From Abyssibacter profundi (GTDB taxonomy: Bacteria; Pseudomonadota; Gammaproteobacteria; Nevskiales; OUC007), in assembly GCF_003151135.1 (NCBI RefSeq), contig NZ_QEQK01000003.1, forward strand, positions 124,001 through 188,000: 64,000 bases of DNA, in the 5' to 3' direction. Shown piece after piece: positions 1 to 64,000 of this stretch. The stretch's first letter is position 1, and the number at the start of each line of letters is the position of its first letter. The position numbers and the translations under genes are program-made. The notes under the pieces were generated by a model. It searched no databases, had not been told where the DNA came from, and saw nothing but the letters and a program-made list of their open reading frames with translations.

Positions 1-49
1 TGTTTGCAGGCAGCAACTTGGCGGCGCGAGTAAATCAGTGCTTCCCTGG
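1..49 (-). repeat. Dispersed repeat, copy A (cut by window edge)
   Basis: Read on the minus strand from position 47, this stretch begins AGGGAAGCACTGATTTACTC and runs off the window edge. It matches the start of the repeat at 59994-60165 over about 31 bases (roughly 25 identical, counted by eye), through the shared CCAAG near position 17. Its first bases supply the stop codon that ends the HNH-type reading frame at 35-175, so it probably inserted into, or recombined within, that gene. Confidence 0.5.
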
Positions 50-175
50 GGTCTCCCGATCGTAGCGGCGGGCAAAGTAAGCCCGCTTGTGAACCTTGCG
101 CGGGATCAGGTGGTGAAACTGCAGTGGCGTTTCGCGGCCACATAGCTGGCAGTGTTGGACGGTGGCGCGGGTCAT
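35..175 (-). pseudogene. HNH-type nuclease family protein, truncated
   Basis: This 46-residue reading frame has a CxxC pair in HCQLCGRETPL followed by FHHLIPRKVHKRAYFARRYD. That is the N-terminal half of a small HNH-endonuclease-like family found in gammaproteobacteria, normally about 100 residues, in which the zinc site is completed by a second C-x2-C-H pair. Here the frame stops at a TGA inside the repeat at 1-49, so the second half of the domain is lost. The start is the first ATG after an upstream in-frame stop. It cannot form a complete HNH site, hence pseudogene; remnants of the 3' half could lie beyond the window edge. Bases 176-362, up to the next gene, show nothing recognisable. Confidence 0.55.
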
Positions 176-362
176 GGTGCCAGTGTAGAGCCTCGGTCAT
201 GGCCATGGTGGGGAGCGACCCAATCGAGCAGGCCTGCCTTGCAATCGGGCCGCTGCGAGGGATCGCCTGCGCCCGACGTGTGCCTACACCAACTTGGCCA
301 ATTGCCGCCAGCCCCTTGCGACCGGTACCTTTCCGGACACGACGATCAACTGGGGAGCCCGC

Positions 363-1031
363 ATGCTAACCGTCCACCACCTGGAGCATTCCCGCTCGCA
401 ACGGGTTCTTTGGTTGCTGGAAGAATTGGGGGTCGACTACGAGGTCAAGCGTTACGCCCGCGACCCCAAAACCTCATTGGCGCCGCCGGAGCTGCAGGCG
501 ATCCATCCGCTGGGTAAATCGCCGGTCATCACCGATGGCGATCGTGTCATCGCGGAGACCGGGGCCATCATCGAATACCTGATCGAACGCGAGGGTCAGG
601 GCAGGCTGCTGCCAGACGACGAGTCAGCACGCCTGGACTATCGATACTGGATGCATGCAGCCGAGGGCAGTGTCATGCCTCTGCTGGTGATGACGCTGGT
701 GTTCAACCGCGTCGAAACCGCGCCGATGCCGTTCTTCATCCGACCGATTGCCAAGGGCATTTCGGCCAAGGTCAAGGGTTCGTTCATTAACCCAAGCCTG
801 GAACGCATGCTCGCGCATATGGAGGCTTCCCTGGCAGAGACCGGCTGGTTTGCGGGCAAGACCATGACGGCGGCGGACATCATGATGAGCTTCCCGGTCG
901 AGGCCGCGAGCGCACGCACGGGCGGCGGTCAGCAATATCCCAACCTGCAGGCATTCGCCCAAAAGATTCACGCGCTGCCCAGTTATCAGCGCGCGCTGGA
1001 GCGCGGTGGCCCCTACGAGCTCATGGCCTAG
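363..1031 (+). CDS. Glutathione S-transferase family protein
   Basis: This 222-residue cytosolic protein has the two-part GST layout: an N-terminal thioredoxin-like domain (about residues 1-80, containing the HSRSQRVLWLLEEL helix and the cis-Pro strand GKSPVITD) and an all-helical C-terminal domain with the usual WFAGKTMTAADIMM stretch. Members conjugate glutathione to electrophiles or act as glutathione-dependent reductases; the substrate cannot be read from the sequence. The ATG at 363 was chosen because the family starts directly at MLTVHHLEHSRS; a longer in-frame start at 294 adds an unconserved tail. The gene stands alone, 122 bases upstream of the c-di-GMP regulator. Confidence 0.9.
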   Translation: MLTVHHLEHSRSQRVLWLLEELGVDYEVKRYARDPKTSLAPPELQAIHPLGKSPVITDGDRVIAETGAIIEYLIEREGQGRLLPDDESARLDYRYWMHAAEGSVMPLLVMTLVFNRVETAPMPFFIRPIAKGISAKVKGSFINPSLERMLAHMEASLAETGWFAGKTMTAADIMMSFPVEAASARTGGGQQYPNLQAFAQKIHALPSYQRALERGGPYELMA

Positions 1032-1153
1032 GGCGCGGGGTCGGTGCCTGCGAGCATCCACAGCGGCGTGTCCCGTCCCTGTCGGCTGGCCTTTAATGCC
1101 GTGCGCGGCTTGCAGGGCTGGGGACATGTCCCGGAAGTGTCTGGTGGGCATTC

Positions 1154-3529
1154 GTGAGTCTTGCGGAACACCTGATCGGGCAGGCTGGCGAACTCATCAT
1201 CGCACTGGACGCTGGCGATAGGGTGATCGCGGCCTGGGGTCAGGATCCCGTTTCGCGTGCGCCGGCGCGGCAGTTGATCGAGCGCAGCCTTGATGACATC
1301 TGGTCGGAGGGTTCCCAGGCGCTGCTGGAGGCCTTGAACCGGCAGGCGGCCGAGCAGCGCCAGTCCTTCGATGTCTCGTTGAGCGCGGCGGGCAAGACCC
1401 TGGCGGTTCGTGTGCGTAGCACGGTCCTGGATGGTGCTTACGCCGGGGCGCGGGTTGTGTTCATCGATACGCTGCAGGAGCGGTTTGCGACGTCGGGGCT
1501 TGTGCAGCATCTGATGCATCAGCACCCGGATTACATCTTGGTGGTGGATCAGCAAGGGCAGTTGGTCGATTCCAACACGGCTGTTGTGCGCGACTTTGCC
1601 ACGGGCGTGTCGGGCCGCATTGCGGTTGACGACCTGCTGTCCGAGTCGGCGCAGCGTCAGTGGCGGGGGCAGGTGATGTCGGCCCTGTCCCAGGGCGCGG
1701 ACTGGTCGGGACATAGCGTGTGGCTGTCGGCTGATGGTCGGCGACTGCCCATGCAAATGCATGTGGTGCGCCTGGCGCGCGAGCAGACTGCCGGCCAGGG
1801 GCATATCGCTATTTTTGCGCGTGACACCTCGGCCGAACAGCGCGTCGAGGCCGCGCTGCGAGAGAGCGAACGCACGTTGCGCAATATTCTCGATGGCACT
1901 CCCGTGGCGCTGCTGGGTCTGGAAATGAGCGGCGACATCGTCTCGGCGAACCAGCGCGCCGGTGTGTTGCTGGGGCGGGACGCGGGCGATCTCATTGGCA
2001 TGAATCTGCACCGGTTCATGGATGACGATGCCTTCGAGGAGGCGGCATTCCGGCTCGAGTACGCCTACAGCGAAGATTCGCTGGAGCGCTGGAACGCCCG
2101 TATCGAGCGGCGCGACGGCACGGCGCTAGACGTCGCGGTCACAGTTCGTGGGGTGCTGGGACGAGGCGGGCATCGCATTCTGCTGGCGGCCTTCGAAGAT
2201 GTGACCGACTACAACCGACTACAGGCCGAGATCACCTACCAGCTTGATCACGATGTGCTCACCGACCTGCTGAATCGACGGGGGCTGGAACGCGTCCTCA
2301 AGCAGCGGGCAGGTGATGAGGATAGGCGTGGGTACGTCTTCCATCTGAATATCGATTATTTTCGCTACATCAACGAATTGATCGGCCAGACCGAGGCCGA
2401 CACGGTGCTGTGGCGTATCGCCGATATGTTGCGCCGCCGCCTGCAGGGCGAGGGTGCGGCGATTGCCCGGGTGGGTGCCGATGAATTCGTGGTGGTGCGG
2501 TTTGATACCGGCGATGCCGATGCGCGTCAGCATGCGACGGGTTTGCTCGAAGCGCTGGCGCAGGTCGAAACACCCCCCACCGATACCGCGCTGTCGCTCA
2601 CAGGCTGCGTCGGCTACGCGCCATTGGGTGACGGCGGGTGGTTACATGCCCTGACGGCCGCCGGGTCGGCCTGTTACGCGGCCAAGGCCGCCGCGCGCGG
2701 CAGTATTCGCGAATACACCGCCGAGGAGCCGGGTGACTCCCAGGATGCCCGGACGGTGATGGCGGCCGCGCAGTCGGTGCGTAACGCCTTGTCGCAGGAG
2801 GCCGTCCTGCTGTATGCCCAGCCGATTTACCGCACGGCAGGCGCCGAGTCGGGGCAGCCGCACTGCTTTGAGATTCTGGCGCGTTTTCAGGACCGTGACC
2901 GGGCCACTTTCCCGGTCCATCTGCTCAGCGCGGCCGAGCGCTTCGGCCTGATGGATCGATTCGATCGCTACATGGTCCGGCGCGCGCTGGCGTGGATGGC
3001 GGCACATGAGACCGTGGTGGATCAAATCGATCATGTGGCGATTAACCTGTCGGGCAATTCGGTCTCCGATCCCCTGTTTCAAGAGTTTCTTGCAGAGGCC
3101 GTACAGGGATCGTCGATCGCGCCTGACAAGCTCTGCTTCGAGATCACCGAAACCATTGCCGTTCGCAATATCGCGCAGGCGCGGCGTTTGATGCGCCACA
3201 TCGGGGAGTTGGGCTGCCGGTTCTCTTTGGACGATTTTGGCGCCGGCATGTGCTCCTTCCACTACCTGCGCGATCTACCTGCCGACTACGTCAAGATCGA
3301 TGGCAGCTTTGTTCAGGGCATGGAAGATGACCCCGTCCGGCATCAGCTGGTGCGGTCGATCAACGAGACGGCCCAGGTGCTAGGTAAGCAGACCGTCGCC
3401 GAGTTCGTCGATAGCCCGGCGGCGTTGCAGGCACTGGCCGAACTGGGGGTCGATATGGTCCAGGGCTGGTTGTTTAGCCCGGCCGTGCCCATCGACGAGA
3501 TCCCCGCGGTGATGGCGCGAGGCGCTTGA
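1154..3529 (+). CDS. PAS-GGDEF-EAL c-di-GMP signalling protein
   Basis: A 791-residue soluble protein starting at GTG. Three PAS-like sensor domains (about 7-107, 113-237 and 240-355) precede a GGDEF domain (about 366-520) and a C-terminal EAL domain (about 550-790). The cyclase signature reads GADEF instead of GGDEF, and the RxxD inhibitory site upstream is absent. The EAL domain keeps the phosphodiesterase residues: FEILAR for the EAL motif, INLSG, EITET, DDFGAG, VKIDG, VAEF and QGWLFS. The likely net activity is therefore c-di-GMP hydrolysis, with the GGDEF module regulatory or weakly active. No membrane segment is visible, so it should sense a cytosolic signal. It is monocistronic; a type IV pilus operon, a common c-di-GMP target system, lies about 1.8 kb downstream. 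Confidence 0.93.
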   Translation: MSLAEHLIGQAGELIIALDAGDRVIAAWGQDPVSRAPARQLIERSLDDIWSEGSQALLEALNRQAAEQRQSFDVSLSAAGKTLAVRVRSTVLDGAYAGARVVFIDTLQERFATSGLVQHLMHQHPDYILVVDQQGQLVDSNTAVVRDFATGVSGRIAVDDLLSESAQRQWRGQVMSALSQGADWSGHSVWLSADGRRLPMQMHVVRLAREQTAGQGHIAIFARDTSAEQRVEAALRESERTLRNILDGTPVALLGLEMSGDIVSANQRAGVLLGRDAGDLIGMNLHRFMDDDAFEEAAFRLEYAYSEDSLERWNARIERRDGTALDVAVTVRGVLGRGGHRILLAAFEDVTDYNRLQAEITYQLDHDVLTDLLNRRGLERVLKQRAGDEDRRGYVFHLNIDYFRYINELIGQTEADTVLWRIADMLRRRLQGEGAAIARVGADEFVVVRFDTGDADARQHATGLLEALAQVETPPTDTALSLTGCVGYAPLGDGGWLHALTAAGSACYAAKAAARGSIREYTAEEPGDSQDARTVMAAAQSVRNALSQEAVLLYAQPIYRTAGAESGQPHCFEILARFQDRDRATFPVHLLSAAERFGLMDRFDRYMVRRALAWMAAHETVVDQIDHVAINLSGNSVSDPLFQEFLAEAVQGSSIAPDKLCFEITETIAVRNIAQARRLMRHIGELGCRFSLDDFGAGMCSFHYLRDLPADYVKIDGSFVQGMEDDPVRHQLVRSINETAQVLGKQTVAEFVDSPAALQALAELGVDMVQGWLFSPAVPIDEIPAVMARGA

Positions 3530-3802
3530 ACCTTTGCAGCTGGTGCCGGTCTTCTACGACAGCGCGGCGGGTTGCAGTTCAAAAAATGCTATGCGTCGGT
3601 ACACCGGCAACGGATGTCCCGCTATCATCTGCCGCCCATTCGGACTTAGGCGCGTTTTCACGCCTTGCCCGACAGCGGCATCGCCTGAATGGCTAGGCGG
3701 TGTTTTGATCCGGGACAGGGATTGTTCCAACACCGTCGCCTCGCTTGGCAGAGGCGGCATGCGAAGTCCAAAACGTCTTATGTACTCACATCGGAGGAGA
3801 CT

Positions 3803-5161
3803 ATGTCCCGATCGATTGCTCGCCTCACCGGCATGAGCTTGGCGGCTGCGACCGCCGTGGTGTCATTGAATGCACACGCAAAGGTATCGGCGGAAGAGGC
3901 GGCTAAGCTGGGGAGTGAACTGACCCCGCTGGGTGCCGAACAGGCCGGCAACTCCGCAGGGACCATCCCTGCATGGGATGGTGGCTACCACAATCCTGAC
4001 TGGCCGGAAGGCAAGCGATTCGAGAATCCGTGGCCGGACGACAAGCCGAAGTTCGAGATCACCAAATCGAACATGAGCCAGTACGCGGCCAATCTGAGCG
4101 AAGGCCAGAAGGCCATACTCGAGAAGTACGACACGTACAAGATCCCGGTTTACGAGACGCGTCGTTCTGCGGCCAATCCGCAGTACATCTACGATGCAAC
4201 CAAGGAAAACGCCACCCGCGCCGAGCTGACTAACGATGGCGAAACCCTGGTGAACGCGGCCATCGGTGCGCCGTTCCCGATTCCGAAATCCGGCAAGGAG
4301 ATCATCTGGAACCACCGGACGCGTTACCGTGGTCCGTCGCTGGTTCGCTACAACGTCCAGGCGGCGGTGCAGACCAGTGGTGCGTTCTCGCTGTTCAAGC
4401 TGAAGGAAGATGTCCGCTTCAACTACACCGAAAAGGGCATGACCCCGGACGGCCTGAACAACGTGCTGCTGTACTTCCTGCAGAGCATTGAAGAGCCGCC
4501 GCGCCAGGCGGGTCAGATCCTGTTGGTTCATGAAACGGCCGACCAGGTGAAGGAGCCGCGTCGTGCATGGCTTTACAACCCCGGCCAGCGTCGCCTGCGT
4601 CGCGCGCCGAACGTGGCCTACGACAACCCGGGCACCGGCTCTGACGGTCTGCGTACCAACGATCAGCTCGACACCTTCAACGGCGCCACCGATCGTTACA
4701 CCTGGAAGCTGGTTGGCAAGAAGGAAATGTACATCCCGTACAACGCCTACGAGCTGCACAGCGACGACAACGAGTACGACGACATCATCAAGCCCGGTCA
4801 TATCGACCAGGATCTGACGCGCTACGAGTTGCATCGCGTCTGGGTGGTCGATGCGACGGTCAAGGATGGCACCAGCCATATCTACGACCGCCGGACCTTC
4901 TACGTGGATGAAGACACCTGGCAGATTGCCCTGGTGGACATCTATGACAAGCGTGGTCAGTTGTGGCGTGTGCAGGAAGCTCACGCGATGAACTTCTATC
5001 GCTATCCGGCCACCGCGCAGATCGCCGGTACCGTCTACGACCTGCTGGCAAACCGCTACCTCGTGCAGGAAATGAATAACGAGGAAGACGAGCACATCGC
5101 CGAGGACTTTGACGAGGGCTACTTTGCCCCGGGTAACGTCAAGAAGCTCGCTCGTAAGTAA
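3803..5161 (+). CDS. DUF1329 family exported protein
   Basis: The 452-residue product has a Sec signal peptide (about residues 1-26, ending in SLNAHA) followed by a DUF1329 domain with its typical N-terminal Leu-Gly-x-Glu-Leu-Thr-Pro motif, the GTIPAWDGG segment and a C-terminal Tyr- and Trp-rich half. DUF1329 proteins are periplasmic or outer-membrane-associated, have a LolA/LolB-like fold and are thought to handle lipids or hydrophobic compounds; the exact role is unknown. They often sit beside DUF1302 and RND transporter genes, but neither occurs here. The start at 3803 follows a strong GGAGGA ribosome site at 3793-3798. A 273-base upstream gap and a strong terminator at 5208 make this a single-gene unit. 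Confidence 0.9.
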   Translation: MSRSIARLTGMSLAAATAVVSLNAHAKVSAEEAAKLGSELTPLGAEQAGNSAGTIPAWDGGYHNPDWPEGKRFENPWPDDKPKFEITKSNMSQYAANLSEGQKAILEKYDTYKIPVYETRRSAANPQYIYDATKENATRAELTNDGETLVNAAIGAPFPIPKSGKEIIWNHRTRYRGPSLVRYNVQAAVQTSGAFSLFKLKEDVRFNYTEKGMTPDGLNNVLLYFLQSIEEPPRQAGQILLVHETADQVKEPRRAWLYNPGQRRLRRAPNVAYDNPGTGSDGLRTNDQLDTFNGATDRYTWKLVGKKEMYIPYNAYELHSDDNEYDDIIKPGHIDQDLTRYELHRVWVVDATVKDGTSHIYDRRTFYVDEDTWQIALVDIYDKRGQLWRVQEAHAMNFYRYPATAQIAGTVYDLLANRYLVQEMNNEEDEHIAEDFDEGYFAPGNVKKLARK

Positions 5162-5207
5162 TTCGACGAGTCGCCGTTTCGCGGGGTTCGTAACCGCTCA
5201 TCGGCAC

Positions 5208-5238
5208 AAAAAGGGCCTGCGATCGCAGGCCCTTTTTT
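5208..5238 (+). terminator. Rho-independent terminator after DUF1329 gene
   Basis: A perfect stem of AAGGGCCTGC with GCAGGCCCTT around a GATC loop is followed by a run of eight T. It lies about 45 bases after the DUF1329 stop codon and separates that gene from the pilin operon. Confidence 0.92.
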
Positions 5239-5320
5239 TTGTTCGCCGCTCGTCGGACCCGACTCACGTATCGTCACCTTTGCTCACAGCTTCTTTACGT
5301 GGCCGCGTAGGCTGCCCAGC

Positions 5321-5971
5321 ATGGATGTCATGCCTCGCCAATCAGTTCGCATCACCATGGTCGGCTTCACGCTGGTCGAGATGATGGTGGCGATCGCCCT
5401 GTTCGCGATCGTCGCGAGTCTGGCCGTGCCCGCCTATACCGACTTTGTCATGCGCAAGCGCGCGGCCAGTGGTATCAATGACTTTCTGGTGGATCTGAAT
5501 GTGGCTCGCGGTGAGGCGACCCGGCAGCGACGCACCGTCGTCATGTGTGCGCGCGGCGGCACGGCCGAGCTTTGCGACACCACGACTCAGGACTCCGCTG
5601 CCTGCGCCTGCGATGAGGAGGCGCGCTGGGAGAATGGCTGGATCATGTTCGTGGACTTTGACGGGGACAATGCCTTGAGTGCGGCATCCATCGACACGCT
5701 GGTCGGCGTGCATCCGGCGCTGCCTGAACCCATTACGTTCAGGGAGGCCGACGGCGACCATCTGGTGGCCTTCAACAGCCGGGGCGCACTGGGCGGGACC
5801 ACGGCGCGGTTTGCGCTGTGCATTAACGACCGGGCCGGGACGGACGATGATGAAGACGTATTGGCCCGCGCCCGTTTTGTCGATGTGGCGCTGACGGGGC
5901 GCGCCGTTGTCAGCCGCTCGGTGGAAAACCCGGGTTCGGCGGCCGACGCCTGCTATCACACGCCGTCATGA
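5321..5971 (+). CDS. fimT: Type IV pilus minor pseudopilin, GspH/FimT family
   Basis: This 216-residue pseudopilin has a short leader and the type III signal MVG|FTLVEMMVAIALF, with prepilin peptidase cleavage after Gly and Glu at mature position 5. The transmembrane helix runs through IVASLAVPAY, followed by a GspH/FimT-like globular domain with several cysteines (CARGG, LCDTT, CACDE) that may form disulfides. FimT/FimU pseudopilins prime pilus assembly at the tip and, in some species, bind DNA during uptake. It is the first gene of the minor-pilin operon and overlaps pilV by four bases. An alternative start at 5330 would shorten the leader by three residues. Confidence 0.88.
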   Translation: MDVMPRQSVRITMVGFTLVEMMVAIALFAIVASLAVPAYTDFVMRKRAASGINDFLVDLNVARGEATRQRRTVVMCARGGTAELCDTTTQDSAACACDEEARWENGWIMFVDFDGDNALSAASIDTLVGVHPALPEPITFREADGDHLVAFNSRGALGGTTARFALCINDRAGTDDDEDVLARARFVDVALTGRAVVSRSVENPGSAADACYHTPS

Positions 5972-6498
5972 TGCGTCGCATGCAGGGCATTACGCTGCTC
6001 GAGGTGTTGATCACGCTGGTGGTCATCGCCATCGGCATGTTGGGAATGGCCTCGTTGCAATTAGGCGGCCTGCGCAGCAATCACAACGCGTACTACCGCT
6101 CCCAGGCGACCGGCATCGCAGCTGATCTCACCGACCGGATGCGCGCCAACCTCCAAGAGGCCCGCGCGGGCAGCTATGCCGCCAGCGAGCCGCCGGATGA
6201 CCCTGGCTTCGATTGTCGGACCAGTTTCCCGGACGGGACGACCTGCACCCCGGCAGAACTGGCCCAGGCGGACCTATATGCCTGGTACCAGATGCTGGGC
6301 GATGCCAACTCCGGTTTGCCCGGCGCAACCGCGACCGTCGTGTGCACCGGCGGCTGCGGTAGCGGAAATCCATACACCATCTCCCTGGCCTGGGACGAGA
6401 ATCGCAATGGACAAATCGATGCGGCGGATGTCGCAGCGACAGAATCCGATCCTGCGATCGAGGCCGACCCGACGCTTGTCCTGGAGTTCGCGCCATGA
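5968..6498 (+). CDS. pilV: Type IV pilus modification/minor pilin PilV
   Basis: A 176-residue minor pilin with the leader MMRRMQG|ITLLEVLITLVV and the PilV-typical continuation GMLGMASLQLGGL, then an SQATGIAADLTDRMRAN segment highly characteristic of PilV. It inserts in the inner membrane through the N-terminal helix and is thought to join PilW, PilX, PilE and FimU in the priming complex that carries PilY1 to the pilus tip. Its ATG overlaps the fimT stop, and its own stop overlaps the pilW start, which implies coupled translation. The acidic C-terminal domain is short for the family but intact. Confidence 0.9.
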   Translation: MMRRMQGITLLEVLITLVVIAIGMLGMASLQLGGLRSNHNAYYRSQATGIAADLTDRMRANLQEARAGSYAASEPPDDPGFDCRTSFPDGTTCTPAELAQADLYAWYQMLGDANSGLPGATATVVCTGGCGSGNPYTISLAWDENRNGQIDAADVAATESDPAIEADPTLVLEFAP

Positions 6499-7349
6499 AG
6501 CAGCAGGGCATCTCCATTATCGAAATCATGGTGAGCTTGGCGCTGGGCTCGATACTGGCGCTGGGCGTGATCCAGATCTTTGCTGGCAGCCAAGCGTCCA
6601 ACGACATCATCATGGGTGAGGCCCGACTGACCGAGAACTCGCGATTTGCGGTGGATACGGTCGCGACGACGCTGCGGATGACCGGGCATCGCAGTACGCC
6701 GGAAGATCTGCCGTCCCTGATCTTCGGCGCCACAAACCCGGCCGTCACCGCCAGCGACGGCGATGACGAGGCGCTCGACACGGCATCACCGCGCAGCGTC
6801 GAGGTGACCATGGGCGGCGCAGACACCACGCTGGATGCGGTCAAGGCCAACGCCGATACCATCACCGTGCAGTACCAGGGGCTGGATGACGATAGCGTTC
6901 TCAACTGTCTGGGGCAGACGGTTGCAGCCGAAACCGTGAGTGTGGATACGTTCTTTGTGGCCGAGGGCGCCACGGTGGCGGCGACCAGCACCGAGGCCGC
7001 ACAGGCACGGGCCTCGCGGCTCGCGCTGTACTGCTCGGCCACCCTCATCGATGCGTCGGGGGTTGCGGCGGCCCCCACGACGCTGGCCATCGCCAACGAT
7101 GTGATGAATCTGCAGATCGAACTGGGCGACGACAGTGACGGGGATGGCGCGGCCGATCGCTTCGTTTCGCCGTCGACAGCCGGACTCAACATGGAAGACG
7201 TGGTGAGCGTGCGTATGACCATCACCATGTATGGCGCACGGCCGCTGTCGCTGCTGGATCGGTTGGATGCCGATGCGGACACCGTGGTTGAGCGCGAGTT
7301 GCGACGTCAGTTCGTGCGCACCATCAGCTTGAGGAATTTGTTGTCATGA
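6495..7349 (+). CDS. pilW: Type IV pilus minor pilin PilW
   Basis: A 284-residue minor pilin with cleavage site MKQQG|ISIIEIMVSLALG and the PilW family helix. The AxLTENSRFAVD segment after the helix is a family hallmark. The globular domain is acidic and has an aspartate-rich loop (GDDSDGDGAADRF, around residue 215) that resembles a calcium-binding loop; this is an inference from the spacing of acidic residues. PilW is part of the tip priming complex with PilX and PilY1. Start and stop both overlap the neighbouring genes by four bases. Confidence 0.9.
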   Translation: MKQQGISIIEIMVSLALGSILALGVIQIFAGSQASNDIIMGEARLTENSRFAVDTVATTLRMTGHRSTPEDLPSLIFGATNPAVTASDGDDEALDTASPRSVEVTMGGADTTLDAVKANADTITVQYQGLDDDSVLNCLGQTVAAETVSVDTFFVAEGATVAATSTEAAQARASRLALYCSATLIDASGVAAAPTTLAIANDVMNLQIELGDDSDGDGAADRFVSPSTAGLNMEDVVSVRMTITMYGARPLSLLDRLDADADTVVERELRRQFVRTISLRNLLS

Positions 7350-7933
7350 TTGCTCCGGCCCCATCGAGTCTTGCGCGTCAGCAGGGCAGCGTGTTGCTGA
7401 TCAGCCTGGTCATGTTGCTGGTTCTGACCGTGATCGGCATTACCACGCTGCGTACCACGGTGAGCCAGGAGCGCATGTCCGCCAACGACCGTGACAGCCA
7501 GATCGCGTTCCAGGCTGCCGAAATCGGGCTGCGGGACGGCGAGCGTTGGATTAACCAACAGGCCGAGCTACCCCATGAGCTGACCTGTATCAGCGATTCC
7601 CCCTGCCGCGGGGCGGATTTCTCCGGCGTGTTCATGATCTCGGCCGTCGAACCCCGCTTCGACTCGGTGAGCGACCTGCTGGCGATGACCCTGGATGATT
7701 GGGTAGTCGAGGCCGAACCGCTGCAAAACCCCATTTACTCGACCAACCCGGTTCAGGGGGTCGCCGAGCAGCCGCGATTTTTGATCCGGGAGGCGAGAAT
7801 CATTCGCGACAGCCTGACATTGGGGCGTGGGGATGAAACCCAGCGCCACCTCTACGAGGTCACCGCCATTGGCGTCGGCGCCGAACCCGACAGCCAACGC
7901 GTGCTGCAATCCACCTTCATCCGGCGGTTCTGA
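7346..7933 (+). CDS. pilX: Type IV pilus assembly/minor pilin PilX
   Basis: A 195-residue minor pilin with the atypical PilX leader RQQG|SVLLISLVMLLVLTVIG, which lacks the Glu5 found in other pilins, as is normal for PilX. The motif AFQAAEIGLRDGERWI after the helix is family-typical. PilX connects the minor pilin bundle to PilY1, and the overlap of its stop codon with the pilY1 start fits coupled expression. The short N-terminal stretch MIAPAPSSLAR serves as the leader before the prepilin peptidase site. Confidence 0.9.
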   Translation: MIAPAPSSLARQQGSVLLISLVMLLVLTVIGITTLRTTVSQERMSANDRDSQIAFQAAEIGLRDGERWINQQAELPHELTCISDSPCRGADFSGVFMISAVEPRFDSVSDLLAMTLDDWVVEAEPLQNPIYSTNPVQGVAEQPRFLIREARIIRDSLTLGRGDETQRHLYEVTAIGVGAEPDSQRVLQSTFIRRF

Positions 7934-10900
7934 TGATGACCAGGTTTGGTAATCGGCTGTGGGGATCCCGGGCACTGGCTGCCACGGCAGCGCTGTGCCT
8001 GTCGGCGGGAACGGCGCTGGCCGTGGAATTGCCGCTGGATACGCTGTCCGGTGGTGGCTCCCAGATTCCGGATGGCCCGATCGAGCTGGGTGTGTCGCCG
8101 CCGCCGGTGGTCATGCTGCTTATCGATGACTCTCTGTCGATGTCATCGAATTTTCTGGTGGATGACGAGGACGCCCAGCGCGAGTTCGGGGTCCAGGCCC
8201 TGACCTATCGCTGGATCTACCCCCTGCCGGTGGATGCACCGAGCAGTAACAGCGCCTACAGCAACGCCTATCTGCACCGGTTGGCGGTGCCGACCGAAGC
8301 ATTTGTCAACGCCTGGAACGACGAAGACAACGATTTTCTGCGCGGCTCCGAAGCCATGCTGGGGCCGGAATACGCCGGTGTCTGGCGCGCACGGAATGCT
8401 CAATACAACAGTCTCTACTACGATCCGGCTGAGACCTACGAGCCTTGGCCCTACGGCGTCGATGCCGCCGGTGCTCCCTTTGCCGATGCCTCGGCCAGTG
8501 CCGCGCGGCTCGATCCCTATAACCCCAGCCAGACACTGGATCTGCGCGCGGCACAGACATTCACGACCTCGGTGGTTACCGAAGACGGCGACATCGTGTC
8601 GGCCACACACGAGATTCGCTGCACCACATCCGGCCTGGGCTGTTTGAATCCGGCGAATTACGTCGATTTGCGTGAGACGACCGCGCACTACTACACCTGG
8701 ACCGATACCGACGGCGATGGCGTGGTAGATGCGGATGATGCCCATACCCGGGTCAACATCACCGATGCGGCCGAGTTACAGAACTTCGCCAATTGGTTCC
8801 AGTATCACCGGTCGCGTGAGCTTCGCTTCAAAGGACGGCTGTCCGAGTTCATGGCCGGGGTGGGCGAGGCCTACATGGGCGTGGCCACGGTGAATAACAA
8901 CAGCACCGCGCGCACCGAAGTCCTGGCACTGAACGAAGACCCCAGCATCGGGAATCGCCGCCAGGTGATGAATGCCATCTTCAGTGCGCGTGGCAACGCG
9001 GCCGGCACGCCGCTGCAGTCGGCGCTGTACGACGTCGGCGAGTATCTCGAGTGCACCGGCGGCACGAACTTGTTTGGCAACACCAATTGTCCGCGCCTGG
9101 CCGAAGAGGACGATGGCCAGTGCCAGCAAGGCGCCATCATGCTGATCACTGACGGCTACGCCAGCTCTGATGGTGCCGCCGTGACCAGCACCGGGACACC
9201 CGGCAGCCATGGTTCGGCGGGTTCGGCTCACAGCGTCGGCAATGCCCCGTTCGGGGGTGTGGCCACAAATGCTGACGGGGATGATTCCTCGGAGTTCGAT
9301 GGAGGCGCCTACGGCGACAGCTTCAGCGATACGCTGGCCGATGTCGCGATGCACTTTTACGAGCGTGATCTGGACGCCGCCCTGGACAGCCGCCAGTTCG
9401 TCGAGACCTACGTGCTGGACCTGGGGCTGTCCGGGAGCTTGTCACGGCCGACCAGTACCTCTGAGCTGGTGGCCTGGGGGAATCCCGATCCGGGCGATGC
9501 CAGCTTCGTGCCCGCCAATCGCTTCGACGATTTGTTACATGCGGCCTACAACGGTCGAGGCCAGCAATGTGGCGTGGACGACCCGGCTCTGGCCGAGAAG
9601 TTTGCCGAGGCGCTGCGTGTGCGCGTGGGCGAGGCCCAGGGTACGACCTCGGTCGGCCTGTCATCCGGGTCGATCCTGTCGGATCAGCGTGTGTTCCTGG
9701 CCACCTACGATGCCGAATCCCTCACCGGCGATTTGCTGGCCTATGACCTGAATCTCGATGGCACGCTGGGCGATCCGGTCTGGAGCGCTGCGCAGGAACT
9801 CGACGACAAGCTGGACTCGCAGGGGGCGGACGAGCGGCTGGTGTTGACCTACGATCCGACCTTGCGCCGGGGCATTCCATTTACCTGGGGGCAGTTCAGC
9901 GATCCGGCCTATCGGCTGGAGACCGTGCAGTCGCTGCAACTGCCGCCGGAGCTGTTACTCACGCTGGAGGCTCTGGTCGACCTGGCGAACCCGATTCTCG
10001 ATGTGGTGCTGGCAGCTGAGGGCACCATTCTGGAGTCGGTTGTCGAGCCGGTGCAGCAACAGTTGCTGGACCCGATCCTGGAACAGACCGCGCTCAATGG
10101 TCTGGGCGTGTCCGAGTTGGTCGATACGGCAGTCTCACCGCTTTATCTGAACGAAATCGACGTGTATAGCCTGCTCGGCCTGTCGCGTCAGCTTAGCGAA
10201 GGGCGGGTGGATTACCTGCGGGGCGATCAGTCGCTGGAAGAGCAGAATGGCGGCGGGTTCCGTGATCGAACCACCCGGATGGGGCCAATTTATCATTCGC
10301 GTCCCGTGGTCGTCGGGCCGCCTGATACGGATTACTCCGATCAGTTCCTGGATGACCTGTTCGGCGATGTCACGCCGGTGGAGGATCGCTACAGCACGTT
10401 CCGCGCGGCCTATGCCGATCGGCGCAGCATGGTGTACGTCGGGGCCAATGACGGCATGCTGCATGGCTTCGACGCCACCACCGGAGAGGAGTTATTCGCC
10501 TATGTGCCCGGCCGCTTGCTAGGCAAGGTCTCCGAGCTGACCGAGCCGGACTATGAGGCGGGCACCTTCGTCGATGGCCGCATGAGCGTGGTGGACGCCT
10601 ATGACGCCTTTCCTGCCTGCGGTGGCAATGGCGCGGAGTGCTGGCGCACGATTCTGGTGGGCAGTCTGCGGGGTGGTGGCCAGGGCATCTACGCGCTGGA
10701 TATCACCGATCCGGAAGCCTTCATCGCGGCGGATACGCCCAGCGAGCAGCAGGCGTTGGCCGAATCCATCGTGTTGTGGGAGTTCACAGACTCTCCCGGG
10801 GCCGGTTTGCTGGGTGTGGTGTCAGGAGCCAAGTTCCTGCTCCAGGGCATTTTGACCGACGGGCTTTATGACGTGCTGGGCGAGGTACTCGATCCGGCGT

Positions 10901-12438
10901 TTGTCGAGAGCGTCATCGAGAGCACGGTGGAGCCGGCCTGCGAGGCGATTCTGGGGCCGTTGAGCGTGACCTGTAGCCTGGTCTCTGATCTGTCGGACCT
11001 GCTCATCACCATTGCCAGCCCGGTCTTGGCGCTGCTGTCCGACCTGCTAGGCCTGTCGGCGGTGGTCACAGATCTGCCATTGCTGCCCACCGTCACGGAT
11101 CTGGTCGATGACTTACTGGAGGTCTTGCTGGGCATGGACGAATATCCGGGTTCGCCGGAACTGGGCTACACCTTCGCCCAGCCGAATATCGTTCGTCTGG
11201 CCGATGGGCGCTGGGCCATGGTGACCGGTAACGGTTACCACAGCACCGACATCGATCTGCGCGTGAGTGATCAAAGCAGCCCCGCGCTGGCGAATCTGGG
11301 CTTTAGCGCCACGGGCAACGCGGTGGTCTTCGTCGTGGACCTGGCCACCGGGCTGTTCGACCCCGATGATCAGGGTGGCCAGTTCGATACCGGCTCGGGA
11401 TCGTGGATCTCTCCAAGCGAGTTGACGAACCCCGGTGACACGCCGGTCAGCGCCAGCGTGCCGTTGCTTGAGGATGTGAGCGCGCTTAGCGAGCTGGGTG
11501 TACCGGCGGCGCGACCCAATGGCATGGCCGATGTCGCCCCGGTGGATCTCGATGGTGACGGCATTATCGACCGGCTCTATGCCGGGGACGAGCGCGGTGC
11601 CCTGTGGCGGATCGATGTGGATGACGCAGACCCTGACAACTGGCGCTTCGCCTTTGCCGATGGGAGCACCCCCGAGCCCCTGTTCGATGCCTCGGTGGCC
11701 TCCTCACGATTACAGCCGATTACCACGCGGCCGGAGGTCACGTTCCACCCCACACTGCCGGGTTACATGGTGTTGTTCGGGACCGGCAAATTCCATGAAG
11801 TTGAAGATTTGTCTGCCACCGGCCTGGATACGCAGAGCTTCTACGGCATCTGGGATCAGTACGCCGGCGGGAGCACCGCACCGGACATCGATGACGCGGA
11901 TCTGCTGGAACAGACCATTGATGACGAGTCGACCATCGAAGCGGATGTGGACGGTGATGGCGTGACCGAGCCCACTCGCTTCCGAGTGACCAGCAACAAT
12001 GTGCCCAGCTGGCGCACCGGTACGAATACCGGGGCGGATACCCACCTGGGCTGGAAGCTGGACATGCTGGTGGACGGCGAGACGGACAACCAGGGGGAGC
12101 GCATTCTCGGTGACCCGCGGCTGCGCAACGGGCAGATCAGTTTTGCCACGGTTATACCGGGTGAATCGCAGTGCCTGTTCGAGGGCAAGTCCTGGTTCTT
12201 CAGACTGGACGCTGGTTCGGGCGGTCGCACGCTGATCGCGCCCTATAACAACTACATTGATGATCTACCGCCGTCAGCCATTCAGAACGATGCGATTTCC
12301 GAGCTGCCGCAGGTTTTGCTGACGCCAACGGGGCAGGAGGTCAACCTGGCCCGCGACGAAGGCGGTGAGATCAATGCCGTGCTCACCGAGCCGGGGGGCT
12401 TCGAGCGTCAGCGTGCAACATGGCGGGAACTGCGATGA
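7933..12438 (+). CDS. pilY1: Type IV pilus tip adhesin/mechanosensor PilY1
   Basis: The product (1501 residues) has a Sec signal peptide (about 1-32), an N-terminal von Willebrand A-like domain with a MIDAS-type DDSLS motif near residue 70 and IMLITDG further on, and a C-terminal PilC/PilY1 beta-propeller (YVGANDGMLHGFDATTGEE, GQGIYALDIT, MVTGNGYHS). Calcium-type loops occur near residues 258 (DTDGDGVVD), 1204 (DLDGDGIID) and 1339. YLRGD is present before the propeller. PilY1 caps the pilus, promotes extension and mediates adhesion and surface sensing. Two Leu/Val-rich segments, about 661-746 and 953-1075, interrupt the usual domain; the second splits a propeller motif just before LGYTFAQPNIV. 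The protein is therefore longer than most homologues (about 1000-1200 residues). The ATGA overlap with pilE indicates translational coupling. Confidence 0.93.
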   Translation: MMTRFGNRLWGSRALAATAALCLSAGTALAVELPLDTLSGGGSQIPDGPIELGVSPPPVVMLLIDDSLSMSSNFLVDDEDAQREFGVQALTYRWIYPLPVDAPSSNSAYSNAYLHRLAVPTEAFVNAWNDEDNDFLRGSEAMLGPEYAGVWRARNAQYNSLYYDPAETYEPWPYGVDAAGAPFADASASAARLDPYNPSQTLDLRAAQTFTTSVVTEDGDIVSATHEIRCTTSGLGCLNPANYVDLRETTAHYYTWTDTDGDGVVDADDAHTRVNITDAAELQNFANWFQYHRSRELRFKGRLSEFMAGVGEAYMGVATVNNNSTARTEVLALNEDPSIGNRRQVMNAIFSARGNAAGTPLQSALYDVGEYLECTGGTNLFGNTNCPRLAEEDDGQCQQGAIMLITDGYASSDGAAVTSTGTPGSHGSAGSAHSVGNAPFGGVATNADGDDSSEFDGGAYGDSFSDTLADVAMHFYERDLDAALDSRQFVETYVLDLGLSGSLSRPTSTSELVAWGNPDPGDASFVPANRFDDLLHAAYNGRGQQCGVDDPALAEKFAEALRVRVGEAQGTTSVGLSSGSILSDQRVFLATYDAESLTGDLLAYDLNLDGTLGDPVWSAAQELDDKLDSQGADERLVLTYDPTLRRGIPFTWGQFSDPAYRLETVQSLQLPPELLLTLEALVDLANPILDVVLAAEGTILESVVEPVQQQLLDPILEQTALNGLGVSELVDTAVSPLYLNEIDVYSLLGLSRQLSEGRVDYLRGDQSLEEQNGGGFRDRTTRMGPIYHSRPVVVGPPDTDYSDQFLDDLFGDVTPVEDRYSTFRAAYADRRSMVYVGANDGMLHGFDATTGEELFAYVPGRLLGKVSELTEPDYEAGTFVDGRMSVVDAYDAFPACGGNGAECWRTILVGSLRGGGQGIYALDITDPEAFIAADTPSEQQALAESIVLWEFTDSPGAGLLGVVSGAKFLLQGILTDGLYDVLGEVLDPAFVESVIESTVEPACEAILGPLSVTCSLVSDLSDLLITIASPVLALLSDLLGLSAVVTDLPLLPTVTDLVDDLLEVLLGMDEYPGSPELGYTFAQPNIVRLADGRWAMVTGNGYHSTDIDLRVSDQSSPALANLGFSATGNAVVFVVDLATGLFDPDDQGGQFDTGSGSWISPSELTNPGDTPVSASVPLLEDVSALSELGVPAARPNGMADVAPVDLDGDGIIDRLYAGDERGALWRIDVDDADPDNWRFAFADGSTPEPLFDASVASSRLQPITTRPEVTFHPTLPGYMVLFGTGKFHEVEDLSATGLDTQSFYGIWDQYAGGSTAPDIDDADLLEQTIDDESTIEADVDGDGVTEPTRFRVTSNNVPSWRTGTNTGADTHLGWKLDMLVDGETDNQGERILGDPRLRNGQISFATVIPGESQCLFEGKSWFFRLDAGSGGRTLIAPYNNYIDDLPPSAIQNDAISELPQVLLTPTGQEVNLARDEGGEINAVLTEPGGFERQRATWRELR

Positions 12439-12842
12439 ACCAGAATCAGGGCGTCACGCTCATCGAGCTGATCATCACCGTGGCTATTATCGGCATTCTT
12501 GCTGCGATCGCCTTTCCCTCTTATGAGAAGTATGTGCAGCGCACCCATCGGTCCGAGGTGATCGCCAACATGAGTGAGATGGCGCAATGGCTGGAGCGTC
12601 AGTACAGCAAGAACAACCAATATCCGACCGCGGCGCAGAGCGCCGCCCAGGTCAGCGCGGCCGGAACCGATCGATATAACGTCGCCATTGCATTCACCCA
12701 GACCAATGGGCGTAACACCGACTACAGCATCACGGCGACGGCCACCGGGCCCCAGACCAGCGATTCTGCAGACGGCCAGTCCTGTGCCACGCTCACCCTG
12801 ACCGCCATCGGCAATCAGACCCCTGCAGCCTGTTGGAACTAG
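12435..12842 (+). CDS. pilE: Type IV pilus minor pilin PilE
   Basis: A 135-residue pilin with leader MNQNQG|VTLIELIITVAII and the classic pilin helix ending in AIAFPSYEKYVQ. The globular domain contains WLERQYSKNNQYP, typical of minor pilin PilE, and ends with a two-cysteine disulfide region (SCATLTLT to AACWN). It closes the minor-pilin operon. The ATG at 12435 overlaps the pilY1 stop; an upstream in-frame start at 12420 would lie inside pilY1 and lengthen the leader without benefit. The major pilin gene pilA is not in this window. No convincing terminator follows; the 178 bases to the ROK gene contain only short GC-rich inverted repeats. Confidence 0.9.
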   Translation: MNQNQGVTLIELIITVAIIGILAAIAFPSYEKYVQRTHRSEVIANMSEMAQWLERQYSKNNQYPTAAQSAAQVSAAGTDRYNVAIAFTQTNGRNTDYSITATATGPQTSDSADGQSCATLTLTAIGNQTPAACWN

Positions 12843-13020
12843 GCTGACCGATGGCCTCGTCGGGTGGGTCCAGCCTGAGCGCAGGCCGCAGACCGCGGCC
12901 CCCTAACGGGCCCGTGCAGCCGCCGTGGTGGGTTTCGCTTGCCGTGCGCCGCCGGGCTGTGAACACTAGTCCCTGAATATCCAAGCACAGGGATGGCTTA
13001 TCACTTCCGAGCAATCAGGT

Positions 13021-13932
13021 CTGCGTGTCGGTGTTGATCTGGGTGGCACCAAGATCGAAGCCGTGGTCATGGACCACGCGTCGCAAATCGTGGCCCGACA
13101 ACGCCGCCCCACGCCTCGTGACGACTACACGCGCATCCTCGACACCATTGCCGAGCTGGTCGGGGCAGTTGAAGCCGATGTGACCGCTGGCCCACTGCCG
13201 GTGGGTATCGGGACGCCGGGCAGCCTGTCGCCGGCGACCGGACGCCTGCGTAACTCCAATACGGTGGTGATGAATGGCCAACCCTTTGTTGCGGACATCC
13301 AGTCTCGGCTCGACCGGGAAGTGCGGATTGCCAACGATGCCAACTGCCTGACCCTGTCCGAGGCTTCGGATGGCGCGGCGGCCGGATGCGGTGTCGTGTT
13401 TGGTGTCATTCTCGGCACCGGTTGTGGTGGCGGCGTGGTCGTCGATGGCCGGCTGCGGGCCGGGGCCAATGGTGTGGGCGGCGAATGGGGACACAATCCG
13501 CTGCCGTGGCCGGATCCCGCTGATGCACAGGAATCACCGGGCCATGTCTGCTGGTGTGGACGTCGGGGTTGCATGGAGACGTATCTGTCCGGCACCGGGC
13601 TGGCCCTGGAGTACCAACGCAGTGGCGGGAGCGAGATAACGGGGCAGCAGGTGATCGAGCGGGCCGAGGCGGGCGAGGCTCACGCCCTGGCGGTGCGCGA
13701 GCGCTATGCCCATCGGTTGGCCCGCGGCTTGGCCTCCATCATCAACCTGCTTGATCCCGATGCCATTGTGCTGGGGGGCGGGCTGTCGAATGTGGATTGG
13801 CTGTATGCTCGCGTGCCGGAACTGTGGCAACAGTGGGTATTCAGCGACGTGATCCACACACGTTTGCTGCGCGCCCGCCACGGGGATTCCTCAGGCGTGC
13901 GTGGCGCCGCCTGGTTGTGGCCAAGTACTTAA
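13021..13932 (+). CDS. ROK family sugar kinase (fructokinase/glucokinase type)
   Basis: The frame carries a complete ROK kinase: phosphate-binding GVDLGGTKIEA at the N terminus, NDAN with the catalytic Asp near residue 106, GTGCGGG, the His of GEWGHNP near 158, and the zinc-binding CWCGRRGCMETYLSG. ROK kinases phosphorylate hexoses such as fructose, glucose or N-acetylmannosamine with ATP; the substrate is not resolved here. The frame is open from 12970 and has no ATG, GTG or TTG before the DLGGTK motif. The family start (MRIGVDLGGT) aligns with CTG at 13021, taken here as the start; the next usable codon, GTG at 13063, would remove the ATP site. Either CTG initiates, or the 5' end contains an error or mutation. 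The next gene begins eight bases after the stop. Confidence 0.8.
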   Translation: MRVGVDLGGTKIEAVVMDHASQIVARQRRPTPRDDYTRILDTIAELVGAVEADVTAGPLPVGIGTPGSLSPATGRLRNSNTVVMNGQPFVADIQSRLDREVRIANDANCLTLSEASDGAAAGCGVVFGVILGTGCGGGVVVDGRLRAGANGVGGEWGHNPLPWPDPADAQESPGHVCWCGRRGCMETYLSGTGLALEYQRSGGSEITGQQVIERAEAGEAHALAVRERYAHRLARGLASIINLLDPDAIVLGGGLSNVDWLYARVPELWQQWVFSDVIHTRLLRARHGDSSGVRGAAWLWPST

Positions 13933-13940
13933 GACATCGC

Positions 13941-14588
13941 ATGCTAAAGCTCTATACCAACTATCGCAGCGTCTCGACGCATCGGGTGCGTATTGCCCTG
14001 AACCACAAGGGTGTGCCCTACGAGCCGGTTTATGTTGATTCCGATGCTGGCGAGCATCTGAAGATGGAGTACCTGTGGCTTAACCCTCAGGGACTGGTGC
14101 CGGCGCTGGTCGTGGATCAGAACCTGATCATCACGCAATCGTTCGCGATTCTGGAGTACCTGGATGAGCGCTACCCCGAGCGGCCACTGCTGCCCGAAGA
14201 TGTGAGGCAACGCGCAAAAATCCGCTCATTTGCCCAGGTTGCGGTCGCCGACATGAACCCGCTGAACATCGTCCGGGTGTTCCGTTACATGCGAGACCAG
14301 ATGCAGGTGCCGTTCGACGCCCGCCGCAAGTGGTTTGAGCATTGGGCGCACAAAGGATTCGCGGCCATGGAATGGATGCTCGCGCAGGAGCCGGAGCAGG
14401 ACTTCGCCTTCGGCATGTCGCCGACCCTGGCCGATGTCTGCCTGGTGCCGCAGGTGCACAACGGATTGGCCACGGGGCTGGACCTGTCTGACTACACCAA
14501 CCTGCGGCGCGTGTACCGAAGCTGCCTGTCGTTGTCGGCCTTTCAGGCGGCGGCGCCTGAAACCCAGTCCGACACGCTCAAATCCTGA
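13941..14588 (+). CDS. Zeta-class GST, maleylacetoacetate isomerase family
   Basis: A 215-residue glutathione transferase opening with MLKLYTNYRSVSTHRVRIAL, close to the zeta-class signature in which the active-site Ser sits in the S-S/T-x-x-R-V-R-I-A-L motif. LNPQGLVPALVVD and LTQS-like ITQSFAILEYLDERYP follow, all typical of maleylacetoacetate or maleylpyruvate isomerases. These enzymes isomerise a cis double bond using glutathione in tyrosine or aromatic degradation. The partner hydrolase and homogentisate genes are absent nearby, so the real substrate may differ. The ATG at 13941 starts directly at the conserved fold; a longer frame from 13797 overlaps the ROK gene and is rejected. It is probably cotranscribed with the ROK kinase. 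Confidence 0.85.
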   Translation: MLKLYTNYRSVSTHRVRIALNHKGVPYEPVYVDSDAGEHLKMEYLWLNPQGLVPALVVDQNLIITQSFAILEYLDERYPERPLLPEDVRQRAKIRSFAQVAVADMNPLNIVRVFRYMRDQMQVPFDARRKWFEHWAHKGFAAMEWMLAQEPEQDFAFGMSPTLADVCLVPQVHNGLATGLDLSDYTNLRRVYRSCLSLSAFQAAAPETQSDTLKS

Positions 14589-14600
14589 CGACCCACCGCG

Positions 14601-15104
14601 CTAACGCACGTCATAGCGGCTACGCCCCACATCCCGCCTGATTTCGCGTGGTTTGAACACGCCGCGGCGGGCACCGATGATGATGAGCACCAGCAGAATC
14701 GGCAGACCGAACACGAGACTGGCGATCACCAGCGGCCCGTCGTTGAGCGTGATGCCGGTCGCGCAGGGCACCTCAAAGGAAATATCCGGCAAGGTGGTGC
14801 GCGCGGCGGTGGCGCAGAAGTCATTCGTGGCCGATAGCTGGTCTTCCCGGACCAGGCGGCATTCCGCACATTGCTCAAAGTACGTGGGCGGCGCCAGCGT
14901 CGGGTAAATCTGCCGCGCCGTGTTGTTGGGCAGCACGTGATAGAAGTAGCCCTCGGCATTGCGCTGGATGGTTCCCGCGCCCGGGTAGATCGCGAAATTG
15001 TTGACGCGGAACTCAATGGTGTTGGCGATCCGATCTCCGATGAACCAGGCGCAAAGCGCCCAGATGAGCAGGGCAGCGGTGATCAGGATTGTCCTGAGAT
15101 TCAT
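14601..15104 (-). CDS. Uncharacterised two-helix membrane protein
   Basis: Not recognised. The 167-residue product has an N-terminal hydrophobic helix (about residues 7-24) and a second one near the C terminus (LVIASLVFGLPILLVLIIIG, about 127-146), followed by a basic cytosolic tail. The roughly 100-residue loop between them holds four cysteines (CAEC, FCATAA and VPCATG) and should be periplasmic if the first helix is an uncleaved anchor, so disulfides are plausible. It converges on the GST gene with a 12-base gap and diverges from gdhB across 144 bases. Base composition matches the surroundings. Nothing in the context assigns a role. Confidence 0.65.
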   Translation of the reverse strand: MNLRTILITAALLIWALCAWFIGDRIANTIEFRVNNFAIYPGAGTIQRNAEGYFYHVLPNNTARQIYPTLAPPTYFEQCAECRLVREDQLSATNDFCATAARTTLPDISFEVPCATGITLNDGPLVIASLVFGLPILLVLIIIGARRGVFKPREIRRDVGRSRYDVR

Positions 15105-15248
15105 GGGCGTCTCTCGGCAGCAGCTGAAACGGGGAAGGCGCTGAGTATACGCAGCCCGTCCTGCTCGTGACGCGGCCGGGCGCGGGCGTATACTCGGTGG
15201 CCATCAGGCATAGACCTGAACCACACGCGCCAATGCGGGAGACGAGCC

Positions 15249-18200
15249 TTGGCAAGCAATCGATTTGAGCGACAGCGAGAGCTGATCGACTCGCTGCTAG
15301 ACGACGTCAGCGATGCCTCTGACGATTTTCGGGAATTCCTCCGCCAGTGCGTGGACCTTGCGCCGCTGGAAACGCTGGAGGGGTCGAAACCCCAAGCCCT
15401 GGTGGCGCTGGCCCGTTCGTTATACGACGAGACCGCCACACTGGATGGTGTGCTGGTGTCGATTCGGCGGCCGGATGACGAATCGCCGATGGCGCATTTG
15501 TCCACCGCCTGTATCGACCGGCCATTCCTTGTCGATTCCCTGTCCATGGCGGTTCGTGACACCGGTTCATCCATCGACTGGCTGATTCATCCGGTGATTC
15601 GCGTCGAGCGCGATGATCAGGGGCGTCGGCAGCGGGTTGTGCCTCGGGACGCGGATGGCGGACAGGAGGAGTCCTATATCCGGCTCATCTTCGATCCGCT
15701 GGCCGATGACGACGCCTATCAGCAGCTGGAGCAACGCGTACACCGGGTCATGGCGGACCTGCAGGCCGTGGTCGAAGACTACGTGCCCATGCGTCGTCGG
15801 GTGCAAAGCATCATCGCGGAACTCAAATATCCGGCACCGGGCTGCGACGAACAACAGTTCGCCGAAGCGCAGGCGTTTCTGGAATGGCTGGATGAGGATC
15901 ACTTCACCTTTTTGGGCTTCCGGCAAACCCAGCTCATCGGTGATGGTGAGCAGCGCGAGCTGCAGTTCGTGCCAGACAGCGGCCTCGGTCTGCTGCGCGA
16001 CGAGCGGACGCGCGACCTGGACGCACCCTATGTCGCGCCCCCGCAGGAATTGCAGAAATATGCGAACTCCTCACGGTTGGTCGTCATCACCAAGTCCGCC
16101 GCACGCTCGCATATCCACCACCCCGACTACATGGATTCAATCTCGCTCAAGCATTACGACGAGCGGGGCGAGGTGGTTGGCACGTATCGCTTTCTGGGCC
16201 TGTTCGCGAGCAACGTCTACGTCAGCCCGACCAACAGCATTCCGATCGTGCGCCGCAAGCTCGACTACGTGGTGGCCAAAACGCGGTTGCCCAGCGACAG
16301 TCACGCGGCCAAGAGTCTGCGGGATGTCATCGAGTCACTGCCGCGAGATGAATTGTTTCAGGGCGGCGAAGGCGAACTCTATGAAATGGCCCTGGCGATC
16401 CGGGCCTTGCGCGACCGCCAGCAACTGAAGTTCCTGATGCGTCGCGATCGCTACGGCCGGTTTTACTCCTGTTTGATCTACATGCCGCGTGACCGCTACG
16501 GCTGGCAGGTGCGCGGCCGCATGGAGGAGATCTTGCAGCAGGTCTTCGATGCCACCGGTATTGAGCGCCAGGTCCAGTTCATGCGCGATGGCTTCGCGCG
16601 GATTCATTTCCTGGTCCGGACCCGGACCGGGACGCAGATCGAACAAAGCGCGGCCGAGATCGAGTCGCGCCTGCTGGAGGCCACACGCACCTGGCAGGAT
16701 GCCCTGCGCGAAGAACTCACCCAGCGGGCGACGCCGCAGGAGGCCGCGCGGCTCATGTCCCGGTACGGCGACGCGTTTCAGGCCGGATACATCAGCACCG
16801 TGTCCGCGGCGGACGCGGCTGACGACATCGCCGTCCTCGAATCTCTGGACGACGACACCCCATGGCGGCCTCGGCTGCTGCTCGGTGACCCGGCCCGGGT
16901 CAAGCTGTATATCTCCGGCGAGCCGGATGCCTTGTCGAACGTGCTGCCCACATTGGAGCACTTCGGTTTGTCCGTCGCCACGCAGCGGCCGTATCGCTTG
17001 GCAGGTGATGCTCGGCATTTGTGGATTCAGGAGTTCGAGTGCCGCGGCGTGCCCGACGATTCCGACGAGCAGGCGGCCAGGCGATTTGAGGCTGTCATGG
17101 AGGTTGTCCGCAGCGGTCTCCATGAGAACGATCACCTCAACTCGCTGGTGTTCTCGGCGGGTCTGAATTGGCGCCGTATCGGCCTTGTTCGAGCCTGGCT
17201 GCGCTATCTCGTGCAGACGGGGATGCCGTACTCACCGTCGTACATGGCCGAAATCATGTCGTCGCATGGCGAGTTGATGGCCAAGATCGTGGCGCTATTC
17301 GAACGCCGCTTCGATCCTCAGTCCGCAGCACCTGAACAGAACGACGCCGACGAGCAGGCCGTGCTGTCGGCCCTGGATGCTGTCGACAGCCTGGATGCCG
17401 ATCGGCTGCTGCGCGCCTGCCTGGATGTTGTCCGGGCCTGCTTGCGGACCAATTACTACCAATGTGGGGAAGACGGGCAGCCCAAGCCTTGGATCGTGTT
17501 CAAGCTGGATCCATCCCGCATCGCGGAACTGCCCAAGCCGCTGCCCAAGATCGAAACCTTTGTCTACGCACCAGACGTCGAAGGCGTGCATCTGCGCGGT
17601 GGGATGGTGGCGCGAGGCGGGCTGCGATGGTCAGATCGACGCGAGGACTTCCGCACGGAGGTGCTGGGCTTGATGAAGGCCCAGATGGTCAAGAATGCTG
17701 TGATCGTGCCGGTGGGCGCCAAGGGCGGGTTCGTGGTCAAGAAGCGCGTTGCGCCCCATGATCGCGATGCGTACCAACAGGCCGGTATCGCCGCGTACAA
17801 GACCTTTATCCGCGGGTTGTTGGATATCACCGACAACCGGGTGGGCAATGACATCGTCAAGCCGGAGCATGTGGTCTGCTATGACGACGATGACCCCTAT
17901 CTGGTCGTGGCTGCCGACAAGGGGACGGCCTCGTTCTCGGACATCGCCAATGGCATTTCCGAGGACTACGGCTTCTGGTTGGGCGACGCCTTTGCCTCGG
18001 GTGGCAAAGCAGGCTACGACCACAAGAAGATGGGCATCACCGCTCGCTCGGCCTGGGAATCGGTTAAGCGACACTTCCGCGAAATGGGTCGGGATACCCA
18101 GAGCGAGCCCTTCACCGTGGTCGGCATCGGCGATATGTCGGGTGACGTCTTTGGCAATGGCATGTTGTTATCCGAGCAGATTCGCCTGGTCGGCGCCTTC

Positions 18201-20021
18201 AATCATCTGCATATCTTCATCGACCCCGATCCCGACCCGGCTTCAAGTTTCGCCGAGCGCAAGCGTCTATTCGAAATGGGGCGCTCAAGCTGGACGGATT
18301 ACGACCAGAGCAAGCTCTCGGACGGCGGCGGCATCTTCGAACGCAGCGCCAAGCGCATCGAGCTCAACGACGCCATGCGCCGCGTGCTGTGCACTGATGC
18401 CGAAAGCCTGCGGCCGAATGAGCTCATCCAGGCGATGCTGACCGCGCCGGTTGATTTGTTGTGGAACGGCGGGATCGGCACCTATGTCCGCGCCTCGGAC
18501 GAAGCGAATGCCGACGTCGGTGATCGCAGCAACGATGTGCTGCGTGTGACCGCGCGGTCGCTGCGCTGCAAGGTGATCGGTGAGGGCGGAAATCTGGGCT
18601 TGACCCAGCGCGGGCGGATCGAATTCGCGCTGCAGGGCGGCCGTATCAACACCGATGCCATCGACAATGTCGGGGGCGTCGCCTCGTCGGATCGTGAGGT
18701 CAATATCAAGATCCCGCTGAATGAGGCGATTCGGGCGGGCGATCTGGACGAGACAACGCGTAACGACTGGCTCGCCGAGGCGACGGAGGATGTGGCGCGG
18801 TTCGTCTTGAGTGATGCCTACGAGCAGGGTCGTGTCATTTCGATGATGCAGACCACGGCAGCCGTGCGGCTCGACGAGCACGCGAACCTGATGCGCATGC
18901 TGGAGCGCAAGGGCTTGCTGGATCGGGCCATCGAATTCCTGCCCAACGAGGATGAGTTGGCGGAACGGCGTAACCGCCGCATCGGGCTCACCCGCCCCGA
19001 GCTGGCCGTCCTGCTGGCTTACAGCAAGATCGCGCTGTTCCAGACGCTGCTCGACAGCGAGCTGCCTGATGATCCCGGCCTTGAGCCCCTGCTGACAGCT
19101 TACTTCCCCGAGTCATTGCGCGGTCAGCGGCCGGACGCATTTGCCGAGCACCGCCTGCGGCGTGAGCTCATCGCGACCCAGGTGACCAACCATCTGGTGG
19201 ATACCATGGGGATGGCCTTTCCGCATCGCATTGCCGCCGAGCAGGGTGTGGGGCTGCCAGCTGTGGCACGTGCCTTTGTTGTCGCGACTCGCGTGCTCAA
19301 GGCGCAGAGCTACTATGAGGACATCCAGGCACTGGACGGCGAACTGCATGCCAAGGTGCAGTACCAGTTGATGTCTCGCGTTGCCGGTCTCATCAAGCAC
19401 GCCTGCACGGTGTTCCTGCTGCACCCGGACCGGGCCTTGTCCATCGAAGAGCAGGTCAGCGGTTACCACCAGGACCTGGAGGCTATCGAAACCGGGTTGC
19501 CGCAGCTGCTGCCGACTGACTATCGCTCGGACTGGACCTCCGCCGCCGAGCATTGGCAGGACCAGTCGGTTCCGGAAGCCTTGGCGCTGCGCATCGCCAG
19601 TACCCGAGTGCTGGGCCCCGCATTGGAGATTTCGGCGCTGCGTCAGTCCAGTGGGCGGCCGCTGGAATTGGTCGCACGGACGTTCTTCCATGTCGGTGAG
19701 GCCTTCTCAATGCTCTGGATGCATCGCGCCATCAACTCGCTGGAAGTGTCGGGTCGCTGGCCTGCCTTGGCGCGCGCCACCCTGCGTGACGATGCGCATC
19801 GGCTGCACGGACTCATCACCGAGCAAGTCTTGCGTGAATCCGGTGAGGCACCTGAGGACTTGTTCGAAGCCTGGGCACAGCGCTACGAAGAACCCGTGGC
19901 CTTTGCCCGCCGCCGGATCGGCGAGATTCAGGACAGTTCGGATGCTGCAGATTTTCTGGGGCTATCGGTGGCCGTCCGCGAGCTGCGCAAGCTGCGCCTA
20001 ATGGACGACGGCGGCGGCTAG
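15249..20021 (+). CDS. gdhB: NAD-specific glutamate dehydrogenase, 180-kDa class
   Basis: The 1590-residue protein matches the large NAD-dependent glutamate dehydrogenases (about 1600 residues), which oxidise glutamate to 2-oxoglutarate and ammonia in catabolism. The N-terminal third contains the ACT-like regulatory modules. The catalytic core begins near residue 785 with GGMVARGGLRWSDRREDFRT, followed by GLMKAQMVKNAVIVP and the VGAKGGFVVKK segment near 822. The NAD-binding half includes TVVGIGDMSGDVFGNGML. The helical C-terminal region is complete. The start is TTG at 15249, supported by a GGGAGA ribosome site at 15237-15242; the nearby ATG at 15233 is out of frame. Its stop codon lies inside a short palindromic repeat shared with convergent zapE. 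Confidence 0.95.
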   Translation: MASNRFERQRELIDSLLDDVSDASDDFREFLRQCVDLAPLETLEGSKPQALVALARSLYDETATLDGVLVSIRRPDDESPMAHLSTACIDRPFLVDSLSMAVRDTGSSIDWLIHPVIRVERDDQGRRQRVVPRDADGGQEESYIRLIFDPLADDDAYQQLEQRVHRVMADLQAVVEDYVPMRRRVQSIIAELKYPAPGCDEQQFAEAQAFLEWLDEDHFTFLGFRQTQLIGDGEQRELQFVPDSGLGLLRDERTRDLDAPYVAPPQELQKYANSSRLVVITKSAARSHIHHPDYMDSISLKHYDERGEVVGTYRFLGLFASNVYVSPTNSIPIVRRKLDYVVAKTRLPSDSHAAKSLRDVIESLPRDELFQGGEGELYEMALAIRALRDRQQLKFLMRRDRYGRFYSCLIYMPRDRYGWQVRGRMEEILQQVFDATGIERQVQFMRDGFARIHFLVRTRTGTQIEQSAAEIESRLLEATRTWQDALREELTQRATPQEAARLMSRYGDAFQAGYISTVSAADAADDIAVLESLDDDTPWRPRLLLGDPARVKLYISGEPDALSNVLPTLEHFGLSVATQRPYRLAGDARHLWIQEFECRGVPDDSDEQAARRFEAVMEVVRSGLHENDHLNSLVFSAGLNWRRIGLVRAWLRYLVQTGMPYSPSYMAEIMSSHGELMAKIVALFERRFDPQSAAPEQNDADEQAVLSALDAVDSLDADRLLRACLDVVRACLRTNYYQCGEDGQPKPWIVFKLDPSRIAELPKPLPKIETFVYAPDVEGVHLRGGMVARGGLRWSDRREDFRTEVLGLMKAQMVKNAVIVPVGAKGGFVVKKRVAPHDRDAYQQAGIAAYKTFIRGLLDITDNRVGNDIVKPEHVVCYDDDDPYLVVAADKGTASFSDIANGISEDYGFWLGDAFASGGKAGYDHKKMGITARSAWESVKRHFREMGRDTQSEPFTVVGIGDMSGDVFGNGMLLSEQIRLVGAFNHLHIFIDPDPDPASSFAERKRLFEMGRSSWTDYDQSKLSDGGGIFERSAKRIELNDAMRRVLCTDAESLRPNELIQAMLTAPVDLLWNGGIGTYVRASDEANADVGDRSNDVLRVTARSLRCKVIGEGGNLGLTQRGRIEFALQGGRINTDAIDNVGGVASSDREVNIKIPLNEAIRAGDLDETTRNDWLAEATEDVARFVLSDAYEQGRVISMMQTTAAVRLDEHANLMRMLERKGLLDRAIEFLPNEDELAERRNRRIGLTRPELAVLLAYSKIALFQTLLDSELPDDPGLEPLLTAYFPESLRGQRPDAFAEHRLRRELIATQVTNHLVDTMGMAFPHRIAAEQGVGLPAVARAFVVATRVLKAQSYYEDIQALDGELHAKVQYQLMSRVAGLIKHACTVFLLHPDRALSIEEQVSGYHQDLEAIETGLPQLLPTDYRSDWTSAAEHWQDQSVPEALALRIASTRVLGPALEISALRQSSGRPLELVARTFFHVGEAFSMLWMHRAINSLEVSGRWPALARATLRDDAHRLHGLITEQVLRESGEAPEDLFEAWAQRYEEPVAFARRRIGEIQDSSDAADFLGLSVAVRELRKLRLMDDGGG

Positions 20022-20051
20022 GAAACTAAGCAAACACTGATTGATTCCCTA
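20018..20051. repeat. Dispersed repeat, copy B (short palindrome)
   Basis: The 34 bases between gdhB and zapE run from CTAGGAAAC to GATTCCCTAG and contain CAAACACTGATTGATTC, matching the core of the repeats at 1-49 and 59994-60165. The CTAG at each end provides the stop codons of the two convergent genes. It may act as a bidirectional processing or termination signal, but there is no T-run. Confidence 0.45.
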
Positions 20052-21149
20052 GGCGCGGTGCGGCTCGTCCAGATAGGCGCGCGTCTGCATTTCGGTCAGC
20101 CGGCTATAGGTGCGCTCAAACTCGAACCGTAGCCGCTGACCGCAGTAAAGCGCGTCCACACCGACCTCGGCCTGGATCACCAGGTTCACGCGCCGGTCGT
20201 AGCATTCGTCGACCAAATTAATGAAGCGTCGGGCTTCGTTTTCCAGTTCGCCGCCCAGCTGAGGGACGTCACTGACCACGATCCACTGATACAGGTGGGC
20301 CAGTTCGATGTAGTCGTCGGCGCCGCGGGGGCCGGTACATAGGGTTTCGAACGTGAACCAGGCCGCGCTATCGCCGGCTTGCTCGGTCGGTAGCACCCGG
20401 TCGTTGATCTCCAGGTCGATGTTCGCCTGTGCCTGGGGAGCAACCCGCCGGAACAGTGTCAGCACCGGGCTCAGGTCCGGGCCGGTGACATAAAGCGCCA
20501 GCTGCTCGAGGTCGCGCAGCCTGTAGTCGGTGCCCCCATCTACCGCCAGGACATCGCAGTGCCGACCGATCCGTTCGATGGCCGGCAGGAATCGCGCACG
20601 CTGCAAACCGCCCTGGTAGAGCTGATCCGGCGCGCAGTTGGAGGTGGCCACCAGCGTGACGCCGCGCTCGAACAAGGCTTCGGTTAGCCGTCCCAGAATC
20701 ATGGCATCGGCGATGTCGGACACATAGAACTCGTCGAAGCACAGCACGCGGGCTTCACGCGCCAGGTCTTCGGCAATGGGGTCGAGCGGGTCGCTGCGGT
20801 CGGCGTACTGGCGTCGGCGCTGGTGAACATCGCGCATGAAGCGATGAAAATGGGTGCGCCGCTTGCGACTAAAGGGCAGGTCACCGAAAAAGGCGTCCAT
20901 CAGCCAGGTCTTGCCCCGACCCACGCCGCCCCAGAGGTAGGCGCCGCGCACCGGTGGCCAGCGGGTCATGCGACCGGGCAGCCAGCGCAGCGCCAGGCCC
21001 GATTTGGGCGGGTAGGCGATAAGTTCCTGATACACGCGTTCCAGCGTGTCCACCGCCGATGCCTGGGCGGCATCCGGCACGAACTCGCCGGTGCTCAGCG
21101 CGGCCTGATACCGGTTTCGCGGGCCCCGTGGGTTGCTTGGCGCGTTCAT
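20049..21149 (-). CDS. zapE: Cell division protein ZapE (AFG1-like ATPase)
   Basis: The 366-residue P-loop ATPase has a Walker A motif GGVGRGKT (about 74-81), a FHRFMRDVH segment, Walker B VLCFDEFYVSDIADAM (about 135-150) and sensor ATSNCAPDQLY, all diagnostic of the AFG1/ZapE family. In Escherichia coli ZapE binds FtsZ and is needed for constriction under stress and low oxygen; it is cytosolic and peripheral to the membrane. The length is normal. The gene overlaps the upstream plsC homologue by four bases (ATGA), so the two form an operon. Confidence 0.93.
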   Translation of the reverse strand: MNAPSNPRGPRNRYQAALSTGEFVPDAAQASAVDTLERVYQELIAYPPKSGLALRWLPGRMTRWPPVRGAYLWGGVGRGKTWLMDAFFGDLPFSRKRRTHFHRFMRDVHQRRRQYADRSDPLDPIAEDLAREARVLCFDEFYVSDIADAMILGRLTEALFERGVTLVATSNCAPDQLYQGGLQRARFLPAIERIGRHCDVLAVDGGTDYRLRDLEQLALYVTGPDLSPVLTLFRRVAPQAQANIDLEINDRVLPTEQAGDSAAWFTFETLCTGPRGADDYIELAHLYQWIVVSDVPQLGGELENEARRFINLVDECYDRRVNLVIQAEVGVDALYCGQRLRFEFERTYSRLTEMQTRAYLDEPHRA

Positions 21150-21868
21150 GCCGCGGCGCGATCCTGTTCATGGCCCAGCGCCAGTAAATTCACGCGTGCC
21201 TGCGCCAGCAACGCGCGGGCATCCTCGCGGCTGGGGCCTGACGGCATGATGGGTTCTAGCACATGCAAATCGAGGGCGGTGCGGGCTGGCAGGCGCGCCT
21301 GGTCCGGAAAGAGCACGCGCGTGCCCCGTATCCAGACGGGCACCAGCGGGACCGCTGCCTTGGCCGCCAGCAGGAACGCGCCGATCTTAAAGGGTTGGAG
21401 GCCGGGCTCGGGCCGGATGGTGCCCTCGGGGAACATCGCCACGGATCGGCCGGCGCGCAGCTGTCGGATTAGCACCCGGATCGCCCGTGAACCCGATCGT
21501 GCATCGGCGCGATCCATCCAGATCACGCCGACCCGTTCGAGCATGAAACCGAACAGCAGTGTCCGTCGGGACTCGGCACGGACCACGAACGTGTAGCGCG
21601 CCGGTAGCGTTGCGAACAACACCAGTCCATCCAGCTGGCTGGCATGGTTACTCACGCAAACCGCCGGCGTTTCGGGCAGGCGCAAACCACCCTGGACGCG
21701 GACGGGCACGCCGATGAGCAGCAGGGTCAGCCGCATGATGTGACGACCCAGCCGGCGGCGGCGCATCTGCCCAGGCACGACGGCCAGCAGCGCTGTGGCG
21801 ATCACAGCGGCCAGCAGGAACGTGGTGAGGGCGTAGCCACCGTAAAGGGCGCGGAGCAGGGGAGCCAT
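21146..21868 (-). CDS. 1-acyl-sn-glycerol-3-phosphate acyltransferase (PlsC family)
   Basis: A 240-residue membrane-bound acyltransferase. An N-terminal hydrophobic region (TTFLLAAVIATALLAVV) precedes the HX4D catalytic motif as NHASQLD, then the acceptor-binding block MFPEGTIR and LVPVWIRGT. PlsC enzymes acylate lysophosphatidate at sn-2 in phospholipid synthesis; members of this subfamily can also act on other lysolipids. The start at 21868 places the hydrophobic segment at the N terminus and avoids running into xerD, which diverges from it; the longer frame up to 22042 overlaps xerD and is rejected. It is translationally coupled to zapE. Confidence 0.88.
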   Translation of the reverse strand: MAPLLRALYGGYALTTFLLAAVIATALLAVVPGQMRRRRLGRHIMRLTLLLIGVPVRVQGGLRLPETPAVCVSNHASQLDGLVLFATLPARYTFVVRAESRRTLLFGFMLERVGVIWMDRADARSGSRAIRVLIRQLRAGRSVAMFPEGTIRPEPGLQPFKIGAFLLAAKAAVPLVPVWIRGTRVLFPDQARLPARTALDLHVLEPIMPSGPSREDARALLAQARVNLLALGHEQDRAAA

Positions 21869-21929
21869 GACGGGGATTATAAGAACTCTGAACCGGGCTG
21901 GCTGCCAGCAGGCATCCGCGCGGCCTATC

Positions 21930-22859
21930 ATGGCGGGCATGCCTGCCGCCTCCACGCCGTTGCCCGATGTCGATGCCCGTCTGATCGACCGGTTTGTCGA
22001 CATGCTGTGGATGGAACGCGGGCTGTCTGATCTGACGCTCACGGCCTATCGCAGCGATCTGGAAGGGTTTGCGCGTCAGCTCTATCAGCAGGGCATTGCG
22101 GACCTGCTGTCAGCAGATGCGGCTGCCGTTCAGGCCTGCCTGGGGGCGCGACTGCAACGCGGACACAAACCGCGCACGGTGGCTCGGCTGTTATCCAGCC
22201 TGCGCAGGTTTTATCGCTACCTGGTGCGCGAGGCCATCATCGAGGCCGACCCGACGGCGCTGATCCAGTCGCCCCGCTTGGGGCGCCCCTTGCCGAAGAC
22301 CTTGACCGAGCAGGACGTGGAACGCCTGCTCAACGCGCCGGATACCCGCACCCCGCTGGGCCTGCGTGATCGCGCAATGCTCGAAACGCTTTATGCCAGT
22401 GGGCTGCGTGTGTCCGAGCTGGTGGGGCTGCAGGTCCACGAAGTCAACCTGCGCCATGGCGTGCTGCGTGTGACAGGCAAGGGCGGGCGTGAGCGTCTGG
22501 TGCCGCTGGGAGAGACCGCCGCCCAATGGGTCGACCGCTACCTGCGAGAGGCCCGGCCGGCCTTGGTGGAAATGCGCCGCAGCGATGATTTGTTTGTCAC
22601 CCAGCGCGGCCAGGCCATGACCCGCCAGAATTTCTGGCGCATCATCAAACAAACGGCGGTCCGTGCCGGCGTCAGCAGCCCGCTTTCGCCGCATACGCTG
22701 CGGCACGCCTTCGCGACCCACTTGTTGAATCATGGGGCCGACCTGCGTGCGGTCCAGATGTTGCTCGGTCACGCAGACTTGTCGACCACGCAGATTTATA
22801 CTCATGTGGCCAAAGCACGGCTCGCCGAATTACATGCGCGCCATCATCCGCGCGGATAA
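21930..22859 (+). CDS. xerD: Site-specific tyrosine recombinase XerD
   Basis: A 309-residue tyrosine recombinase that acts with XerC at dif to resolve chromosome dimers at FtsK-marked septa. The SAM-like N-terminal domain includes LWMERGLSDLTLTAYRSDL. The catalytic residues are all present: Arg160 (SGLRVSEL), Lys184 (GKGGRERLVP), His255 and Arg258 (HTLRHAF), His281 (LLGHADLSTT) and the nucleophile Tyr290 (TQIYTHV). The pattern and length fit XerD rather than XerC or an integrase, and dsbC follows as in pseudomonads. Starts at 21930 or 21939 are both possible. The gene diverges from plsC across about 60 bases. Confidence 0.93.
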   Translation: MAGMPAASTPLPDVDARLIDRFVDMLWMERGLSDLTLTAYRSDLEGFARQLYQQGIADLLSADAAAVQACLGARLQRGHKPRTVARLLSSLRRFYRYLVREAIIEADPTALIQSPRLGRPLPKTLTEQDVERLLNAPDTRTPLGLRDRAMLETLYASGLRVSELVGLQVHEVNLRHGVLRVTGKGGRERLVPLGETAAQWVDRYLREARPALVEMRRSDDLFVTQRGQAMTRQNFWRIIKQTAVRAGVSSPLSPHTLRHAFATHLLNHGADLRAVQMLLGHADLSTTQIYTHVAKARLAELHARHHPRG

Positions 22860-22922
22860 CCGCGTGTGAACCGGGCGGTCTTCGGACGGTCCCATCTCTG
22901 CAACCAAGACACCAATATCATC

Positions 22923-23738
22923 ATGAAATCAGTATTTCCCGCCGGGGTCGTCACCTTTCTGTTGCTGGCGCTAGCATCTGGCTGCGGGCAGGCCGGCCAG
23001 AATCAATACACCGCCAAGGCCACTGCCGACCGTGAGGAGGCACCAGCCGAGACCAAGACCGAACCGTCGGCCGAGCAGATGGCACCCGAAGGCGCCCCGG
23101 ACGTTGAGTTGCTGACCCAGATTTATCCGGGGCTGGACATCGAGAACATGCGCCAGACCGAGGCAGGTCTCTGGGAAGTCAGCCAGGGGACGGCCTACGG
23201 CTACCTCACCGGTGACGGTCGTTATCTGGTTCAGGGTGATCTTGTGGATTTGCAGTCGGGTGAGTCGCTCACCGAGAACCGACGCAATGAGAGTCGCAAG
23301 CAAGTCATCGACCAGATCGGCGAGGCGCAAATGGTCACGTTCGCGCCGGAAGGTGAGACCAAGCACGTGATCTACGTGTTCACGGACGTGGACTGCGGCT
23401 ACTGCCGCAAGCTGCACCGCGAGCTGGACGACTATCTGAGCCGGGGTATCGAGGTGCGCTACCTGTTCTACCCACGCAGCGGCCCGGGTACAGCCTCGTT
23501 CAAGACAGCCGAGTCGGTCTGGTGCGCGGACGACCGCCAGACGGCCCTGACCCGGGCCAAGGCCAATCAAAGCATTACGCCCAAGCAGTGTGACAACCCG
23601 ATCATGACTCACTACGTCGCCGGGCAGCAGGTGGGCCTGCGGGGCACGCCCCTCATTCTGCTGGCGGATGGCACATCGATTAGCGGCTACATGCCGGCGG
23701 AGCCGCTGGAGCAGCGCATTCTGGCGAAGGGGCTCTAG
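22923..23738 (+). CDS. dsbC: Thiol:disulfide isomerase DsbC, lipoprotein-type
   Basis: The 271-residue product contains a DsbC/DsbG dimerisation domain (about 60-125) and a thioredoxin-like domain with the active site CGYC at 158-161, the cis-Pro segment LRGTPLIL and a second conserved cysteine pair (VWCADD, KQCDN). DsbC reshuffles wrong disulfides in the periplasm. The N terminus is a lipoprotein signal, LALASGC, with Cys21 as the acylation site, followed by about 40 residues rich in Ala, Glu, Pro and Lys, so this isomerase is probably tethered to the membrane instead of soluble. Gly at +2 predicts sorting to the outer membrane. It follows xerD by 63 bases, and a terminator lies just downstream. 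Confidence 0.9.
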   Translation: MKSVFPAGVVTFLLLALASGCGQAGQNQYTAKATADREEAPAETKTEPSAEQMAPEGAPDVELLTQIYPGLDIENMRQTEAGLWEVSQGTAYGYLTGDGRYLVQGDLVDLQSGESLTENRRNESRKQVIDQIGEAQMVTFAPEGETKHVIYVFTDVDCGYCRKLHRELDDYLSRGIEVRYLFYPRSGPGTASFKTAESVWCADDRQTALTRAKANQSITPKQCDNPIMTHYVAGQQVGLRGTPLILLADGTSISGYMPAEPLEQRILAKGL

Positions 23739-23763
23739 GCACCCACCACCAAGCGCAAACAAG

Positions 23764-23791
23764 AAAAAGCCCGGTTTTGACCGGGCTTTTT
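23764..23791. terminator. Terminator between dsbC and fdxA
   Basis: A stem of AAAAAGCCCGGT with ACCGGGCTTTTT around a TTTG loop, flanked by A- and T-rich ends, sits between the convergent dsbC and fdxA genes. Its symmetry means it can stop transcription from both sides. Confidence 0.9.
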
Positions 23792-23817
23792 CGTTGAGAC
23801 TGGACCGAGGCTGCGCG

Positions 23818-24141
23818 CTAGCGCTCCAGCAGTTCCAACTTGCCGGGCTTGCCATCCCAGTCGGTGGCATCGGCCGGCGGATCTTTCTGCTCGGTAATCA
23901 CCGGCCAGCTCTTGGACAGATCGGCGTTGAGTTCCAGGAAGTGCGCCTGATCCTCTGGCAGATCATCTTCGGCATAGATGGCTTCGGCCGGACACTCGGG
24001 CTCGCAGAGCGTGCAGTCGATGCACTCCTCTGGATCGATCACGAGGAAGTTCGGGCCTTCGTGAAAACAATCCACCGGGCACACCTCCACACAATCGGTG
24101 TACTTGCACTTGATGCAGTTTTCGGTGACGACGAAGGTCAT
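23818..24141 (-). CDS. fdxA: 7Fe ferredoxin FdxA
   Basis: This 107-residue ferredoxin has nine cysteines in the 7Fe pattern: C9-x2-C12-x4-C17-x3-C21-P in the first half and C40-x2-C43-x2-C46-x3-C50-P in the second, giving one [3Fe-4S] and one [4Fe-4S] cluster as in Azotobacter ferredoxin I. The long acidic C-terminal tail (about residues 56-107) is family-typical. It is a small cytosolic electron carrier whose partners are not evident from the neighbours. The gene is convergent with dsbC and shares the terminator at 23764-23791. Confidence 0.95.
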
Positions 24142-24185
24142 TCGGGGCTTCTCCGGATCACAAATCGGGGCGGTATGGTAACGGA

Positions 24186-24740
24186 TCAGCGCGGTTTGCG
24201 GGCAGGTCGACGAATTGTTCTTGTCAGCGGGCCCGTTTCCCCCAGCGCTGCGCCGCCGGTGTCGACATAGTGTTGCAGCGTCACCTGCATGGTCGGGAAC
24301 GCGAGTTCATCCCAGGGAATCTCATCCGGATGGACCAGGCGAGTCTCCAGACTCTCCGGTCCTGCGCCGTGTGCGCCCGCCACCAATTGACCACGGTAGA
24401 TCAGGTAGAGCTGGCTGATCTGGGGCACATCCAGCACCGCATAGAGGCTTAGGTCAGTGACTTCGGCCTCGGCCTCTTCCAGGGTTTCTCGCGCGGCCCC
24501 TTCGGCCGCTGTTTCTTCCCGTTCCATGAAGCCCGCGGGCAAGGTCCACAGGCCGTGCCGCGGCTCGATGGCGCGCTTGCAGAGCAGGATGCGTCCCTGC
24601 CACTCGGCCAGACAGCCGACAATAATCTTGGGATTGACGTAGTGGATGGTCCCGCAGGCATCGCAGACATGTCTGGGCAGGCTATCGCCCTCGGGGATGC
24701 GGAAGCCGACGGGTTCGGCGCAGTGGCTGCAGTAGTTCAT
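24186..24740 (-). CDS. Nudix hydrolase with N-terminal zinc ribbon
   Basis: A 184-residue protein in which a zinc ribbon (CSHCAEPVG then CDACGTIHY, residues 4-30) precedes a Nudix domain. The Nudix box is intact: [20 protein letters not shown], with the REx2EE metal-binding glutamates. Family members hydrolyse nucleoside diphosphates linked to another moiety, such as NAD(H), ADP-ribose or FAD; the ribbon-bearing subfamily is common in Pseudomonas-like genomes and poorly characterised. It lies 44 bases upstream of fdxA on the same strand and may be cotranscribed with it and with the L,D-transpeptidase. Confidence 0.9.
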
Positions 24741-24761
24741 GGTGTGCTGGGCACGCTCCGA

Positions 24762-25880
24762 TCAAGCGCCTGCCTCTGCGGGCAGGGTGGGTAAAAAGTG
24801 GCGAGATGATGTTGATTGCGCAGATCTGTCTTGCCGGGCCGCTCGGTTTGCGAGCGGGGCCATGCTGTCGTTGATGGATGCCACAATCCAGACGGCATCG
24901 CCAGGCCGCAGGCTGGCGGCGACGATGAGAATGTCGTCGGGATGCATGCGAACACAACCTCGGCTGACCGCGCGGCCGATCGACGCAGGGGCGTTCGTGC
25001 CATGAATGCCAATCGCATCACCCAGGGCAATGAAGTGGCTGCCCAGCGGATTGCCGGGGCCGGGCGGTACACGACGAGGCAGTCGGCGGCCCTGCCGGGC
25101 CGCATCGCGGTGCATGGCAGGGGTTGGATACCAGGTTGGATTGGCCGACACCGCCTGTACCGTGCGCCGACCCAGCGGTGTGGCATGGCCCGGTCGCCCG
25201 ACCGCCACCGGAAACGACCGGGGGCCATCGGGTGTCATCAGCCAGAGCTGCCGGGCGGAGCGATCAATGAGCGCCTGGCTACCGGAGTCGACCCAGCGCT
25301 GGAAGGCGGTCGTGTAGGCGGCGGGCCGGGCCTGGCGTTGCAGCGTGGGCGCGGCCGGCCGAGGGGGCGGAGTCAACCGGATATGCCAGCGGCCGTGTTG
25401 ATCCAGGCCCTCGGAGGTGTCCACGTCCCATTCAGCCTGCGGCTCGGCCAGAACGGCCAGCAGATGTTGACGCGTCGCGCGACGCACCTGCGGTGTCAGG
25501 GGCATGCCCAGGAATCGTCCCAGGCCGCGGTCGATGCCTGCGGGTGCCGGCGTGCTCAGCTCAATACTGCGGATCAGGTTGGGTTGCAGGGTTTGCGCCG
25601 CTGCCTGTGCAGAGCTGGCAAACAAGCTCTGCAGCCCGATGGCGACAGCGGCCCAAATCCATGCGGAGAGGCGGGAGCGCCCGGTCGTTGCCAGCGCAAC
25701 GCAGGCGAGTCGTTCGGTGCGGGCTGAAGCCCTGGCTGGGCAAGCAGACGCAGTTGGAATGCCCAGGGCGGGCTGGCCACGGACCTCATCCGCTGCACGC
25801 ACGGGAGTTTCAGCCCGCTGACGGGGTAGAAAGACAGCCCGATATGGGCGATGATCGCGTCTCAGGACAGGCAGGTGCAT
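24762..25880 (-). CDS. L,D-transpeptidase (YkuD domain)
   Basis: This 372-residue protein carries a YkuD catalytic domain with the HGTN motif and the nucleophile Cys in SRGCVRM. Such enzymes form 3-3 peptidoglycan cross-links or attach lipoproteins to the wall. A hydrophobic export segment (WAAVAIGLQSLFASSAQA) lies about 70 residues after the ATG at 25880, leaving an unusually long, Arg-rich N terminus. No closer ATG, GTG or TTG was found in frame, so either the protein is a type II membrane protein or the true start is an unusual codon nearer the hydrophobic segment. The mature N-terminal part is unassigned. It diverges from the barrel gene at 25946. Confidence 0.83.
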   Translation of the reverse strand: MHLPVLRRDHRPYRAVFLPRQRAETPVRAADEVRGQPALGIPTASACPARASARTERLACVALATTGRSRLSAWIWAAVAIGLQSLFASSAQAAAQTLQPNLIRSIELSTPAPAGIDRGLGRFLGMPLTPQVRRATRQHLLAVLAEPQAEWDVDTSEGLDQHGRWHIRLTPPPRPAAPTLQRQARPAAYTTAFQRWVDSGSQALIDRSARQLWLMTPDGPRSFPVAVGRPGHATPLGRRTVQAVSANPTWYPTPAMHRDAARQGRRLPRRVPPGPGNPLGSHFIALGDAIGIHGTNAPASIGRAVSRGCVRMHPDDILIVAASLRPGDAVWIVASINDSMAPLANRAARQDRSAQSTSSRHFLPTLPAEAGA

Positions 25881-25945
25881 CGCGGCATAAATTACAGCAG
25901 ATCGCGATGCCGTGACCGGTGTTTCATGCACATTGGGGGAGACCG

Positions 25946-26527
25946 ATGAAGAAGTTTTTGGTGTTGACGGCCGGGATGCTGGCAACAGGGACCGCCGCAG
26001 CCATCGATGATTTGCATTTTTATCTGGGTGCGGATCAGGCTGAGCTGGACGTGGTGACCTTCGTCAACCTGGGGAATGATGGGGATCCCGCCACGCCGCA
26101 GCAGCAGCGCGTCGAGGCCGAGTCATCCATGATTCGCCTGCGCGGTGGTATCGCGGTAAACGAGAATCTGGCGCTGGAGATCCAGTACGGTTTGGAAGGT
26201 GATGACACCGACCTGTCCCAGGATCCGCCGCAGGTCGCGCTAGAGAGTTATCTGGGTGTTTTTCTTGTGCCCAGTGCCTACCTGACCGACTACATGCAAA
26301 TTGAAGTGCCCATCGGTTACGGCGAAGTCGAGTTCGACGGCGCGGAAAGCGAAGGCGATCGCGCGTACGGCGCCAATCTGAACTTCTATCCGTTGCGTGT
26401 CTTCAACGAGGACGGTTCCAAGCTGGTCTCGCTCAGCGGTGGGTTCATGGTGTACTACCGTGGCGACGACGAGCGCGTGGACGGCTTCAACTTCGGATTG
26501 AAGGTCTTGTTCGGCAACGAGGAATAA
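25946..26527 (+). CDS. Small outer-membrane beta-barrel protein
   Basis: The 193-residue product has a cleavable signal peptide (MKKFLVLTAGMLATGTAAA) and alternating hydrophobic strands typical of an eight-stranded OmpA/OmpX-like barrel, such as FYLGADQAELDVVTFVNL, MIRLRGGIAV and LSGGFMVYYRG. It is strongly acidic. No periplasmic domain follows, so it is likely a simple barrel with adhesion, stability or unknown function. The start at 25946 follows GGGGGAG; an upstream in-frame ATG at 25919 would spoil the signal peptide. It is monocistronic, with a bidirectional terminator facing dksA. Confidence 0.75.
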   Translation: MKKFLVLTAGMLATGTAAAIDDLHFYLGADQAELDVVTFVNLGNDGDPATPQQQRVEAESSMIRLRGGIAVNENLALEIQYGLEGDDTDLSQDPPQVALESYLGVFLVPSAYLTDYMQIEVPIGYGEVEFDGAESEGDRAYGANLNFYPLRVFNEDGSKLVSLSGGFMVYYRGDDERVDGFNFGLKVLFGNEE

Positions 26528-26541
26528 GGCCGGCGACGGAC

Positions 26542-26575
26542 ACAAAAAAGCGGGCCTGGTGCCCGCTTTTTTGTG
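26542..26575. terminator. Bidirectional terminator, barrel gene and dksA
   Basis: ACAAAAAAGCGGGC pairs with GCCCGCTTTTTTGT around a CTGGT loop, giving a 14-bp stem with T-runs on both strands. It lies between the convergent barrel gene and dksA and should terminate both. Confidence 0.93.
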
Positions 26576-26598
26576 TCTAGCGCATATGGTTGATGCGC

Positions 26599-27063
26599 CT
26601 AGTCGCGATACTGCGCCTGAATCTGCTCGGTCGTGTCCTTGGCATCGATGCAAAGCGTGGCCGTGGGGCGGGCGAGCAGCCGCGGGATGCCGATGGGCTC
26701 GCCGGTCTGCTCACAATAGCCGTACTCCTTGTGCCGGATGCTTTCCAGCGCAGAGTCGATCTTGCGCAGCAGCTTGCTTTCCCGGTCGCGCAGCCGCAGA
26801 TCCAGCCAGCGCTCTTCTTCGGTCGCTGCGCGGTCGACAGGGTCGGCAGCGGATTCGCGATGGTTGAGGCGTTCACGAATTTCGCGCTCGCGTTCCAGCA
26901 CCTCAGCGCGCTGTTCCAGCAGCCGCTGACGAAAGAACGCCAACTGCGCGTCGTTCATGTACTCGTCTTCGGACATTGCCCGAATCTGCTCTTCGGTGAG
27001 CAGTCCGCCCTGACTGGCTTGCGCATCTGCCGCCTGCGCTGTCTTTTTCTTCGCGTTGGCCAT
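26599..27063 (-). CDS. dksA: RNA polymerase-binding factor DksA, two-cysteine (CTCA) form
   Basis: A 154-residue DksA with the coiled coil (about 33-108), the acidic tip DPVDRA at 74-79 that reaches the polymerase active site, and a C-terminal globular finger. DksA works with ppGpp to reset transcription, repressing rRNA and activating amino-acid promoters. Two of the four canonical zinc ligands are replaced: CEQT (Cys117, Thr120) and CIDA (Cys138, Ala141). This CTCA pattern matches zinc-independent DksA2-type proteins, known from Pseudomonas aeruginosa, although the length and tail here look like an ordinary housekeeping DksA. The tRNA-Leu gene lies about 200 bases upstream on the same strand. 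Confidence 0.94.
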   Translation of the reverse strand: MANAKKKTAQAADAQASQGGLLTEEQIRAMSEDEYMNDAQLAFFRQRLLEQRAEVLEREREIRERLNHRESAADPVDRAATEEERWLDLRLRDRESKLLRKIDSALESIRHKEYGYCEQTGEPIGIPRLLARPTATLCIDAKDTTEQIQAQYRD

Positions 27064-27269
27064 GGATTTTCTAACCCACTGTTAATTCGGAAAAACCGTC
27101 CGAGCCCTGGCTGCTGTGATCAACCCGACTCGGTGACGGGCGCGAGACGGTATATCAAAACGCGTGACAGGTCCATGACGGTCTGCTAAGCGCAGCGCCC
27201 ATCGCCGACCAGCGTGGCCGTGACCTGTCGTTGGAGGATGATCCGTTAGGGGCGCCTGGAGTCAGGCGA

Positions 27270-27354
27270 TGGTGGGCCAGGTGAGAATCGAACTCACACT
27301 CCCGAAGGAACAGCATTTTGAGTGCTGCGCGTCTACCAGTTCCGCCACTGGCCC
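27270..27354 (-). tRNA. tRNA-Leu (anticodon CAA)
   Basis: The minus strand folds as a class II tRNA: acceptor stem GGGCCAG with CTGGCCC, D arm with AACTGGTAGACGC, anticodon stem CAGCA/TGCTG around loop CTCAAAA (anticodon CAA, reading UUG), a long variable arm TTCCTTCGGGAG, and T arm GTGAG-TTCGATT-CTCAC. The CCA end is encoded. The length is 85 bases. Confidence 0.97.
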
Positions 27355-27414
27355 AGTGGGGACGCGTAGTCTACAACAAGGCGTGGCGATCGGGGATGGT
27401 CTGTGCCGAATCGG

Positions 27415-28230
27415 TCATCCGGTCTTGCGCTTCTTGGGGCCGAGCATGCGCGCACTGATTTTTGTGAGCAGTGCACGCGGCATGAAACGCCCGCTTTGGG
27501 TCATGAGCTTGATACTCAAACCGGGCACGACCACCGGGCGCCCCTTGTCGAAGGCCTCCAGACTTTCACGCACGCAGCGCTCTGCGCTGATCATGGGCGT
27601 GGTGCTTAAGGCCTTTTTGAGTGTCGGACTGCCGGAGGCCTCAAAGAAATTCGTGGCCACCGGGCCAGGGCACACCGCCATGACCTGGATGTTGTCCGGT
27701 TCCAGTTCCGCCCAGAGCCCCTCGGACAGGTGCAGCAGAAACGCTTTGGTCGCCCCATAGGTGCTCATGTATGGGGTGGCCTGAAAGCCGGCGCTGGAGG
27801 CGACGTTGATGATGGCGCCCCCGCCGCGTTCCACCATGCCGGGTACGAAGGCATGGGCAATCTCCAGCGGCGCCAGCGCATTGAGCAGGACCTCACGGCG
27901 CTCCTGCGCGGCGGACTGGCGCGTAAAGCGACCGTGCGTGCCGAAACCGGCGTTGTTAATGATGAGATCGGCCTGCAGACCGGCACTCTTGACGCGATCG
28001 GCCAATCCGCTGGCCTGATCCGGATCACTCAGGTCAGCGACCAGCACCTTGGTGCGGCAGCCGTGCTCGCGGCCAAGCGCGTCCGCAAGCGACAGCAGCT
28101 TGTCCTGGGATCGAGCCACGAGGATGAGGTGCATGCCGCGGGCGGCGAGTTGATGGGCAAAGGCTTCCCCAATCCCGGATGAAGCACCTGTGATCAGAGC
28201 AGTCTTTTCGCGGTAGTCAAAGCGGGTCAT
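27415..28230 (-). CDS. Short-chain dehydrogenase/reductase
   Basis: A 271-residue SDR with the Rossmann motif TGASSGIG (residues 14-21), NNAGFG, the catalytic Ser in INVASSAGF and the YGATK catalytic pair, in classical SDR order. It resembles the bacterial DltE/YqjQ-like group (VARSQDKL, followed by LLNALAPLEIAHAFVPGM), NAD(P)-dependent oxidoreductases of uncertain substrate. The C-terminal basic tail LGPKKRKTG is of unknown use. The ATG at 28230 puts the Rossmann motif at the expected position; the longer frame to 28338 is not conserved. It ends 60 bases from the tRNA gene and diverges from the TSUP transporter. Confidence 0.88.
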   Translation of the reverse strand: MTRFDYREKTALITGASSGIGEAFAHQLAARGMHLILVARSQDKLLSLADALGREHGCRTKVLVADLSDPDQASGLADRVKSAGLQADLIINNAGFGTHGRFTRQSAAQERREVLLNALAPLEIAHAFVPGMVERGGGAIINVASSAGFQATPYMSTYGATKAFLLHLSEGLWAELEPDNIQVMAVCPGPVATNFFEASGSPTLKKALSTTPMISAERCVRESLEAFDKGRPVVVPGLSIKLMTQSGRFMPRALLTKISARMLGPKKRKTG

Positions 28231-28374
28231 AGCCGGGTTTCCGTCATCGGGCGAGACGCGCCAGTGTAGTCGGGATGGCTGGTCATTGCCCGAGACGGTC
28301 GGGGCGTCCACCGGTGCTACGATCCGGGGCAGACGCACCCAAGAGCGAACGAGCGACGTGAAGAGAATATCTCG

Positions 28375-29115
28375 ATGATTCCGCTGGATCTGGCGCTGGC
28401 GATGATCGTGCTGGCCGGTCTGGTCATTCAGACCATGACGGGCTTCGGCTTCAATGTCGTTGCAGTCACGCTGGGCGCCTTGTTGTTGCCGATCAAAATC
28501 TGGCTGCCCGTGGTCGTGGCGCTCAACCTGCCGATGTCAGCCTGGGTGGCCTGGCGGAACCGTGACGCCATCGATTGGGCGCTGTTACTCAGGCAGATTC
28601 TCCCTGTGATGGCTGTGGGGTTTGCGGTCGGGGTGGCGGCGGCCTTTGTGCTGTCGGGCAACTGGCTGCGAACCAGCTTCGGCGTGTTGGTCGTGCTCTT
28701 GGCCTTGCGTGAATTGCTGCGATTGTCGGGCTGGGTCCAGGCGGCGTCTGGGGCGGTGCCGCAGTCCCGGCCGGCGCGGTTGTGGGTCTTGCTGGCCGGG
28801 TTGGTCCAGGGCCTGTATGCCTCCGGCGGACCGCTACTGGTTCACGCGCTGGCCCGGATGGAGATTCCGCGGGCGCGTTTTCGCGCAACACTGATGACCA
28901 TCTGGTTCACGCTGAACCTTGTGTTGAGCATCGCCTATCTCAGCGGCGGGTTCTGGACAGTCGACATGGGCCTGCGGGCCGCATGGCTGGTTCTGCTGGT
29001 CCCGCCGGGCATCTGGTTGGGCGATTGGCTGCATCATCACGCGTCGGAACGTGGATTTGCCGTGGCCGTGCAGCTGGTGCTGCTGGCGGCAGGACTGGCA
29101 CTGGCGTTCGGATGA
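28375..29115 (+). CDS. TSUP (TauE/SafE) family membrane transporter
   Basis: A 246-residue integral membrane protein with about eight helices and two related halves, each with the TSUP-type loop: GFGFNVVAVTLGALLLP in the first and GLVQGLYASGGPLLVHAL in the second. TSUP proteins move sulfite, sulfoacetate, taurine-derived or other small anions across the inner membrane; the neighbours give no hint of the substrate. The ATG at 28375 begins directly at the first helix. It is followed 37 bases later by the UMF1-type MFS gene and may be cotranscribed with it. Confidence 0.88.
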   Translation: MIPLDLALAMIVLAGLVIQTMTGFGFNVVAVTLGALLLPIKIWLPVVVALNLPMSAWVAWRNRDAIDWALLLRQILPVMAVGFAVGVAAAFVLSGNWLRTSFGVLVVLLALRELLRLSGWVQAASGAVPQSRPARLWVLLAGLVQGLYASGGPLLVHALARMEIPRARFRATLMTIWFTLNLVLSIAYLSGGFWTVDMGLRAAWLVLLVPPGIWLGDWLHHHASERGFAVAVQLVLLAAGLALAFG

Positions 29116-29152
29116 GTTTGCCTAGGGCATACGGCCTGACCGGGCTGGCACT

Positions 29153-30412
29153 GTGGCGGTAAAGTCGAGCAAGCCCATGTGGGCCTGGGCCGCCTATGAC
29201 TGGGCGAACTCGGCGTTCGCCACATCGGTGCTCGTGGCGTTCTTCCCGGTCTTTTTTGCCCGGTACTGGGGCAGTGACTTGTCGGGCCAGGACAGCACAT
29301 TCTGGCTGGGTATCGGCAGTTCAGTTGCCAGCTTGTTGGTCGCACTGCTGTCACCCATGCTCGGTGCTGTGGCGGACCGGGGCGGCCTCAAGAAACGCCT
29401 GCTGGCGGTGATGACCGCCCTGGGTGTGGCGGGGACTGCCGCGCTTTGCTGGATCGGGCCAGGCGCCTGGGGCTGGGCCATGACCGCCTTTGTCATCGCT
29501 CAGGTTGGATTCGCACTCGGCATCTCCTTTTATGACGCGCTGATCGTTGACGTCTGCGAGCCGGCGCAACGCCATCGCGTGTCGGCGCTGGGGTATGCCC
29601 TCGGCTACCTGGGGGGCGGGCTGCTGCTGGTGGTCCACGTGGTGATGACGCTCAAGCCCGCCTGGTTCGGGTTGCCGGATGCCACAGCGGCCGTGCGTGT
29701 GGCCTTCGGGTCGGTCGCGCTGTGGTGGGTGTTGTTCTCGCTGCCGCTGTTCCGGCACGTTCGTGAGTCGCGGCCCCCGGTGTCGGTGCCGATGACGCAA
29801 GCGGCATTGGGGGCCTTGCGCCAGCTGGCGAAGACCCTGCGCAGACTGCGTCAGTACCCCGATGTGGTGACCTTTCTGATCGCTTACTGGCTGTACATCG
29901 ACGGTGTCCACACCATCGCGCGGATGGCGGTCGACTACGGCGCCAAGCTTGGATTCGATACCAACGCGCTGATCCAGGCGCTGGTGATCACCCAGTTCGT
30001 CGGATTTCCCGCCACGTTGCTCATGGCGCGCCTGGCGGGGCGGGTCGGCACCCGGCCGGCTTTGTTCGTCAGCATCGCCATTTACATCGCGGTCACAGTC
30101 TGGGGGTTTTTCCTGCAGACGCAGGCCCAGTTCTTCGTCATGGCGGCGGTGATCGGTCTGGTGCAGGGCAGTGTGCAGGCCTTGTCCCGGTCGTACTTCT
30201 CGGTGTTGATTCCCGCAGAGCGCGCCGGCGAGTTCTTCGGCTTCTACAACATGATGGGCAAATTCGCGGCCGTGTTGGGCCCCGTGCTGGTCGGCGTCTC
30301 CGCGGTGGTGACGGGTAGCTCGCGCTTGTCGATTCTGTCCATCGCCGTGCTGTTTATCTTGGGTATGGTGTGCCTGCTAAGGGTTCGGCCGGCGGAGGAG
30401 GGCAGGCGATGA
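29153..30412 (+). CDS. MFS transporter, UMF1 (Atg22-like) family
   Basis: This 419-residue, twelve-helix transporter starts at GTG and carries the UMF1 family opening YDWANSAFATSV plus FFPVFFARYWG, then LLSPMLGAVADRGGLKKR. These bacterial relatives of yeast Atg22 are presumed efflux permeases, possibly for amino acids or other small metabolites. The C-terminal half has the expected QGSVQALSRSYFSVLIP and FYNMMGKFAAVLGP motifs. The stop overlaps the start of the following exported protein by four bases, which suggests an operon of umf1, the unknown gene and the carboxypeptidase. Confidence 0.9.
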   Translation: MAVKSSKPMWAWAAYDWANSAFATSVLVAFFPVFFARYWGSDLSGQDSTFWLGIGSSVASLLVALLSPMLGAVADRGGLKKRLLAVMTALGVAGTAALCWIGPGAWGWAMTAFVIAQVGFALGISFYDALIVDVCEPAQRHRVSALGYALGYLGGGLLLVVHVVMTLKPAWFGLPDATAAVRVAFGSVALWWVLFSLPLFRHVRESRPPVSVPMTQAALGALRQLAKTLRRLRQYPDVVTFLIAYWLYIDGVHTIARMAVDYGAKLGFDTNALIQALVITQFVGFPATLLMARLAGRVGTRPALFVSIAIYIAVTVWGFFLQTQAQFFVMAAVIGLVQGSVQALSRSYFSVLIPAERAGEFFGFYNMMGKFAAVLGPVLVGVSAVVTGSSRLSILSIAVLFILGMVCLLRVRPAEEGRR

Positions 30413-31476
30413 ATACGCGAAGCATGAGGATGTCCTGGCCGGCTGCGCTGGCCGTCGGGCTTTGCCTGGCGGCGCCGGCCGCGCAGGCGGCCACGATGAC
30501 GGTGGAGCGGCTCAACGCGCTACGTGCGGCGTCGCCGCTGTTGACTTGGCAGGTCAACGTGGCGGCCGGCGACTGGGAGACCGTCCTGGCTGCGATTCCG
30601 GCAGTTGAACCCACAGCGGCGCCGCGCGACGCGTCGCACGAGCTGGCGGCCGAGCAACTCGCTCTTGCACTGCGGCAGGCGCCGATCACAGCGATGGGGC
30701 GACAGTGGTTGGCGCAGGTCGCGCAGTGGCCCGTCCTCACACGGGTGGCCTTGCCAGACGCCGGGCGCGGCATACCGGTGCCGGCCTTCCCGGCGGGTGC
30801 GGCCGCGCGCGCCACCCTGCGTGTGTGGCAGGCCCGTGAGGCGGCCGCCCGGATTCAGCAGGGACTCGATCAAGGCGCAGTCCTGCCTGACTTCGAACTC
30901 ACGCCACAGCTATTGGCGCAGTTGACGACGGAGCAACTGCGCGCCCTGCGCGATCGACTTCCACGGCCGCTGCCAGCCGATTGGGCACTGGCCTTGTTAC
31001 GTGTCGTCCCCGATGTGGATCGCCTGTCCGACTGGCTGGCTGCCGAGATGCGTGCTGACGAGCGGGCCAGCGCCTCGCGTCGCGTGGCGGGTTGTCGGTT
31101 CGTGCTCTCCACCGGCCAGGCAGCCCTGTTCGACCAGCTGGCAGAGGCCGCGCTTGCCCATGACGGCCTGCGCGCCGCCTGGCTGCAGGCACTGGCCGCC
31201 GACACCGGGGCCCGCAGCCGAGCCGCCCTACAGAACGAGGTGTCCGACACGCGATATGGACTGGACGCGCTGCGGGCCCTGGCGCGGCGTCCCGATGGCC
31301 GACGCTGGCTGCTGGAGCAACTCGAAGAGCCCGGTTTGCCGCGTATGCAATTGCGGCGGGTCTTGATCGCGCTGGCAGAACAAGACGAGTCCGCGGTGCT
31401 TCGAGACTGGGTGCAATCGCGGCGGCAGCAGCACGCTGAACTGGCCGAGGAGGTGTTGGCATGGCTCGGGGACTAG
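30409..31476 (+). CDS. Uncharacterised exported Ala/Leu-rich helical protein
   Basis: Not recognised. The 355-residue product has a signal peptide (cleavage likely after AAPAAQA, about residue 26) and is otherwise rich in Ala, Leu, Arg and Gln with regular helical heptad-like stretches, such as LAQLTTEQLRALRDRLPRPL and LDALRALARRPDGRRWLLEQ, suggestive of a helical-repeat (HEAT/TPR-like) solenoid. It should be periplasmic or surface-exposed. It is coupled at both ends: its ATG overlaps the umf1 stop and its last 16 bases overlap the carboxypeptidase start. The conserved placement beside a GlyGly-CTERM peptidase may indicate a joint role, but this is inference. Confidence 0.75.
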   Translation: MNTRSMRMSWPAALAVGLCLAAPAAQAATMTVERLNALRAASPLLTWQVNVAAGDWETVLAAIPAVEPTAAPRDASHELAAEQLALALRQAPITAMGRQWLAQVAQWPVLTRVALPDAGRGIPVPAFPAGAAARATLRVWQAREAAARIQQGLDQGAVLPDFELTPQLLAQLTTEQLRALRDRLPRPLPADWALALLRVVPDVDRLSDWLAAEMRADERASASRRVAGCRFVLSTGQAALFDQLAEAALAHDGLRAAWLQALAADTGARSRAALQNEVSDTRYGLDALRALARRPDGRRWLLEQLEEPGLPRMQLRRVLIALAEQDESAVLRDWVQSRRQQHAELAEEVLAWLGD

Positions 31477-33347
31477 TGTTCGTCGCCATCGCGTGCTGGG
31501 CGCTGCTGGTCCACACGTCAGCAACCGCCACGGTACAGACCTACGTGGAGTCGGGTGCCGGGACCAACGAAATCGAACTGGGCTATCCGGTGCCCACGCC
31601 GGTCGACAGTGCCTTGCCGGTGGCTGGATTTCGCAGCTACGCCAGCCTGCTGGCGCGGCACCGGGATCTTGCCGGTCTTGGCGTCATCGAAGAGCGGCGT
31701 GTCGGTACCACGCTAGAGGGACGGCCGATCTGGGCCTACGTCATCGGCGACGCCGACCTGCGATTGGCCGATGGCAGCGGCCGGGAGCCCGCCATTGTCT
31801 TCAACGGCGGCACCCATGCGCGTGAATGGGCCAGCCCCGAGGTGGCCACGGCGTTGCTGGAGACACTGGCTGCCGGCGCACAGGACGGCGCGTTCATCGA
31901 GTTTCTGATTGATCAAACCACCATCGTTCTGCTCCCCGTCCTCAATATCGACGGCTTTTTGCACACCCAACGCACACCCGCCCAGGTGCTGCGCACCCGC
32001 TACAGCGGGGATCCCTCGAACTGGCCGCGCGATGGTCGGATGCGACGGAAGAACATGCGCGGGGTCGATAACGACTTGACCACCGAGGCCGACGGGATGT
32101 TGGGCGTGGACCTGAACCGGAATAACAGTCCGTTCTGGGCCACCAGCAGCCGCTCCAGTCGCGACACGGCGTCGCTGGTGTACCACGGCGCCGGCCCGGC
32201 GTCTGAGCCGGAGGTTCTGGCTCTACAGGCGGCGGTGGCCGACTGGGAAGATCGGCTGCGACTGTTCGTCGACATTCATTCGTTCTCCCGGGTCTTTTTC
32301 GCAGCCGACACCGGACATGCCCGGCGCGACGCCATTGCACGGCAGGTCGCCAACATCATGGGGGCCGCCACCAGCGGCTACGGTTACGACCCCAGTCCGG
32401 CGGGTGGGGGCATTGGTGCCCTGGACGAGTACTTTGCCTATCGCTACCAAATCCCTTCGTACACGCTGGAAATCGAACCCGGCGCAGCCGGCGCCAGCGA
32501 GTACGGCCATAACGGCGTGACCCACGACGGTTTTATCCTGCCGGAAGACCAGGTGACGCGGGTCCGCGACGAGTTGGCCTCGGCCCTATTGCTCGGCGCC
32601 TATCGACAGGCCGGTCCGCCCGTTGTCCATGCCTTCCGCCTTGAGGCTGCTGACGGGATGATGCTGGCCGAGGGCGCGTGGCAGCCCGATGGTCAGCAGG
32701 CGCGGCAATTGGATGATCAGCCCGCCACGCAGCTGCCGACCGGCGAGTTGACCCTGGCACTGCAGTTTGACCGCCCCATGCGTCAGCACGACGGTCAGCA
32801 GGTCCTGCAGTATCGCGGCCAGTCGGTCCCGCTGTTGCCTGCCGTGACGCTTGTGGGCCGAGACGCCGACGACCAGCCGTTTGAGTGGTCCGTGGCCGCT
32901 GCAGACATGCGCTGGAGCGGGGTGAGCGATTCGGCCCGCTATCGCGCCGACACGCTGTTCATCACGCTGGATGTGGAACCCGGTTCGGGTCTGGCTGCGG
33001 CGAGGCGCTTGGACGTCGTCGTCGACGCGCAGGATTTGTCCGGCCAGCGGCTGGACGCCTTGCCGGCGACCGTCGCGGACTGGGCGGACGGCGGATGGAC
33101 GCGGTATGAAGATGCCGATGGTCGCAGCGGGGATGTCGGCGGCGCCTCTGCGGCCTTCCGTCTGGTCGGCGCCGGCGGTCCGGATGCGCCGGTTCCATCT
33201 AGCTCCAGCGGTGGTGGGGGTTCGGGCGCCGTATCGCCGCTGCTGGGGCTGGGTGGGTGGTTACTCGTGGCCTGGCGTCAGCGTCGGCGGCGGGGCAGCG
33301 CGCGTTCAGCTGCCTGCAGCCGGGTCAGCTCGGCGCGACCCGCGTAG
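31461..33347 (+). CDS. M14 zinc carboxypeptidase with GlyGly-CTERM tail
   Basis: This 628-residue secreted metallopeptidase has a signal peptide (about 1-24) and an M14 domain with zinc ligands His119 and Glu122 (GGTHAREWAS) and His273 (VDIHSFSR), substrate-binding DLNRN, and the catalytic Glu337 in YTLEIEPG. The fold resembles carboxypeptidase T/A types that trim C-terminal residues. After a beta-rich region, the C terminus is a GlyGly-CTERM signal: SSSSGGGGSG, a hydrophobic helix, then RQRRRRG, which is processed by rhombosortase for surface delivery. Unusually, about 18 residues follow the Arg cluster, and this tail overlaps the convergent tgpA gene by 70 bases. A GAGGAGG ribosome site precedes the ATG. 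Rhombosortase itself is not in the window. Confidence 0.9.
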   Translation: MARGLVFVAIACWALLVHTSATATVQTYVESGAGTNEIELGYPVPTPVDSALPVAGFRSYASLLARHRDLAGLGVIEERRVGTTLEGRPIWAYVIGDADLRLADGSGREPAIVFNGGTHAREWASPEVATALLETLAAGAQDGAFIEFLIDQTTIVLLPVLNIDGFLHTQRTPAQVLRTRYSGDPSNWPRDGRMRRKNMRGVDNDLTTEADGMLGVDLNRNNSPFWATSSRSSRDTASLVYHGAGPASEPEVLALQAAVADWEDRLRLFVDIHSFSRVFFAADTGHARRDAIARQVANIMGAATSGYGYDPSPAGGGIGALDEYFAYRYQIPSYTLEIEPGAAGASEYGHNGVTHDGFILPEDQVTRVRDELASALLLGAYRQAGPPVVHAFRLEAADGMMLAEGAWQPDGQQARQLDDQPATQLPTGELTLALQFDRPMRQHDGQQVLQYRGQSVPLLPAVTLVGRDADDQPFEWSVAAADMRWSGVSDSARYRADTLFITLDVEPGSGLAAARRLDVVVDAQDLSGQRLDALPATVADWADGGWTRYEDADGRSGDVGGASAAFRLVGAGGPDAPVPSSSSGGGGSGAVSPLLGLGGWLLVAWRQRRRRGSARSAACSRVSSARPA

Positions 33348-35236
33348 CGCGTCGCCACGTAGGCCTGGACCAGGGCGTCCACTGCTGGGGCCAGGTCGGG
33401 GGCCTGTTCGCGCACACGGTCGGCGTAGTCACTGGGGCCTTCGGCCGGCGCAGGACCGATCCCGAGCCGCTGCAGCCGCCTCGTCGCGCGGTTCCAGATC
33501 TGGCGTGCCGGATCGACCGGGGCGGCGCTGCGTGATTGCCACAGCAACCACAACCCCAGCGCGGTTAGCAGCAGGGACACCAGCCCGGTCAGTGCCAGAA
33601 TCATGCTGCGCCAATCCGGTAGCCCGATGCGAGACAGCACGGATTGCTGCAACTCCGGGCCATAGGCCAGTACCCAGTAGTTCCACTGCGTATTGATCGC
33701 GTCCCACTGCAGGCGCAGCACGGAGAGTAATGAGGCGGTTCCTCGGGCCAGAAACGGTACGGGCTCACCCTCGGGCAATGCCGCACCCAGACCCACCTCC
33801 ACACGGTCGGGCGCCACGGCCGCCGTGGGGTCGACCCGCTGCCAGCCCTGTCCCGGCAGCCAGACCTCGGTCCAGGCGTGGGCATCTGACTGGCGCACAA
33901 TCATGTACTGGTCATTCGCACTCATCTCGCCACCCTGGTAGCCGGTGACGATGCGCGCGGGCACACCCGCAGCGCGCATCAGCACGGCGAATGCGCTGGC
34001 GTAGTGCTCGCAAAAGCCGCGACGGGTGGAGAACAGAAATTCGTCGACGCTGTTCTCGCCCAGTGCAGGCGGCTGCATGGTGTACACAAACGGCTGTTCG
34101 CGGAACATGCGCAGGGCGCGGTTCACCAGCTCCGCGTCGTCCAGGCCATCATCGCGCCAGCGCTGCGCCAGGGCGCGTGTGCGGGGGTTGCCGGTACCGG
34201 GCAGGCTGAGGGCAATGCGTCGCGCCCAGTCCCCAAGCGTGGGGTCCAGCCTGTAGTCCAGGGCCGACTCAACCGTATAGAGCCTGCGTTCGCGAACAGG
34301 TTTGCGTGAGATCAGTTGCCGGGACGAGGTCAGCCGGGCGTCGGCGGGCAGGGACATCGGAACATCTAGCGCCAAAAGCCAGTGATGCCGATGCGCCTCC
34401 AGCGTGACGTCGTAGCGCAGCAGCCGTTCGGCGTTGGCGACCGTGCCCGCTTGCTGGCGATTGGGCGAATAACCCGGCTCCCAGGCGCGGCCGTCGAAGG
34501 ACCACAGCACCGGGCCACGCCAGTAACGGTCCGGGCGGGGTGGAATGCGGTCTTCGAAGCGCACCCGAAACGCCACCTCATCGGATTGACTCAGCTGTGA
34601 GATGTCCCCCGGCGACATGCGTTCGCTCAGCCCCGTCACCGCATTGGAGCCGGAGTCGGCCGGCAAGCCCCACAGCGGCCCCGGGATTCGGGGAAACAGC
34701 ACGAAGAAGATCAGCATCAGCGGCAGCGCCTGGGCCACCAGCAGACCGCCGGTTCTCAGGCTGGTGCGCGGCGGCAGTCCGCCGTCGGGATGGTTGATAT
34801 CGACCAGCACGGCGGTGAGCAGCACGCCGCAGACCAGTAGAAACCCGATCATTGGAATGCTCTGATCGAACAGGAAATGCGTGCCGAGCAGGAAATAGCC
34901 CAGGAAGGTCAACACGGTGTAGTCCCGCAGGCTCCGGGTTTCGGTGAGCTTGAGGGCGACCATCAGCACCAGCAACGCCGCGCCTGGTGTCTGGCCATTA
35001 ATCGAGCCGAACGACGCGAGGACCGAGGCGAAGGCCAGGGCAGCCAGGCCGGCACGTACCAGCGTGCCGGGCATGCGCCAGCCCCGGCGCGCAACGCCGA
35101 GGCGCCAGAGCATCATGGCCAGCGCGAATGCCGGTATCCAGATCGGCAGATTGCGGACATGCGGGAGGATGACCACGGCCAGCACGGCCAGTAGCCGGGG
35201 CAGGCTGCGCACCGAAACCGGGGGCTGCTGGCTCAC
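33278..35236 (-). CDS. tgpA: Transglutaminase-like membrane protein TgpA (DUF3488)
   Basis: A 652-residue protein with a cluster of N-terminal membrane helices (DUF3488, about residues 1-180), a periplasmic transglutaminase-like domain and a last helix near residue 560 before a DUF4129-like tail. The catalytic triad is complete: Cys409 (GFCEHYASAF), His453 (SDAHAWTEVW) and Asp469 (VDPTAA). In Pseudomonas aeruginosa TgpA is essential for growth and is thought to modify or cross-link envelope proteins. The start is GTG at 35236, which overlaps the DUF58 stop as GTGA; a longer frame to 35293 lies inside the DUF58 gene. It forms an operon with DUF58 and moxR. Confidence 0.92.
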   Translation of the reverse strand: MSQQPPVSVRSLPRLLAVLAVVILPHVRNLPIWIPAFALAMMLWRLGVARRGWRMPGTLVRAGLAALAFASVLASFGSINGQTPGAALLVLMVALKLTETRSLRDYTVLTFLGYFLLGTHFLFDQSIPMIGFLLVCGVLLTAVLVDINHPDGGLPPRTSLRTGGLLVAQALPLMLIFFVLFPRIPGPLWGLPADSGSNAVTGLSERMSPGDISQLSQSDEVAFRVRFEDRIPPRPDRYWRGPVLWSFDGRAWEPGYSPNRQQAGTVANAERLLRYDVTLEAHRHHWLLALDVPMSLPADARLTSSRQLISRKPVRERRLYTVESALDYRLDPTLGDWARRIALSLPGTGNPRTRALAQRWRDDGLDDAELVNRALRMFREQPFVYTMQPPALGENSVDEFLFSTRRGFCEHYASAFAVLMRAAGVPARIVTGYQGGEMSANDQYMIVRQSDAHAWTEVWLPGQGWQRVDPTAAVAPDRVEVGLGAALPEGEPVPFLARGTASLLSVLRLQWDAINTQWNYWVLAYGPELQQSVLSRIGLPDWRSMILALTGLVSLLLTALGLWLLWQSRSAAPVDPARQIWNRATRRLQRLGIGPAPAEGPSDYADRVREQAPDLAPAVDALVQAYVATRYAGRAELTRLQAAERALPRRRR

Positions 35237-36219
35237 GAGGCGACCGCGCTGGAGCTTTGAAAAAGCGCCAAGGCCGTCAGGCAGCGGGCGCAATGGTCCG
35301 GTCCCGAGCCGGCCGGGACGCGTTGATCTGGCAGCACCAAGGACCAGCTCAGGCCGCGTTCGGTCGCATCGAGCACCCAGCGGGCCAGCTGCGAAAGGCG
35401 CTGCTCGGGATCGGGGGCGGTTAACCGGTCGAAGTGGAGCACGATTTCGTCCCGACGCGCCTGGGCAAACTGCTTGACCACGAGTTCTCCGGTGCGCGCG
35501 GTCACCTTCCAGTGAATGGCGCTGAGCGCATCGCCACGGTGATAGTCGCGCACGCCGGCAAAGTCGTCGTTTCCGGTCTGCTGACTGCTGTGATCGGCCC
35601 CCTCATCGCCCTCCAGCGTAGCCGGCAGGCTCGCTCCCAGGGGCTTGGGGTAGGCGATGCCGCTTTGATCCAGTTCAAGCCAGGTCCAGGCATAGAACAG
35701 GCCGAGCGGAAATCGGGTCGAGACGGCAAACCGGGGAGCGGGAATGCGTCCGCGCCGTGGTGCCGGGACATCCAGGCCGGTGGCGACATCCGCCCCCGCA
35801 GGGACATCGACCCAGTGATCGCTCCACTCACCCTGACGCAGCCCCGTGCCGATCACATGACGGGGGCGACGGCTGGGGTTGTGGATGGCCACGACAAAGC
35901 GCAGGGTCTCGCCAGCGAACACCGGTGTTGATCCACGGGCAGAGATGCGCAGATTCACGAGATTGCCATGGGTGTGGTGCATGCAGACCAGTCCCAGCCC
36001 CGCGAGCAGAAAGGTCAGGGCAAAGCCGAGGCTGTTGGAGTAGTTCATCGACCCCAGCAGCAGCGCAAAGGTCATCACGCCAAACACCACGCCCTGACGC
36101 GTGGGCAGGATGTAGATCCGCTGCCGTCGAATCGCGACCGGACCAGGCAGGCGCTGGACCCGGGTCGTCACCCATTGCTCGATACGCCGGTTGATACCGC
36201 GCACCGGATTCCAGGCCAT
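35233..36219 (-). CDS. DUF58 domain membrane protein
   Basis: The 328-residue product starts with two membrane helices (GVVFGVMTFALLLGSMNYS and SLGFALTFLLAGLGLVC, about 45-85) and ends in a cytosolic DUF58 domain with the hallmark GDDFAGVRDYHRGDALSAIH and WKVTARTGELVVKQF. DUF58 proteins resemble von Willebrand A domains and are usually encoded between a MoxR ATPase and a transglutaminase, as here, so it probably works as the substrate adaptor of the MoxR chaperone. The ATG at 36219 was chosen because it begins just before the basic, membrane-proximal stretch; the longer frame runs into moxR. Confidence 0.9.
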   Translation of the reverse strand: MAWNPVRGINRRIEQWVTTRVQRLPGPVAIRRQRIYILPTRQGVVFGVMTFALLLGSMNYSNSLGFALTFLLAGLGLVCMHHTHGNLVNLRISARGSTPVFAGETLRFVVAIHNPSRRPRHVIGTGLRQGEWSDHWVDVPAGADVATGLDVPAPRRGRIPAPRFAVSTRFPLGLFYAWTWLELDQSGIAYPKPLGASLPATLEGDEGADHSSQQTGNDDFAGVRDYHRGDALSAIHWKVTARTGELVVKQFAQARRDEIVLHFDRLTAPDPEQRLSQLARWVLDATERGLSWSLVLPDQRVPAGSGPDHCARCLTALALFQSSSAVAS

Positions 36220-36241
36220 GTGCAGGCGCCTCGCGATAGCG

Positions 36242-37186
36242 CTAGGGAATGGCGACGTGTTCGACGATGCCCTGCACGGCTTCGGCCGAGAGCGGGCGCC
36301 GATCCGCGCTGCGTAGTCGATGCGCAACCACCGCGGAGAACACCGCCTGCACGTCCTCCGGCTGCACGTATGGCCGTTCATCCATGTAGGCCCAGGCCTG
36401 GGCCGCACGCTTAAGCGCCAGCCCCGCTCGCGGGGACAAACCGTCGCGGACCTCCGCGGATGCCCGTGTGGCCCGGATGAGCGCCAGAATGTAACGCAGC
36501 ACCGGCTCTCGGGTTTCCACGGTCTCGACGGCTGCCTGGACGGCGACCAGCTGCTCGGGGCCGGCCACGGGCAACATCTCCTCCAGCAAGGCGCGGCGGC
36601 TGCGTCCGGCCAGCAGTTCCAGTTCGGCCTCGGCCGAGGGGTATCCCAGCTCCAGGCGCATCATGAACCGGTCCAGCTGGGACTCGGGCAGCGGGAATGT
36701 CCCGATCTGCTCCCCTGGGTTTTGTGTGGCGATGACGAAAAAGGGTTGGGGCAGGGCCCGGGTGGTTCCGTCGATGGTCACCTGGCGCTCTTCCATGGCC
36801 TCAAGCAATGCGCTTTGTGTCTTGGGGCTGGCACGGTTGACCTCGTCAGCCAACACAACCTCCGAAAAGACCGGGCCGGGGTGGAACACAAAGCCGGCCT
36901 CTGAGCCCTCGAACACCGAGACGCCCAGAATATCGGCCGGCAGCATGTCGCTGGTGAACTGCACGCGGCTGAAACGCAGCCCCAGCAGCCGCGCCAAGGT
37001 ATGAGCCAGCGTGGTTTTGCCCATGCCCGGGACATCGTCAATCAGCAGATGCCCCCCGCCGATCAGGCAGGCGATGGCCAGCCGCAACTGTGGTTGTTTG
37101 CCGACGATAATTTCGGCCGCTCGGGCCTGGACGGTGGTTAGCAATTCAACACCAGCGATCGTGCTCGGGGTCATCAGGTCGTCCAC
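36242..37186 (-). CDS. MoxR family AAA+ ATPase
   Basis: A 314-residue AAA+ ATPase with Walker A GMGKTT (about 54-59), the MoxR segment LPADILGVSVFEG, Walker B VVLADEVNRASPKTQSALLE, sensor ATQNPGEQIGTFPLPESQLD and the C-terminal GLSPRAGLALKRAAQAWA. MoxR ATPases act as chaperones that assemble or activate partner complexes, usually through their vWA/DUF58 partner. It is the first gene of the moxR-DUF58-tgpA operon, 22 bases upstream of DUF58. The length is typical. A 172-base gap separates it from the divergent patatin gene and should hold both promoters. Confidence 0.94.
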   Translation of the reverse strand: MDDLMTPSTIAGVELLTTVQARAAEIIVGKQPQLRLAIACLIGGGHLLIDDVPGMGKTTLAHTLARLLGLRFSRVQFTSDMLPADILGVSVFEGSEAGFVFHPGPVFSEVVLADEVNRASPKTQSALLEAMEERQVTIDGTTRALPQPFFVIATQNPGEQIGTFPLPESQLDRFMMRLELGYPSAEAELELLAGRSRRALLEEMLPVAGPEQLVAVQAAVETVETREPVLRYILALIRATRASAEVRDGLSPRAGLALKRAAQAWAYMDERPYVQPEDVQAVFSAVVAHRLRSADRRPLSAEAVQGIVEHVAIP

Positions 37187-37358
37187 GGTGCGGGCTCAGC
37201 ATGAAGTCCAGCCAAGACTAACCGACGTGCGACAGGCTCTGCAGGGGTGGTGGCGTCTGTGGTCTGGTCTCCGCCAGCACTTCGCGAAACGTTTACACCC
37301 TGCGATGAGATTAACGTTAAGCTCGTGATGAACGAATCGAACCACAAGGCGGGTCTGA

Positions 37359-38831
37359 ATGGCCAACGCACGTGAATGCCGCCGCGCCATGCGTCATGCG
37401 CCGGACTATGGCACCTGGGCCGATGCCGCCCAACAACTCGATGCGCTGACCGGCCGAGAGGATTGGAAGGCCGAAGACGAATCGGCACTTTATGACTTTC
37501 GCATGATCCGGGCGCGCAAGCGCCAGCTGCGCCGATTGCGTGAGCGCGGTGATACAGCCGGGCTGATGCACGAGTTGCGGCAGGGGTTGCACTGGAACAT
37601 GGGTGGAATCGGTAGCCCCTACCTGTATGCACAGTCCCTGATTGGCACCAAGCGTCTGGTGTCGGACTACATCGATGAAGTTTGCTGCGCACTGACCGAG
37701 CTCGCCGCAACGGCCACCCCGGCCAACGCCAAGCAGCGGCAGCATTTCCTTGAGGAAACCGCACTGTCCTTTGGGCGCACGGGGCTGATGTTGTCCGGCG
37801 GCGCGACACTGGGGTTGTTCCACATCGGTGTCATCAAGACCCTCTGGGAGCACCAGGCGTTGCCCAGGGTGATTTCAGGATCTAGTGCCGGGTCGGTCGT
37901 CGCGGCCACGTTGGGCACGCATACCGACGATGAGGTCGAGGCGATTTTCGATGCCGATATGGCGCGCTTTGGCTTTTGGCGCGGCCTCAGCCCCAGCTCG
38001 ATCATCAAGCGCCGTGCGCTGATGGATCAGGCACAGGTTCGCCGTGGGATTCAACATTTCGTCGCCGACATGACCTTTGAAGAGTCCTATCGGCGCACCG
38101 GTCGGGTGGTCAATGTCACGGTCTCACCGGCCAACACAGCGCAGTCACCCAAGCTGGTCAATCACGTTACCTTCCCGCATCTGTGCATGCGCGAGGCGGT
38201 GCTGGCGTCGTGTGCGGTGCCGCTGGTGTTCGAGCCGGTGTTGTTGTATCAGCGCGATCAACACGGTGCCAAGTTGCCGTTCCTGCCCAATGTGAAGTGG
38301 GTCGATGGGTCGATGAAAAGCGACCTGCCGCGGCTGCGACTGCGGCGGCTGCACAACGTCAATCACTTCATCGTTAGCCAGACCAACCCACATGTGGTGC
38401 CGTTTCTGGCGATGCGGGGCTCGCGCTCACGCGGGGGCCGCGCGGGCATTCTGCGCGCCTATGCATTGGAGTCGTTGAAAGAGCAGTCCAAGCTGCTGGC
38501 GGGCCTGGGACGTGATCTACTGCCGCCAGGTGGGCTGCGTAATCGCCTGGACACCGTTCACGGGCTGCTGGAGCAGGAATACCGCGGCAACATCACCATC
38601 GGTCCCAATTTCAGGTTGCGACAGTTCCGGCAGATGATCACCAACCCCAGCCTGCAGGCGACGCGGGACATGATTCTGGCCGGGGAGCGGGCCACCTGGC
38701 CGAAGTTGTCGATGATTCTTCACCAGACCCGCATCTCACAGACACTGGATGCGGCCGTGCGTCAGGTGCAGGGCGCCGCGCGCCAAGCAGGCGATGCCGG
38801 AGTCCAGCGCCGGCAGTTGAAGACAGGCTAG
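37359..38831 (+). CDS. Patatin-like phospholipase with DUF3336 domain
   Basis: This 490-residue lipase has an N-terminal DUF3336 domain (about 1-140) and a patatin domain with the oxyanion motif SGGATLGLFH, the nucleophile Ser176 in GSSAGS and the catalytic Asp316 in VDGSM, the full Ser-Asp dyad. This domain pair is typical of triacylglycerol lipases related to yeast Tgl3/Tgl5 and plant SDP1 and suggests a role in storage-lipid or membrane-lipid turnover. No signal peptide or helix is evident, so it is probably cytosolic or peripheral. Its last four bases overlap the convergent fxsA gene. Confidence 0.9.
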   Translation: MANARECRRAMRHAPDYGTWADAAQQLDALTGREDWKAEDESALYDFRMIRARKRQLRRLRERGDTAGLMHELRQGLHWNMGGIGSPYLYAQSLIGTKRLVSDYIDEVCCALTELAATATPANAKQRQHFLEETALSFGRTGLMLSGGATLGLFHIGVIKTLWEHQALPRVISGSSAGSVVAATLGTHTDDEVEAIFDADMARFGFWRGLSPSSIIKRRALMDQAQVRRGIQHFVADMTFEESYRRTGRVVNVTVSPANTAQSPKLVNHVTFPHLCMREAVLASCAVPLVFEPVLLYQRDQHGAKLPFLPNVKWVDGSMKSDLPRLRLRRLHNVNHFIVSQTNPHVVPFLAMRGSRSRGGRAGILRAYALESLKEQSKLLAGLGRDLLPPGGLRNRLDTVHGLLEQEYRGNITIGPNFRLRQFRQMITNPSLQATRDMILAGERATWPKLSMILHQTRISQTLDAAVRQVQGAARQAGDAGVQRRQLKTG

Positions 38832-39250
38832 CGCGGCGGGCGCTGTCGCTCGTAGTCACCCTCGATGATGACGGGCTGATCCAGGTCGGGCCGCGCCGTG
38901 GCCAACGAGCCGACCGTGCGTTCGGCCAGGCGGCCGCGCAGCTTGGGAAACAGCATGGAGAAGCCGATGGCGTCGGTGAAGAAACCCGGCGTCATCAGCA
39001 GCACGCCGGCCAACAGCAATAGCACCCCCTCGACCATTTCAGCCGCCGGCAACCGACCCTCGGCTTGCGCCAATTGGATTCGCCGAATGGTGCTAAGCCC
39101 CTGTCGCCGCGCCACGGCCGTGCCCACGATAGCGGTGAGCACGACCAGGGCGATCGTGGGCACCGCGCCGATCACGCCGCCAACCTTGATGAGCAGCCAG
39201 GTCTCCGCCAGCGGGATAACGAAGAGCAGAACAAACAGACGGGTACCCAT
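38828..39250 (-). CDS. fxsA: FxsA family membrane protein
   Basis: A 140-residue inner-membrane protein with the FxsA family opening MGTRLFVLLFVIPLAETWLL and the repeated hydrophobic helices IGAVPTIALVVLTAIVGTAV and EGVLLLLAGVLLMTPGFFTD, the latter a family hallmark. FxsA is a cytoplasmic membrane protein whose overexpression suppresses F-plasmid exclusion of phage T7; its physiological function is unknown. It ends convergent with the patatin gene and starts 44 bases downstream of valS. Confidence 0.9.
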   Translation of the reverse strand: MGTRLFVLLFVIPLAETWLLIKVGGVIGAVPTIALVVLTAIVGTAVARRQGLSTIRRIQLAQAEGRLPAAEMVEGVLLLLAGVLLMTPGFFTDAIGFSMLFPKLRGRLAERTVGSLATARPDLDQPVIIEGDYERQRPPR

Positions 39251-39293
39251 GGAATTGACCTGTGAAGTGAGGGCGGTTTGCAGAGAGTCCGAC

Positions 39294-42074
39294 CTACAAG
39301 GCCGCGATCCGTTCCCGCTGGCTCTTGAGTTCGGCCAGGGTTTGTCGGTGCTGTTCCAGGCGCTCGCGCTCCTGATTCACGACCGCTTCCGGGGCCCGGG
39401 CGACGAACCGCTCGTTGCCCAGCTTGGCCTCTGAGCGCTTGACGTCGCCCTCGGACTGGGCGATCTGCTTCTCCAGTCGGGCCAATTCCGCGTCCTTATC
39501 GATCAGCCCAGCCATGGGCACGAGAATTCGCATGCTACCCAGCAGCGACATGGCGGCTTCCGGTGCCTGCTCCCCCTCGGTCAGCACGGTCACGGATTCC
39601 GTCCGCGCGAGGAAGGCGATGAGTGGCTCGAATCGGCTCAGGCGCTCGATGTCAGCTTGCGAGGCATGCTCCAGCAGCACCGGAATCGGCTTGCTGGGAG
39701 CGATGTCCATTTCACCGCGAATGCGTCGCACGCCGAGGATGAAGTCCTGGAGCCATTGCACGTCCGCCTCAGCGGCCTCGTCGCGCTTGTCGCTGTCGGC
39801 GGTTGGCCAGGGGGCCAAGGCGATGGACCGGCCGGTCGCACCTGCCAGCGGTGCGACCTTCTGCCAAATTTCTTCGGTGATAAAGGGCATCAGCGGGTGT
39901 AACAGGCGTAGCAATGCCTCCAGCACCCGCACCAGTGTGCGGCGCGTGCCGCGTTGTGCGGCCGCATCGGCATCGCCGGTCAGCACCGGCTTGGACAGTT
40001 CGAGATACCAGTCGCAGTACTCGTTCCAGGTGAAGTCGTACAAGGCCTGGGCGGCCAGGTCGAAGCGATAGGCATCCAGATGCTGGGAGACCGTGGCCTC
40101 GGTGGCCTGGAGTCGGGAGATAATCCATCGATCAGCCGCTGACAGCGTGACATCTGCGTGGGAGTCCAGCCCGGTGTCCTGGTCTTCCGTGTTCATCAGC
40201 ACGTAGCGCGCCGCATTCCACAGCTTGTTGCAGAAATTGCGATAGCCGCCGACGCGACCCAGGTCGAAGCGGATGTCGCGGCCGGTCGAGGCCAGCGCCG
40301 CGAATGTGAAGCGCACGGCGTCGGTGCCAAAGGCTGGAATGCCCTCGGGGTAGTCCTTGCGCGTGGCCTTTTCGATGGCGCGCGCCTTCTTGGGCTGCAT
40401 CAACCCGGCGGTTCGCTTGGCGACCAGCGATTCCAGGTCGATTCCGTCGATCAGGTCGACCGGGTCGATGACGTTGCCCTTGGATTTCGACTGCTTCTGA
40501 CCCTCTGCGTCGCGAATCAGGCCGGTGATATAGACGTCACGGAAGGGCACGTCGCCGGCGAACTTCAGCCCCATCATGATCATCCGGGCAACCCAGAAAA
40601 AGATGATGTCAAAGCCGGTGACCAGCACGGCGGTGGGGTAGAACGCCTGCATCTCCGGCGTTTTGTCGGGCCAGCCCAGGGTCGAGAACGGCCACAGCGC
40701 AGATGAGAACCAGGTGTCCAGGACGTCGGGGTCCTGACGCAGCTGCGGTGCCTCGCCGCCAAACTGTTCCTGCCAGCGCTGGCGTGCTTCGGTTTCGTCT
40801 CGACCGACGACGATGCGACCCTGGTCGTCATACCAGGCCGGCACGCGGTGCCCCCACCACAGCTGGCGGCTGATGCACCAGTCCTCGATGTTGCGCATCC
40901 ACTGGAAGTAGGTGTTCTTCCAGTTGTCCGGTACGAAGCGGATCTGACCCGATTCCACCGCTTCGATGGCGGGCTCGGCCAGGGGCCCGGTCTTCACGAA
41001 CCACTGGTCGGTCAGATAGGGCTCCAGCACTTCACCGGTGCGGTCGCCGCGCGGCACCATGAGGGTGTGGTCGTCGATGCGCTCCAGCAGCCCCGCAGCT
41101 TCGAGGTCGGCGACGATGCGCTTGCGCGCCTCGAAACGTGGCAGGCCGCGATAGGCGGCTGGCGCCTCATCGTTAATGCAGGCGTCATCGTCAAAAATAT
41201 TGCGTAGCGGCAAATCGTGCCGCTGGCCCATGGCGTAGTCATTAAAGTCATGCGCCGGCGTGATCTTGACGCAGCCGGTACCGAACTCCGGATCGACGTA
41301 GTCATCCGCAATAACTGGAATCTGCCGGCCGGTCAGTGGCAGTTCCAGCGTCTGGCCAATGAGGTCCTGGTAACGGGCGTCTTCAGGATGCACCGCCACG
41401 GCGCTGTCGCCCAGCAGGGTTTCAGGGCGTGTGGTGGCAACGATGACATGCCCCTGCCCATCGCTGCGGGGGTAACGCAGATGCCAGAGGTGCCCCTGTT
41501 CCTCGCTGGACTCGACCTCCAGGTCGGAGACGGCTGTCTTGAGGACAGGGTCCCAGTTGACCAGGCGCTTGCCCCGATAGATCAGGCCCTCGTCGTAGAG
41601 TCGGACGAAGACTTCGGTGACGGCCTTGGACAGGCCCTCGTCCATGGTGAAGCGTTCGCGCGACCAGTCCACCGAGCTGCCCATGCGTCGCATCTGACGG
41701 GTGATGTTGCCGCCGGACTCCGCCTTCCAGTCCCAGATCTTGTCGACAAAGGCCTCCCGGCCCAGGTCATGGCGCGAGGTGCCTTCGGCGGCCAGACGGC
41801 GTTCGACCACCATTTGCGTGGCAATGCCGGCGTGATCGGTGCCCGGTTGCCACAGGGTGTTGTCGCCGCGCATGCGGTGGTAGCGGGTCAGCGCGTCCAT
41901 GATGGTGTGCTGAAACGCGTGCCCCATGTGCAGGCTGCCGGTGACATTGGGCGGCGGGATGACGATGCAGTACGCCGCCCGGTCTTCGTTGAGCTGTGCG
42001 GCAAAGTCGCCGGCAGACTCCCAGGTCTGGTACCAACGGGGTTCGATCTCGGACGGGTCGTAGGTCTTATCCAT
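39294..42074 (-). CDS. valS: Valine-tRNA ligase
   Basis: The 926-residue class I synthetase has the HIGH-type motif [15 protein letters not shown] near the N terminus, the CP1 editing domain ([17 protein letters not shown] region), the KMSKS-type motif [12 protein letters not shown] and a C-terminal coiled coil ([20 protein letters not shown]) that contacts tRNA-Val. It charges tRNA-Val and hydrolyses mischarged Thr-tRNA. The ATG at 42074 is preferred because the family opens [15 protein letters not shown]; it overlaps the 3' end of holC by eight bases, as in many gammaproteobacteria. Confidence 0.97.
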
Positions 42075-42492
42075 CAACGTCTTGGTAGGTGTCGAGCTGA
42101 TAGCCCCGGTCACGGTAGAACTGGAACCGTGTCCGACCGGCGGCTTTCAGGCTGTCATGGGAAGGAATGATTTCAGCCACGCGCGCGAAGCGGCTGAAGA
42201 ACAGCGGCACGTCGGGCGCGAGATTGATCAGGATGTCTGCATGGTGCTCGGGCGGCTCGGTTTGGCCAATGAGGATAGGTGTTTGCGCATCCTCACCCGC
42301 GCCCAGTACGTCATGCGGAATAAAACTCTCGGGGCGCTCGGTCCAGAGCGCTTCGTCGATGCGCCGGACCTGCTGCGCATCCATGGCATGCACATACACC
42401 TGCTGACCGCGTCGCAGTAACTGCTGACATAGCCGGCAGACAAAAGCGTGCGGCTCTGAGGCTCGCAAAATGTAGAAGCCGATACGGGTCAT
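42067..42492 (-). CDS. holC: DNA polymerase III subunit chi
   Basis: A 141-residue HolC protein with the family start MTRIGFYIL, the [19 protein letters not shown] region and the C-terminal [13 protein letters not shown] motif. Chi binds psi of the clamp loader and single-strand-binding protein, linking the replisome to SSB-coated DNA. Its position between pepA and valS is standard. The longer frame to 42603 extends into the pepA-holC spacer without conserved sequence, so the start at 42492 is used. Confidence 0.93.
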
Positions 42493-42607
42493 GCAGGCGT
42501 TAGCTACGGCGTCGCCGGCGTCTCCGGCATCGCGAGAACCCGGTAGGGTAGCGCAGCGCCGGGATGGCGTCATGCGGCGGGTCGTGACCGGGCGCTGGCG
42601 CAAACGA

Positions 42608-42636
42608 CAAGGCCGGCAGCTAGGCCGCCGGCCTTG
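42608..42636 (-). terminator. Hairpin downstream of pepA
   Basis: CAAGGCCGGC pairs with GCCGGCCTTG around a nine-base loop, followed on the minus strand by TCGTTTG. The T-run is weak, but position and stem strength fit termination or 3'-end protection of the pepA transcript ahead of holC. Confidence 0.55.
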
Positions 42637-42663
42637 ATCGCAAACCCCTGGGTCTTGGATCGA

Positions 42664-44184
42664 TCAGGCGGCTTTCTGCTTCTCCAGGCGGTCCAGGAGG
42701 AACTGCACCAACAGACCGACCGGACGGCCAGTGGCGCCCTTGCTGCTGCCACCACTCGTCCAGGCCGTGCCGGCGATGTCCAGATGTGCCCATTTCTGCT
42801 TGCGCATGAAGCGGTGCAGGAAGCTGGCCGCGGTGATGGCGCCAGCGCCCGGCCCGCCGATATTGGCGACGTCGGCGAAGGGGCTCTTGAGCTGCTGCTG
42901 GTAGTCCTCCCACAGCGGCATCTCCCAGGCGCGGTCGTAAATCGACTCGCCAGCCGACAACAACGCCTTAGCCAGCGACGGCTGATTGGAGAACAGCCCC
43001 GTGGCATGCGCGCCCAGCGCGACCACGCAGGCACCCGTGAGCGTGGCCATGTCGACGATGACGTCGGCATCGTAGTTACGCTCGGCGTAGGTCAGGGCGT
43101 CGCAGAGAATCAGCCGGCCTTCGGCATCGGTGTTGAGCACCTCGATGGTGATGCCGGCCATGCTGGTCACGATGTCGCCGGGTTTGTTGGCATCGCCGTC
43201 GGGCAGATTCTCCGAGCTGGGCACGATGCCGACAACATTCATGGGCAGGTCGAGTTCGGCGATGGCATGCATGGCGCCGAACACGGAGGCACCGCCGCAC
43301 ATGTCGTACTTCATCTCGTCCATCTTGGGCCCCGGCTTGATGCTGATTCCGCCGGCGTCGAAGGTCAGACCTTTGCCCACGAAGATGACCGGTTTCTGAT
43401 CCTTGGGGCCTTTCATGTGCTCCATGATGATCAGCTTGGCCGGCTGCCGGCTGCCCCGGGAGACGGACAGCAGCGCGCCCATGCCCAGGGCTTCCATATC
43501 GGCCTCTTCCAGCACCTTGGTCTTGATGCTGCTGTAGTCCTTGGCCAGCTGCTCGGCCCGTTCTGCCAGGTAGGTGGGGGTGCAGATGTTGCCCGGCAGG
43601 TCGCCCAGGCGCTTGGCCGTGTCGACGCCTCGGGCAATGCCCAGTGCGTCATTCAGTCCGGCCTCGCCTTCTTCCAGGTCGCTGCGACGGGGCACATCGA
43701 AGGTCATGCGTTCGATCTTCGGGGCCTCCAGCCCCGCGCGTGCGTCCTCGCCACGGCACTCATTGAATTCGTAGAAGGTGGCCTCGGTGACCAGCGCCGC
43801 CTGCTTGACCTTCCAGCCATGGGATCGGCCCTTGACACCGGCATGTGTCAAATAGCTCACCGCATCCTTTGCGCCTGACTGCTTGACTGACTTGGCCGCG
43901 ACCTCGCAGGCCTTGCGGAAACCGGCGTCGTCCAGATCGCGTTCCTTACCCATGCCAACCAGCAGCACGCGGTCAGCAAACATGTTGGGCAGGTTATGCA
44001 GCATCAGGGTCTGGCCCAGTTTGCCGTCCATGTCCCCACGACGCATGACACTGCCAATCGCGCCCGCGCTGACATGGTCCAGCGTACCGGCGGCGTTCGA
44101 GGTCTTGCGGCGTTCGAAGATGCCCACGACCACGCAGCCGACGCGCTGTTTCTCCGGGTGGCCGCTCTTGACAAAGTATTCCAT
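42664..44184 (-). CDS. pepA: Leucyl aminopeptidase PepA (M17)
   Basis: This 506-residue M17 aminopeptidase has an N-terminal macro-like domain and a C-terminal two-metal catalytic domain with VGKGLTFDAGGISIKPG, the MKYDMCGGA block, and the signature NTDAEGRLIL. It removes N-terminal residues from peptides as a hexamer in the cytosol; in some bacteria it also binds DNA at Xer recombination sites and carAB. A xerD gene is present in this window. The ATG at 44184 follows a GGAGAAAGGA ribosome site; the frame to 44241 adds an unlikely extension. It diverges from lptF. Confidence 0.96.
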   Translation of the reverse strand: MEYFVKSGHPEKQRVGCVVVGIFERRKTSNAAGTLDHVSAGAIGSVMRRGDMDGKLGQTLMLHNLPNMFADRVLLVGMGKERDLDDAGFRKACEVAAKSVKQSGAKDAVSYLTHAGVKGRSHGWKVKQAALVTEATFYEFNECRGEDARAGLEAPKIERMTFDVPRRSDLEEGEAGLNDALGIARGVDTAKRLGDLPGNICTPTYLAERAEQLAKDYSSIKTKVLEEADMEALGMGALLSVSRGSRQPAKLIIMEHMKGPKDQKPVIFVGKGLTFDAGGISIKPGPKMDEMKYDMCGGASVFGAMHAIAELDLPMNVVGIVPSSENLPDGDANKPGDIVTSMAGITIEVLNTDAEGRLILCDALTYAERNYDADVIVDMATLTGACVVALGAHATGLFSNQPSLAKALLSAGESIYDRAWEMPLWEDYQQQLKSPFADVANIGGPGAGAITAASFLHRFMRKQKWAHLDIAGTAWTSGGSSKGATGRPVGLLVQFLLDRLEKQKAA

Positions 44185-44406
44185 GTGTCGTCCTTTCTCC
44201 TTGGTATTAAACTGACACGAACAGACGGCAACGCTCTGCATGGGAGCGGTCCGCTGATGTGCCAGGCCGAGCCTCCGGGCATCGGTCTGGCGAGCATTCG
44301 TTGAAGTCCGGCACTTTCGCCGGGGGCGCCCATTCTAGGCGGTTTGTCATTTTTTTCATCCCGAGCGGTTTTTGAACATCTATTTCACAACTCAGGGGGT
44401 GCGGCC

Positions 44407-45501
44407 ATGCGCCCCCTGATTCTCGATCGCTACCTTTTTCGCGAAGCCGGGCTGACCTGGTTGGCCGTCACGCTGGTGTTGCTGGCGATCATGCTGTCGA
44501 CGCGGTTTGCTCGCTTTCTCGGCCTGGCTGCCAGCGGGGAATTGCCTGAAACCTTGCTGCTTCAGGTCGTGGCACTGTCCAGCGTGCAGTATCTGGTGAT
44601 CTTGATCCCGGTCTCGCTGCTACTGGCGGTGATGCTGGCTCTTGGCCGGCTGTATCGAGACAGCGAAATGGCTGCGGTGGCCGCCTGTGGCGTCAGTATG
44701 GCGACGCTGTACCGACCGTTTATCCGCTTGGGGATTGCCCTGGCTGCGATTACGGCAATTCTCAGTTTTGCGCTCTCGCCCTGGGCGGGGCGTACCGCTG
44801 ACTTTCTGATCAAGCAGGCCCAGCAGGAGTTGGCATTCTCGGCGTTCGAGGCCGGCCAATTCCGGACGATTCCGGGTGTTCCTGCCGTCTTCTACGTCGA
44901 GCGCAGGGATGCGGCGGAAGGCACCATGGAGCAGATTTTTGTGCGCAGCTACGGTGATGCGCGCGCCGGCGTATTGATGGCGGCAGAAGGCCAGGAGGCC
45001 GTGGATGCCGATTCTGGGGATCGCACGCTCGCATTGCGTCATGGCTATCGCTACGAAGGCGAACCGGGTCAGGCCGCCTTCCGAGTACTGAGTTTTGCCG
45101 AAAACGGGTTTCGCTTCCCCGCGCCCAGTTTTGTGTATGAGGTGGGCAAACGGAAGATCGCCGCGACCGCCGATCTGGTGGCATCAGGACAGCCTGAGGA
45201 CATTGCCGAATTACAGTGGCGCGCGTCCTCGCCGATCACCGTGTTACTCCTGGCGTTGTTGGCCGTGCCGCTGGCGCATACCTCACCGCGTCAGGGTCGA
45301 TATGCCAAGCTGATTCTGGGCATCGGTGCCTACATTGTGTACGTCAACGTGCTGGGTGTGGCGCAGGCCTGGGTTGGCAAGGGGCTGATACCCGCTTGGC
45401 TCGGAATGTGGTGGGTCCATGCCCTCGTGGCGCTAGCCGTGGTCTGGCTTTATCTGTACCGCGACGGTCGGGTGCGCTGGCCCGGGAGGCGGCGGGCATG
45501 A
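44407..45501 (+). CDS. lptF: LPS export ABC transporter permease LptF
   Basis: A 364-residue permease that starts MRPLILDRYLFREA and has three N-terminal helices, a periplasmic beta-jellyroll domain (about 130-265) and three C-terminal helices, the LptF arrangement. With LptG and LptB it extracts LPS from the inner membrane and passes it to LptC/A. The spacer to divergent pepA is 222 bases. The ATG at 44407 is preferred over the in-frame 44344, which adds a non-conserved tail. It overlaps lptG by an ATGA. Confidence 0.95.
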   Translation: MRPLILDRYLFREAGLTWLAVTLVLLAIMLSTRFARFLGLAASGELPETLLLQVVALSSVQYLVILIPVSLLLAVMLALGRLYRDSEMAAVAACGVSMATLYRPFIRLGIALAAITAILSFALSPWAGRTADFLIKQAQQELAFSAFEAGQFRTIPGVPAVFYVERRDAAEGTMEQIFVRSYGDARAGVLMAAEGQEAVDADSGDRTLALRHGYRYEGEPGQAAFRVLSFAENGFRFPAPSFVYEVGKRKIAATADLVASGQPEDIAELQWRASSPITVLLLALLAVPLAHTSPRQGRYAKLILGIGAYIVYVNVLGVAQAWVGKGLIPAWLGMWWVHALVALAVVWLYLYRDGRVRWPGRRRA

Positions 45502-46574
45502 GGCGCATCGATGCCTATCTGCGACAGTCGGTGTTCACGCTGACGCTGGTGGTCGGGGCCGCGTTGCTGGCCATTTCGACGTTCATCACCTTTGTGACGG
45601 AACTCGAGGACCTGGGCCGTGGCCAGTACGGCATCGGCGCCATTCTCCAGTACGTGGCGCTGCAGATTCCGGAGACGGTCTACATCATGTTTCCGGTGAT
45701 CGCCTTATTGGGAACCTTGATGGGCCTGGGCGCGCTCGCCGCAAACGCAGAACTGGTGGCCATGCGCGCAGCTGGCGTGTCGGTGACCCGGCTGGCATGG
45801 GGCGTGGCCAAGGCGGGTATTATCGTTGGCGGGTTTGCTTTTTCATTGGGGGAGTTCCTCGTTCCCGTCACGACGCCCTTGGCGGATGAAATTCGCAGTG
45901 TCGCCCGCTACGGCGAGAGTGCGCGCGGGAGCAAGGATGGGGTTTGGCTGCGTGATGGTCGCCATTTCGTGTTTATTGGCGAATTGGTCAACGAACGCGA
46001 AATCCGACAGGTGGAGTTATTCCGTCTGGCCGATGACGGCAGCCTGGATGCGGCGATTGCTATTGACACCGCCCGCTATGAGGACGATCACTGGGCATTT
46101 CAGGGTGTGCGCCGAACCGAGTTCGGGCCTGATGCCGTGGCGGTGGAGCAACGTGAAGTCGAACCCTGGCCAACGGACCTGACGCCCGAGCTGACACCGG
46201 ATGTTCTACGCCTGTTCGTCCTCGAGGCCGAGAGCCTGTCGGTTTGGGGGCTTTGGCGCTATGTGGAGTATCTGGACCGCAATGGGTTGGACGCCGAGAG
46301 CTCTGCGCTGGCGTTCTGGCGCAAGTTGGCGGCACCCATCACGGTCATCGTCATGATGTTGGTGGCCGTACCTTTTGTCATCGGGTCACTGCGCCAGGGC
46401 GGTGCAGGTCAGCGATTATTTGTCGGCGTGCTGTTCGGAGTGGGGTTCTACCTCGTCAACGAGGTGACGTCCAGCACCGGGCTGATCTACGGGCTGTCGC
46501 CGGCGCTCACGGCCTTTCTCCCAACACTGACCGTGGCCGCGCTTGTGGGCCTGCGCCTGCGCTCTATGCGGTAG
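45498..46574 (+). CDS. lptG: LPS export ABC transporter permease LptG
   Basis: A 358-residue partner of LptF with the LptG features MRRIDAYLRQSVF, a first-helix region ending FVTELEDLGRG, the coupling-helix motif AELVAMRAAGVSVTRL, a periplasmic jellyroll and three C-terminal helices. It acts at the inner membrane with LptB. Its ATG overlaps the lptF stop, so the two are translationally coupled. Its last 11 bases overlap the convergent tatD gene. Confidence 0.95.
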   Translation: MRRIDAYLRQSVFTLTLVVGAALLAISTFITFVTELEDLGRGQYGIGAILQYVALQIPETVYIMFPVIALLGTLMGLGALAANAELVAMRAAGVSVTRLAWGVAKAGIIVGGFAFSLGEFLVPVTTPLADEIRSVARYGESARGSKDGVWLRDGRHFVFIGELVNEREIRQVELFRLADDGSLDAAIAIDTARYEDDHWAFQGVRRTEFGPDAVAVEQREVEPWPTDLTPELTPDVLRLFVLEAESLSVWGLWRYVEYLDRNGLDAESSALAFWRKLAAPITVIVMMLVAVPFVIGSLRQGGAGQRLFVGVLFGVGFYLVNEVTSSTGLIYGLSPALTAFLPTLTVAALVGLRLRSMR

Positions 46575-47370
46575 CGTCGTCCAACGGTCCGGGCAGGCGG
46601 AAGAACCGCTGTGCGGTCTGCGTCGTCGTGGTGGCAAGCGCCTCGATGGGTTCGCCACGCGCTTGCGCCAGGGTTTCGAGCACTCGCGGCAGATGCATGG
46701 GCTCGTTGCGCCGAGACTTGGGCCGGGGCCGCAGGGTTCTGGGTAACAGGTAGGGTGCATCCGTTTCGACCATGAGTCGGTCCGCAGGGATGCGGTGGAC
46801 GCAGTCCAGCAGGTGCGTGCCGCGCCGCTCGTCGCAAATCCAGCCGGTGATGCCAATGTGGCAGTCCAGTGCCAGATACGCGTCCAGCGCTTCGGCGGTG
46901 TCGGTGAAGCAATGCACCACGCAGTCAGCCAGCTGCGGTCGGTACTCACGAATGATGGCGACGAAATCGCTGTGCGCATCCCGTTGGTGAAGAAACACCG
47001 GCAGCTGCGAGTCCACTGCGATCTGTAACTGCTCAACAAAGGCCTTGCGCTGGTCGCCGCGGTCCGACAGGTCGCGAAAGTAATCCAGGCCGCATTCTCC
47101 GACGGCGACCAGGCGGTTCCGTTCCGCGAGGCTGCGAATATCTTCGTCCAGGGCCGCTGTCCACTGCGCGGCGTAATGCGGGTGCAGGCCGGCCGTGGCG
47201 GATAGCCGCTGCGGTGCCAGCGCTCGGATCTCCTGCACGCGACGATTGCTCCTCTGCGAGGAGCCGGTGAGCACGATGTGCTGGATGCCGGCGGCCCAGG
47301 CGCGTTCCAGTACCGCGGCCCGGTCAAGGTCAAAGCTGTCGTCTGCCAGGTTGGCACCGATATCGATCAT
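46564..47370 (-). CDS. tatD: TatD family metal-dependent DNase
   Basis: This 268-residue TIM-barrel hydrolase begins with MIDIGANLADDSFD, the opening of E. coli TatD proper, in which the first His-x-His of the related YcfH group is replaced. Other metal-ligand motifs are present: VGECGLDYFRD, LPVFLHQRDAH, VHCFTDTAE and VETDAPYLLPR. TatD is a 3'-5' DNA exonuclease involved in DNA repair and oxidative stress. The gene converges on lptG with an 11-base overlap. The same-strand hairpin at 47388-47415 separates it from the upstream secreted-protein gene. Confidence 0.93.
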   Translation of the reverse strand: MIDIGANLADDSFDLDRAAVLERAWAAGIQHIVLTGSSQRSNRRVQEIRALAPQRLSATAGLHPHYAAQWTAALDEDIRSLAERNRLVAVGECGLDYFRDLSDRGDQRKAFVEQLQIAVDSQLPVFLHQRDAHSDFVAIIREYRPQLADCVVHCFTDTAEALDAYLALDCHIGITGWICDERRGTHLLDCVHRIPADRLMVETDAPYLLPRTLRPRPKSRRNEPMHLPRVLETLAQARGEPIEALATTTTQTAQRFFRLPGPLDDATA

Positions 47371-47387
47371 GCGGGCGTCCTAAACGA

Positions 47388-47415
47388 CTGCGGCCCGGCG
47401 AGAGCCGGGCCGCAG
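47388..47415 (-). terminator. Hairpin after the GGD-repeat protein gene
   Basis: CTGCGGCCCGGC pairs perfectly with GCCGGGCCGCAG around a four-base loop, followed on the minus strand by TCGTTTAGG. The 12-bp GC stem lies 24 bases after the stop of the 47440-47985 gene and just before tatD. The T-run is weak. Confidence 0.6.
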
Positions 47416-47439
47416 TGGGCGCGATGGCGCGGTTGTGAA

Positions 47440-47985
47440 CTACGGGCAGCCGGGCAGAGGCACGAGGTCACAGACCGGATCGGACGGATCACCGCCGTCG
47501 CCGCCGTCGCCACCATCACCCCCGTCGCCGCCATCACCGCCGTCATCTGGGGTGTCGACCTCTTCGGTTTCTTCGGTGTCGAACACTTCGGTGCCGATGG
47601 CAGCTAGCCCGGCGATGCCGACAGCCAGCAGGCCAAAGTCGATCACGGAGTAGCCTTCGAATGCTCCGGCCGCGTTCAGTCGATAATGTGTCGTTAGCAC
47701 GTTGACGCCACCGACTTCGAGGCGGTTCATGCCCATCGGTGCCATCTGGTTGCCGTTGAACTCCATGCGCAGCATCTTCGGCCGTTCGATCTGCTCAAAG
47801 CCGTGGGCCACGTCGAACTGGAATCCATACCGCAGTTTCTGCACGAGCGGCTGGGCCGATGCGTCACCGAAGCCCATTTCCAAGAACATGAGGCCCTCCG
47901 GCGAGGCGTGTCCGTAACTGCCCGCGGCTGCCGGGGCCGAAGCCGCAAGTCCCAACAACATTGCTGCTAAAGTGTGGCGACGCAT
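47440..47985 (-). CDS. Uncharacterised exported protein with Gly-Gly-Asp repeats
   Basis: Not recognised. The 181-residue product has a signal peptide ending AAPAAAGS (about residue 22), a central region rich in Met and hydrophobic residues with aromatic patches, a hydrophobic segment (FGLLAVGIAGLAAIGTEVF, about 120-138) and a C-terminal tail with acidic TEETEEVDTPDD followed by six GGD triplets and a short Cys-containing end (PVCDLVPLPGCP). The two C-terminal cysteines are seven residues apart and could form a disulfide. The GGD tract may be a flexible or calcium-associated spacer. A clear sigma-70 promoter and a GGAGA ribosome site precede it. It is probably a periplasmic or membrane-associated small protein. 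Confidence 0.75.
   Translation of the reverse strand: MRRHTLAAMLLGLAASAPAAAGSYGHASPEGLMFLEMGFGDASAQPLVQKLRYGFQFDVAHGFEQIERPKMLRMEFNGNQMAPMGMNRLEVGGVNVLTTHYRLNAAGAFEGYSVIDFGLLAVGIAGLAAIGTEVFDTEETEEVDTPDDGGDGGDGGDGGDGGDGGDPSDPVCDLVPLPGCP
47488..47541 (-). repeat. Six 9-bp tandem units encoding Gly-Gly-Asp
   Basis: Six units of the type GGCGGYGAY in tandem encode GGD six times in the exported protein. Units differ only at third codon positions, consistent with a repeat under amino-acid selection and able to change in copy number by slippage. Confidence 0.9.
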
Positions 47986-48009
47986 GTTTGTCTCCGCATT
48001 CCGTTCAAT

Positions 48010-49485
48010 GTGAAATTCAGGCGCAACACTCCCTGTGCGCACCGTCGGCTGACTATAGACGCCCGTTTTCGGTGCGACAAGCGGGGCCTGGGCTGGATTG
48101 GCATGGTGCTGCTCAGTGCGCTGACCAGCGCGGGCTGTGTTTCCCCGGCGCCGTCGACAGAATCCTTTGCGCTGGCGGGCGTTTCGACCGCGCTGTCTTG
48201 TCACAGGGTTGCGGATCGCTACGCCCGATTGATCCGACAGGCCGATGTGGCCTCTGCATACGGCCAGCCCTTGGCCGGTGCACCGTGGTTTCGTGTTCTG
48301 CGCGGTTGGGCCGACTGGCCCGTCCGGACGGACGAGGAGCGATCCCAATGGCTGCAGGCGGCCGCGACACTTGGCCAGACTGTCTGGCGGGCCGAGTTGC
48401 GTAATGCCGGCGCCCCGGCCCTGATGGCGGACATGCAGCGCTGCGCGAAACAGCAGTTGCCGGCGGTCTCCGACGAGTCGCAGTGGCAGGCATGGCGGCA
48501 AAGCGCCCGTTTCGATTCGGAGTACGTCACCTGGCAGCGCATGCTGGGGGTCTACCCGCTGAGCCGGTTCGGGCTGCGTGCCGGGGTGCGGGCCTGGCAG
48601 CAACAGTTTCTCGCAGACTACGGGCCGCGCCCGGATCAGGCTGCATGGTCGCGGTGGCAGCCTCAGGTCAGCCGCGAGGTGGCGCAACGCGTGCTGGCTC
48701 AGGCGCCTGTCCTGCCGGGGCTTGCGCCGCCTTCTCTTGATCAGTTCGAGGTTTGGCTAAGACAACACGCGCCCCGTCTGCGCGTACAGATGGCTTCCTC
48801 TGCAGATCGGCCAGGGCAGCCAGTGTGGCGAGAGGACCTGGCGTTCGATGTGTCGCGGCCGGTCCTGCATGTTCAGTTGTTGCCAGGCCGCGATCGGGGT
48901 GCGGCGATCTGGCAGCTGGTCTTCACCGTCTGGTTTGCCGGCCGGGCACCGGTATCTAGCGTCGACCCCTACGCCGGCGCGCTGGACGGGGTAGTTTGGC
49001 GGGTCATGCTCGACGCCAAGGGCCGGGTTCGGATGCGTGACAGCATCCATTCTTGCGGTTGTTACCATCTGGTTTTTCCGCCCGACGCCGTCGCAGCGGC
49101 GCCGGGGTTGGACGAACCGCCGCTGCTTCCAGAAGTGGTCGCTGGGCAGGCTCGGGTCGAGTTGGCGCTGCGCGCGGTCGACCACATGCTGGTCGACGTG
49201 CGGCCGGTTGCGGAGCGTCCCGCCACCGGGCAGGCATTACCGCTGGCCGACTACAACGCCTTGCTAGCCATGCCGACCCCGTCAGGTCGCAGCCGCTCGT
49301 TGTTTGACGCCCGGGGCCTGGTCACGGCTTCGGCGCGCCCCGAGCGCTGGTATCTGTGGCCCAGCGGCGTGCTGTCTCCCGGCGCAATGCGGATCTGGGG
49401 GCGGCATGCAACGGCATTTGTCGGGACGCGGCATTTTGATGATCCGGATCTTATGGCCACGCTGCTGGTGGATGACGGGCGATAG
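48010..49485 (+). CDS. Uncharacterised putative lipoprotein
   Basis: Not recognised. The frame encodes a large exported protein with a lipoprotein-like signal, KRGLGWIGMVLLSALTSAGC, where the Cys would be acylated; the basic residues lie upstream of the only ATG (48103), so a start at GTG 48010 fits a signal peptide better, but neither start has a clear ribosome site. The mature part of about 450 residues is rich in Trp, Arg and Gln, with a CGCYHLVFPPDAV segment near two-thirds of the length and a beta-rich C-terminal half. It diverges from the GGD-repeat gene and is followed 101 bases later by the SH3 protein gene. Function unknown. Confidence 0.65.
   Translation: MKFRRNTPCAHRRLTIDARFRCDKRGLGWIGMVLLSALTSAGCVSPAPSTESFALAGVSTALSCHRVADRYARLIRQADVASAYGQPLAGAPWFRVLRGWADWPVRTDEERSQWLQAAATLGQTVWRAELRNAGAPALMADMQRCAKQQLPAVSDESQWQAWRQSARFDSEYVTWQRMLGVYPLSRFGLRAGVRAWQQQFLADYGPRPDQAAWSRWQPQVSREVAQRVLAQAPVLPGLAPPSLDQFEVWLRQHAPRLRVQMASSADRPGQPVWREDLAFDVSRPVLHVQLLPGRDRGAAIWQLVFTVWFAGRAPVSSVDPYAGALDGVVWRVMLDAKGRVRMRDSIHSCGCYHLVFPPDAVAAAPGLDEPPLLPEVVAGQARVELALRAVDHMLVDVRPVAERPATGQALPLADYNALLAMPTPSGRSRSLFDARGLVTASARPERWYLWPSGVLSPGAMRIWGRHATAFVGTRHFDDPDLMATLLVDDGR
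48052..48080 (-). promoter_or_regulatory. Sigma-70 promoter for the GGD-repeat protein gene
   Basis: On the minus strand, TTGTCG (-35) and TATAGT (-10) are separated by exactly 17 bases, matching the sigma-70 consensus at 4 and 5 of 6 positions. Transcription would start about 60 bases before the ATG at 47985, leaving a leader with a GGAGA ribosome site. Confidence 0.6.
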
Positions 49486-49586
49486 ATGTGGGGATCAAAA
49501 CGAGCGGACTCCGGTCGAAGCAGGCGCTTTGATAGACTCCGCGGCCGCGTTCATGCCGCCCTACGTCACGCTTCATGGAGGAATCT

Positions 49587-50258
49587 GTGGCTCATCGAGT
49601 AATCCTGCTGTCTCTGTTTTCACTGGCGATGATGGTGCCGACCGTCGCCACGGCCGAGACGGCGTATGTCAGCGATCAACTCGAGATTACGCTGCGACGG
49701 GGGCAGGGAACCCAATTCGGCATCCGGGCCATGTTGGACAGTGGCACGCGGGTGGAGGTGCTTGGTCGGGATGAGGCGTCGGGCTACACCCAGGTGCGGA
49801 CGGCCTCCGGCACTGAGGGTTGGGTGCTGACGCGCTACCTGCAGAACCAGCCCGCGGCGCGGGAACAGCTGGCCGCCGCGCGACAGGCGCAGACGGCGGC
49901 AGAGCAAAAAGCCGCCGAGGCCGTGGCGGAGCTGGAAGCTGTCGAGTCGGCCAACGCCGACATGCGTGCCCAGATTTCTGGGCTGGAGACGCAGGTGGCT
50001 GATTTGCAAACCGAGCTGCGTCGGGTGTCTTCAGCGGCGGCCAGGCCGATGGAAATTCAGCGTCGCAACGAGCAGCTCGTCGAGGAGGTCCGGACGCTGG
50101 AGCAAGAGCGGGATCGACTCGGCATGGAGTTACGCGCCGAGCAAAGTCTGCGCGACAACTGGATCACCGGCGCTGCCATCGCGTTTCTCGGGTTGGCGGT
50201 CGGCCTGCTGGCGCCCCATCTGCGTCGTCGCAAATCCGGCTGGGAAGGCCTCGGCTAG
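49587..50258 (+). CDS. SH3 domain protein, TIGR04211 family
   Basis: This 223-residue protein has a signal peptide (about 1-24, ending VATA), a bacterial SH3 domain (ETAYVSDQLEITLRRGQGTQ to GWVLTRYLQNQP), a long coiled coil (about 90-185) and a C-terminal membrane helix (GAAIAFLGLAVGLLAPHL) with a basic end. This is the TIGR04211/YgiM layout: an inner-membrane-anchored periplasmic rod that probably binds cell wall or protein partners. The GTG at 49587 is preferred because GGAGGA sits four bases upstream; the ATG at 49575 would place that ribosome site inside the gene. Neighbouring genes are also envelope proteins. Confidence 0.88.
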   Translation: MAHRVILLSLFSLAMMVPTVATAETAYVSDQLEITLRRGQGTQFGIRAMLDSGTRVEVLGRDEASGYTQVRTASGTEGWVLTRYLQNQPAAREQLAAARQAQTAAEQKAAEAVAELEAVESANADMRAQISGLETQVADLQTELRRVSSAAARPMEIQRRNEQLVEEVRTLEQERDRLGMELRAEQSLRDNWITGAAIAFLGLAVGLLAPHLRRRKSGWEGLG

Positions 50259-50431
50259 CCGCCGCCGTCAGGCGTTCGGGGCTGCGGGCAGCCTGTCTTG
50301 TTCAGCCTGTCCGGCATGCCTCGGGCTAACATCCTGACCGGTGTCGGACGATTGCCGCAGGTCTGCGCTGATCCGGTCGTCGTGCCAGCAAGCAAACTCA
50401 ATCATTCCTTTCCTGCCAGCGTCGGCGGCTG

Positions 50432-50440
50432 TGCTATAAC
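50432..50440 (+). promoter_or_regulatory. Extended -10 promoter for antiporter gene
   Basis: TGCTATAAC matches an extended -10 element (TGn plus TATAAC, 5 of 6). No good -35 is visible, as is common for extended -10 promoters. The start site would lie about 30 bases before the ATG at 50477. The rest of the gap from 50259 shows nothing else. Confidence 0.4.
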
Positions 50441-50476
50441 CGGGTGCCGCCCGCCGTTGGCGACCATGTCGAATTC

Positions 50477-52381
50477 ATGACTCACGACCTACTGAATGTA
50501 CTCGTGCTGGTGGTCTCGCTGGGCGTTATCGCGCAGTGGGTTGCCTGGCGCCTACGCCTGCCGGCCATTGTCCTGTTCCTGATTGCTGGCGTCATTGTCG
50601 GACCTGTTTTCGGGTGGGTGCGACCCAGTGTTGATCTGGGTGACGTTTATCGTCCGGTGGTCAGCCTCTGTGTTGCCGTCATCCTGTTCGAGGGCGGGCT
50701 GACGCTGCGTCTGCACGAATTCAAAGAGGCGGCCTCAGGCGTTAAGCGGCTGGTCAGTATCGGGGCGATATTCGCCTTCGGGCTGGGCAGCTTGGCGGCC
50801 AAGGGCATTGGCGATCTGGACTGGCCCGTGGCCCTCGTATTTGGCGCCATCATGGTGGTGACCGGTCCGACGGTGATTATCCCGCTGCTGCGCCAGGCAC
50901 GGCTCAATCGCCGCACGGCCAGCTACCTGAAATGGGAAGGGATCATCAACGATCCCATCGGCGCGCTGGCCGCCGTGCTGATCTTCCAATTCTTCGTGTA
51001 CTCCGGTGGGGGCGACCCGCTGGATTCGGTGCTGATCTCTCTGGGCATCGGTTCGGTGGCTGCCGTGTTGATCGGTGGCGGCGCCGCCTTGTTAATCGGT
51101 TGGGCATTCCGCAATGCCTACGTGCCCGAGTACCTCAAGGCACCGGTCATGCTGGCGGGCGTGTTGGTCGTCTTTGCAGCCAGCAACATGGTTCAGCACG
51201 AGGCGGGCCTGCTGGCGGTCACGCTGATGGGGATGGTGCTGGGCAACTTGGAGCTGCCGAACTTCGAGGAGATGCGGCGGTTCAAGGAGTACATCACCAT
51301 CTTGCTGGTCTCCTCGGTGTTTGTGCTCCTGACGGCGGATCTGGATCCGGTGACCATCTCGCACCTGGATTGGCATGCCATCGCATTGGTGGCCTCCATG
51401 CTGATCATTGTGCGGCCGCTGGCGATTCTGCTGGCGACCATCGGCGCCGACATGAAGTGGAATGAGCGGCTGCTGTTGAGTTGGATTGCCCCTCGAGGGA
51501 TCGTGGCGGCGGCCGTGGCTGGCCTGTTCGGCCCGGAGATGCTTGACGCGGGTTACGAGGACGCCGAGTTGTTGCTGCCGCTGGTGTTCGCCATGGTGCT
51601 GTCCACGGTCACCCTGCACGGCTTTACGATCAGCTGGCTGGCCAAGCGCCTGGATTTGGCGACGCCGGATGACGGTGTGCTTATTGTCGGCGCATCCCCG
51701 TGGACGACCGAGCTGGCCGAGTCGCTGTCCAAGGAACTCAATCTGTCCGTGTTGCTGGTGGACTCGTCCTGGCACCGTCTACGTGAAGCACGGCTGGCAG
51801 GTGTCAACGTGATTTACGGAGAGATCCTGTCCGACGAACTGCAGCTATCCCTGCAGCTCAACGGCGTCAATGTCGTGCTTGCAGCGACCAGTAACGACGC
51901 CTACAACGCCCTGGTCTGCCGCAACTTTGCCGGTCGCTTGGAGCATGATCGTGTGTTCCAGTTGCCCATGTATGCGCCGGACGAGGGCAATCGTCAGAAA
52001 AGCAAGGCGGTGGCGCGACCATTTACCGGTATTCCGGCCTTCGCGGATAACGCCCAGTACGAAGAACTTTGGCGCCGGCATTTCCAGAACTGGAAGTTCT
52101 ATAAGACCAAGATCACCGATGCCTTCACCTACGACGATTTTCTGGCCGACCTGCCGGACGAGTCGATTTGCATTGGTGTGGTCCGCGAGGGCAAGCGGCT
52201 CACCTTCCATGCTCCGCACGCGCCGATTAAGCCCAAGGCAGGTGAAACGGTGGTTTATTACGCGCCGAAGAAGCCCGGTGCGGCTGAGTCCGAAGCCCGT
52301 AGCCGGGCAGAGGAGCGCAAGCAGACCGGCAACGACGTGCTAAGCGCCGATCCGGCGGATGACGCGTTGACCTCATCATGA
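50477..52381 (+). CDS. CPA1-type sodium:proton antiporter with RCK-like domain
   Basis: The 634-residue protein has about twelve helices of the Na+/H+ exchanger family, including LFEGGLTLRLHEFKEA, the ND-type pair in EGIINDPIGALAAV, and WIAPRGIVAAAVAGLFG, all typical of bacterial CPA1 antiporters. The C-terminal third is a cytosolic RCK/TrkA-N-like domain (GVLIVGASPWTTELAESL, LAATSNDAYNALVCRNFAG), which could sense nucleotides or ions. It should exchange Na+ or K+ for H+ at the inner membrane. The ATG at 50477 begins the first helix directly; the frame from 50444 adds eleven unlikely residues. The stop overlaps the following hydrolase gene. Confidence 0.9.
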   Translation: MTHDLLNVLVLVVSLGVIAQWVAWRLRLPAIVLFLIAGVIVGPVFGWVRPSVDLGDVYRPVVSLCVAVILFEGGLTLRLHEFKEAASGVKRLVSIGAIFAFGLGSLAAKGIGDLDWPVALVFGAIMVVTGPTVIIPLLRQARLNRRTASYLKWEGIINDPIGALAAVLIFQFFVYSGGGDPLDSVLISLGIGSVAAVLIGGGAALLIGWAFRNAYVPEYLKAPVMLAGVLVVFAASNMVQHEAGLLAVTLMGMVLGNLELPNFEEMRRFKEYITILLVSSVFVLLTADLDPVTISHLDWHAIALVASMLIIVRPLAILLATIGADMKWNERLLLSWIAPRGIVAAAVAGLFGPEMLDAGYEDAELLLPLVFAMVLSTVTLHGFTISWLAKRLDLATPDDGVLIVGASPWTTELAESLSKELNLSVLLVDSSWHRLREARLAGVNVIYGEILSDELQLSLQLNGVNVVLAATSNDAYNALVCRNFAGRLEHDRVFQLPMYAPDEGNRQKSKAVARPFTGIPAFADNAQYEELWRRHFQNWKFYKTKITDAFTYDDFLADLPDESICIGVVREGKRLTFHAPHAPIKPKAGETVVYYAPKKPGAAESEARSRAEERKQTGNDVLSADPADDALTSS

Positions 52382-53016
52382 CCGACCCCAAGCGCTACAC
52401 CATTGAGGGGGCAGTCGGCGCGTTGGAGGTGGCGTTGGGCGAGCCGGAGGGGGATCGCAGGGGCGTCGCCGTCATTTGTCATCCGCATCCGCTGTATGGC
52501 GGCACGCTCGACAATAAGGTGGCGTATACCCTGGCCCGCGCGAGCGAGCAGCAGGGTCTGGCGTCGGTGCGATTCAATTTCCGTGGTGTTGGCGACAGCG
52601 AAGGTCTCCACGATGGCGGCGCCGGAGAGCTGGATGATGCCTTGGCGGCGATTGCGCATGCACGCGAGCTGTTTGGCCCGGGCGAGCCGCTGCTGGTTGC
52701 TGGATTCTCTTTCGGGGGCTGGATTAGCCTGCACGCGGCGGCCCGCAGTGATGCAGAGCAGCTGATTACCGTCGCGCCGGCGCTGTCGTACTCCGCACTT
52801 GGCGACCTGCCGGCGCCGGGCTGTCCCTGGTTTTATATCCATGGAGAAGCCGACGATGTCGTGCCAGCACAGGGTAATCGCCACATCCTCGAAACCTTGC
52901 AAACCACACCGGACCAGGTCTGGTTGCCGGAGGTCGGGCACTTTTTTCATGGGCATCTGACTGACCTGCGGCGCCGGGTGTCGGCGGTGCTGGATGAGCG
53001 CTGGTCCGCACTCTAA
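52378..53016 (+). CDS. Alpha/beta hydrolase, CPx/YqiA-like small group
   Basis: This 212-residue cytosolic hydrolase has the motif CHPHPLYGGTLDNKV near the N terminus, which marks a conserved bacterial group of uncertain substrate, and RFNFRGVGDSEG in the next strand. The nucleophile Ser is in GFSFGG, with Asp in GEADDVVP and His in GHFFHG completing the triad. It probably acts as an esterase or thioesterase on small substrates. It is coupled to the antiporter gene by an ATGA overlap, although a functional link is not evident. A 75-base gap follows before the barrel gene. Confidence 0.88.
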   Translation: MTDPKRYTIEGAVGALEVALGEPEGDRRGVAVICHPHPLYGGTLDNKVAYTLARASEQQGLASVRFNFRGVGDSEGLHDGGAGELDDALAAIAHARELFGPGEPLLVAGFSFGGWISLHAAARSDAEQLITVAPALSYSALGDLPAPGCPWFYIHGEADDVVPAQGNRHILETLQTTPDQVWLPEVGHFFHGHLTDLRRRVSAVLDERWSAL

Positions 53017-53091
53017 CCGGGCAGCCGTCAACGGATAGTCCGAAGGGTTTGCTATTCTCCAGCGGCCTTTTTCCAACACGAGTGCAACGCA

Positions 53092-53802
53092 ATGTCGAAA
53101 CGAGTGATCGCGGCAGCCTGTCTGGGTTTGCTGCCCGCATCTGCGATGGCGGTTGATCTGGACTTCACCGGGGGAGATCAGTCTGACTTCCGCGGTGTTG
53201 GGGAAGACTTGGCCGCGGCTTTCGCCTACCGCTCGGCCAGCCCGGCCGAGACCAAGGGCCTGCTGGGCTTCGATGTCGGCGGCATGATCAGCTACACCAC
53301 GGTCGAGAACGGTGACGATTGGCAGGATCTGGTCGGAGAAGACCCCAGCGGCCTGGGCTTTGTGAATCTGGTGGCCAGTAAGGGCATCCCGCTGATCAAC
53401 GTCGAGGTGGGTGCACAGCTGGGTCTGGTGCCCGGCACCGATGTCACCCTGCTGGGCGGCGAGGCGCGCTACTCCTTCGTTTCCGGCAACGTGGCCATTC
53501 CCGCCGTGTCGCTGCGCGTGGGGTATCAGTCTGCAACCGGCGAGGACGATATCGAGGTCGAGTCGCTGTCCTACGATGTGTCGGTCTCCAAGGGCTTCCT
53601 GCTGGCCACGCCGTATGTCGGTTATGGCCGCGTTGATTCCGAGGTGACGACGGATGTCGCCGGTTTTTCGGATGAGGACTACGACCTGGACCGTGTATTC
53701 GGTGGCGTGAAGCTGTCGCTGGCGCTGCTTAAGATCACGGCTGAGGCCGAGCAGATCGGTGACAACTCCTCGTTCAACCTGCGGGTCGCATTCGGCTTCT
53801 AA
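53092..53802 (+). CDS. Outer-membrane beta-barrel protein (YfaZ-like)
   Basis: A 236-residue exported protein with a signal peptide (MSKRVIAAACLGLLPASAMA) and about ten amphipathic strands ending in the outer-membrane signature FNLRVAFGF, with a C-terminal Phe recognised by the BAM complex. The strands are Gly- and Asp-rich, such as LGFDVGGMISYTTVENG and ATPYVGYGRVDSEV. The size and layout recall YfaZ-type porin-like proteins, but the family assignment is uncertain. Its stop codon TAA shares its last A with the ATG of the following TerB-like gene, so the two are cotranscribed. Confidence 0.75.
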   Translation: MSKRVIAAACLGLLPASAMAVDLDFTGGDQSDFRGVGEDLAAAFAYRSASPAETKGLLGFDVGGMISYTTVENGDDWQDLVGEDPSGLGFVNLVASKGIPLINVEVGAQLGLVPGTDVTLLGGEARYSFVSGNVAIPAVSLRVGYQSATGEDDIEVESLSYDVSVSKGFLLATPYVGYGRVDSEVTTDVAGFSDEDYDLDRVFGGVKLSLALLKITAEAEQIGDNSSFNLRVAFGF

Positions 53803-54260
53803 TGCCGTCTGCACTCAAGCAGCTGGCGTCGAAACTGTTTTCGACGCCAGCTGAACAGCAAGACGCTTCGGCGGATCTGGATGACGTTCAGCTCGCCGCC
53901 GCGGTCCTGATGGTCGAAGTGGCCCGCGCGGACTTTTCGGAAGACGCGGTGGAACGCCGCGCGGTCGAGCACGAACTGCGCAGCGCCTTCGGGCTGGACT
54001 CGACACAGGTCAAGCGCCTGATGGATGCGGCGACACAACGGGCAGATGAGGCCATCTCCCTGCATCGGTTTGTTGCCACCATGAACGAATCGCTGTCCTA
54101 CGCTGACAAGCTCGACGTGCTGACGCAGCTGTGGCGCGTGGCCTATGCCGACGGCGAACTGGACAAGCATGAGGAGCACCTCATGCGGCGGTTTTCGGAT
54201 CTGCTGCACATCCCGCATCGGGATTGGATACAGCGTAAGTTGGCGGTGGCGCCGGACTAG
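53802..54260 (+). CDS. TerB-like tellurite-resistance family protein
   Basis: This 152-residue, mainly helical cytosolic protein carries a TerB-type domain: LAAAVLMVEVARADFSEDAVER in the first half and VAYADGELDKHEEHLMRRFSDLLHI in the second, two related acidic helical hairpins. TerB-like proteins bind metal ions and are often embedded in stress-response or membrane complexes; the single-domain form is widespread and not specific for tellurite. It starts on the A of the preceding stop codon and ends convergent with the DUF4426 gene, 24 bases away. Confidence 0.85.
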   Translation: MPSALKQLASKLFSTPAEQQDASADLDDVQLAAAVLMVEVARADFSEDAVERRAVEHELRSAFGLDSTQVKRLMDAATQRADEAISLHRFVATMNESLSYADKLDVLTQLWRVAYADGELDKHEEHLMRRFSDLLHIPHRDWIQRKLAVAPD

Positions 54261-54284
54261 GCCTCAGCGCAATTCGTGGCCGGT

Positions 54285-54719
54285 TCAGTGGTAGAACTGG
54301 CGCCGAAACGTTGCGGTTAGCGGTCGGGGATGTCCGTTGACGGTGATGTCCAAATCGAAGATGAGCGTTTCCAGATTGGCGACGGGTAGCGTCGCGATGG
54401 CGTAATCCACGTCGGCGTCACGGATGGTTCGGAAGGACAGCGTTCGCGTCTGACCGACCAAGTTACGCGCTTGTCCGGTGACCTCGGCCTCGCGCGACTG
54501 GCGTTGATCGCCCTCCAGGCGCTGCGCATGGACCACCACCAGGGCGCGTTTACGACTACGTGGAATGCCCAGGGCACCGGCGATCTCGGGTGTTAGGTCC
54601 GCGGCGGTCATGGCGTTGTAGTGCACCACAATCTGGCCATCGCGCACGGATTGCTCTGCCGACGCCAAGGCGGTCCACATCAAGCCGCACAGCAGGCTGA
54701 GCGCTGTCAGCCACCTCAT
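54285..54719 (-). CDS. DUF4426 family exported protein
   Basis: A 144-residue periplasmic protein with a signal peptide ([21 protein letters not shown]) and the DUF4426 core (VVHYNAMTAADLTPEIAGAL, and the C-terminal ATFRRQFYH). Its role is unknown, but the gene is commonly found directly after metW in Pseudomonas-like genomes, as here, where its ATG overlaps the metW stop by four bases. The protein is short, with no catalytic motif visible. Confidence 0.88.
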   Translation of the reverse strand: MRWLTALSLLCGLMWTALASAEQSVRDGQIVVHYNAMTAADLTPEIAGALGIPRSRKRALVVVHAQRLEGDQRQSREAEVTGQARNLVGQTRTLSFRTIRDADVDYAIATLPVANLETLIFDLDITVNGHPRPLTATFRRQFYH

Positions 54720-55315
54720 CGGGCCGCAACCCGGTAGACAGCGATTTCACCCAGCAGATTGGGCATGGCCTGCATGAGTCGGTTGGATCGATGTCGTTGA
54801 TCGACCATGACGCGCTCCAAAATTCGGACCCGTTGGACCGTACACAAGTCTTCAAAATCTCGCACGGTGCACAAGCGGACGTTCGGGGTGGCGTACCAGG
54901 GGTGGGGCAAGGCCTCGGTCGTGGGCATGTGACCGCCAATGGCCAGTGCCCAGCGGGTGCGCCAGTGTCCGAAGTTCGGGAAGGTGATCACCGCCTCGCG
55001 CCCCACCCGCACCATCTCTTTGAGCAAACGCTCAGGCTGCGAAACGGCTTGCAGTGTCTGCGTCATCACCACAAAGTCGAAGGCGCCGTCGGCAAAATCC
55101 GCCATGCCACCCGAGAGATCTCGCTGAATGACGTTCAGCCCTCGCTCGATGCAGGTGGTGACCAACTCAGGCTTGATCTCCACGCCAAAGCCGACGACCT
55201 GCCGATCAAGTGTCAGGCTGTGCAACAAGGTGCCGTCACCGCAGCCCAGGTCGAGCACGGAAGCGCCGGCGGGAATCCAGCGACTCATCAGCGCAAGATC
55301 GGCGCGCAGGCTCAT
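54716..55315 (-). CDS. metW: Methionine biosynthesis protein MetW
   Basis: This 199-residue class I SAM-dependent methyltransferase-like protein opens [28 protein letters not shown], with the SAM-binding loop [11 protein letters not shown], and has [16 protein letters not shown] and the ending [10 protein letters not shown] typical of MetW. MetW works with MetX; it is required for, or activates, the homoserine acyltransferase in several proteobacteria. The gene overlaps metX by four bases and lies in the operon proC-yggT-metX-metW-DUF4426. Confidence 0.94.
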
Positions 55316-56439
55316 GCAGGAACGTCCATGAACGCGTGGAGCGCCCGGTGGTACAGGTCAATGGGCATCAGAAAGGCGTCGTGTCCGAAGTCCGATTCGA
55401 TCTCCAGGTAGCTGACCCGTTTCTTGCGGGCAAGCAACGCCTGGACAATCTCCTGGGAGCGCTCGGGTGAGAATCGCCAGTCGCTGGAGAACGCGATCAC
55501 CAGAAATCTCGCCTGGGTCGGCTCCAGTGCCTGTGCGAGATCACCGCCGGTGGACTGGGCCGGGTCGAAGTAGTCCAGCGCCTTGGTCATCAGCAGGTAG
55601 GTGTTGGCGTCAAAGCGGTTGACGAAGCTCTCGCCCTGGTAGCGCAGATAGGACTCGATTTCGAACTCCACGTCGAAATTGAAGCGCGCTTGTTCGCCCC
55701 GGCGATCTCGCCCGAAGCGAGCGCGCATGCCGTCGTCCGACAGGTAGGTGATGTGTCCCAGCATCCGCGCCAGGCGCAGGCCGACACCGGGGACGGCATC
55801 GTGCTCGAGATAGCGGCCGTCGTGAAACTGCGGATCGGATCGGATCGCGTGCCGCGCGATTTCGTTGAACGCAATATTCTGTGCGGACAGCCGCGGAGCT
55901 GCCGCAACCACCACGGCGCGAGCAACCCGTTCCGGGTAGCGAATCGACCAATCTAACGCTTGCATGCCGCCCAGGCTGCCTCCGACCACGGCGTGCCATT
56001 TGGTGATGCCCAGGGCATCAGCAAGGCGCGCTTGGGTCCGGACCCAGTCGCCAACCGTGACAATGGGGAAATCGGGCCCCCAGGGGCGGTGGGTGCCCGG
56101 CATGGTGCTGGTCGGGCCCGTCGAGCCCCCACAGCCGCCCAGATTGTTCGAGCAGACGACGAAATAGCGATTCGTGTCGATCGGCCGCCCCGGGCCAATG
56201 CAGTTGTCCCACCAGCCCGGTTTGCGATCATCCGGGCGGTGACGCCCCGCGGCGTGCTGGTCTCCGGACAAGGCATGGCAGATCAGGATGGCGTTGCTGC
56301 CATCCTCGTTGAGTGTGCCGTAGGTCTCATAGGCCAGGTCGTAGCCGCGTAGCGTGGTGCCGCACTCCAGCTCCAGCGGCGCATCGAAATGCAGCTGTTT
56401 CGGCGTAACCAGGCCGACGCCGTCGGAGTCGGTCATCAA
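55312..56439 (-). CDS. metX: Homoserine O-acyltransferase MetX
   Basis: A 375-residue alpha/beta hydrolase-fold enzyme that acylates homoserine in the first step of methionine synthesis. It has the nucleophile Ser in [13 protein letters not shown], the MetX signatures [13 protein letters not shown] and [12 protein letters not shown], Asp in [12 protein letters not shown] and His in [10 protein letters not shown]. Whether it uses succinyl-CoA or acetyl-CoA cannot be decided by eye; gammaproteobacterial metX-metW pairs are mostly succinyltransferases. Start and stop overlap yggT and metW by four bases each, so the operon is translationally coupled. Start could be the first or second ATG. Confidence 0.95.
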
Positions 56440-56990
56440 CGAAACAAATAGGGCAGATTGATCAGCCGGCTGAGGACTTGTAATCCCAGAATGACGGCCA
56501 GTGGCGTGAGGTCGAGTCCGCCGATCGGTGGGATGACACGGCGAACTGGCGCAAGCACCGGTTCATTGACGCTCCACAGCAGCGCATTCGCCGGGTTGCT
56601 TTGCTGCGGCCCGAGCCAGCTCATGATGGCCTGGACGAAGATCGTGAAGGTATAGACGTTCAGCACCAGCACCACGAGCTTGAGCAGCGCAAACCAGGCG
56701 ACCGCCAGGGGGCCGAGCTGATAGGGCGTGAGCGCCAGCACAATGACGATGTGCAGCACCGACAGCGCAAGCAGCAGGACGATAGCTGCAGTGTCTAGCT
56801 GGCGCCAGCGCGGGACGATTCGCGCAAGCGGGGCGACGGGCGGATTGGTCACCTGCCAGATGAACTGAGACAAGGGATTGTGGAAGTTCGCCGAAACCCA
56901 GCGCAGCACGATGCGCAGGAAGACCACGCTCATGTAGAGCGTGAAGAGTGTATTGACGAGAAACAGCCCGGCGTTTTGTGCTTGACCCAT
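56436..56990 (-). CDS. yggT: YggT family membrane protein
   Basis: A 184-residue inner-membrane protein with two YggT repeats, each beginning with a helix and a [22 protein letters not shown]-like motif; the second ends in [33 protein letters not shown]. About four helices in total. YggT proteins are linked to osmotic shock tolerance and cell division, and the yggT-proC pairing is widely conserved. Its ends overlap metX by four bases and proC by one. Confidence 0.92.
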
Positions 56991-57841
56991 TAGTCCGATG
57001 CTCCGAATTCGTCGGCCATGGCACCCGCGCGGTCCACGGCTGCCTGCATGGCCTTGCGAACCAGCGCATCCAAATCGCCGGCCTGCAGTGCTTTGAGTGC
57101 TTCGGCGGTGGTGCCGCCGGGTGAGGTGACTCGCTCGCGTAAAGTCTGGACGGGGACATCCGTCTCCGATGCCATACGGGCTGCGCCCAGCGCGGTTTGT
57201 ATGGCTAGACGTTCCGCCATGGTCTGCGGCAAACCGAGGTTAGTTCCGCCGCGGGTCAGTGCCTCGATGAAGGCAAAGAAATACGCCGGGGCGCTGCCAG
57301 CGACGGCGATCACAGCGTTCAGGTCGGCCTCGCGCTCCAACCATTCCACCGTCCCCACCGCAGCGAAAATCGATTCTGTGGTGCTGCGCCCCATCTCGCT
57401 GACGGCGTTTACGGCGACCAGACCGGTGGCGCCGGCCCCCAGCAGGGCGGGGGTGTTGGGCATGGCCCGGATGATGCCGGGCGTGCCGAGGGTGCTGGCC
57501 AGCCAGCGAGACAAGGCCGGGCCCTCGATGCCAGCGGCGACGGACACCACGGTTTGTGTTGGGCGGATCGCCTCGGCCAGCGCGCGGGCCACGGGCTGCA
57601 TGACCTGTGGTTTGACGGCCAGCACCACGACGTCTGCCTGGTGGACGATGTCCTGGTTCTCTGGTGAGACCAGCAGGCCGTAGCGTTCCGTCAGCTGCCG
57701 TCGGGTCGTGTCCGCCGGATCGGCTGCGCATAGCGAGTCAGGCGACCAGCCGGCCTGGATCAGCCCTCCGATCAGGCTCGTCGCCAGATTTCCAGCGCCG
57801 ATGAAGCCGATGCGGGGTGTTGGTGGATTCGTTGCGATCAT
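56990..57841 (-). CDS. proC: Pyrroline-5-carboxylate reductase
   Basis: This 283-residue enzyme reduces pyrroline-5-carboxylate to proline with NAD(P)H. The Rossmann motif GFIGAGNLATSLIGGLI is at the N terminus, VVLAVKPQVM follows, and the C-terminal dimerisation domain has the ProC signature near VTSPGGTTAEALKALQ. It is the first gene of the proC-yggT-metX-metW-DUF4426 operon. The spacer to the divergent ilvA gene is only about 36-60 bases, so their promoters must overlap or sit inside the opposite gene's leader. Confidence 0.95.
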   Translation of the reverse strand: MIATNPPTPRIGFIGAGNLATSLIGGLIQAGWSPDSLCAADPADTTRRQLTERYGLLVSPENQDIVHQADVVVLAVKPQVMQPVARALAEAIRPTQTVVSVAAGIEGPALSRWLASTLGTPGIIRAMPNTPALLGAGATGLVAVNAVSEMGRSTTESIFAAVGTVEWLEREADLNAVIAVAGSAPAYFFAFIEALTRGGTNLGLPQTMAERLAIQTALGAARMASETDVPVQTLRERVTSPGGTTAEALKALQAGDLDALVRKAMQAAVDRAGAMADEFGASD

Positions 57842-57901
57842 GATGACGCCGTATGATAAACGAGCTCACCTTCTGATATGCCGTTCACGGTGCCCCGATT
57901 G

Positions 57902-59455
57902 ATGACAGATGCTGCTGACGCTGCGGCTTGGCCCGCTGTTGACCTCGCCCAGCTTGCGCAGGAGGTCGAGGCTGCGGTGGTGTATGACGTTGCGCAGGTC
58001 TCGCCGCTGCAGCCGGCCCGTAAACTGTCGGCGCGGCTGGGCGCCCCCGTGTGGCTCAAGCGTGAAGACGCGCAGCCGGTTCACTCATTCAAGTTGCGCG
58101 GCGCCTACAACCGGATCGCGCGGCTGAGTCCGTCGCAGCGCGAGGCCGGAGTCGTGGCTGCCTCCGCCGGTAATCACGCGCAGGGTGTGGCGCTGGCCGG
58201 CCAGACGCTGGGGATCCGGACCACCATCGTCATGCCCGAGACCACGCCATCGATCAAGGTGGATGCGGTGCGTGCGCTGGAGGCCGAGGTCGTGCTGATC
58301 GGCGATGCCTATGACGATGCCTTGGCGCATGCCATGACGCTGGTCGAGCAGCGCGGGCAAACCTTTATCCATCCTTACGACGACCCCTGGGTGATGGCGG
58401 GCCAGGGGACGGTGGCCAGGGAGTTGCTGGATCAGCACTCTGACCCGATCGCCCGGGTCTATATCCCGGTGGGGGGTGGTGGGCTGGTCGGAGGAATGGC
58501 CGCTTATCTGAAACAACGCCGGCCGGAGATCGAGGTCGTGGCCGTCGAGCCCGTGGATTCCGCCTGTCTGCACCATGCGTTGGCCGCCGGCGAGCGGGTG
58601 GTGCTGGATCAGGTCGGCCTGTTTGCCGATGGCGTGGCGGTGCGACAGATCGGCGCGTACCCCTACGCCGTTGCCAGGCAATGTGTGGACCGCACGGTGC
58701 AGGTGTCCATCGACGAGATCTGCGCTGCCATGCGGGCCGTGTTCGAAGAAACGCGCAGTGTTCCTGAGCCTGCGGGCGCCTTGGCGTTGGCCGGGCTGGA
58801 ACGTGATGTCATGGCGCGCGGCGCGGCGCCGGGTGCGATGGTGGCCGTGGTCAGCGGCGCGAATATCAACTTTGATCGGCTGCGATATGTGGCCGAGCGA
58901 ACAGCGCTCGGCGCACACCGGGAAGCCTTGCTGGCCGTGACGCTGCCGGAGCAACCGGGCAGCTTCCTCGCATTCTGTGCGCATATCGGCAAGCGTGCGG
59001 TGACCGAATTCAACTACCGCTATGCCGATGCCCAGCGCGCGCAGGTCTTCGTGGGCGTGGCCATCCGGGACGGTGATCGCGAGCGCGATGCGCTATGCAC
59101 CGAGTTTAGGCAGGCGGGTTACGCATTGGCCGATCTCAGCGACAACGAGGTGGCCAAGGAACATCTACGGCACCTGGTGGGCGGGCGCGCCGACAGCCTG
59201 GCCGATGAACGTCTGTTCCGCTTCGAGTTTCCCGAACGCCCCGGTGCGCTCATGCGCTTTCTGCAGCAGCTTGGTGGGCAGTGGAACATCTCTCTGTTCC
59301 ACTACCGGAATCATGGGGCGGCCTTCGGGCGCGTACTGGCGGGCTTTCAGGTGCCGGATGCCGAGTTTGAAACCTTTTTAGAGCGTCTGCGAGCGATCGG
59401 ATATCGGTTCTGGGACGAGTCCGAAAACCCGGCCTATCGATTGTTTTTGAGATAA
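57902..59455 (+). CDS. ilvA: Threonine deaminase (biosynthetic)
   Basis: A 517-residue PLP enzyme that deaminates threonine to 2-oxobutanoate, the first step of isoleucine synthesis. Lys64 in HSFKLRGAYNRI binds PLP; SAGNHAQGVALA and the glycine-rich PVGGGGLVGGMAAYL phosphate loop follow. Two ACT-like regulatory domains (LLAVTLPEQPGSFLAFCAHI and FRFEFPERPGALMRFLQQL) mark the feedback-inhibited biosynthetic form. The ATG at 57902 is chosen because it leaves more room for promoters; an in-frame ATG at 57878 would add eight residues. Neither has a clear ribosome site. Confidence 0.94.
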   Translation: MTDAADAAAWPAVDLAQLAQEVEAAVVYDVAQVSPLQPARKLSARLGAPVWLKREDAQPVHSFKLRGAYNRIARLSPSQREAGVVAASAGNHAQGVALAGQTLGIRTTIVMPETTPSIKVDAVRALEAEVVLIGDAYDDALAHAMTLVEQRGQTFIHPYDDPWVMAGQGTVARELLDQHSDPIARVYIPVGGGGLVGGMAAYLKQRRPEIEVVAVEPVDSACLHHALAAGERVVLDQVGLFADGVAVRQIGAYPYAVARQCVDRTVQVSIDEICAAMRAVFEETRSVPEPAGALALAGLERDVMARGAAPGAMVAVVSGANINFDRLRYVAERTALGAHREALLAVTLPEQPGSFLAFCAHIGKRAVTEFNYRYADAQRAQVFVGVAIRDGDRERDALCTEFRQAGYALADLSDNEVAKEHLRHLVGGRADSLADERLFRFEFPERPGALMRFLQQLGGQWNISLFHYRNHGAAFGRVLAGFQVPDAEFETFLERLRAIGYRFWDESENPAYRLFLR

Positions 59456-59459
59456 GGCA

Positions 59460-59473
59460 GCGCTTCCCTAGGC
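59460..59473 (-). repeat. Dispersed repeat end, copy D
   Basis: On the minus strand these bases read CTAGGGAAGCGCTG, differing at two positions from CTAGGGAAACACTG at 59994-60007. Together they form an inverted pair flanking the EVE gene. Confidence 0.35.
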
Positions 59474-59477
59474 CGAT

Positions 59478-59954
59478 CTATTCGGTAGCACCCGCTTCCA
59501 GGTCGAGGATGTAGTCCCAGTGGTCCGGCTCGATCGGCATGACGGACAGGCGATTGCCGCGGCGGATTAGCGGTAGCCCCTCCAGGGATTCGGCGTGCTG
59601 CTTGATCTCTGCGAGCGGTATCTTCCGCGTCAGATGACGCACAAAACCCACGTCGACCAGAAACCAGCGGGGGTTATCCGGGTCGCTCTTGGGGTCGAAA
59701 TGCTTGTCGTCCGGATCAAAGGCCGTGTGGTCAGGGCGGGGGGCACTCGCGACCTGGGCAATGCCGACGATGCCCGGCACCTCGCAGTTGGAGTGATAGA
59801 AGAACACCTGATCGCCCACCTGCATGCTGTCTCGCATCATGTTGCGAGCCTGGTAGTTGCGCACGCCATCCCATGGCTCTTTCTGATCCGGGCGCCGCTC
59901 GAGGTCGTCAAAAGAGAACTCGTCCGGTTCGGATTTCATCAGCCAGTACTGCAT
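59478..59954 (-). CDS. EVE domain-containing protein
   Basis: This 158-residue protein is a stand-alone EVE domain of the PUA superfamily: MQYWLMKSEPDEFSFDDL, WDGVRNYQARNMMRDSMQVG, DQVFFYHSNCEVPGIVGIAQ and the C-terminal RGNRLSVMPIEPDHWDYIL. EVE domains bind modified bases in DNA or RNA in an aromatic cage and appear both in housekeeping proteins and in defence-related nucleases. This short stand-alone form is widespread and probably binds RNA or modified nucleic acid. The gene is convergent with ilvA and lies between two ends of the dispersed repeat. Confidence 0.92.
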   Translation of the reverse strand: MQYWLMKSEPDEFSFDDLERRPDQKEPWDGVRNYQARNMMRDSMQVGDQVFFYHSNCEVPGIVGIAQVASAPRPDHTAFDPDDKHFDPKSDPDNPRWFLVDVGFVRHLTRKIPLAEIKQHAESLEGLPLIRRGNRLSVMPIEPDHWDYILDLEAGATE

Positions 59955-59993
59955 GGTCGTAGACGCTCCTAAATGTGTGCTGGGTGGCGCAGT

Positions 59994-60165
59994 CTAGGGA
60001 AACACTGATCGATTCGCACCACCAAGACGGAGCCGGTTTTCGCGCGAGCCCAGGCGGAGTGAGTGCCGCTTGGTCATTCCAAGTCAGCGAATGACACGAA
60101 CGCGTATGGGACGCGCTTCGCAACGCAGGATCGCGGGAAAACCGACCCGTTCCGTGTTTCCCTAG
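59994..60165 (+). repeat. Dispersed imperfect inverted repeat, copy C
   Basis: The 172-base element has a perfect 12-bp terminal inverted repeat, CTAGGGAAACAC at 59994-60005 and GTGTTTCCCTAG at 60154-60165. A second, inner inverted pair (60032-60050 with 60128-60146) matches at about 16 of 19 positions, so the whole can fold into a branched hairpin. The last bases contain the fau stop codon. It fills most of the 207-base gap between the EVE gene and fau and resembles a miniature mobile element; no target duplication was identified. Confidence 0.55.
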
Positions 60166-60767
60166 CGGCTGCGCCGGAACGGGGTGATGCCTTGTTCGGT
60201 GATCACGGCGTCCAGCGGGACATCGTGTGGTTCAACGGGCAGGCGGTCGACCGCCTGCGCCTCAAATGCCAGACCAATAAGCCGGGGGCGTGGCCAGTGG
60301 CTGCTCCGCAGGCGACTGCTGAAGCAGCGGTCGTAAAAGCCGCCGCCCAGCCCCATCCGGTTGCCCAGGCGATCAAAGCCCACCAGCGGCAGGATGACGA
60401 CATCAAGTAACTGCAGTGCGGTCAACCGCGGGCCATGGGGTTGGGTCATGCCAAGCCGGTGTGCCTGCATGCGTGCACCGGGCACGTAAGGCACGAAGTA
60501 CATGCGGCGGCCTACCACCCGGGGCAGGAACACCTGCTTGCCAAGCCCGTAGAGGGTGTCTAGCAACCGGTCGGTCGGGGCTTCCGACGGCAGGGACAGA
60601 TACGCAGCGACACGCGAGGCGCGGCGCAGCCAGACATGCTGACGCGCCAATCGTTCGCTGCTCTGGCGCAGCTGGTCGCGCTGTGTGTCGTCAACCGCGC
60701 GCCGTGCCTGCAGCAGCTGGCGTCGCAGGTCGCGACGCGCCTCAGAGATTGAAACTGGGGAAGGCAT
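60162..60767 (-). CDS. fau: 5-formyltetrahydrofolate cyclo-ligase
   Basis: A 201-residue enzyme that converts 5-formyl-THF to 5,10-methenyl-THF with ATP. The N-terminal RRDLRRQLLQARRAV, the YLSLPSEAPTD segment and the C-terminal block DVVILPLVGFDRLGNRMGLGGGFYDR are the family signatures. In gammaproteobacteria fau (ygfA) lies directly after 6S RNA and is cotranscribed with it; the same order holds here, and its ATG at 60767 falls within the 3' end of the 6S RNA. Its stop codon lies inside the right arm of the repeat at 59994-60165. Confidence 0.92.
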   Translation of the reverse strand: MPSPVSISEARRDLRRQLLQARRAVDDTQRDQLRQSSERLARQHVWLRRASRVAAYLSLPSEAPTDRLLDTLYGLGKQVFLPRVVGRRMYFVPYVPGARMQAHRLGMTQPHGPRLTALQLLDVVILPLVGFDRLGNRMGLGGGFYDRCFSSRLRSSHWPRPRLIGLAFEAQAVDRLPVEPHDVPLDAVITEQGITPFRRSR

Positions 60768-60948
60768 CTCCCGCCTGTGCCGTTGCGTGCCTTTGACCCT
60801 GAGACATGATCTCAGGTGGGGATTCGGATCGCCCGCTTAGGCTTTCCACCCGAAGTGGACGTGCTCACCACGGGCAACCAACCCTCCCCGGTGTGGTGCA
60901 TTGGCTCAGGAGGTAACCCGGCACACTATCGAACACCGCAGGAGATAC
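60763..60948 (-). ncRNA. ssrS: 6S RNA
   Basis: Between zapA and fau, the minus strand reads GTATCTCCTGCGGTGTTCG at the 5' side and GGCGGGAGATGCC at the 3' side, closing the terminal stem. Internal landmarks match 6S RNA: CCTGAGCCAATG, GGTGAGCACG and AAGCCT. The length of about 186 bases fits (183 in E. coli). 6S RNA mimics an open promoter and sequesters sigma-70 RNA polymerase in stationary phase. Ends are approximate. Confidence 0.92.
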
Positions 60949-61009
60949 CACGCACATTACAACGAATTTCGTGGATGGATGCCAGCGTGAGCAGCCGGTG
61001 GATTGCGAT

Positions 61010-61321
61010 CTAGCTGTTGCGCTCGGACAGGGCCTGATCGATGGAGAGTTCCATTTGCCGCAGCCGGCGCCGCGTGGAATCGTCCACGTCACCGCTCGGA
61101 CCCTGGTCACGATGGTCGAGGAAGTCTCGGGCGATATTGAGCGCCGCCATGATGGCGATGCGCTCGATGCCCATTGAGCGCCCGCGCTTGCGAATCGCGT
61201 TCATGCGGCCGTTGAGATAGTCAGCGCATTCCAGTAGCCGCTCCTGCTCTTCGGGCGGACAGGCGATCTGGTACTCGCGACCCAAGATCGTGACGGTAAT
61301 CGATCTGGCTTCATCCATCAT
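61010..61321 (-). CDS. zapA: Cell division protein ZapA
   Basis: This 103-residue protein has the ZapA core ITVTILGREYQIACPPEEQE, LLECADYLNGRMNAIR, IERIAIMAALNIARDFL and a C-terminal coiled coil. ZapA bundles FtsZ protofilaments and tethers ZapB. The start is one of two adjacent ATGs (61321 or 61318); the much longer frame to 61549 overlaps the TIGR02449 gene and is rejected. It lies 61 bases upstream of the 6S RNA gene, the standard gammaproteobacterial order. Confidence 0.93.
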   Translation of the reverse strand: MMDEARSITVTILGREYQIACPPEEQERLLECADYLNGRMNAIRKRGRSMGIERIAIMAALNIARDFLDHRDQGPSGDVDDSTRRRLRQMELSIDQALSERNS

Positions 61322-61347
61322 GCGCGCAACCTGGTTCGTGTACGAGG

Positions 61348-61539
61348 CTAGGCCGTCTCGACTTCCAGCGCACGGATGCGCTCGAGTATGGAGCCCAGTC
61401 GGCTTTTGAGCTCGGCATTGGACGCGCGCAGCTCGGACAGCTCGCGATCCAGGCTTCGATTCTGTTCGGCCAGACGGCGATAGTCCGCGAGCAATGCCTG
61501 CACGCGGGTTTCCAGCCCGTTGAGTTCCGAATCGTTCAT
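61348..61539 (-). CDS. TIGR02449 family coiled-coil protein (ZapB-like)
   Basis: A 63-residue protein made almost wholly of a heptad coiled coil (LETRVQALLADYRRLAEQNR, then LDRELSELRASNAELKSRLG). TIGR02449 proteins are small partners encoded just before zapA and are probably ZapB-like cell-division factors. It is 26 bases upstream of zapA on the same strand and is therefore likely to be cotranscribed with it. Confidence 0.9.
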   Translation of the reverse strand: MNDSELNGLETRVQALLADYRRLAEQNRSLDRELSELRASNAELKSRLGSILERIRALEVETA

Positions 61540-61585
61540 CTGCGCTCACCTCTTCGATTGAGGAGTATAGCGACCGCGCGCCGGG

Positions 61586-62983
61586 TTATCGCAACACGAT
61601 GAACGCGGAACGTCCGTCACGCTGGATTCTTAGGACAAGCTCGCGGGATCTGGGTGTTGCGGCTGCGCGCGCATCAGCGAGCGATCCGATGGGCGTTCGG
61701 CCAATCTGCGAAATGATATCGCCCGCCGCCAGTCCGGAGCGCGCGGCCAGCGAGCGGGCATCGACCTGCTCAACCACAATGCCCTGCGCCCGGCCCGCCT
61801 GCGGATGATGTTCGGTCATGTTGCTAAGCCAGGTGCCGGCCAACAGCGGATGAAGTTCGGCGCCATCCAGCTGCGTCCACTGCGGTTTGACCAGCGTCAC
61901 TTGGGCGGTGCGCCGCTGGCCATTGCGGAGATAGATCAGGGGCAGTCGTTCACCCGCACTGGCCAGGCCCAGCGCCCGGCGCAGGCTTTGGGTGTCACGC
62001 AGGCGCACGTCACCCAGTTGCTGGATGACATCGCCGGGTTCCAGGCCTGCGCGGTCTGCCGGGGAGCCATCGAGGATGCGTGTAACGAGCACGCCGTCTC
62101 GAGGGCGCAGGTCGAAGGCCTGGGCCAGCTCGGCGGTGAGGTCCTGACCCACGACGCCCAGCGAGGGCCGGATGACGCGACCGTCCGCGATAATGGCATC
62201 GGTGATCCGGCGCACCATGCTGGCCGGGATGGCAAAACCGATGCCGATGCTGCCGCCGCTGTTGGAGTAGATCATCGTGTTGATGCCGACCAGTTCTCCG
62301 CGCAGATTGACCAGTGCGCCCCCGGAATTGCCCGGGTTGATGGAGGCGTCGGTCTGGATGTAGTCCTCGTAGCCGCGCCCCAGGCCGTGGCGGCCCAGCG
62401 CGCTGACGATGCCCGAGGTCACGGTTTGGCGCAGGCCGAAGGGGTTGCCGATGGCCACGACAAAATCGCCAACGCGCAAATCATCGGTCCGCGGGAAGGG
62501 GATGGCGGTTAGTTGATCGGCTTCGATTTGCACGACGGCCAGATCGGTTTCCGGATCGACACCGATGAGTGTGGCCGGAAACTCGCGGTCGTCGCCGAGC
62601 CGAACGAGATACTCCGAACCGGATTCGACCACGTGATGATTGGTGACTACATAGCCCTGCTGTGCATCGACAATCACGCCCGAGCCGATTGACTGCGTCT
62701 CCCGGTACCGCGGTTGGCGTGGCGCGTTGAAGAAGTGCCGGAAGAACGGATCGTCGAGCAGCGGGTGCGCCTGTTCACGCACCCGCCCAGTCGCCACTAC
62801 ATTGACGACACCCGGTAGCACCTCCTCGAGCATCGGCGCCAGTGACGGGGTGCCATCGGCCAATAGTGGCAGTGGAACCCCCGCGCGAGCGCTGGCCGTT
62901 ACAAATGCTGCGGATGCCCATAACAAGCAGGCCATCGCCTGCCTCAACCCATTGAGGGCGTGCGGCCTAATCGATGCGGACAT
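61586..62983 (-). CDS. DegQ/HtrA-type periplasmic serine protease
   Basis: The 465-residue protease has a signal peptide (about 1-34), a trypsin-like domain with the triad His ([11 protein letters not shown]), Asp ([10 protein letters not shown]) and Ser ([11 protein letters not shown]), and two PDZ domains (from [20 protein letters not shown] and [20 protein letters not shown]). This is the DegP/DegQ layout: a periplasmic quality-control protease and chaperone. The second PDZ is short, so the protein fits DegQ better than DegP. It is coupled to the PEBP gene upstream by a 17-base overlap and converges on nothing downstream; the TIGR02449 gene follows after 46 bases. Confidence 0.93.
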
Positions 62984-63599
62984 CCGGATTCAGACTGTAC
63001 AGGCCAGTCAGATCAGCCGAGGCCAGCACGTGGCCCGCCATGGCCTGTTCGAGATCATCGACCGTGAACGGGTCGGGCAGGCTAAGCTCGCTGACATCCA
63101 GGGCCTGGATGGTGAACACATAGCGATGCGCTATGGCGTCGTTCCATGGCGGGCAGGGGCCATCGTAGCCCCGATACGTGCCGCCCATGTCGGCGTCGCC
63201 TTCAAACCAGCTGCTGTAGTCGTTCACGCCCTGGCGCGCACCATCCGGGCCGACCAGGTCGGTCTTCCCGCGCGGGCTTACGCCCTGGCTGCAAGCCCCT
63301 TCGGACAGCGACGTCACGGTGGCCGGAATATTGGCCATGAGCCAGTGCACGAACCGGGTTCGGGGCAGGTCGGCCGGCACGGTGCGGCCTTCCTGGTTGA
63401 CGTCATCCGGTTGGGTGGGAGCGTCGGGGTCGATGCAGAGCAATACGAAGGACTGCGTCCCCTCCGGCGCGCCCGACCAGCTGAGGTGCGGATTGCGGTT
63501 GTCGGCGAACTGGACATGTGTGTCCGGATGCGGCACCGCGAAGGCGCAGCGCCCCGGGATTGCCGTATTGTCGGTAAAGCTTTCGCTGGTCAATTGCAT
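62967..63599 (-). CDS. YbhB/YbcL family Raf kinase inhibitor-like protein
   Basis: A 210-residue PEBP-fold protein with the family motifs [36 protein letters not shown] and the conserved [22 protein letters not shown] segment. Bacterial PEBP proteins bind anionic ligands; their physiological role is unclear. No signal peptide is present, so it is probably cytosolic. The loop around [18 protein letters not shown] lengthens it relative to E. coli YbhB. The 3' end overlaps the protease start by 17 bases. Confidence 0.9.
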
Positions 63600-63639
63600 G
63601 CAACGGTCTCCTGTTGGGATGAGGGTGCTTGCTGTCCGT

Positions 63640-64000
63640 TCAGGGCCAGGTGCGCCCTGATTCGTGCCGCAGATTCTGGATGAACTGCTTCCAGGTACCG
63701 TCCACCGCGCTGGTCAGTCGGTCCTGGAAGCTACGCTGGGGGTGAAACTCCAGTCGGTAAATTGATTTGTCGCGGCTGGCTTTCAGCAGCAGATCGTCAC
63801 TGGTGATGACGTCATCGACCAGTTGAAGTTCCTTGGCGCGGGTGCCGAACCAGTGTTCGCCCGTGGCCACCGCATCCAGGTCGAGCTGAGGCCGGAACTG
63901 CTCGATGAAGCGCTTGAACAGATCGTGGACTTCGTTCAGCTCTTCCCGGAATTTGGCGCGGCCTTCATCCGAGTTCTCGCCGAACATGGTCAGGGTGCGC
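63640..64000 (-). CDS. sohB: SohB-type signal peptide peptidase, C-terminal part
   Basis: The 3' end of a gene running off the window: the frame is open through RTLTMFGENSDEGRAKFREE and includes ELNEVHDLFKRFIEQFRPQL, HWFGTRAKELQLVDDVITSD and the basic C-terminal tail. This is the C-terminal part of a SohB-like S49 inner-membrane protease; the catalytic Ser and Lys lie outside the window. The methionine at 63987 is internal, so the true start is upstream. It is the first gene of the sohB-PEBP-protease run on this strand. Confidence 0.9.
   Translation of the reverse strand, partial: RTLTMFGENSDEGRAKFREELNEVHDLFKRFIEQFRPQLDLDAVATGEHWFGTRAKELQLVDDVITSDDLLLKASRDKSIYRLEFHPQRSFQDRLTSAVDGTWKQFIQNLRHESGRTWP

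Follow-up and report, generated by a model that had tools for sequence, protein, structure and literature searches.

Overlap of the fau start codon with the predicted closing helix of 6S RNA in Abyssibacter profundi and its relatives

In the stretch of the Abyssibacter profundi genome analysed here (64,000 nt; hereafter, the window), the start codon of fau, which encodes a predicted 5-formyltetrahydrofolate cyclo-ligase, lies inside the 3′ end of the 6S RNA gene (ssrS) on the same strand and is part of the predicted helix that closes 6S RNA (Table 1). Comparison with related genomes shows an overlap of the two genes, the absence of any other standard start codon before residue 40 of Fau, a closing helix that covaries, and a like overlap in most members of a sister family (f2). 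The reading that we favour, and regard as reasonably probable, is that the folding of 6S RNA acts as a cis lock on fau, such that each RNA molecule serves either as 6S RNA or as fau mRNA. The ssrS-fau operon itself is known, and the new element is the location of the fau start codon within 6S RNA; the arrangement is a variant of the known operon. Among the papers listed on 6S/ssrS-fau, as judged by titles and abstract openings, no fau start inside 6S RNA is described, and an earlier mention is possible.

Table 1. Features around the junction of ssrS and fau in the window.
Feature	Position	Strand	Basis
6S RNA gene (ssrS)	60764..60947	-	RF00013 full-length match, 71.3 bits, model 1-187
fau start ATG, within 6S 3′ end	60765..60767	-	RF00013 match and fau open reading frame
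fau, 5-formyltetrahydrofolate cyclo-ligase, 201 aa	60162..60767	-	PF01812, TIGR02727
3′ arm of predicted 12-bp 6S closing helix (GCGGGAGAUGCC), contains AUG	60763..60774	-	Folds; tally of outer ten pairs in the order
5′ arm of predicted closing helix (GGUAUCUCCUGC)	60938..60949	-	Folds; 5′ end 60949 inferred from helix
zapA, upstream of 6S	61010..61321	-	PF05164, 81.2 bits; start placed by eye inside open reading frame 61010-61549
zapB-like gene	61348..61539	-	Weak: TIGR02449 and Pfam ZapB both under cut-offs
EVE-domain protein gene, downstream of fau	59478..59954	-	PF01878, 201.6 bits

The 6S RNA of the window matches RF00013 over the whole model (positions 1-187 of 187), scoring 71.3 bits, above the gathering threshold of 46.4 (E = 1.4e-13). 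The fau product is assigned by profile match to the Fau/MTHFS family as a predicted enzyme (PF01812, 147.1 bits with a cut-off of 27, profile positions 2-186 of 186; TIGR02727, 142 bits with a cut-off of 84.9, profile positions 2-182 of 182), and the genome contains no other PF01812 match, so that fau is present as a single copy. The original prediction had placed the fau start codon inside the 3′ end of 6S RNA, and the RF00013 match (60947-60764) does contain the ATG (60767-60765), which begins at the fourth-last base of the match and is accordingly assigned the offset -4, all offsets being counted from the 6S model end. Between the upstream stop codon and this ATG, the fau frame, which is open from 73 nt before the 6S end, contains no ATG, GTG or TTG. 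The next in-frame standard start is a TTG at residue 40, which falls beyond R15 and R22, two residues that are invariant in 19 aligned relatives (window included); in G001 and G002, the next standard start is found at residue 59 and at residue 18 (TTG), respectively. We regard ATG 60767-60765 as the only plausible standard start of fau, and the overlap of ssrS and the fau start on one strand is confirmed at the level of sequence. All three genomes of the window's genus and the single genome of family f5 carry an in-frame ATG at the same place (-4), and 43 of the 54 readable f2 junctions retain another site within 6S RNA; both observations argue against chance as the origin of the overlap. By contrast, G003, from another genus of the window's family, carries this stem ATG out of frame, with a fau start at +27.

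The position of the 6S 3′ end was carried over from Escherichia coli. The ssrS annotation of E. coli MG1655 ends in GGAGATTC, with C as the next base, and in Lelliottia (L116), in which the end sequence is the same as that of MG1655, the Rfam model end lies one base past the annotated ssrS end. Transferred to the window by homology, the 6S 3′ end would fall at 60765 or 60764, and the ATG would lie wholly before it. An end short of position 60768, which the original prediction had named as the observation that would speak against it, is therefore not what homology indicates.

The genes around the junction follow a known array. The order in the window (zapB-like gene, zapA, 6S, fau and EVE-domain gene), in which the synteny of 6S with zapA and fau is present, is identical to that of the zapB-zapA-ssrS-fau-EVE array (PMC7641849); the portion of that article available to us makes no mention of bases shared by ssrS and the fau coding sequence, as they are in the window. 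Further upstream of the zap genes, an open reading frame at 61586-62983 on the minus strand resembles, by eye, an HtrA/Deg-type serine protease with PDZ domains. Similarly, in the ssrS-fau (ygfA) operon of E. coli and other Gammaproteobacteria, zapA, 6S and fau lie on one strand as in the window, and E. coli 6S RNA is transcribed together with ygfA, according to an excerpt of PMC2848244. In E. coli MG1655, however, 75 nt separate ssrS from the annotated fau start, whereas a spacer of this kind is absent in the window, in which the ATG lies inside the 6S model end. In Coxiella, 6S RNA is located directly before ygfA, as in the window; the available part of the source assigns it to the 5′ UTR of ygfA, that is, to an untranslated region, and describes no start inside the RNA (PMC4064990), unlike the arrangement found here. 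In a Thiobacillus metagenome-assembled genome (L064), a cobalamin riboswitch is located at 124-328 on the minus strand, opposite to and approximately 0.7 kb before 6S-fau, in line with the cobalamin cluster that is noted beside the zapB-zapA-ssrS-fau-EVE array in the available portion of PMC7641849. A scan of both strands of 60100-61650 in the window gave no terminator-like site, including none between 6S and fau, which adjoin on one strand (0.7 expected in shuffled sequences), and a promoter scan of the same interval gave no site on either strand, a result that lends no support to an internal fau promoter but is weak either way because only 0.4 were expected in shuffled sequences.

The closing helix is predicted to consist of 12 contiguous pairs between GGUAUCUCCUGC and GCGGGAGAUGCC, in which the AUG is fully paired, and the 187-nt fold of the window 6S RNA has a z of -4.1. 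Of the 82 6S copies in the order, 77 were tallied after exclusion of five with shifted or truncated model ends, and each of the outer ten helix pairs is standard in 72 to 77 of these. Pairs 1-3, which hold the AUG in the window's genus, are standard in 72, 72 and 74 of the 77 copies and are made up of several pair types: the window has U-G, A-U and U-A, whereas most of f2 has U-A, G-C and U-A. Between the window's genus and most of f2, changes on both strands preserve the pairing and, in the window's genus, happen to spell ATG. The helix is supported by covariation in the order, and the view put forward in the original prediction that the ATG is part of the 6S closing stem gains support from the predicted 12-bp helix that holds the AUG and from the covariation of its outer three pairs.

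According to the fold model, the unpaired probability of the AUG is 0.001 in the full leaders of G000, G001, G002 and G007, and it is 0.68-0.86 in the same four genomes after loss of the first 20 nt of 6S RNA together with two leader nucleotides. When 17 leader lengths of the window were folded, the 15 lengths of 0-175 nt freed the AUG at least partly, and those of 180 and 182 nt did not. Since the AUG is buried in the full leader and freed by 5′ removal, a full-length read-through RNA would be a poor fau message and a 5′-shortened RNA a working one. In f2, where the fold of L009 places the AUG at the inner end of the helix, pairing of the AUG is incomplete: its unpaired probability has a median of 0.31 and ranges from 0.005 to 0.93. 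When the 5′ strand is removed, the probability is higher in only 33 of 42 genomes, with a median of 0.48. The predicted Shine-Dalgarno pairing amounts to -5.2 kcal/mol in three genomes of the window's genus and in G007, to -3.3 to -5.1 kcal/mol in four f2 genomes, and to 0.3 to -3.0 kcal/mol in three f6 genomes. Such pairing appears moderate at both in-6S sites and does not discriminate between start sites.

The order was sampled with 85 genomes, in 81 of which 6S RNA was detected (58 of 61, and then 23 of 27, the latter including three earlier misses); junctions were readable in 78 genomes and, in addition, in G003. Family f2 accounts for 58 genomes, 54 of them with readable junctions. An ATG exactly at -23 is found in 43 of these 54, in frame with fau in all but one, and G009 has an in-frame ATG at -24, which brings the f2 total in frame to 43 of 54. 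In the 42 genomes with the in-frame -23 site, nine different spacer lengths (13 to 37 nt) separate the 6S end from the Fau core, all of them equal modulo 3, whereas the 15 readable junctions of family f6, in which starts are mostly downstream, occupy all three phases. By simple arithmetic, the chance that eight independent length changes would all keep the frame, with the phase left free, is approximately 1 in 6,500. The agreement of the nine spacer lengths modulo 3 argues that the f2 spacer is very probably coding and that translation starts inside 6S RNA.

The supply of alternative start codons in f2 depends on how far downstream a start is allowed to lie. Between the 6S end and the core, 36 of the 42 genomes contain no ATG, GTG or TTG. 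This count takes for granted that Fau starts before the aligned N-terminal core, which the annotated E. coli start, located after the core, makes less secure; for this reason, the count was repeated up to core+15, which corresponds by our reading to the annotated E. coli Fau start, and 30 of the 42 genomes were found without a downstream ATG, GTG or TTG. Up to core+45, this number is 22, and a downstream ATG up to core+60 is present in three. In the other two frames, from the -23 site to core+15, one contains a stop codon in 41 of 42 genomes and the other in only nine, so the openness of the fau frame alone is weak evidence.

The remaining f2 junctions are varied. A GTG occupies the position equivalent to the -23 site in G079 (by our reading) and an ATC occupies the -23 site in G075; an ATG lies at -29 in G082 and G083 (G082 also has later GTG and TTG codons) and at -44 in G053; G084 has a GTG at -27 or +60, G050 a TTG at 0, and G076 a GTG at 30; and G004 and G056 have an ATG at 96 and 99, respectively. 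In G065 (L186), the -23 ATG is out of frame, and fau starts are available at TTG+47, ATG+119 or later. That this ATG persists although fau starts elsewhere may be a remnant of the overlap, or it may be due to chance in the RNA sequence. Elsewhere in the order, candidate starts are a GTG at -8 in G010 and a TTG at -4 or +5 in G021, and in G005 (L014, family f3) the fau frame contains no ATG, GTG or TTG between a TTG at -44, inside 6S RNA, and the core. A search with the f2 pattern retrieved 31 of the 85 genomes of the order, all of them from f2.

The same pattern was absent from a class-wide sample of 369 genomes, none of which belonged to f2. In a class sample of 185 genomes, a hand tally among the matches listed gave at least 103 adjacent 6S-fau pairs; across these listed pairs, a median of 45 nt lies between the end of 6S and the Fau domain. 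Apart from the window, G006 and G008, the junctions of 60 of these pairs were read, most of them with short gaps, and 40 of the 103 were left out. In three of the 60, each from a different family outside the order, the interval between 6S and the core lacks a standard start: G195 (ATG at -4, GTG at -7), G214 (ATG at -10 or -28) and G233 (GTG at -11 or -8). As a side observation, G124 and G264 of family f46 contain at least five and at least three 6S matches per genome, respectively, and the copies among the matches listed are not beside fau.

A further 80 named loci were chosen by Fau similarity; 71 were scanned for 6S RNA, which was found in 57, and nine were left out of the scan (two with short flanks and seven not from Proteobacteria). 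An in-frame ATG, GTG or TTG is present between the 6S end and the Fau core in 55 of the 57, and so there is room for a start after 6S RNA; together with the E. coli spacer, this bears out the earlier statement that fau usually starts after the RNA. One of the two exceptions is a Granulosicoccaceae metagenome-assembled genome (L114) with a GTG at -11. In Chromatium okenii (L073), no standard start was found in the fau frame from the stop codon at -63 to the core at +24, and a non-standard or later start is possible; in L066, the candidate starts are a GTG at -7 or an ATG adjoining the core. The overlap is thus uncommon outside the order, and its scattered occurrence across families suggests that it arose more than once.

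Several other explanations of the junction have to be weighed. Fau might begin downstream of 6S RNA, at a non-standard codon or at TTG40, with the stem ATG being accidental. The GGGAGATGC stem is also found in G003 with its ATG out of frame, and the annotated E. coli Fau begins past the aligned N-terminal stretch, which implies that the first residues may be dispensable; nevertheless, we consider a downstream start improbable, given that the window has no ATG, GTG or TTG between the first codon and residue 40 and that the frame is kept from the in-6S ATG in 42 of the 43 f2 genomes with an ATG exactly at -23. Also quite improbable, and slightly more so, is a shorter 6S RNA in this lineage that stops ahead of the ATG, in which case the genes would abut without overlap. 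Such an RNA would be at variance with the covariation of outer pairs 1-3 across the order and with the annotated E. coli end, which maps just past the ATG, and the f2 site at -23 would require the RNA to lose its closing helix; in its favour, the Rfam end is a model end and not a mapped RNA end.

Plain compaction is a live rival, which we hold to be possible though not probable. The 6S-fau spacer would have been deleted and fau would have recruited whichever in-frame ATG lay inside 6S RNA, with no regulatory role, weak translation being enough for a low-demand enzyme. This explanation agrees with the wandering of the start among related lineages (-4, -8, -23, -29, +27 and +96), with the short gaps throughout the class (the median of 45 nt in the 103 adjacent pairs among the matches listed) and with the wide variation of AUG pairing within f2. 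It is less easily reconciled with the retention of the in-6S ATG in 43 of 54 readable f2 junctions while the spacer length changes; this persistence implies that the site is maintained, although regulation is not thereby shown. We see very little prospect for a switch in which pRNA synthesis on 6S RNA opens the closing helix and turns on fau translation at outgrowth. Such a switch would also require RNA polymerase to hold the fau mRNA itself. Masking of nt 42-61, a crude stand-in for pRNA, changed the f2 median from 0.305 to 0.297, with a higher value in 13 of 42 genomes, and left the AUG of the window at 0.001 before and after. Opening of the helix by pRNA was rejected on this model, which gave no effect on AUG accessibility.

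mRNA leaders can hide a start codon in a helix with an upstream complementary sequence. The cis lock that we favour would sequester the fau start codon likewise, except that the hiding helix in the window belongs to a conserved trans-acting RNA. The model that we favour is as follows. The fau start codon belongs to the 3′ arm of the predicted closing helix, and a read-through transcript from the 6S 5′ end would keep the AUG in the 12-bp helix and be poorly translated for fau. Fau would be made mainly from RNAs that lack approximately the first 12 nt of 6S RNA, or through rare opening of the helix; candidate sources of such 5′-short fau RNA are a transcription start site inside or after the 5′ arm and 5′ trimming by a nuclease. 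Molecules trimmed to mature 6S RNA would lose fau. Each RNA molecule would then be either 6S RNA or fau mRNA, with 6S folding locking fau translation in cis. In E. coli, an insertion that disrupts ssrS had no polar effect on ygfA, as stated in an excerpt of PMC2848244, which implies that fau need not depend on 6S RNA in that species. The partial pairing of the AUG in f2 and the out-of-frame ATG of G003, with its start at +27, count against the helix lock.

It had further been claimed that one transcript cannot give both products. This holds in that trimming to the homologous 6S 3′ end would remove the fau start: a molecule trimmed there keeps the AUG, and the downstream remainder is left without a fau start. 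As a point that distinguishes the overlap from the usual layout, the claim is not supported, because trimming may destroy the downstream RNA in the usual layout too. According to the title of a 2011 study by Chae et al., Rho-dependent termination and 3′ processing are reportedly linked to the 3′ ends of E. coli 6S RNA; should the 6S end arise by trimming, the usual layout would likewise not allow one molecule to serve as both 6S RNA and fau mRNA. What appears to set the window apart is the burial of the fau start codon in the predicted 6S fold. Folate enzyme synthesis may be tied to 6S maturation, as the original prediction had proposed, with plain compaction of the junction as a live rival.

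These observations have consequences for annotation: where gene-calling software disallows overlap with RNA genes, the start of Fau could be wrongly assigned in dozens of species. Tentatively, and with considerable reserve, 6S RNA in these lineages may have a dual use: it would act in trans on RNA polymerase, and its closing helix would serve as a lock in cis, such that stable full-length 6S RNA of the stationary phase keeps Fau low and 5′-trimmed or internally started RNA releases it. For the majority of one family, the first Fau residues (MTAQAGDT or close variants) would also be encoded by the final 23 nt of 6S RNA. Lineages in which 6S RNA and fau share bases make the link behind the conserved pairing of 6S and fau directly testable, because a change in the helix would alter both products predictably.
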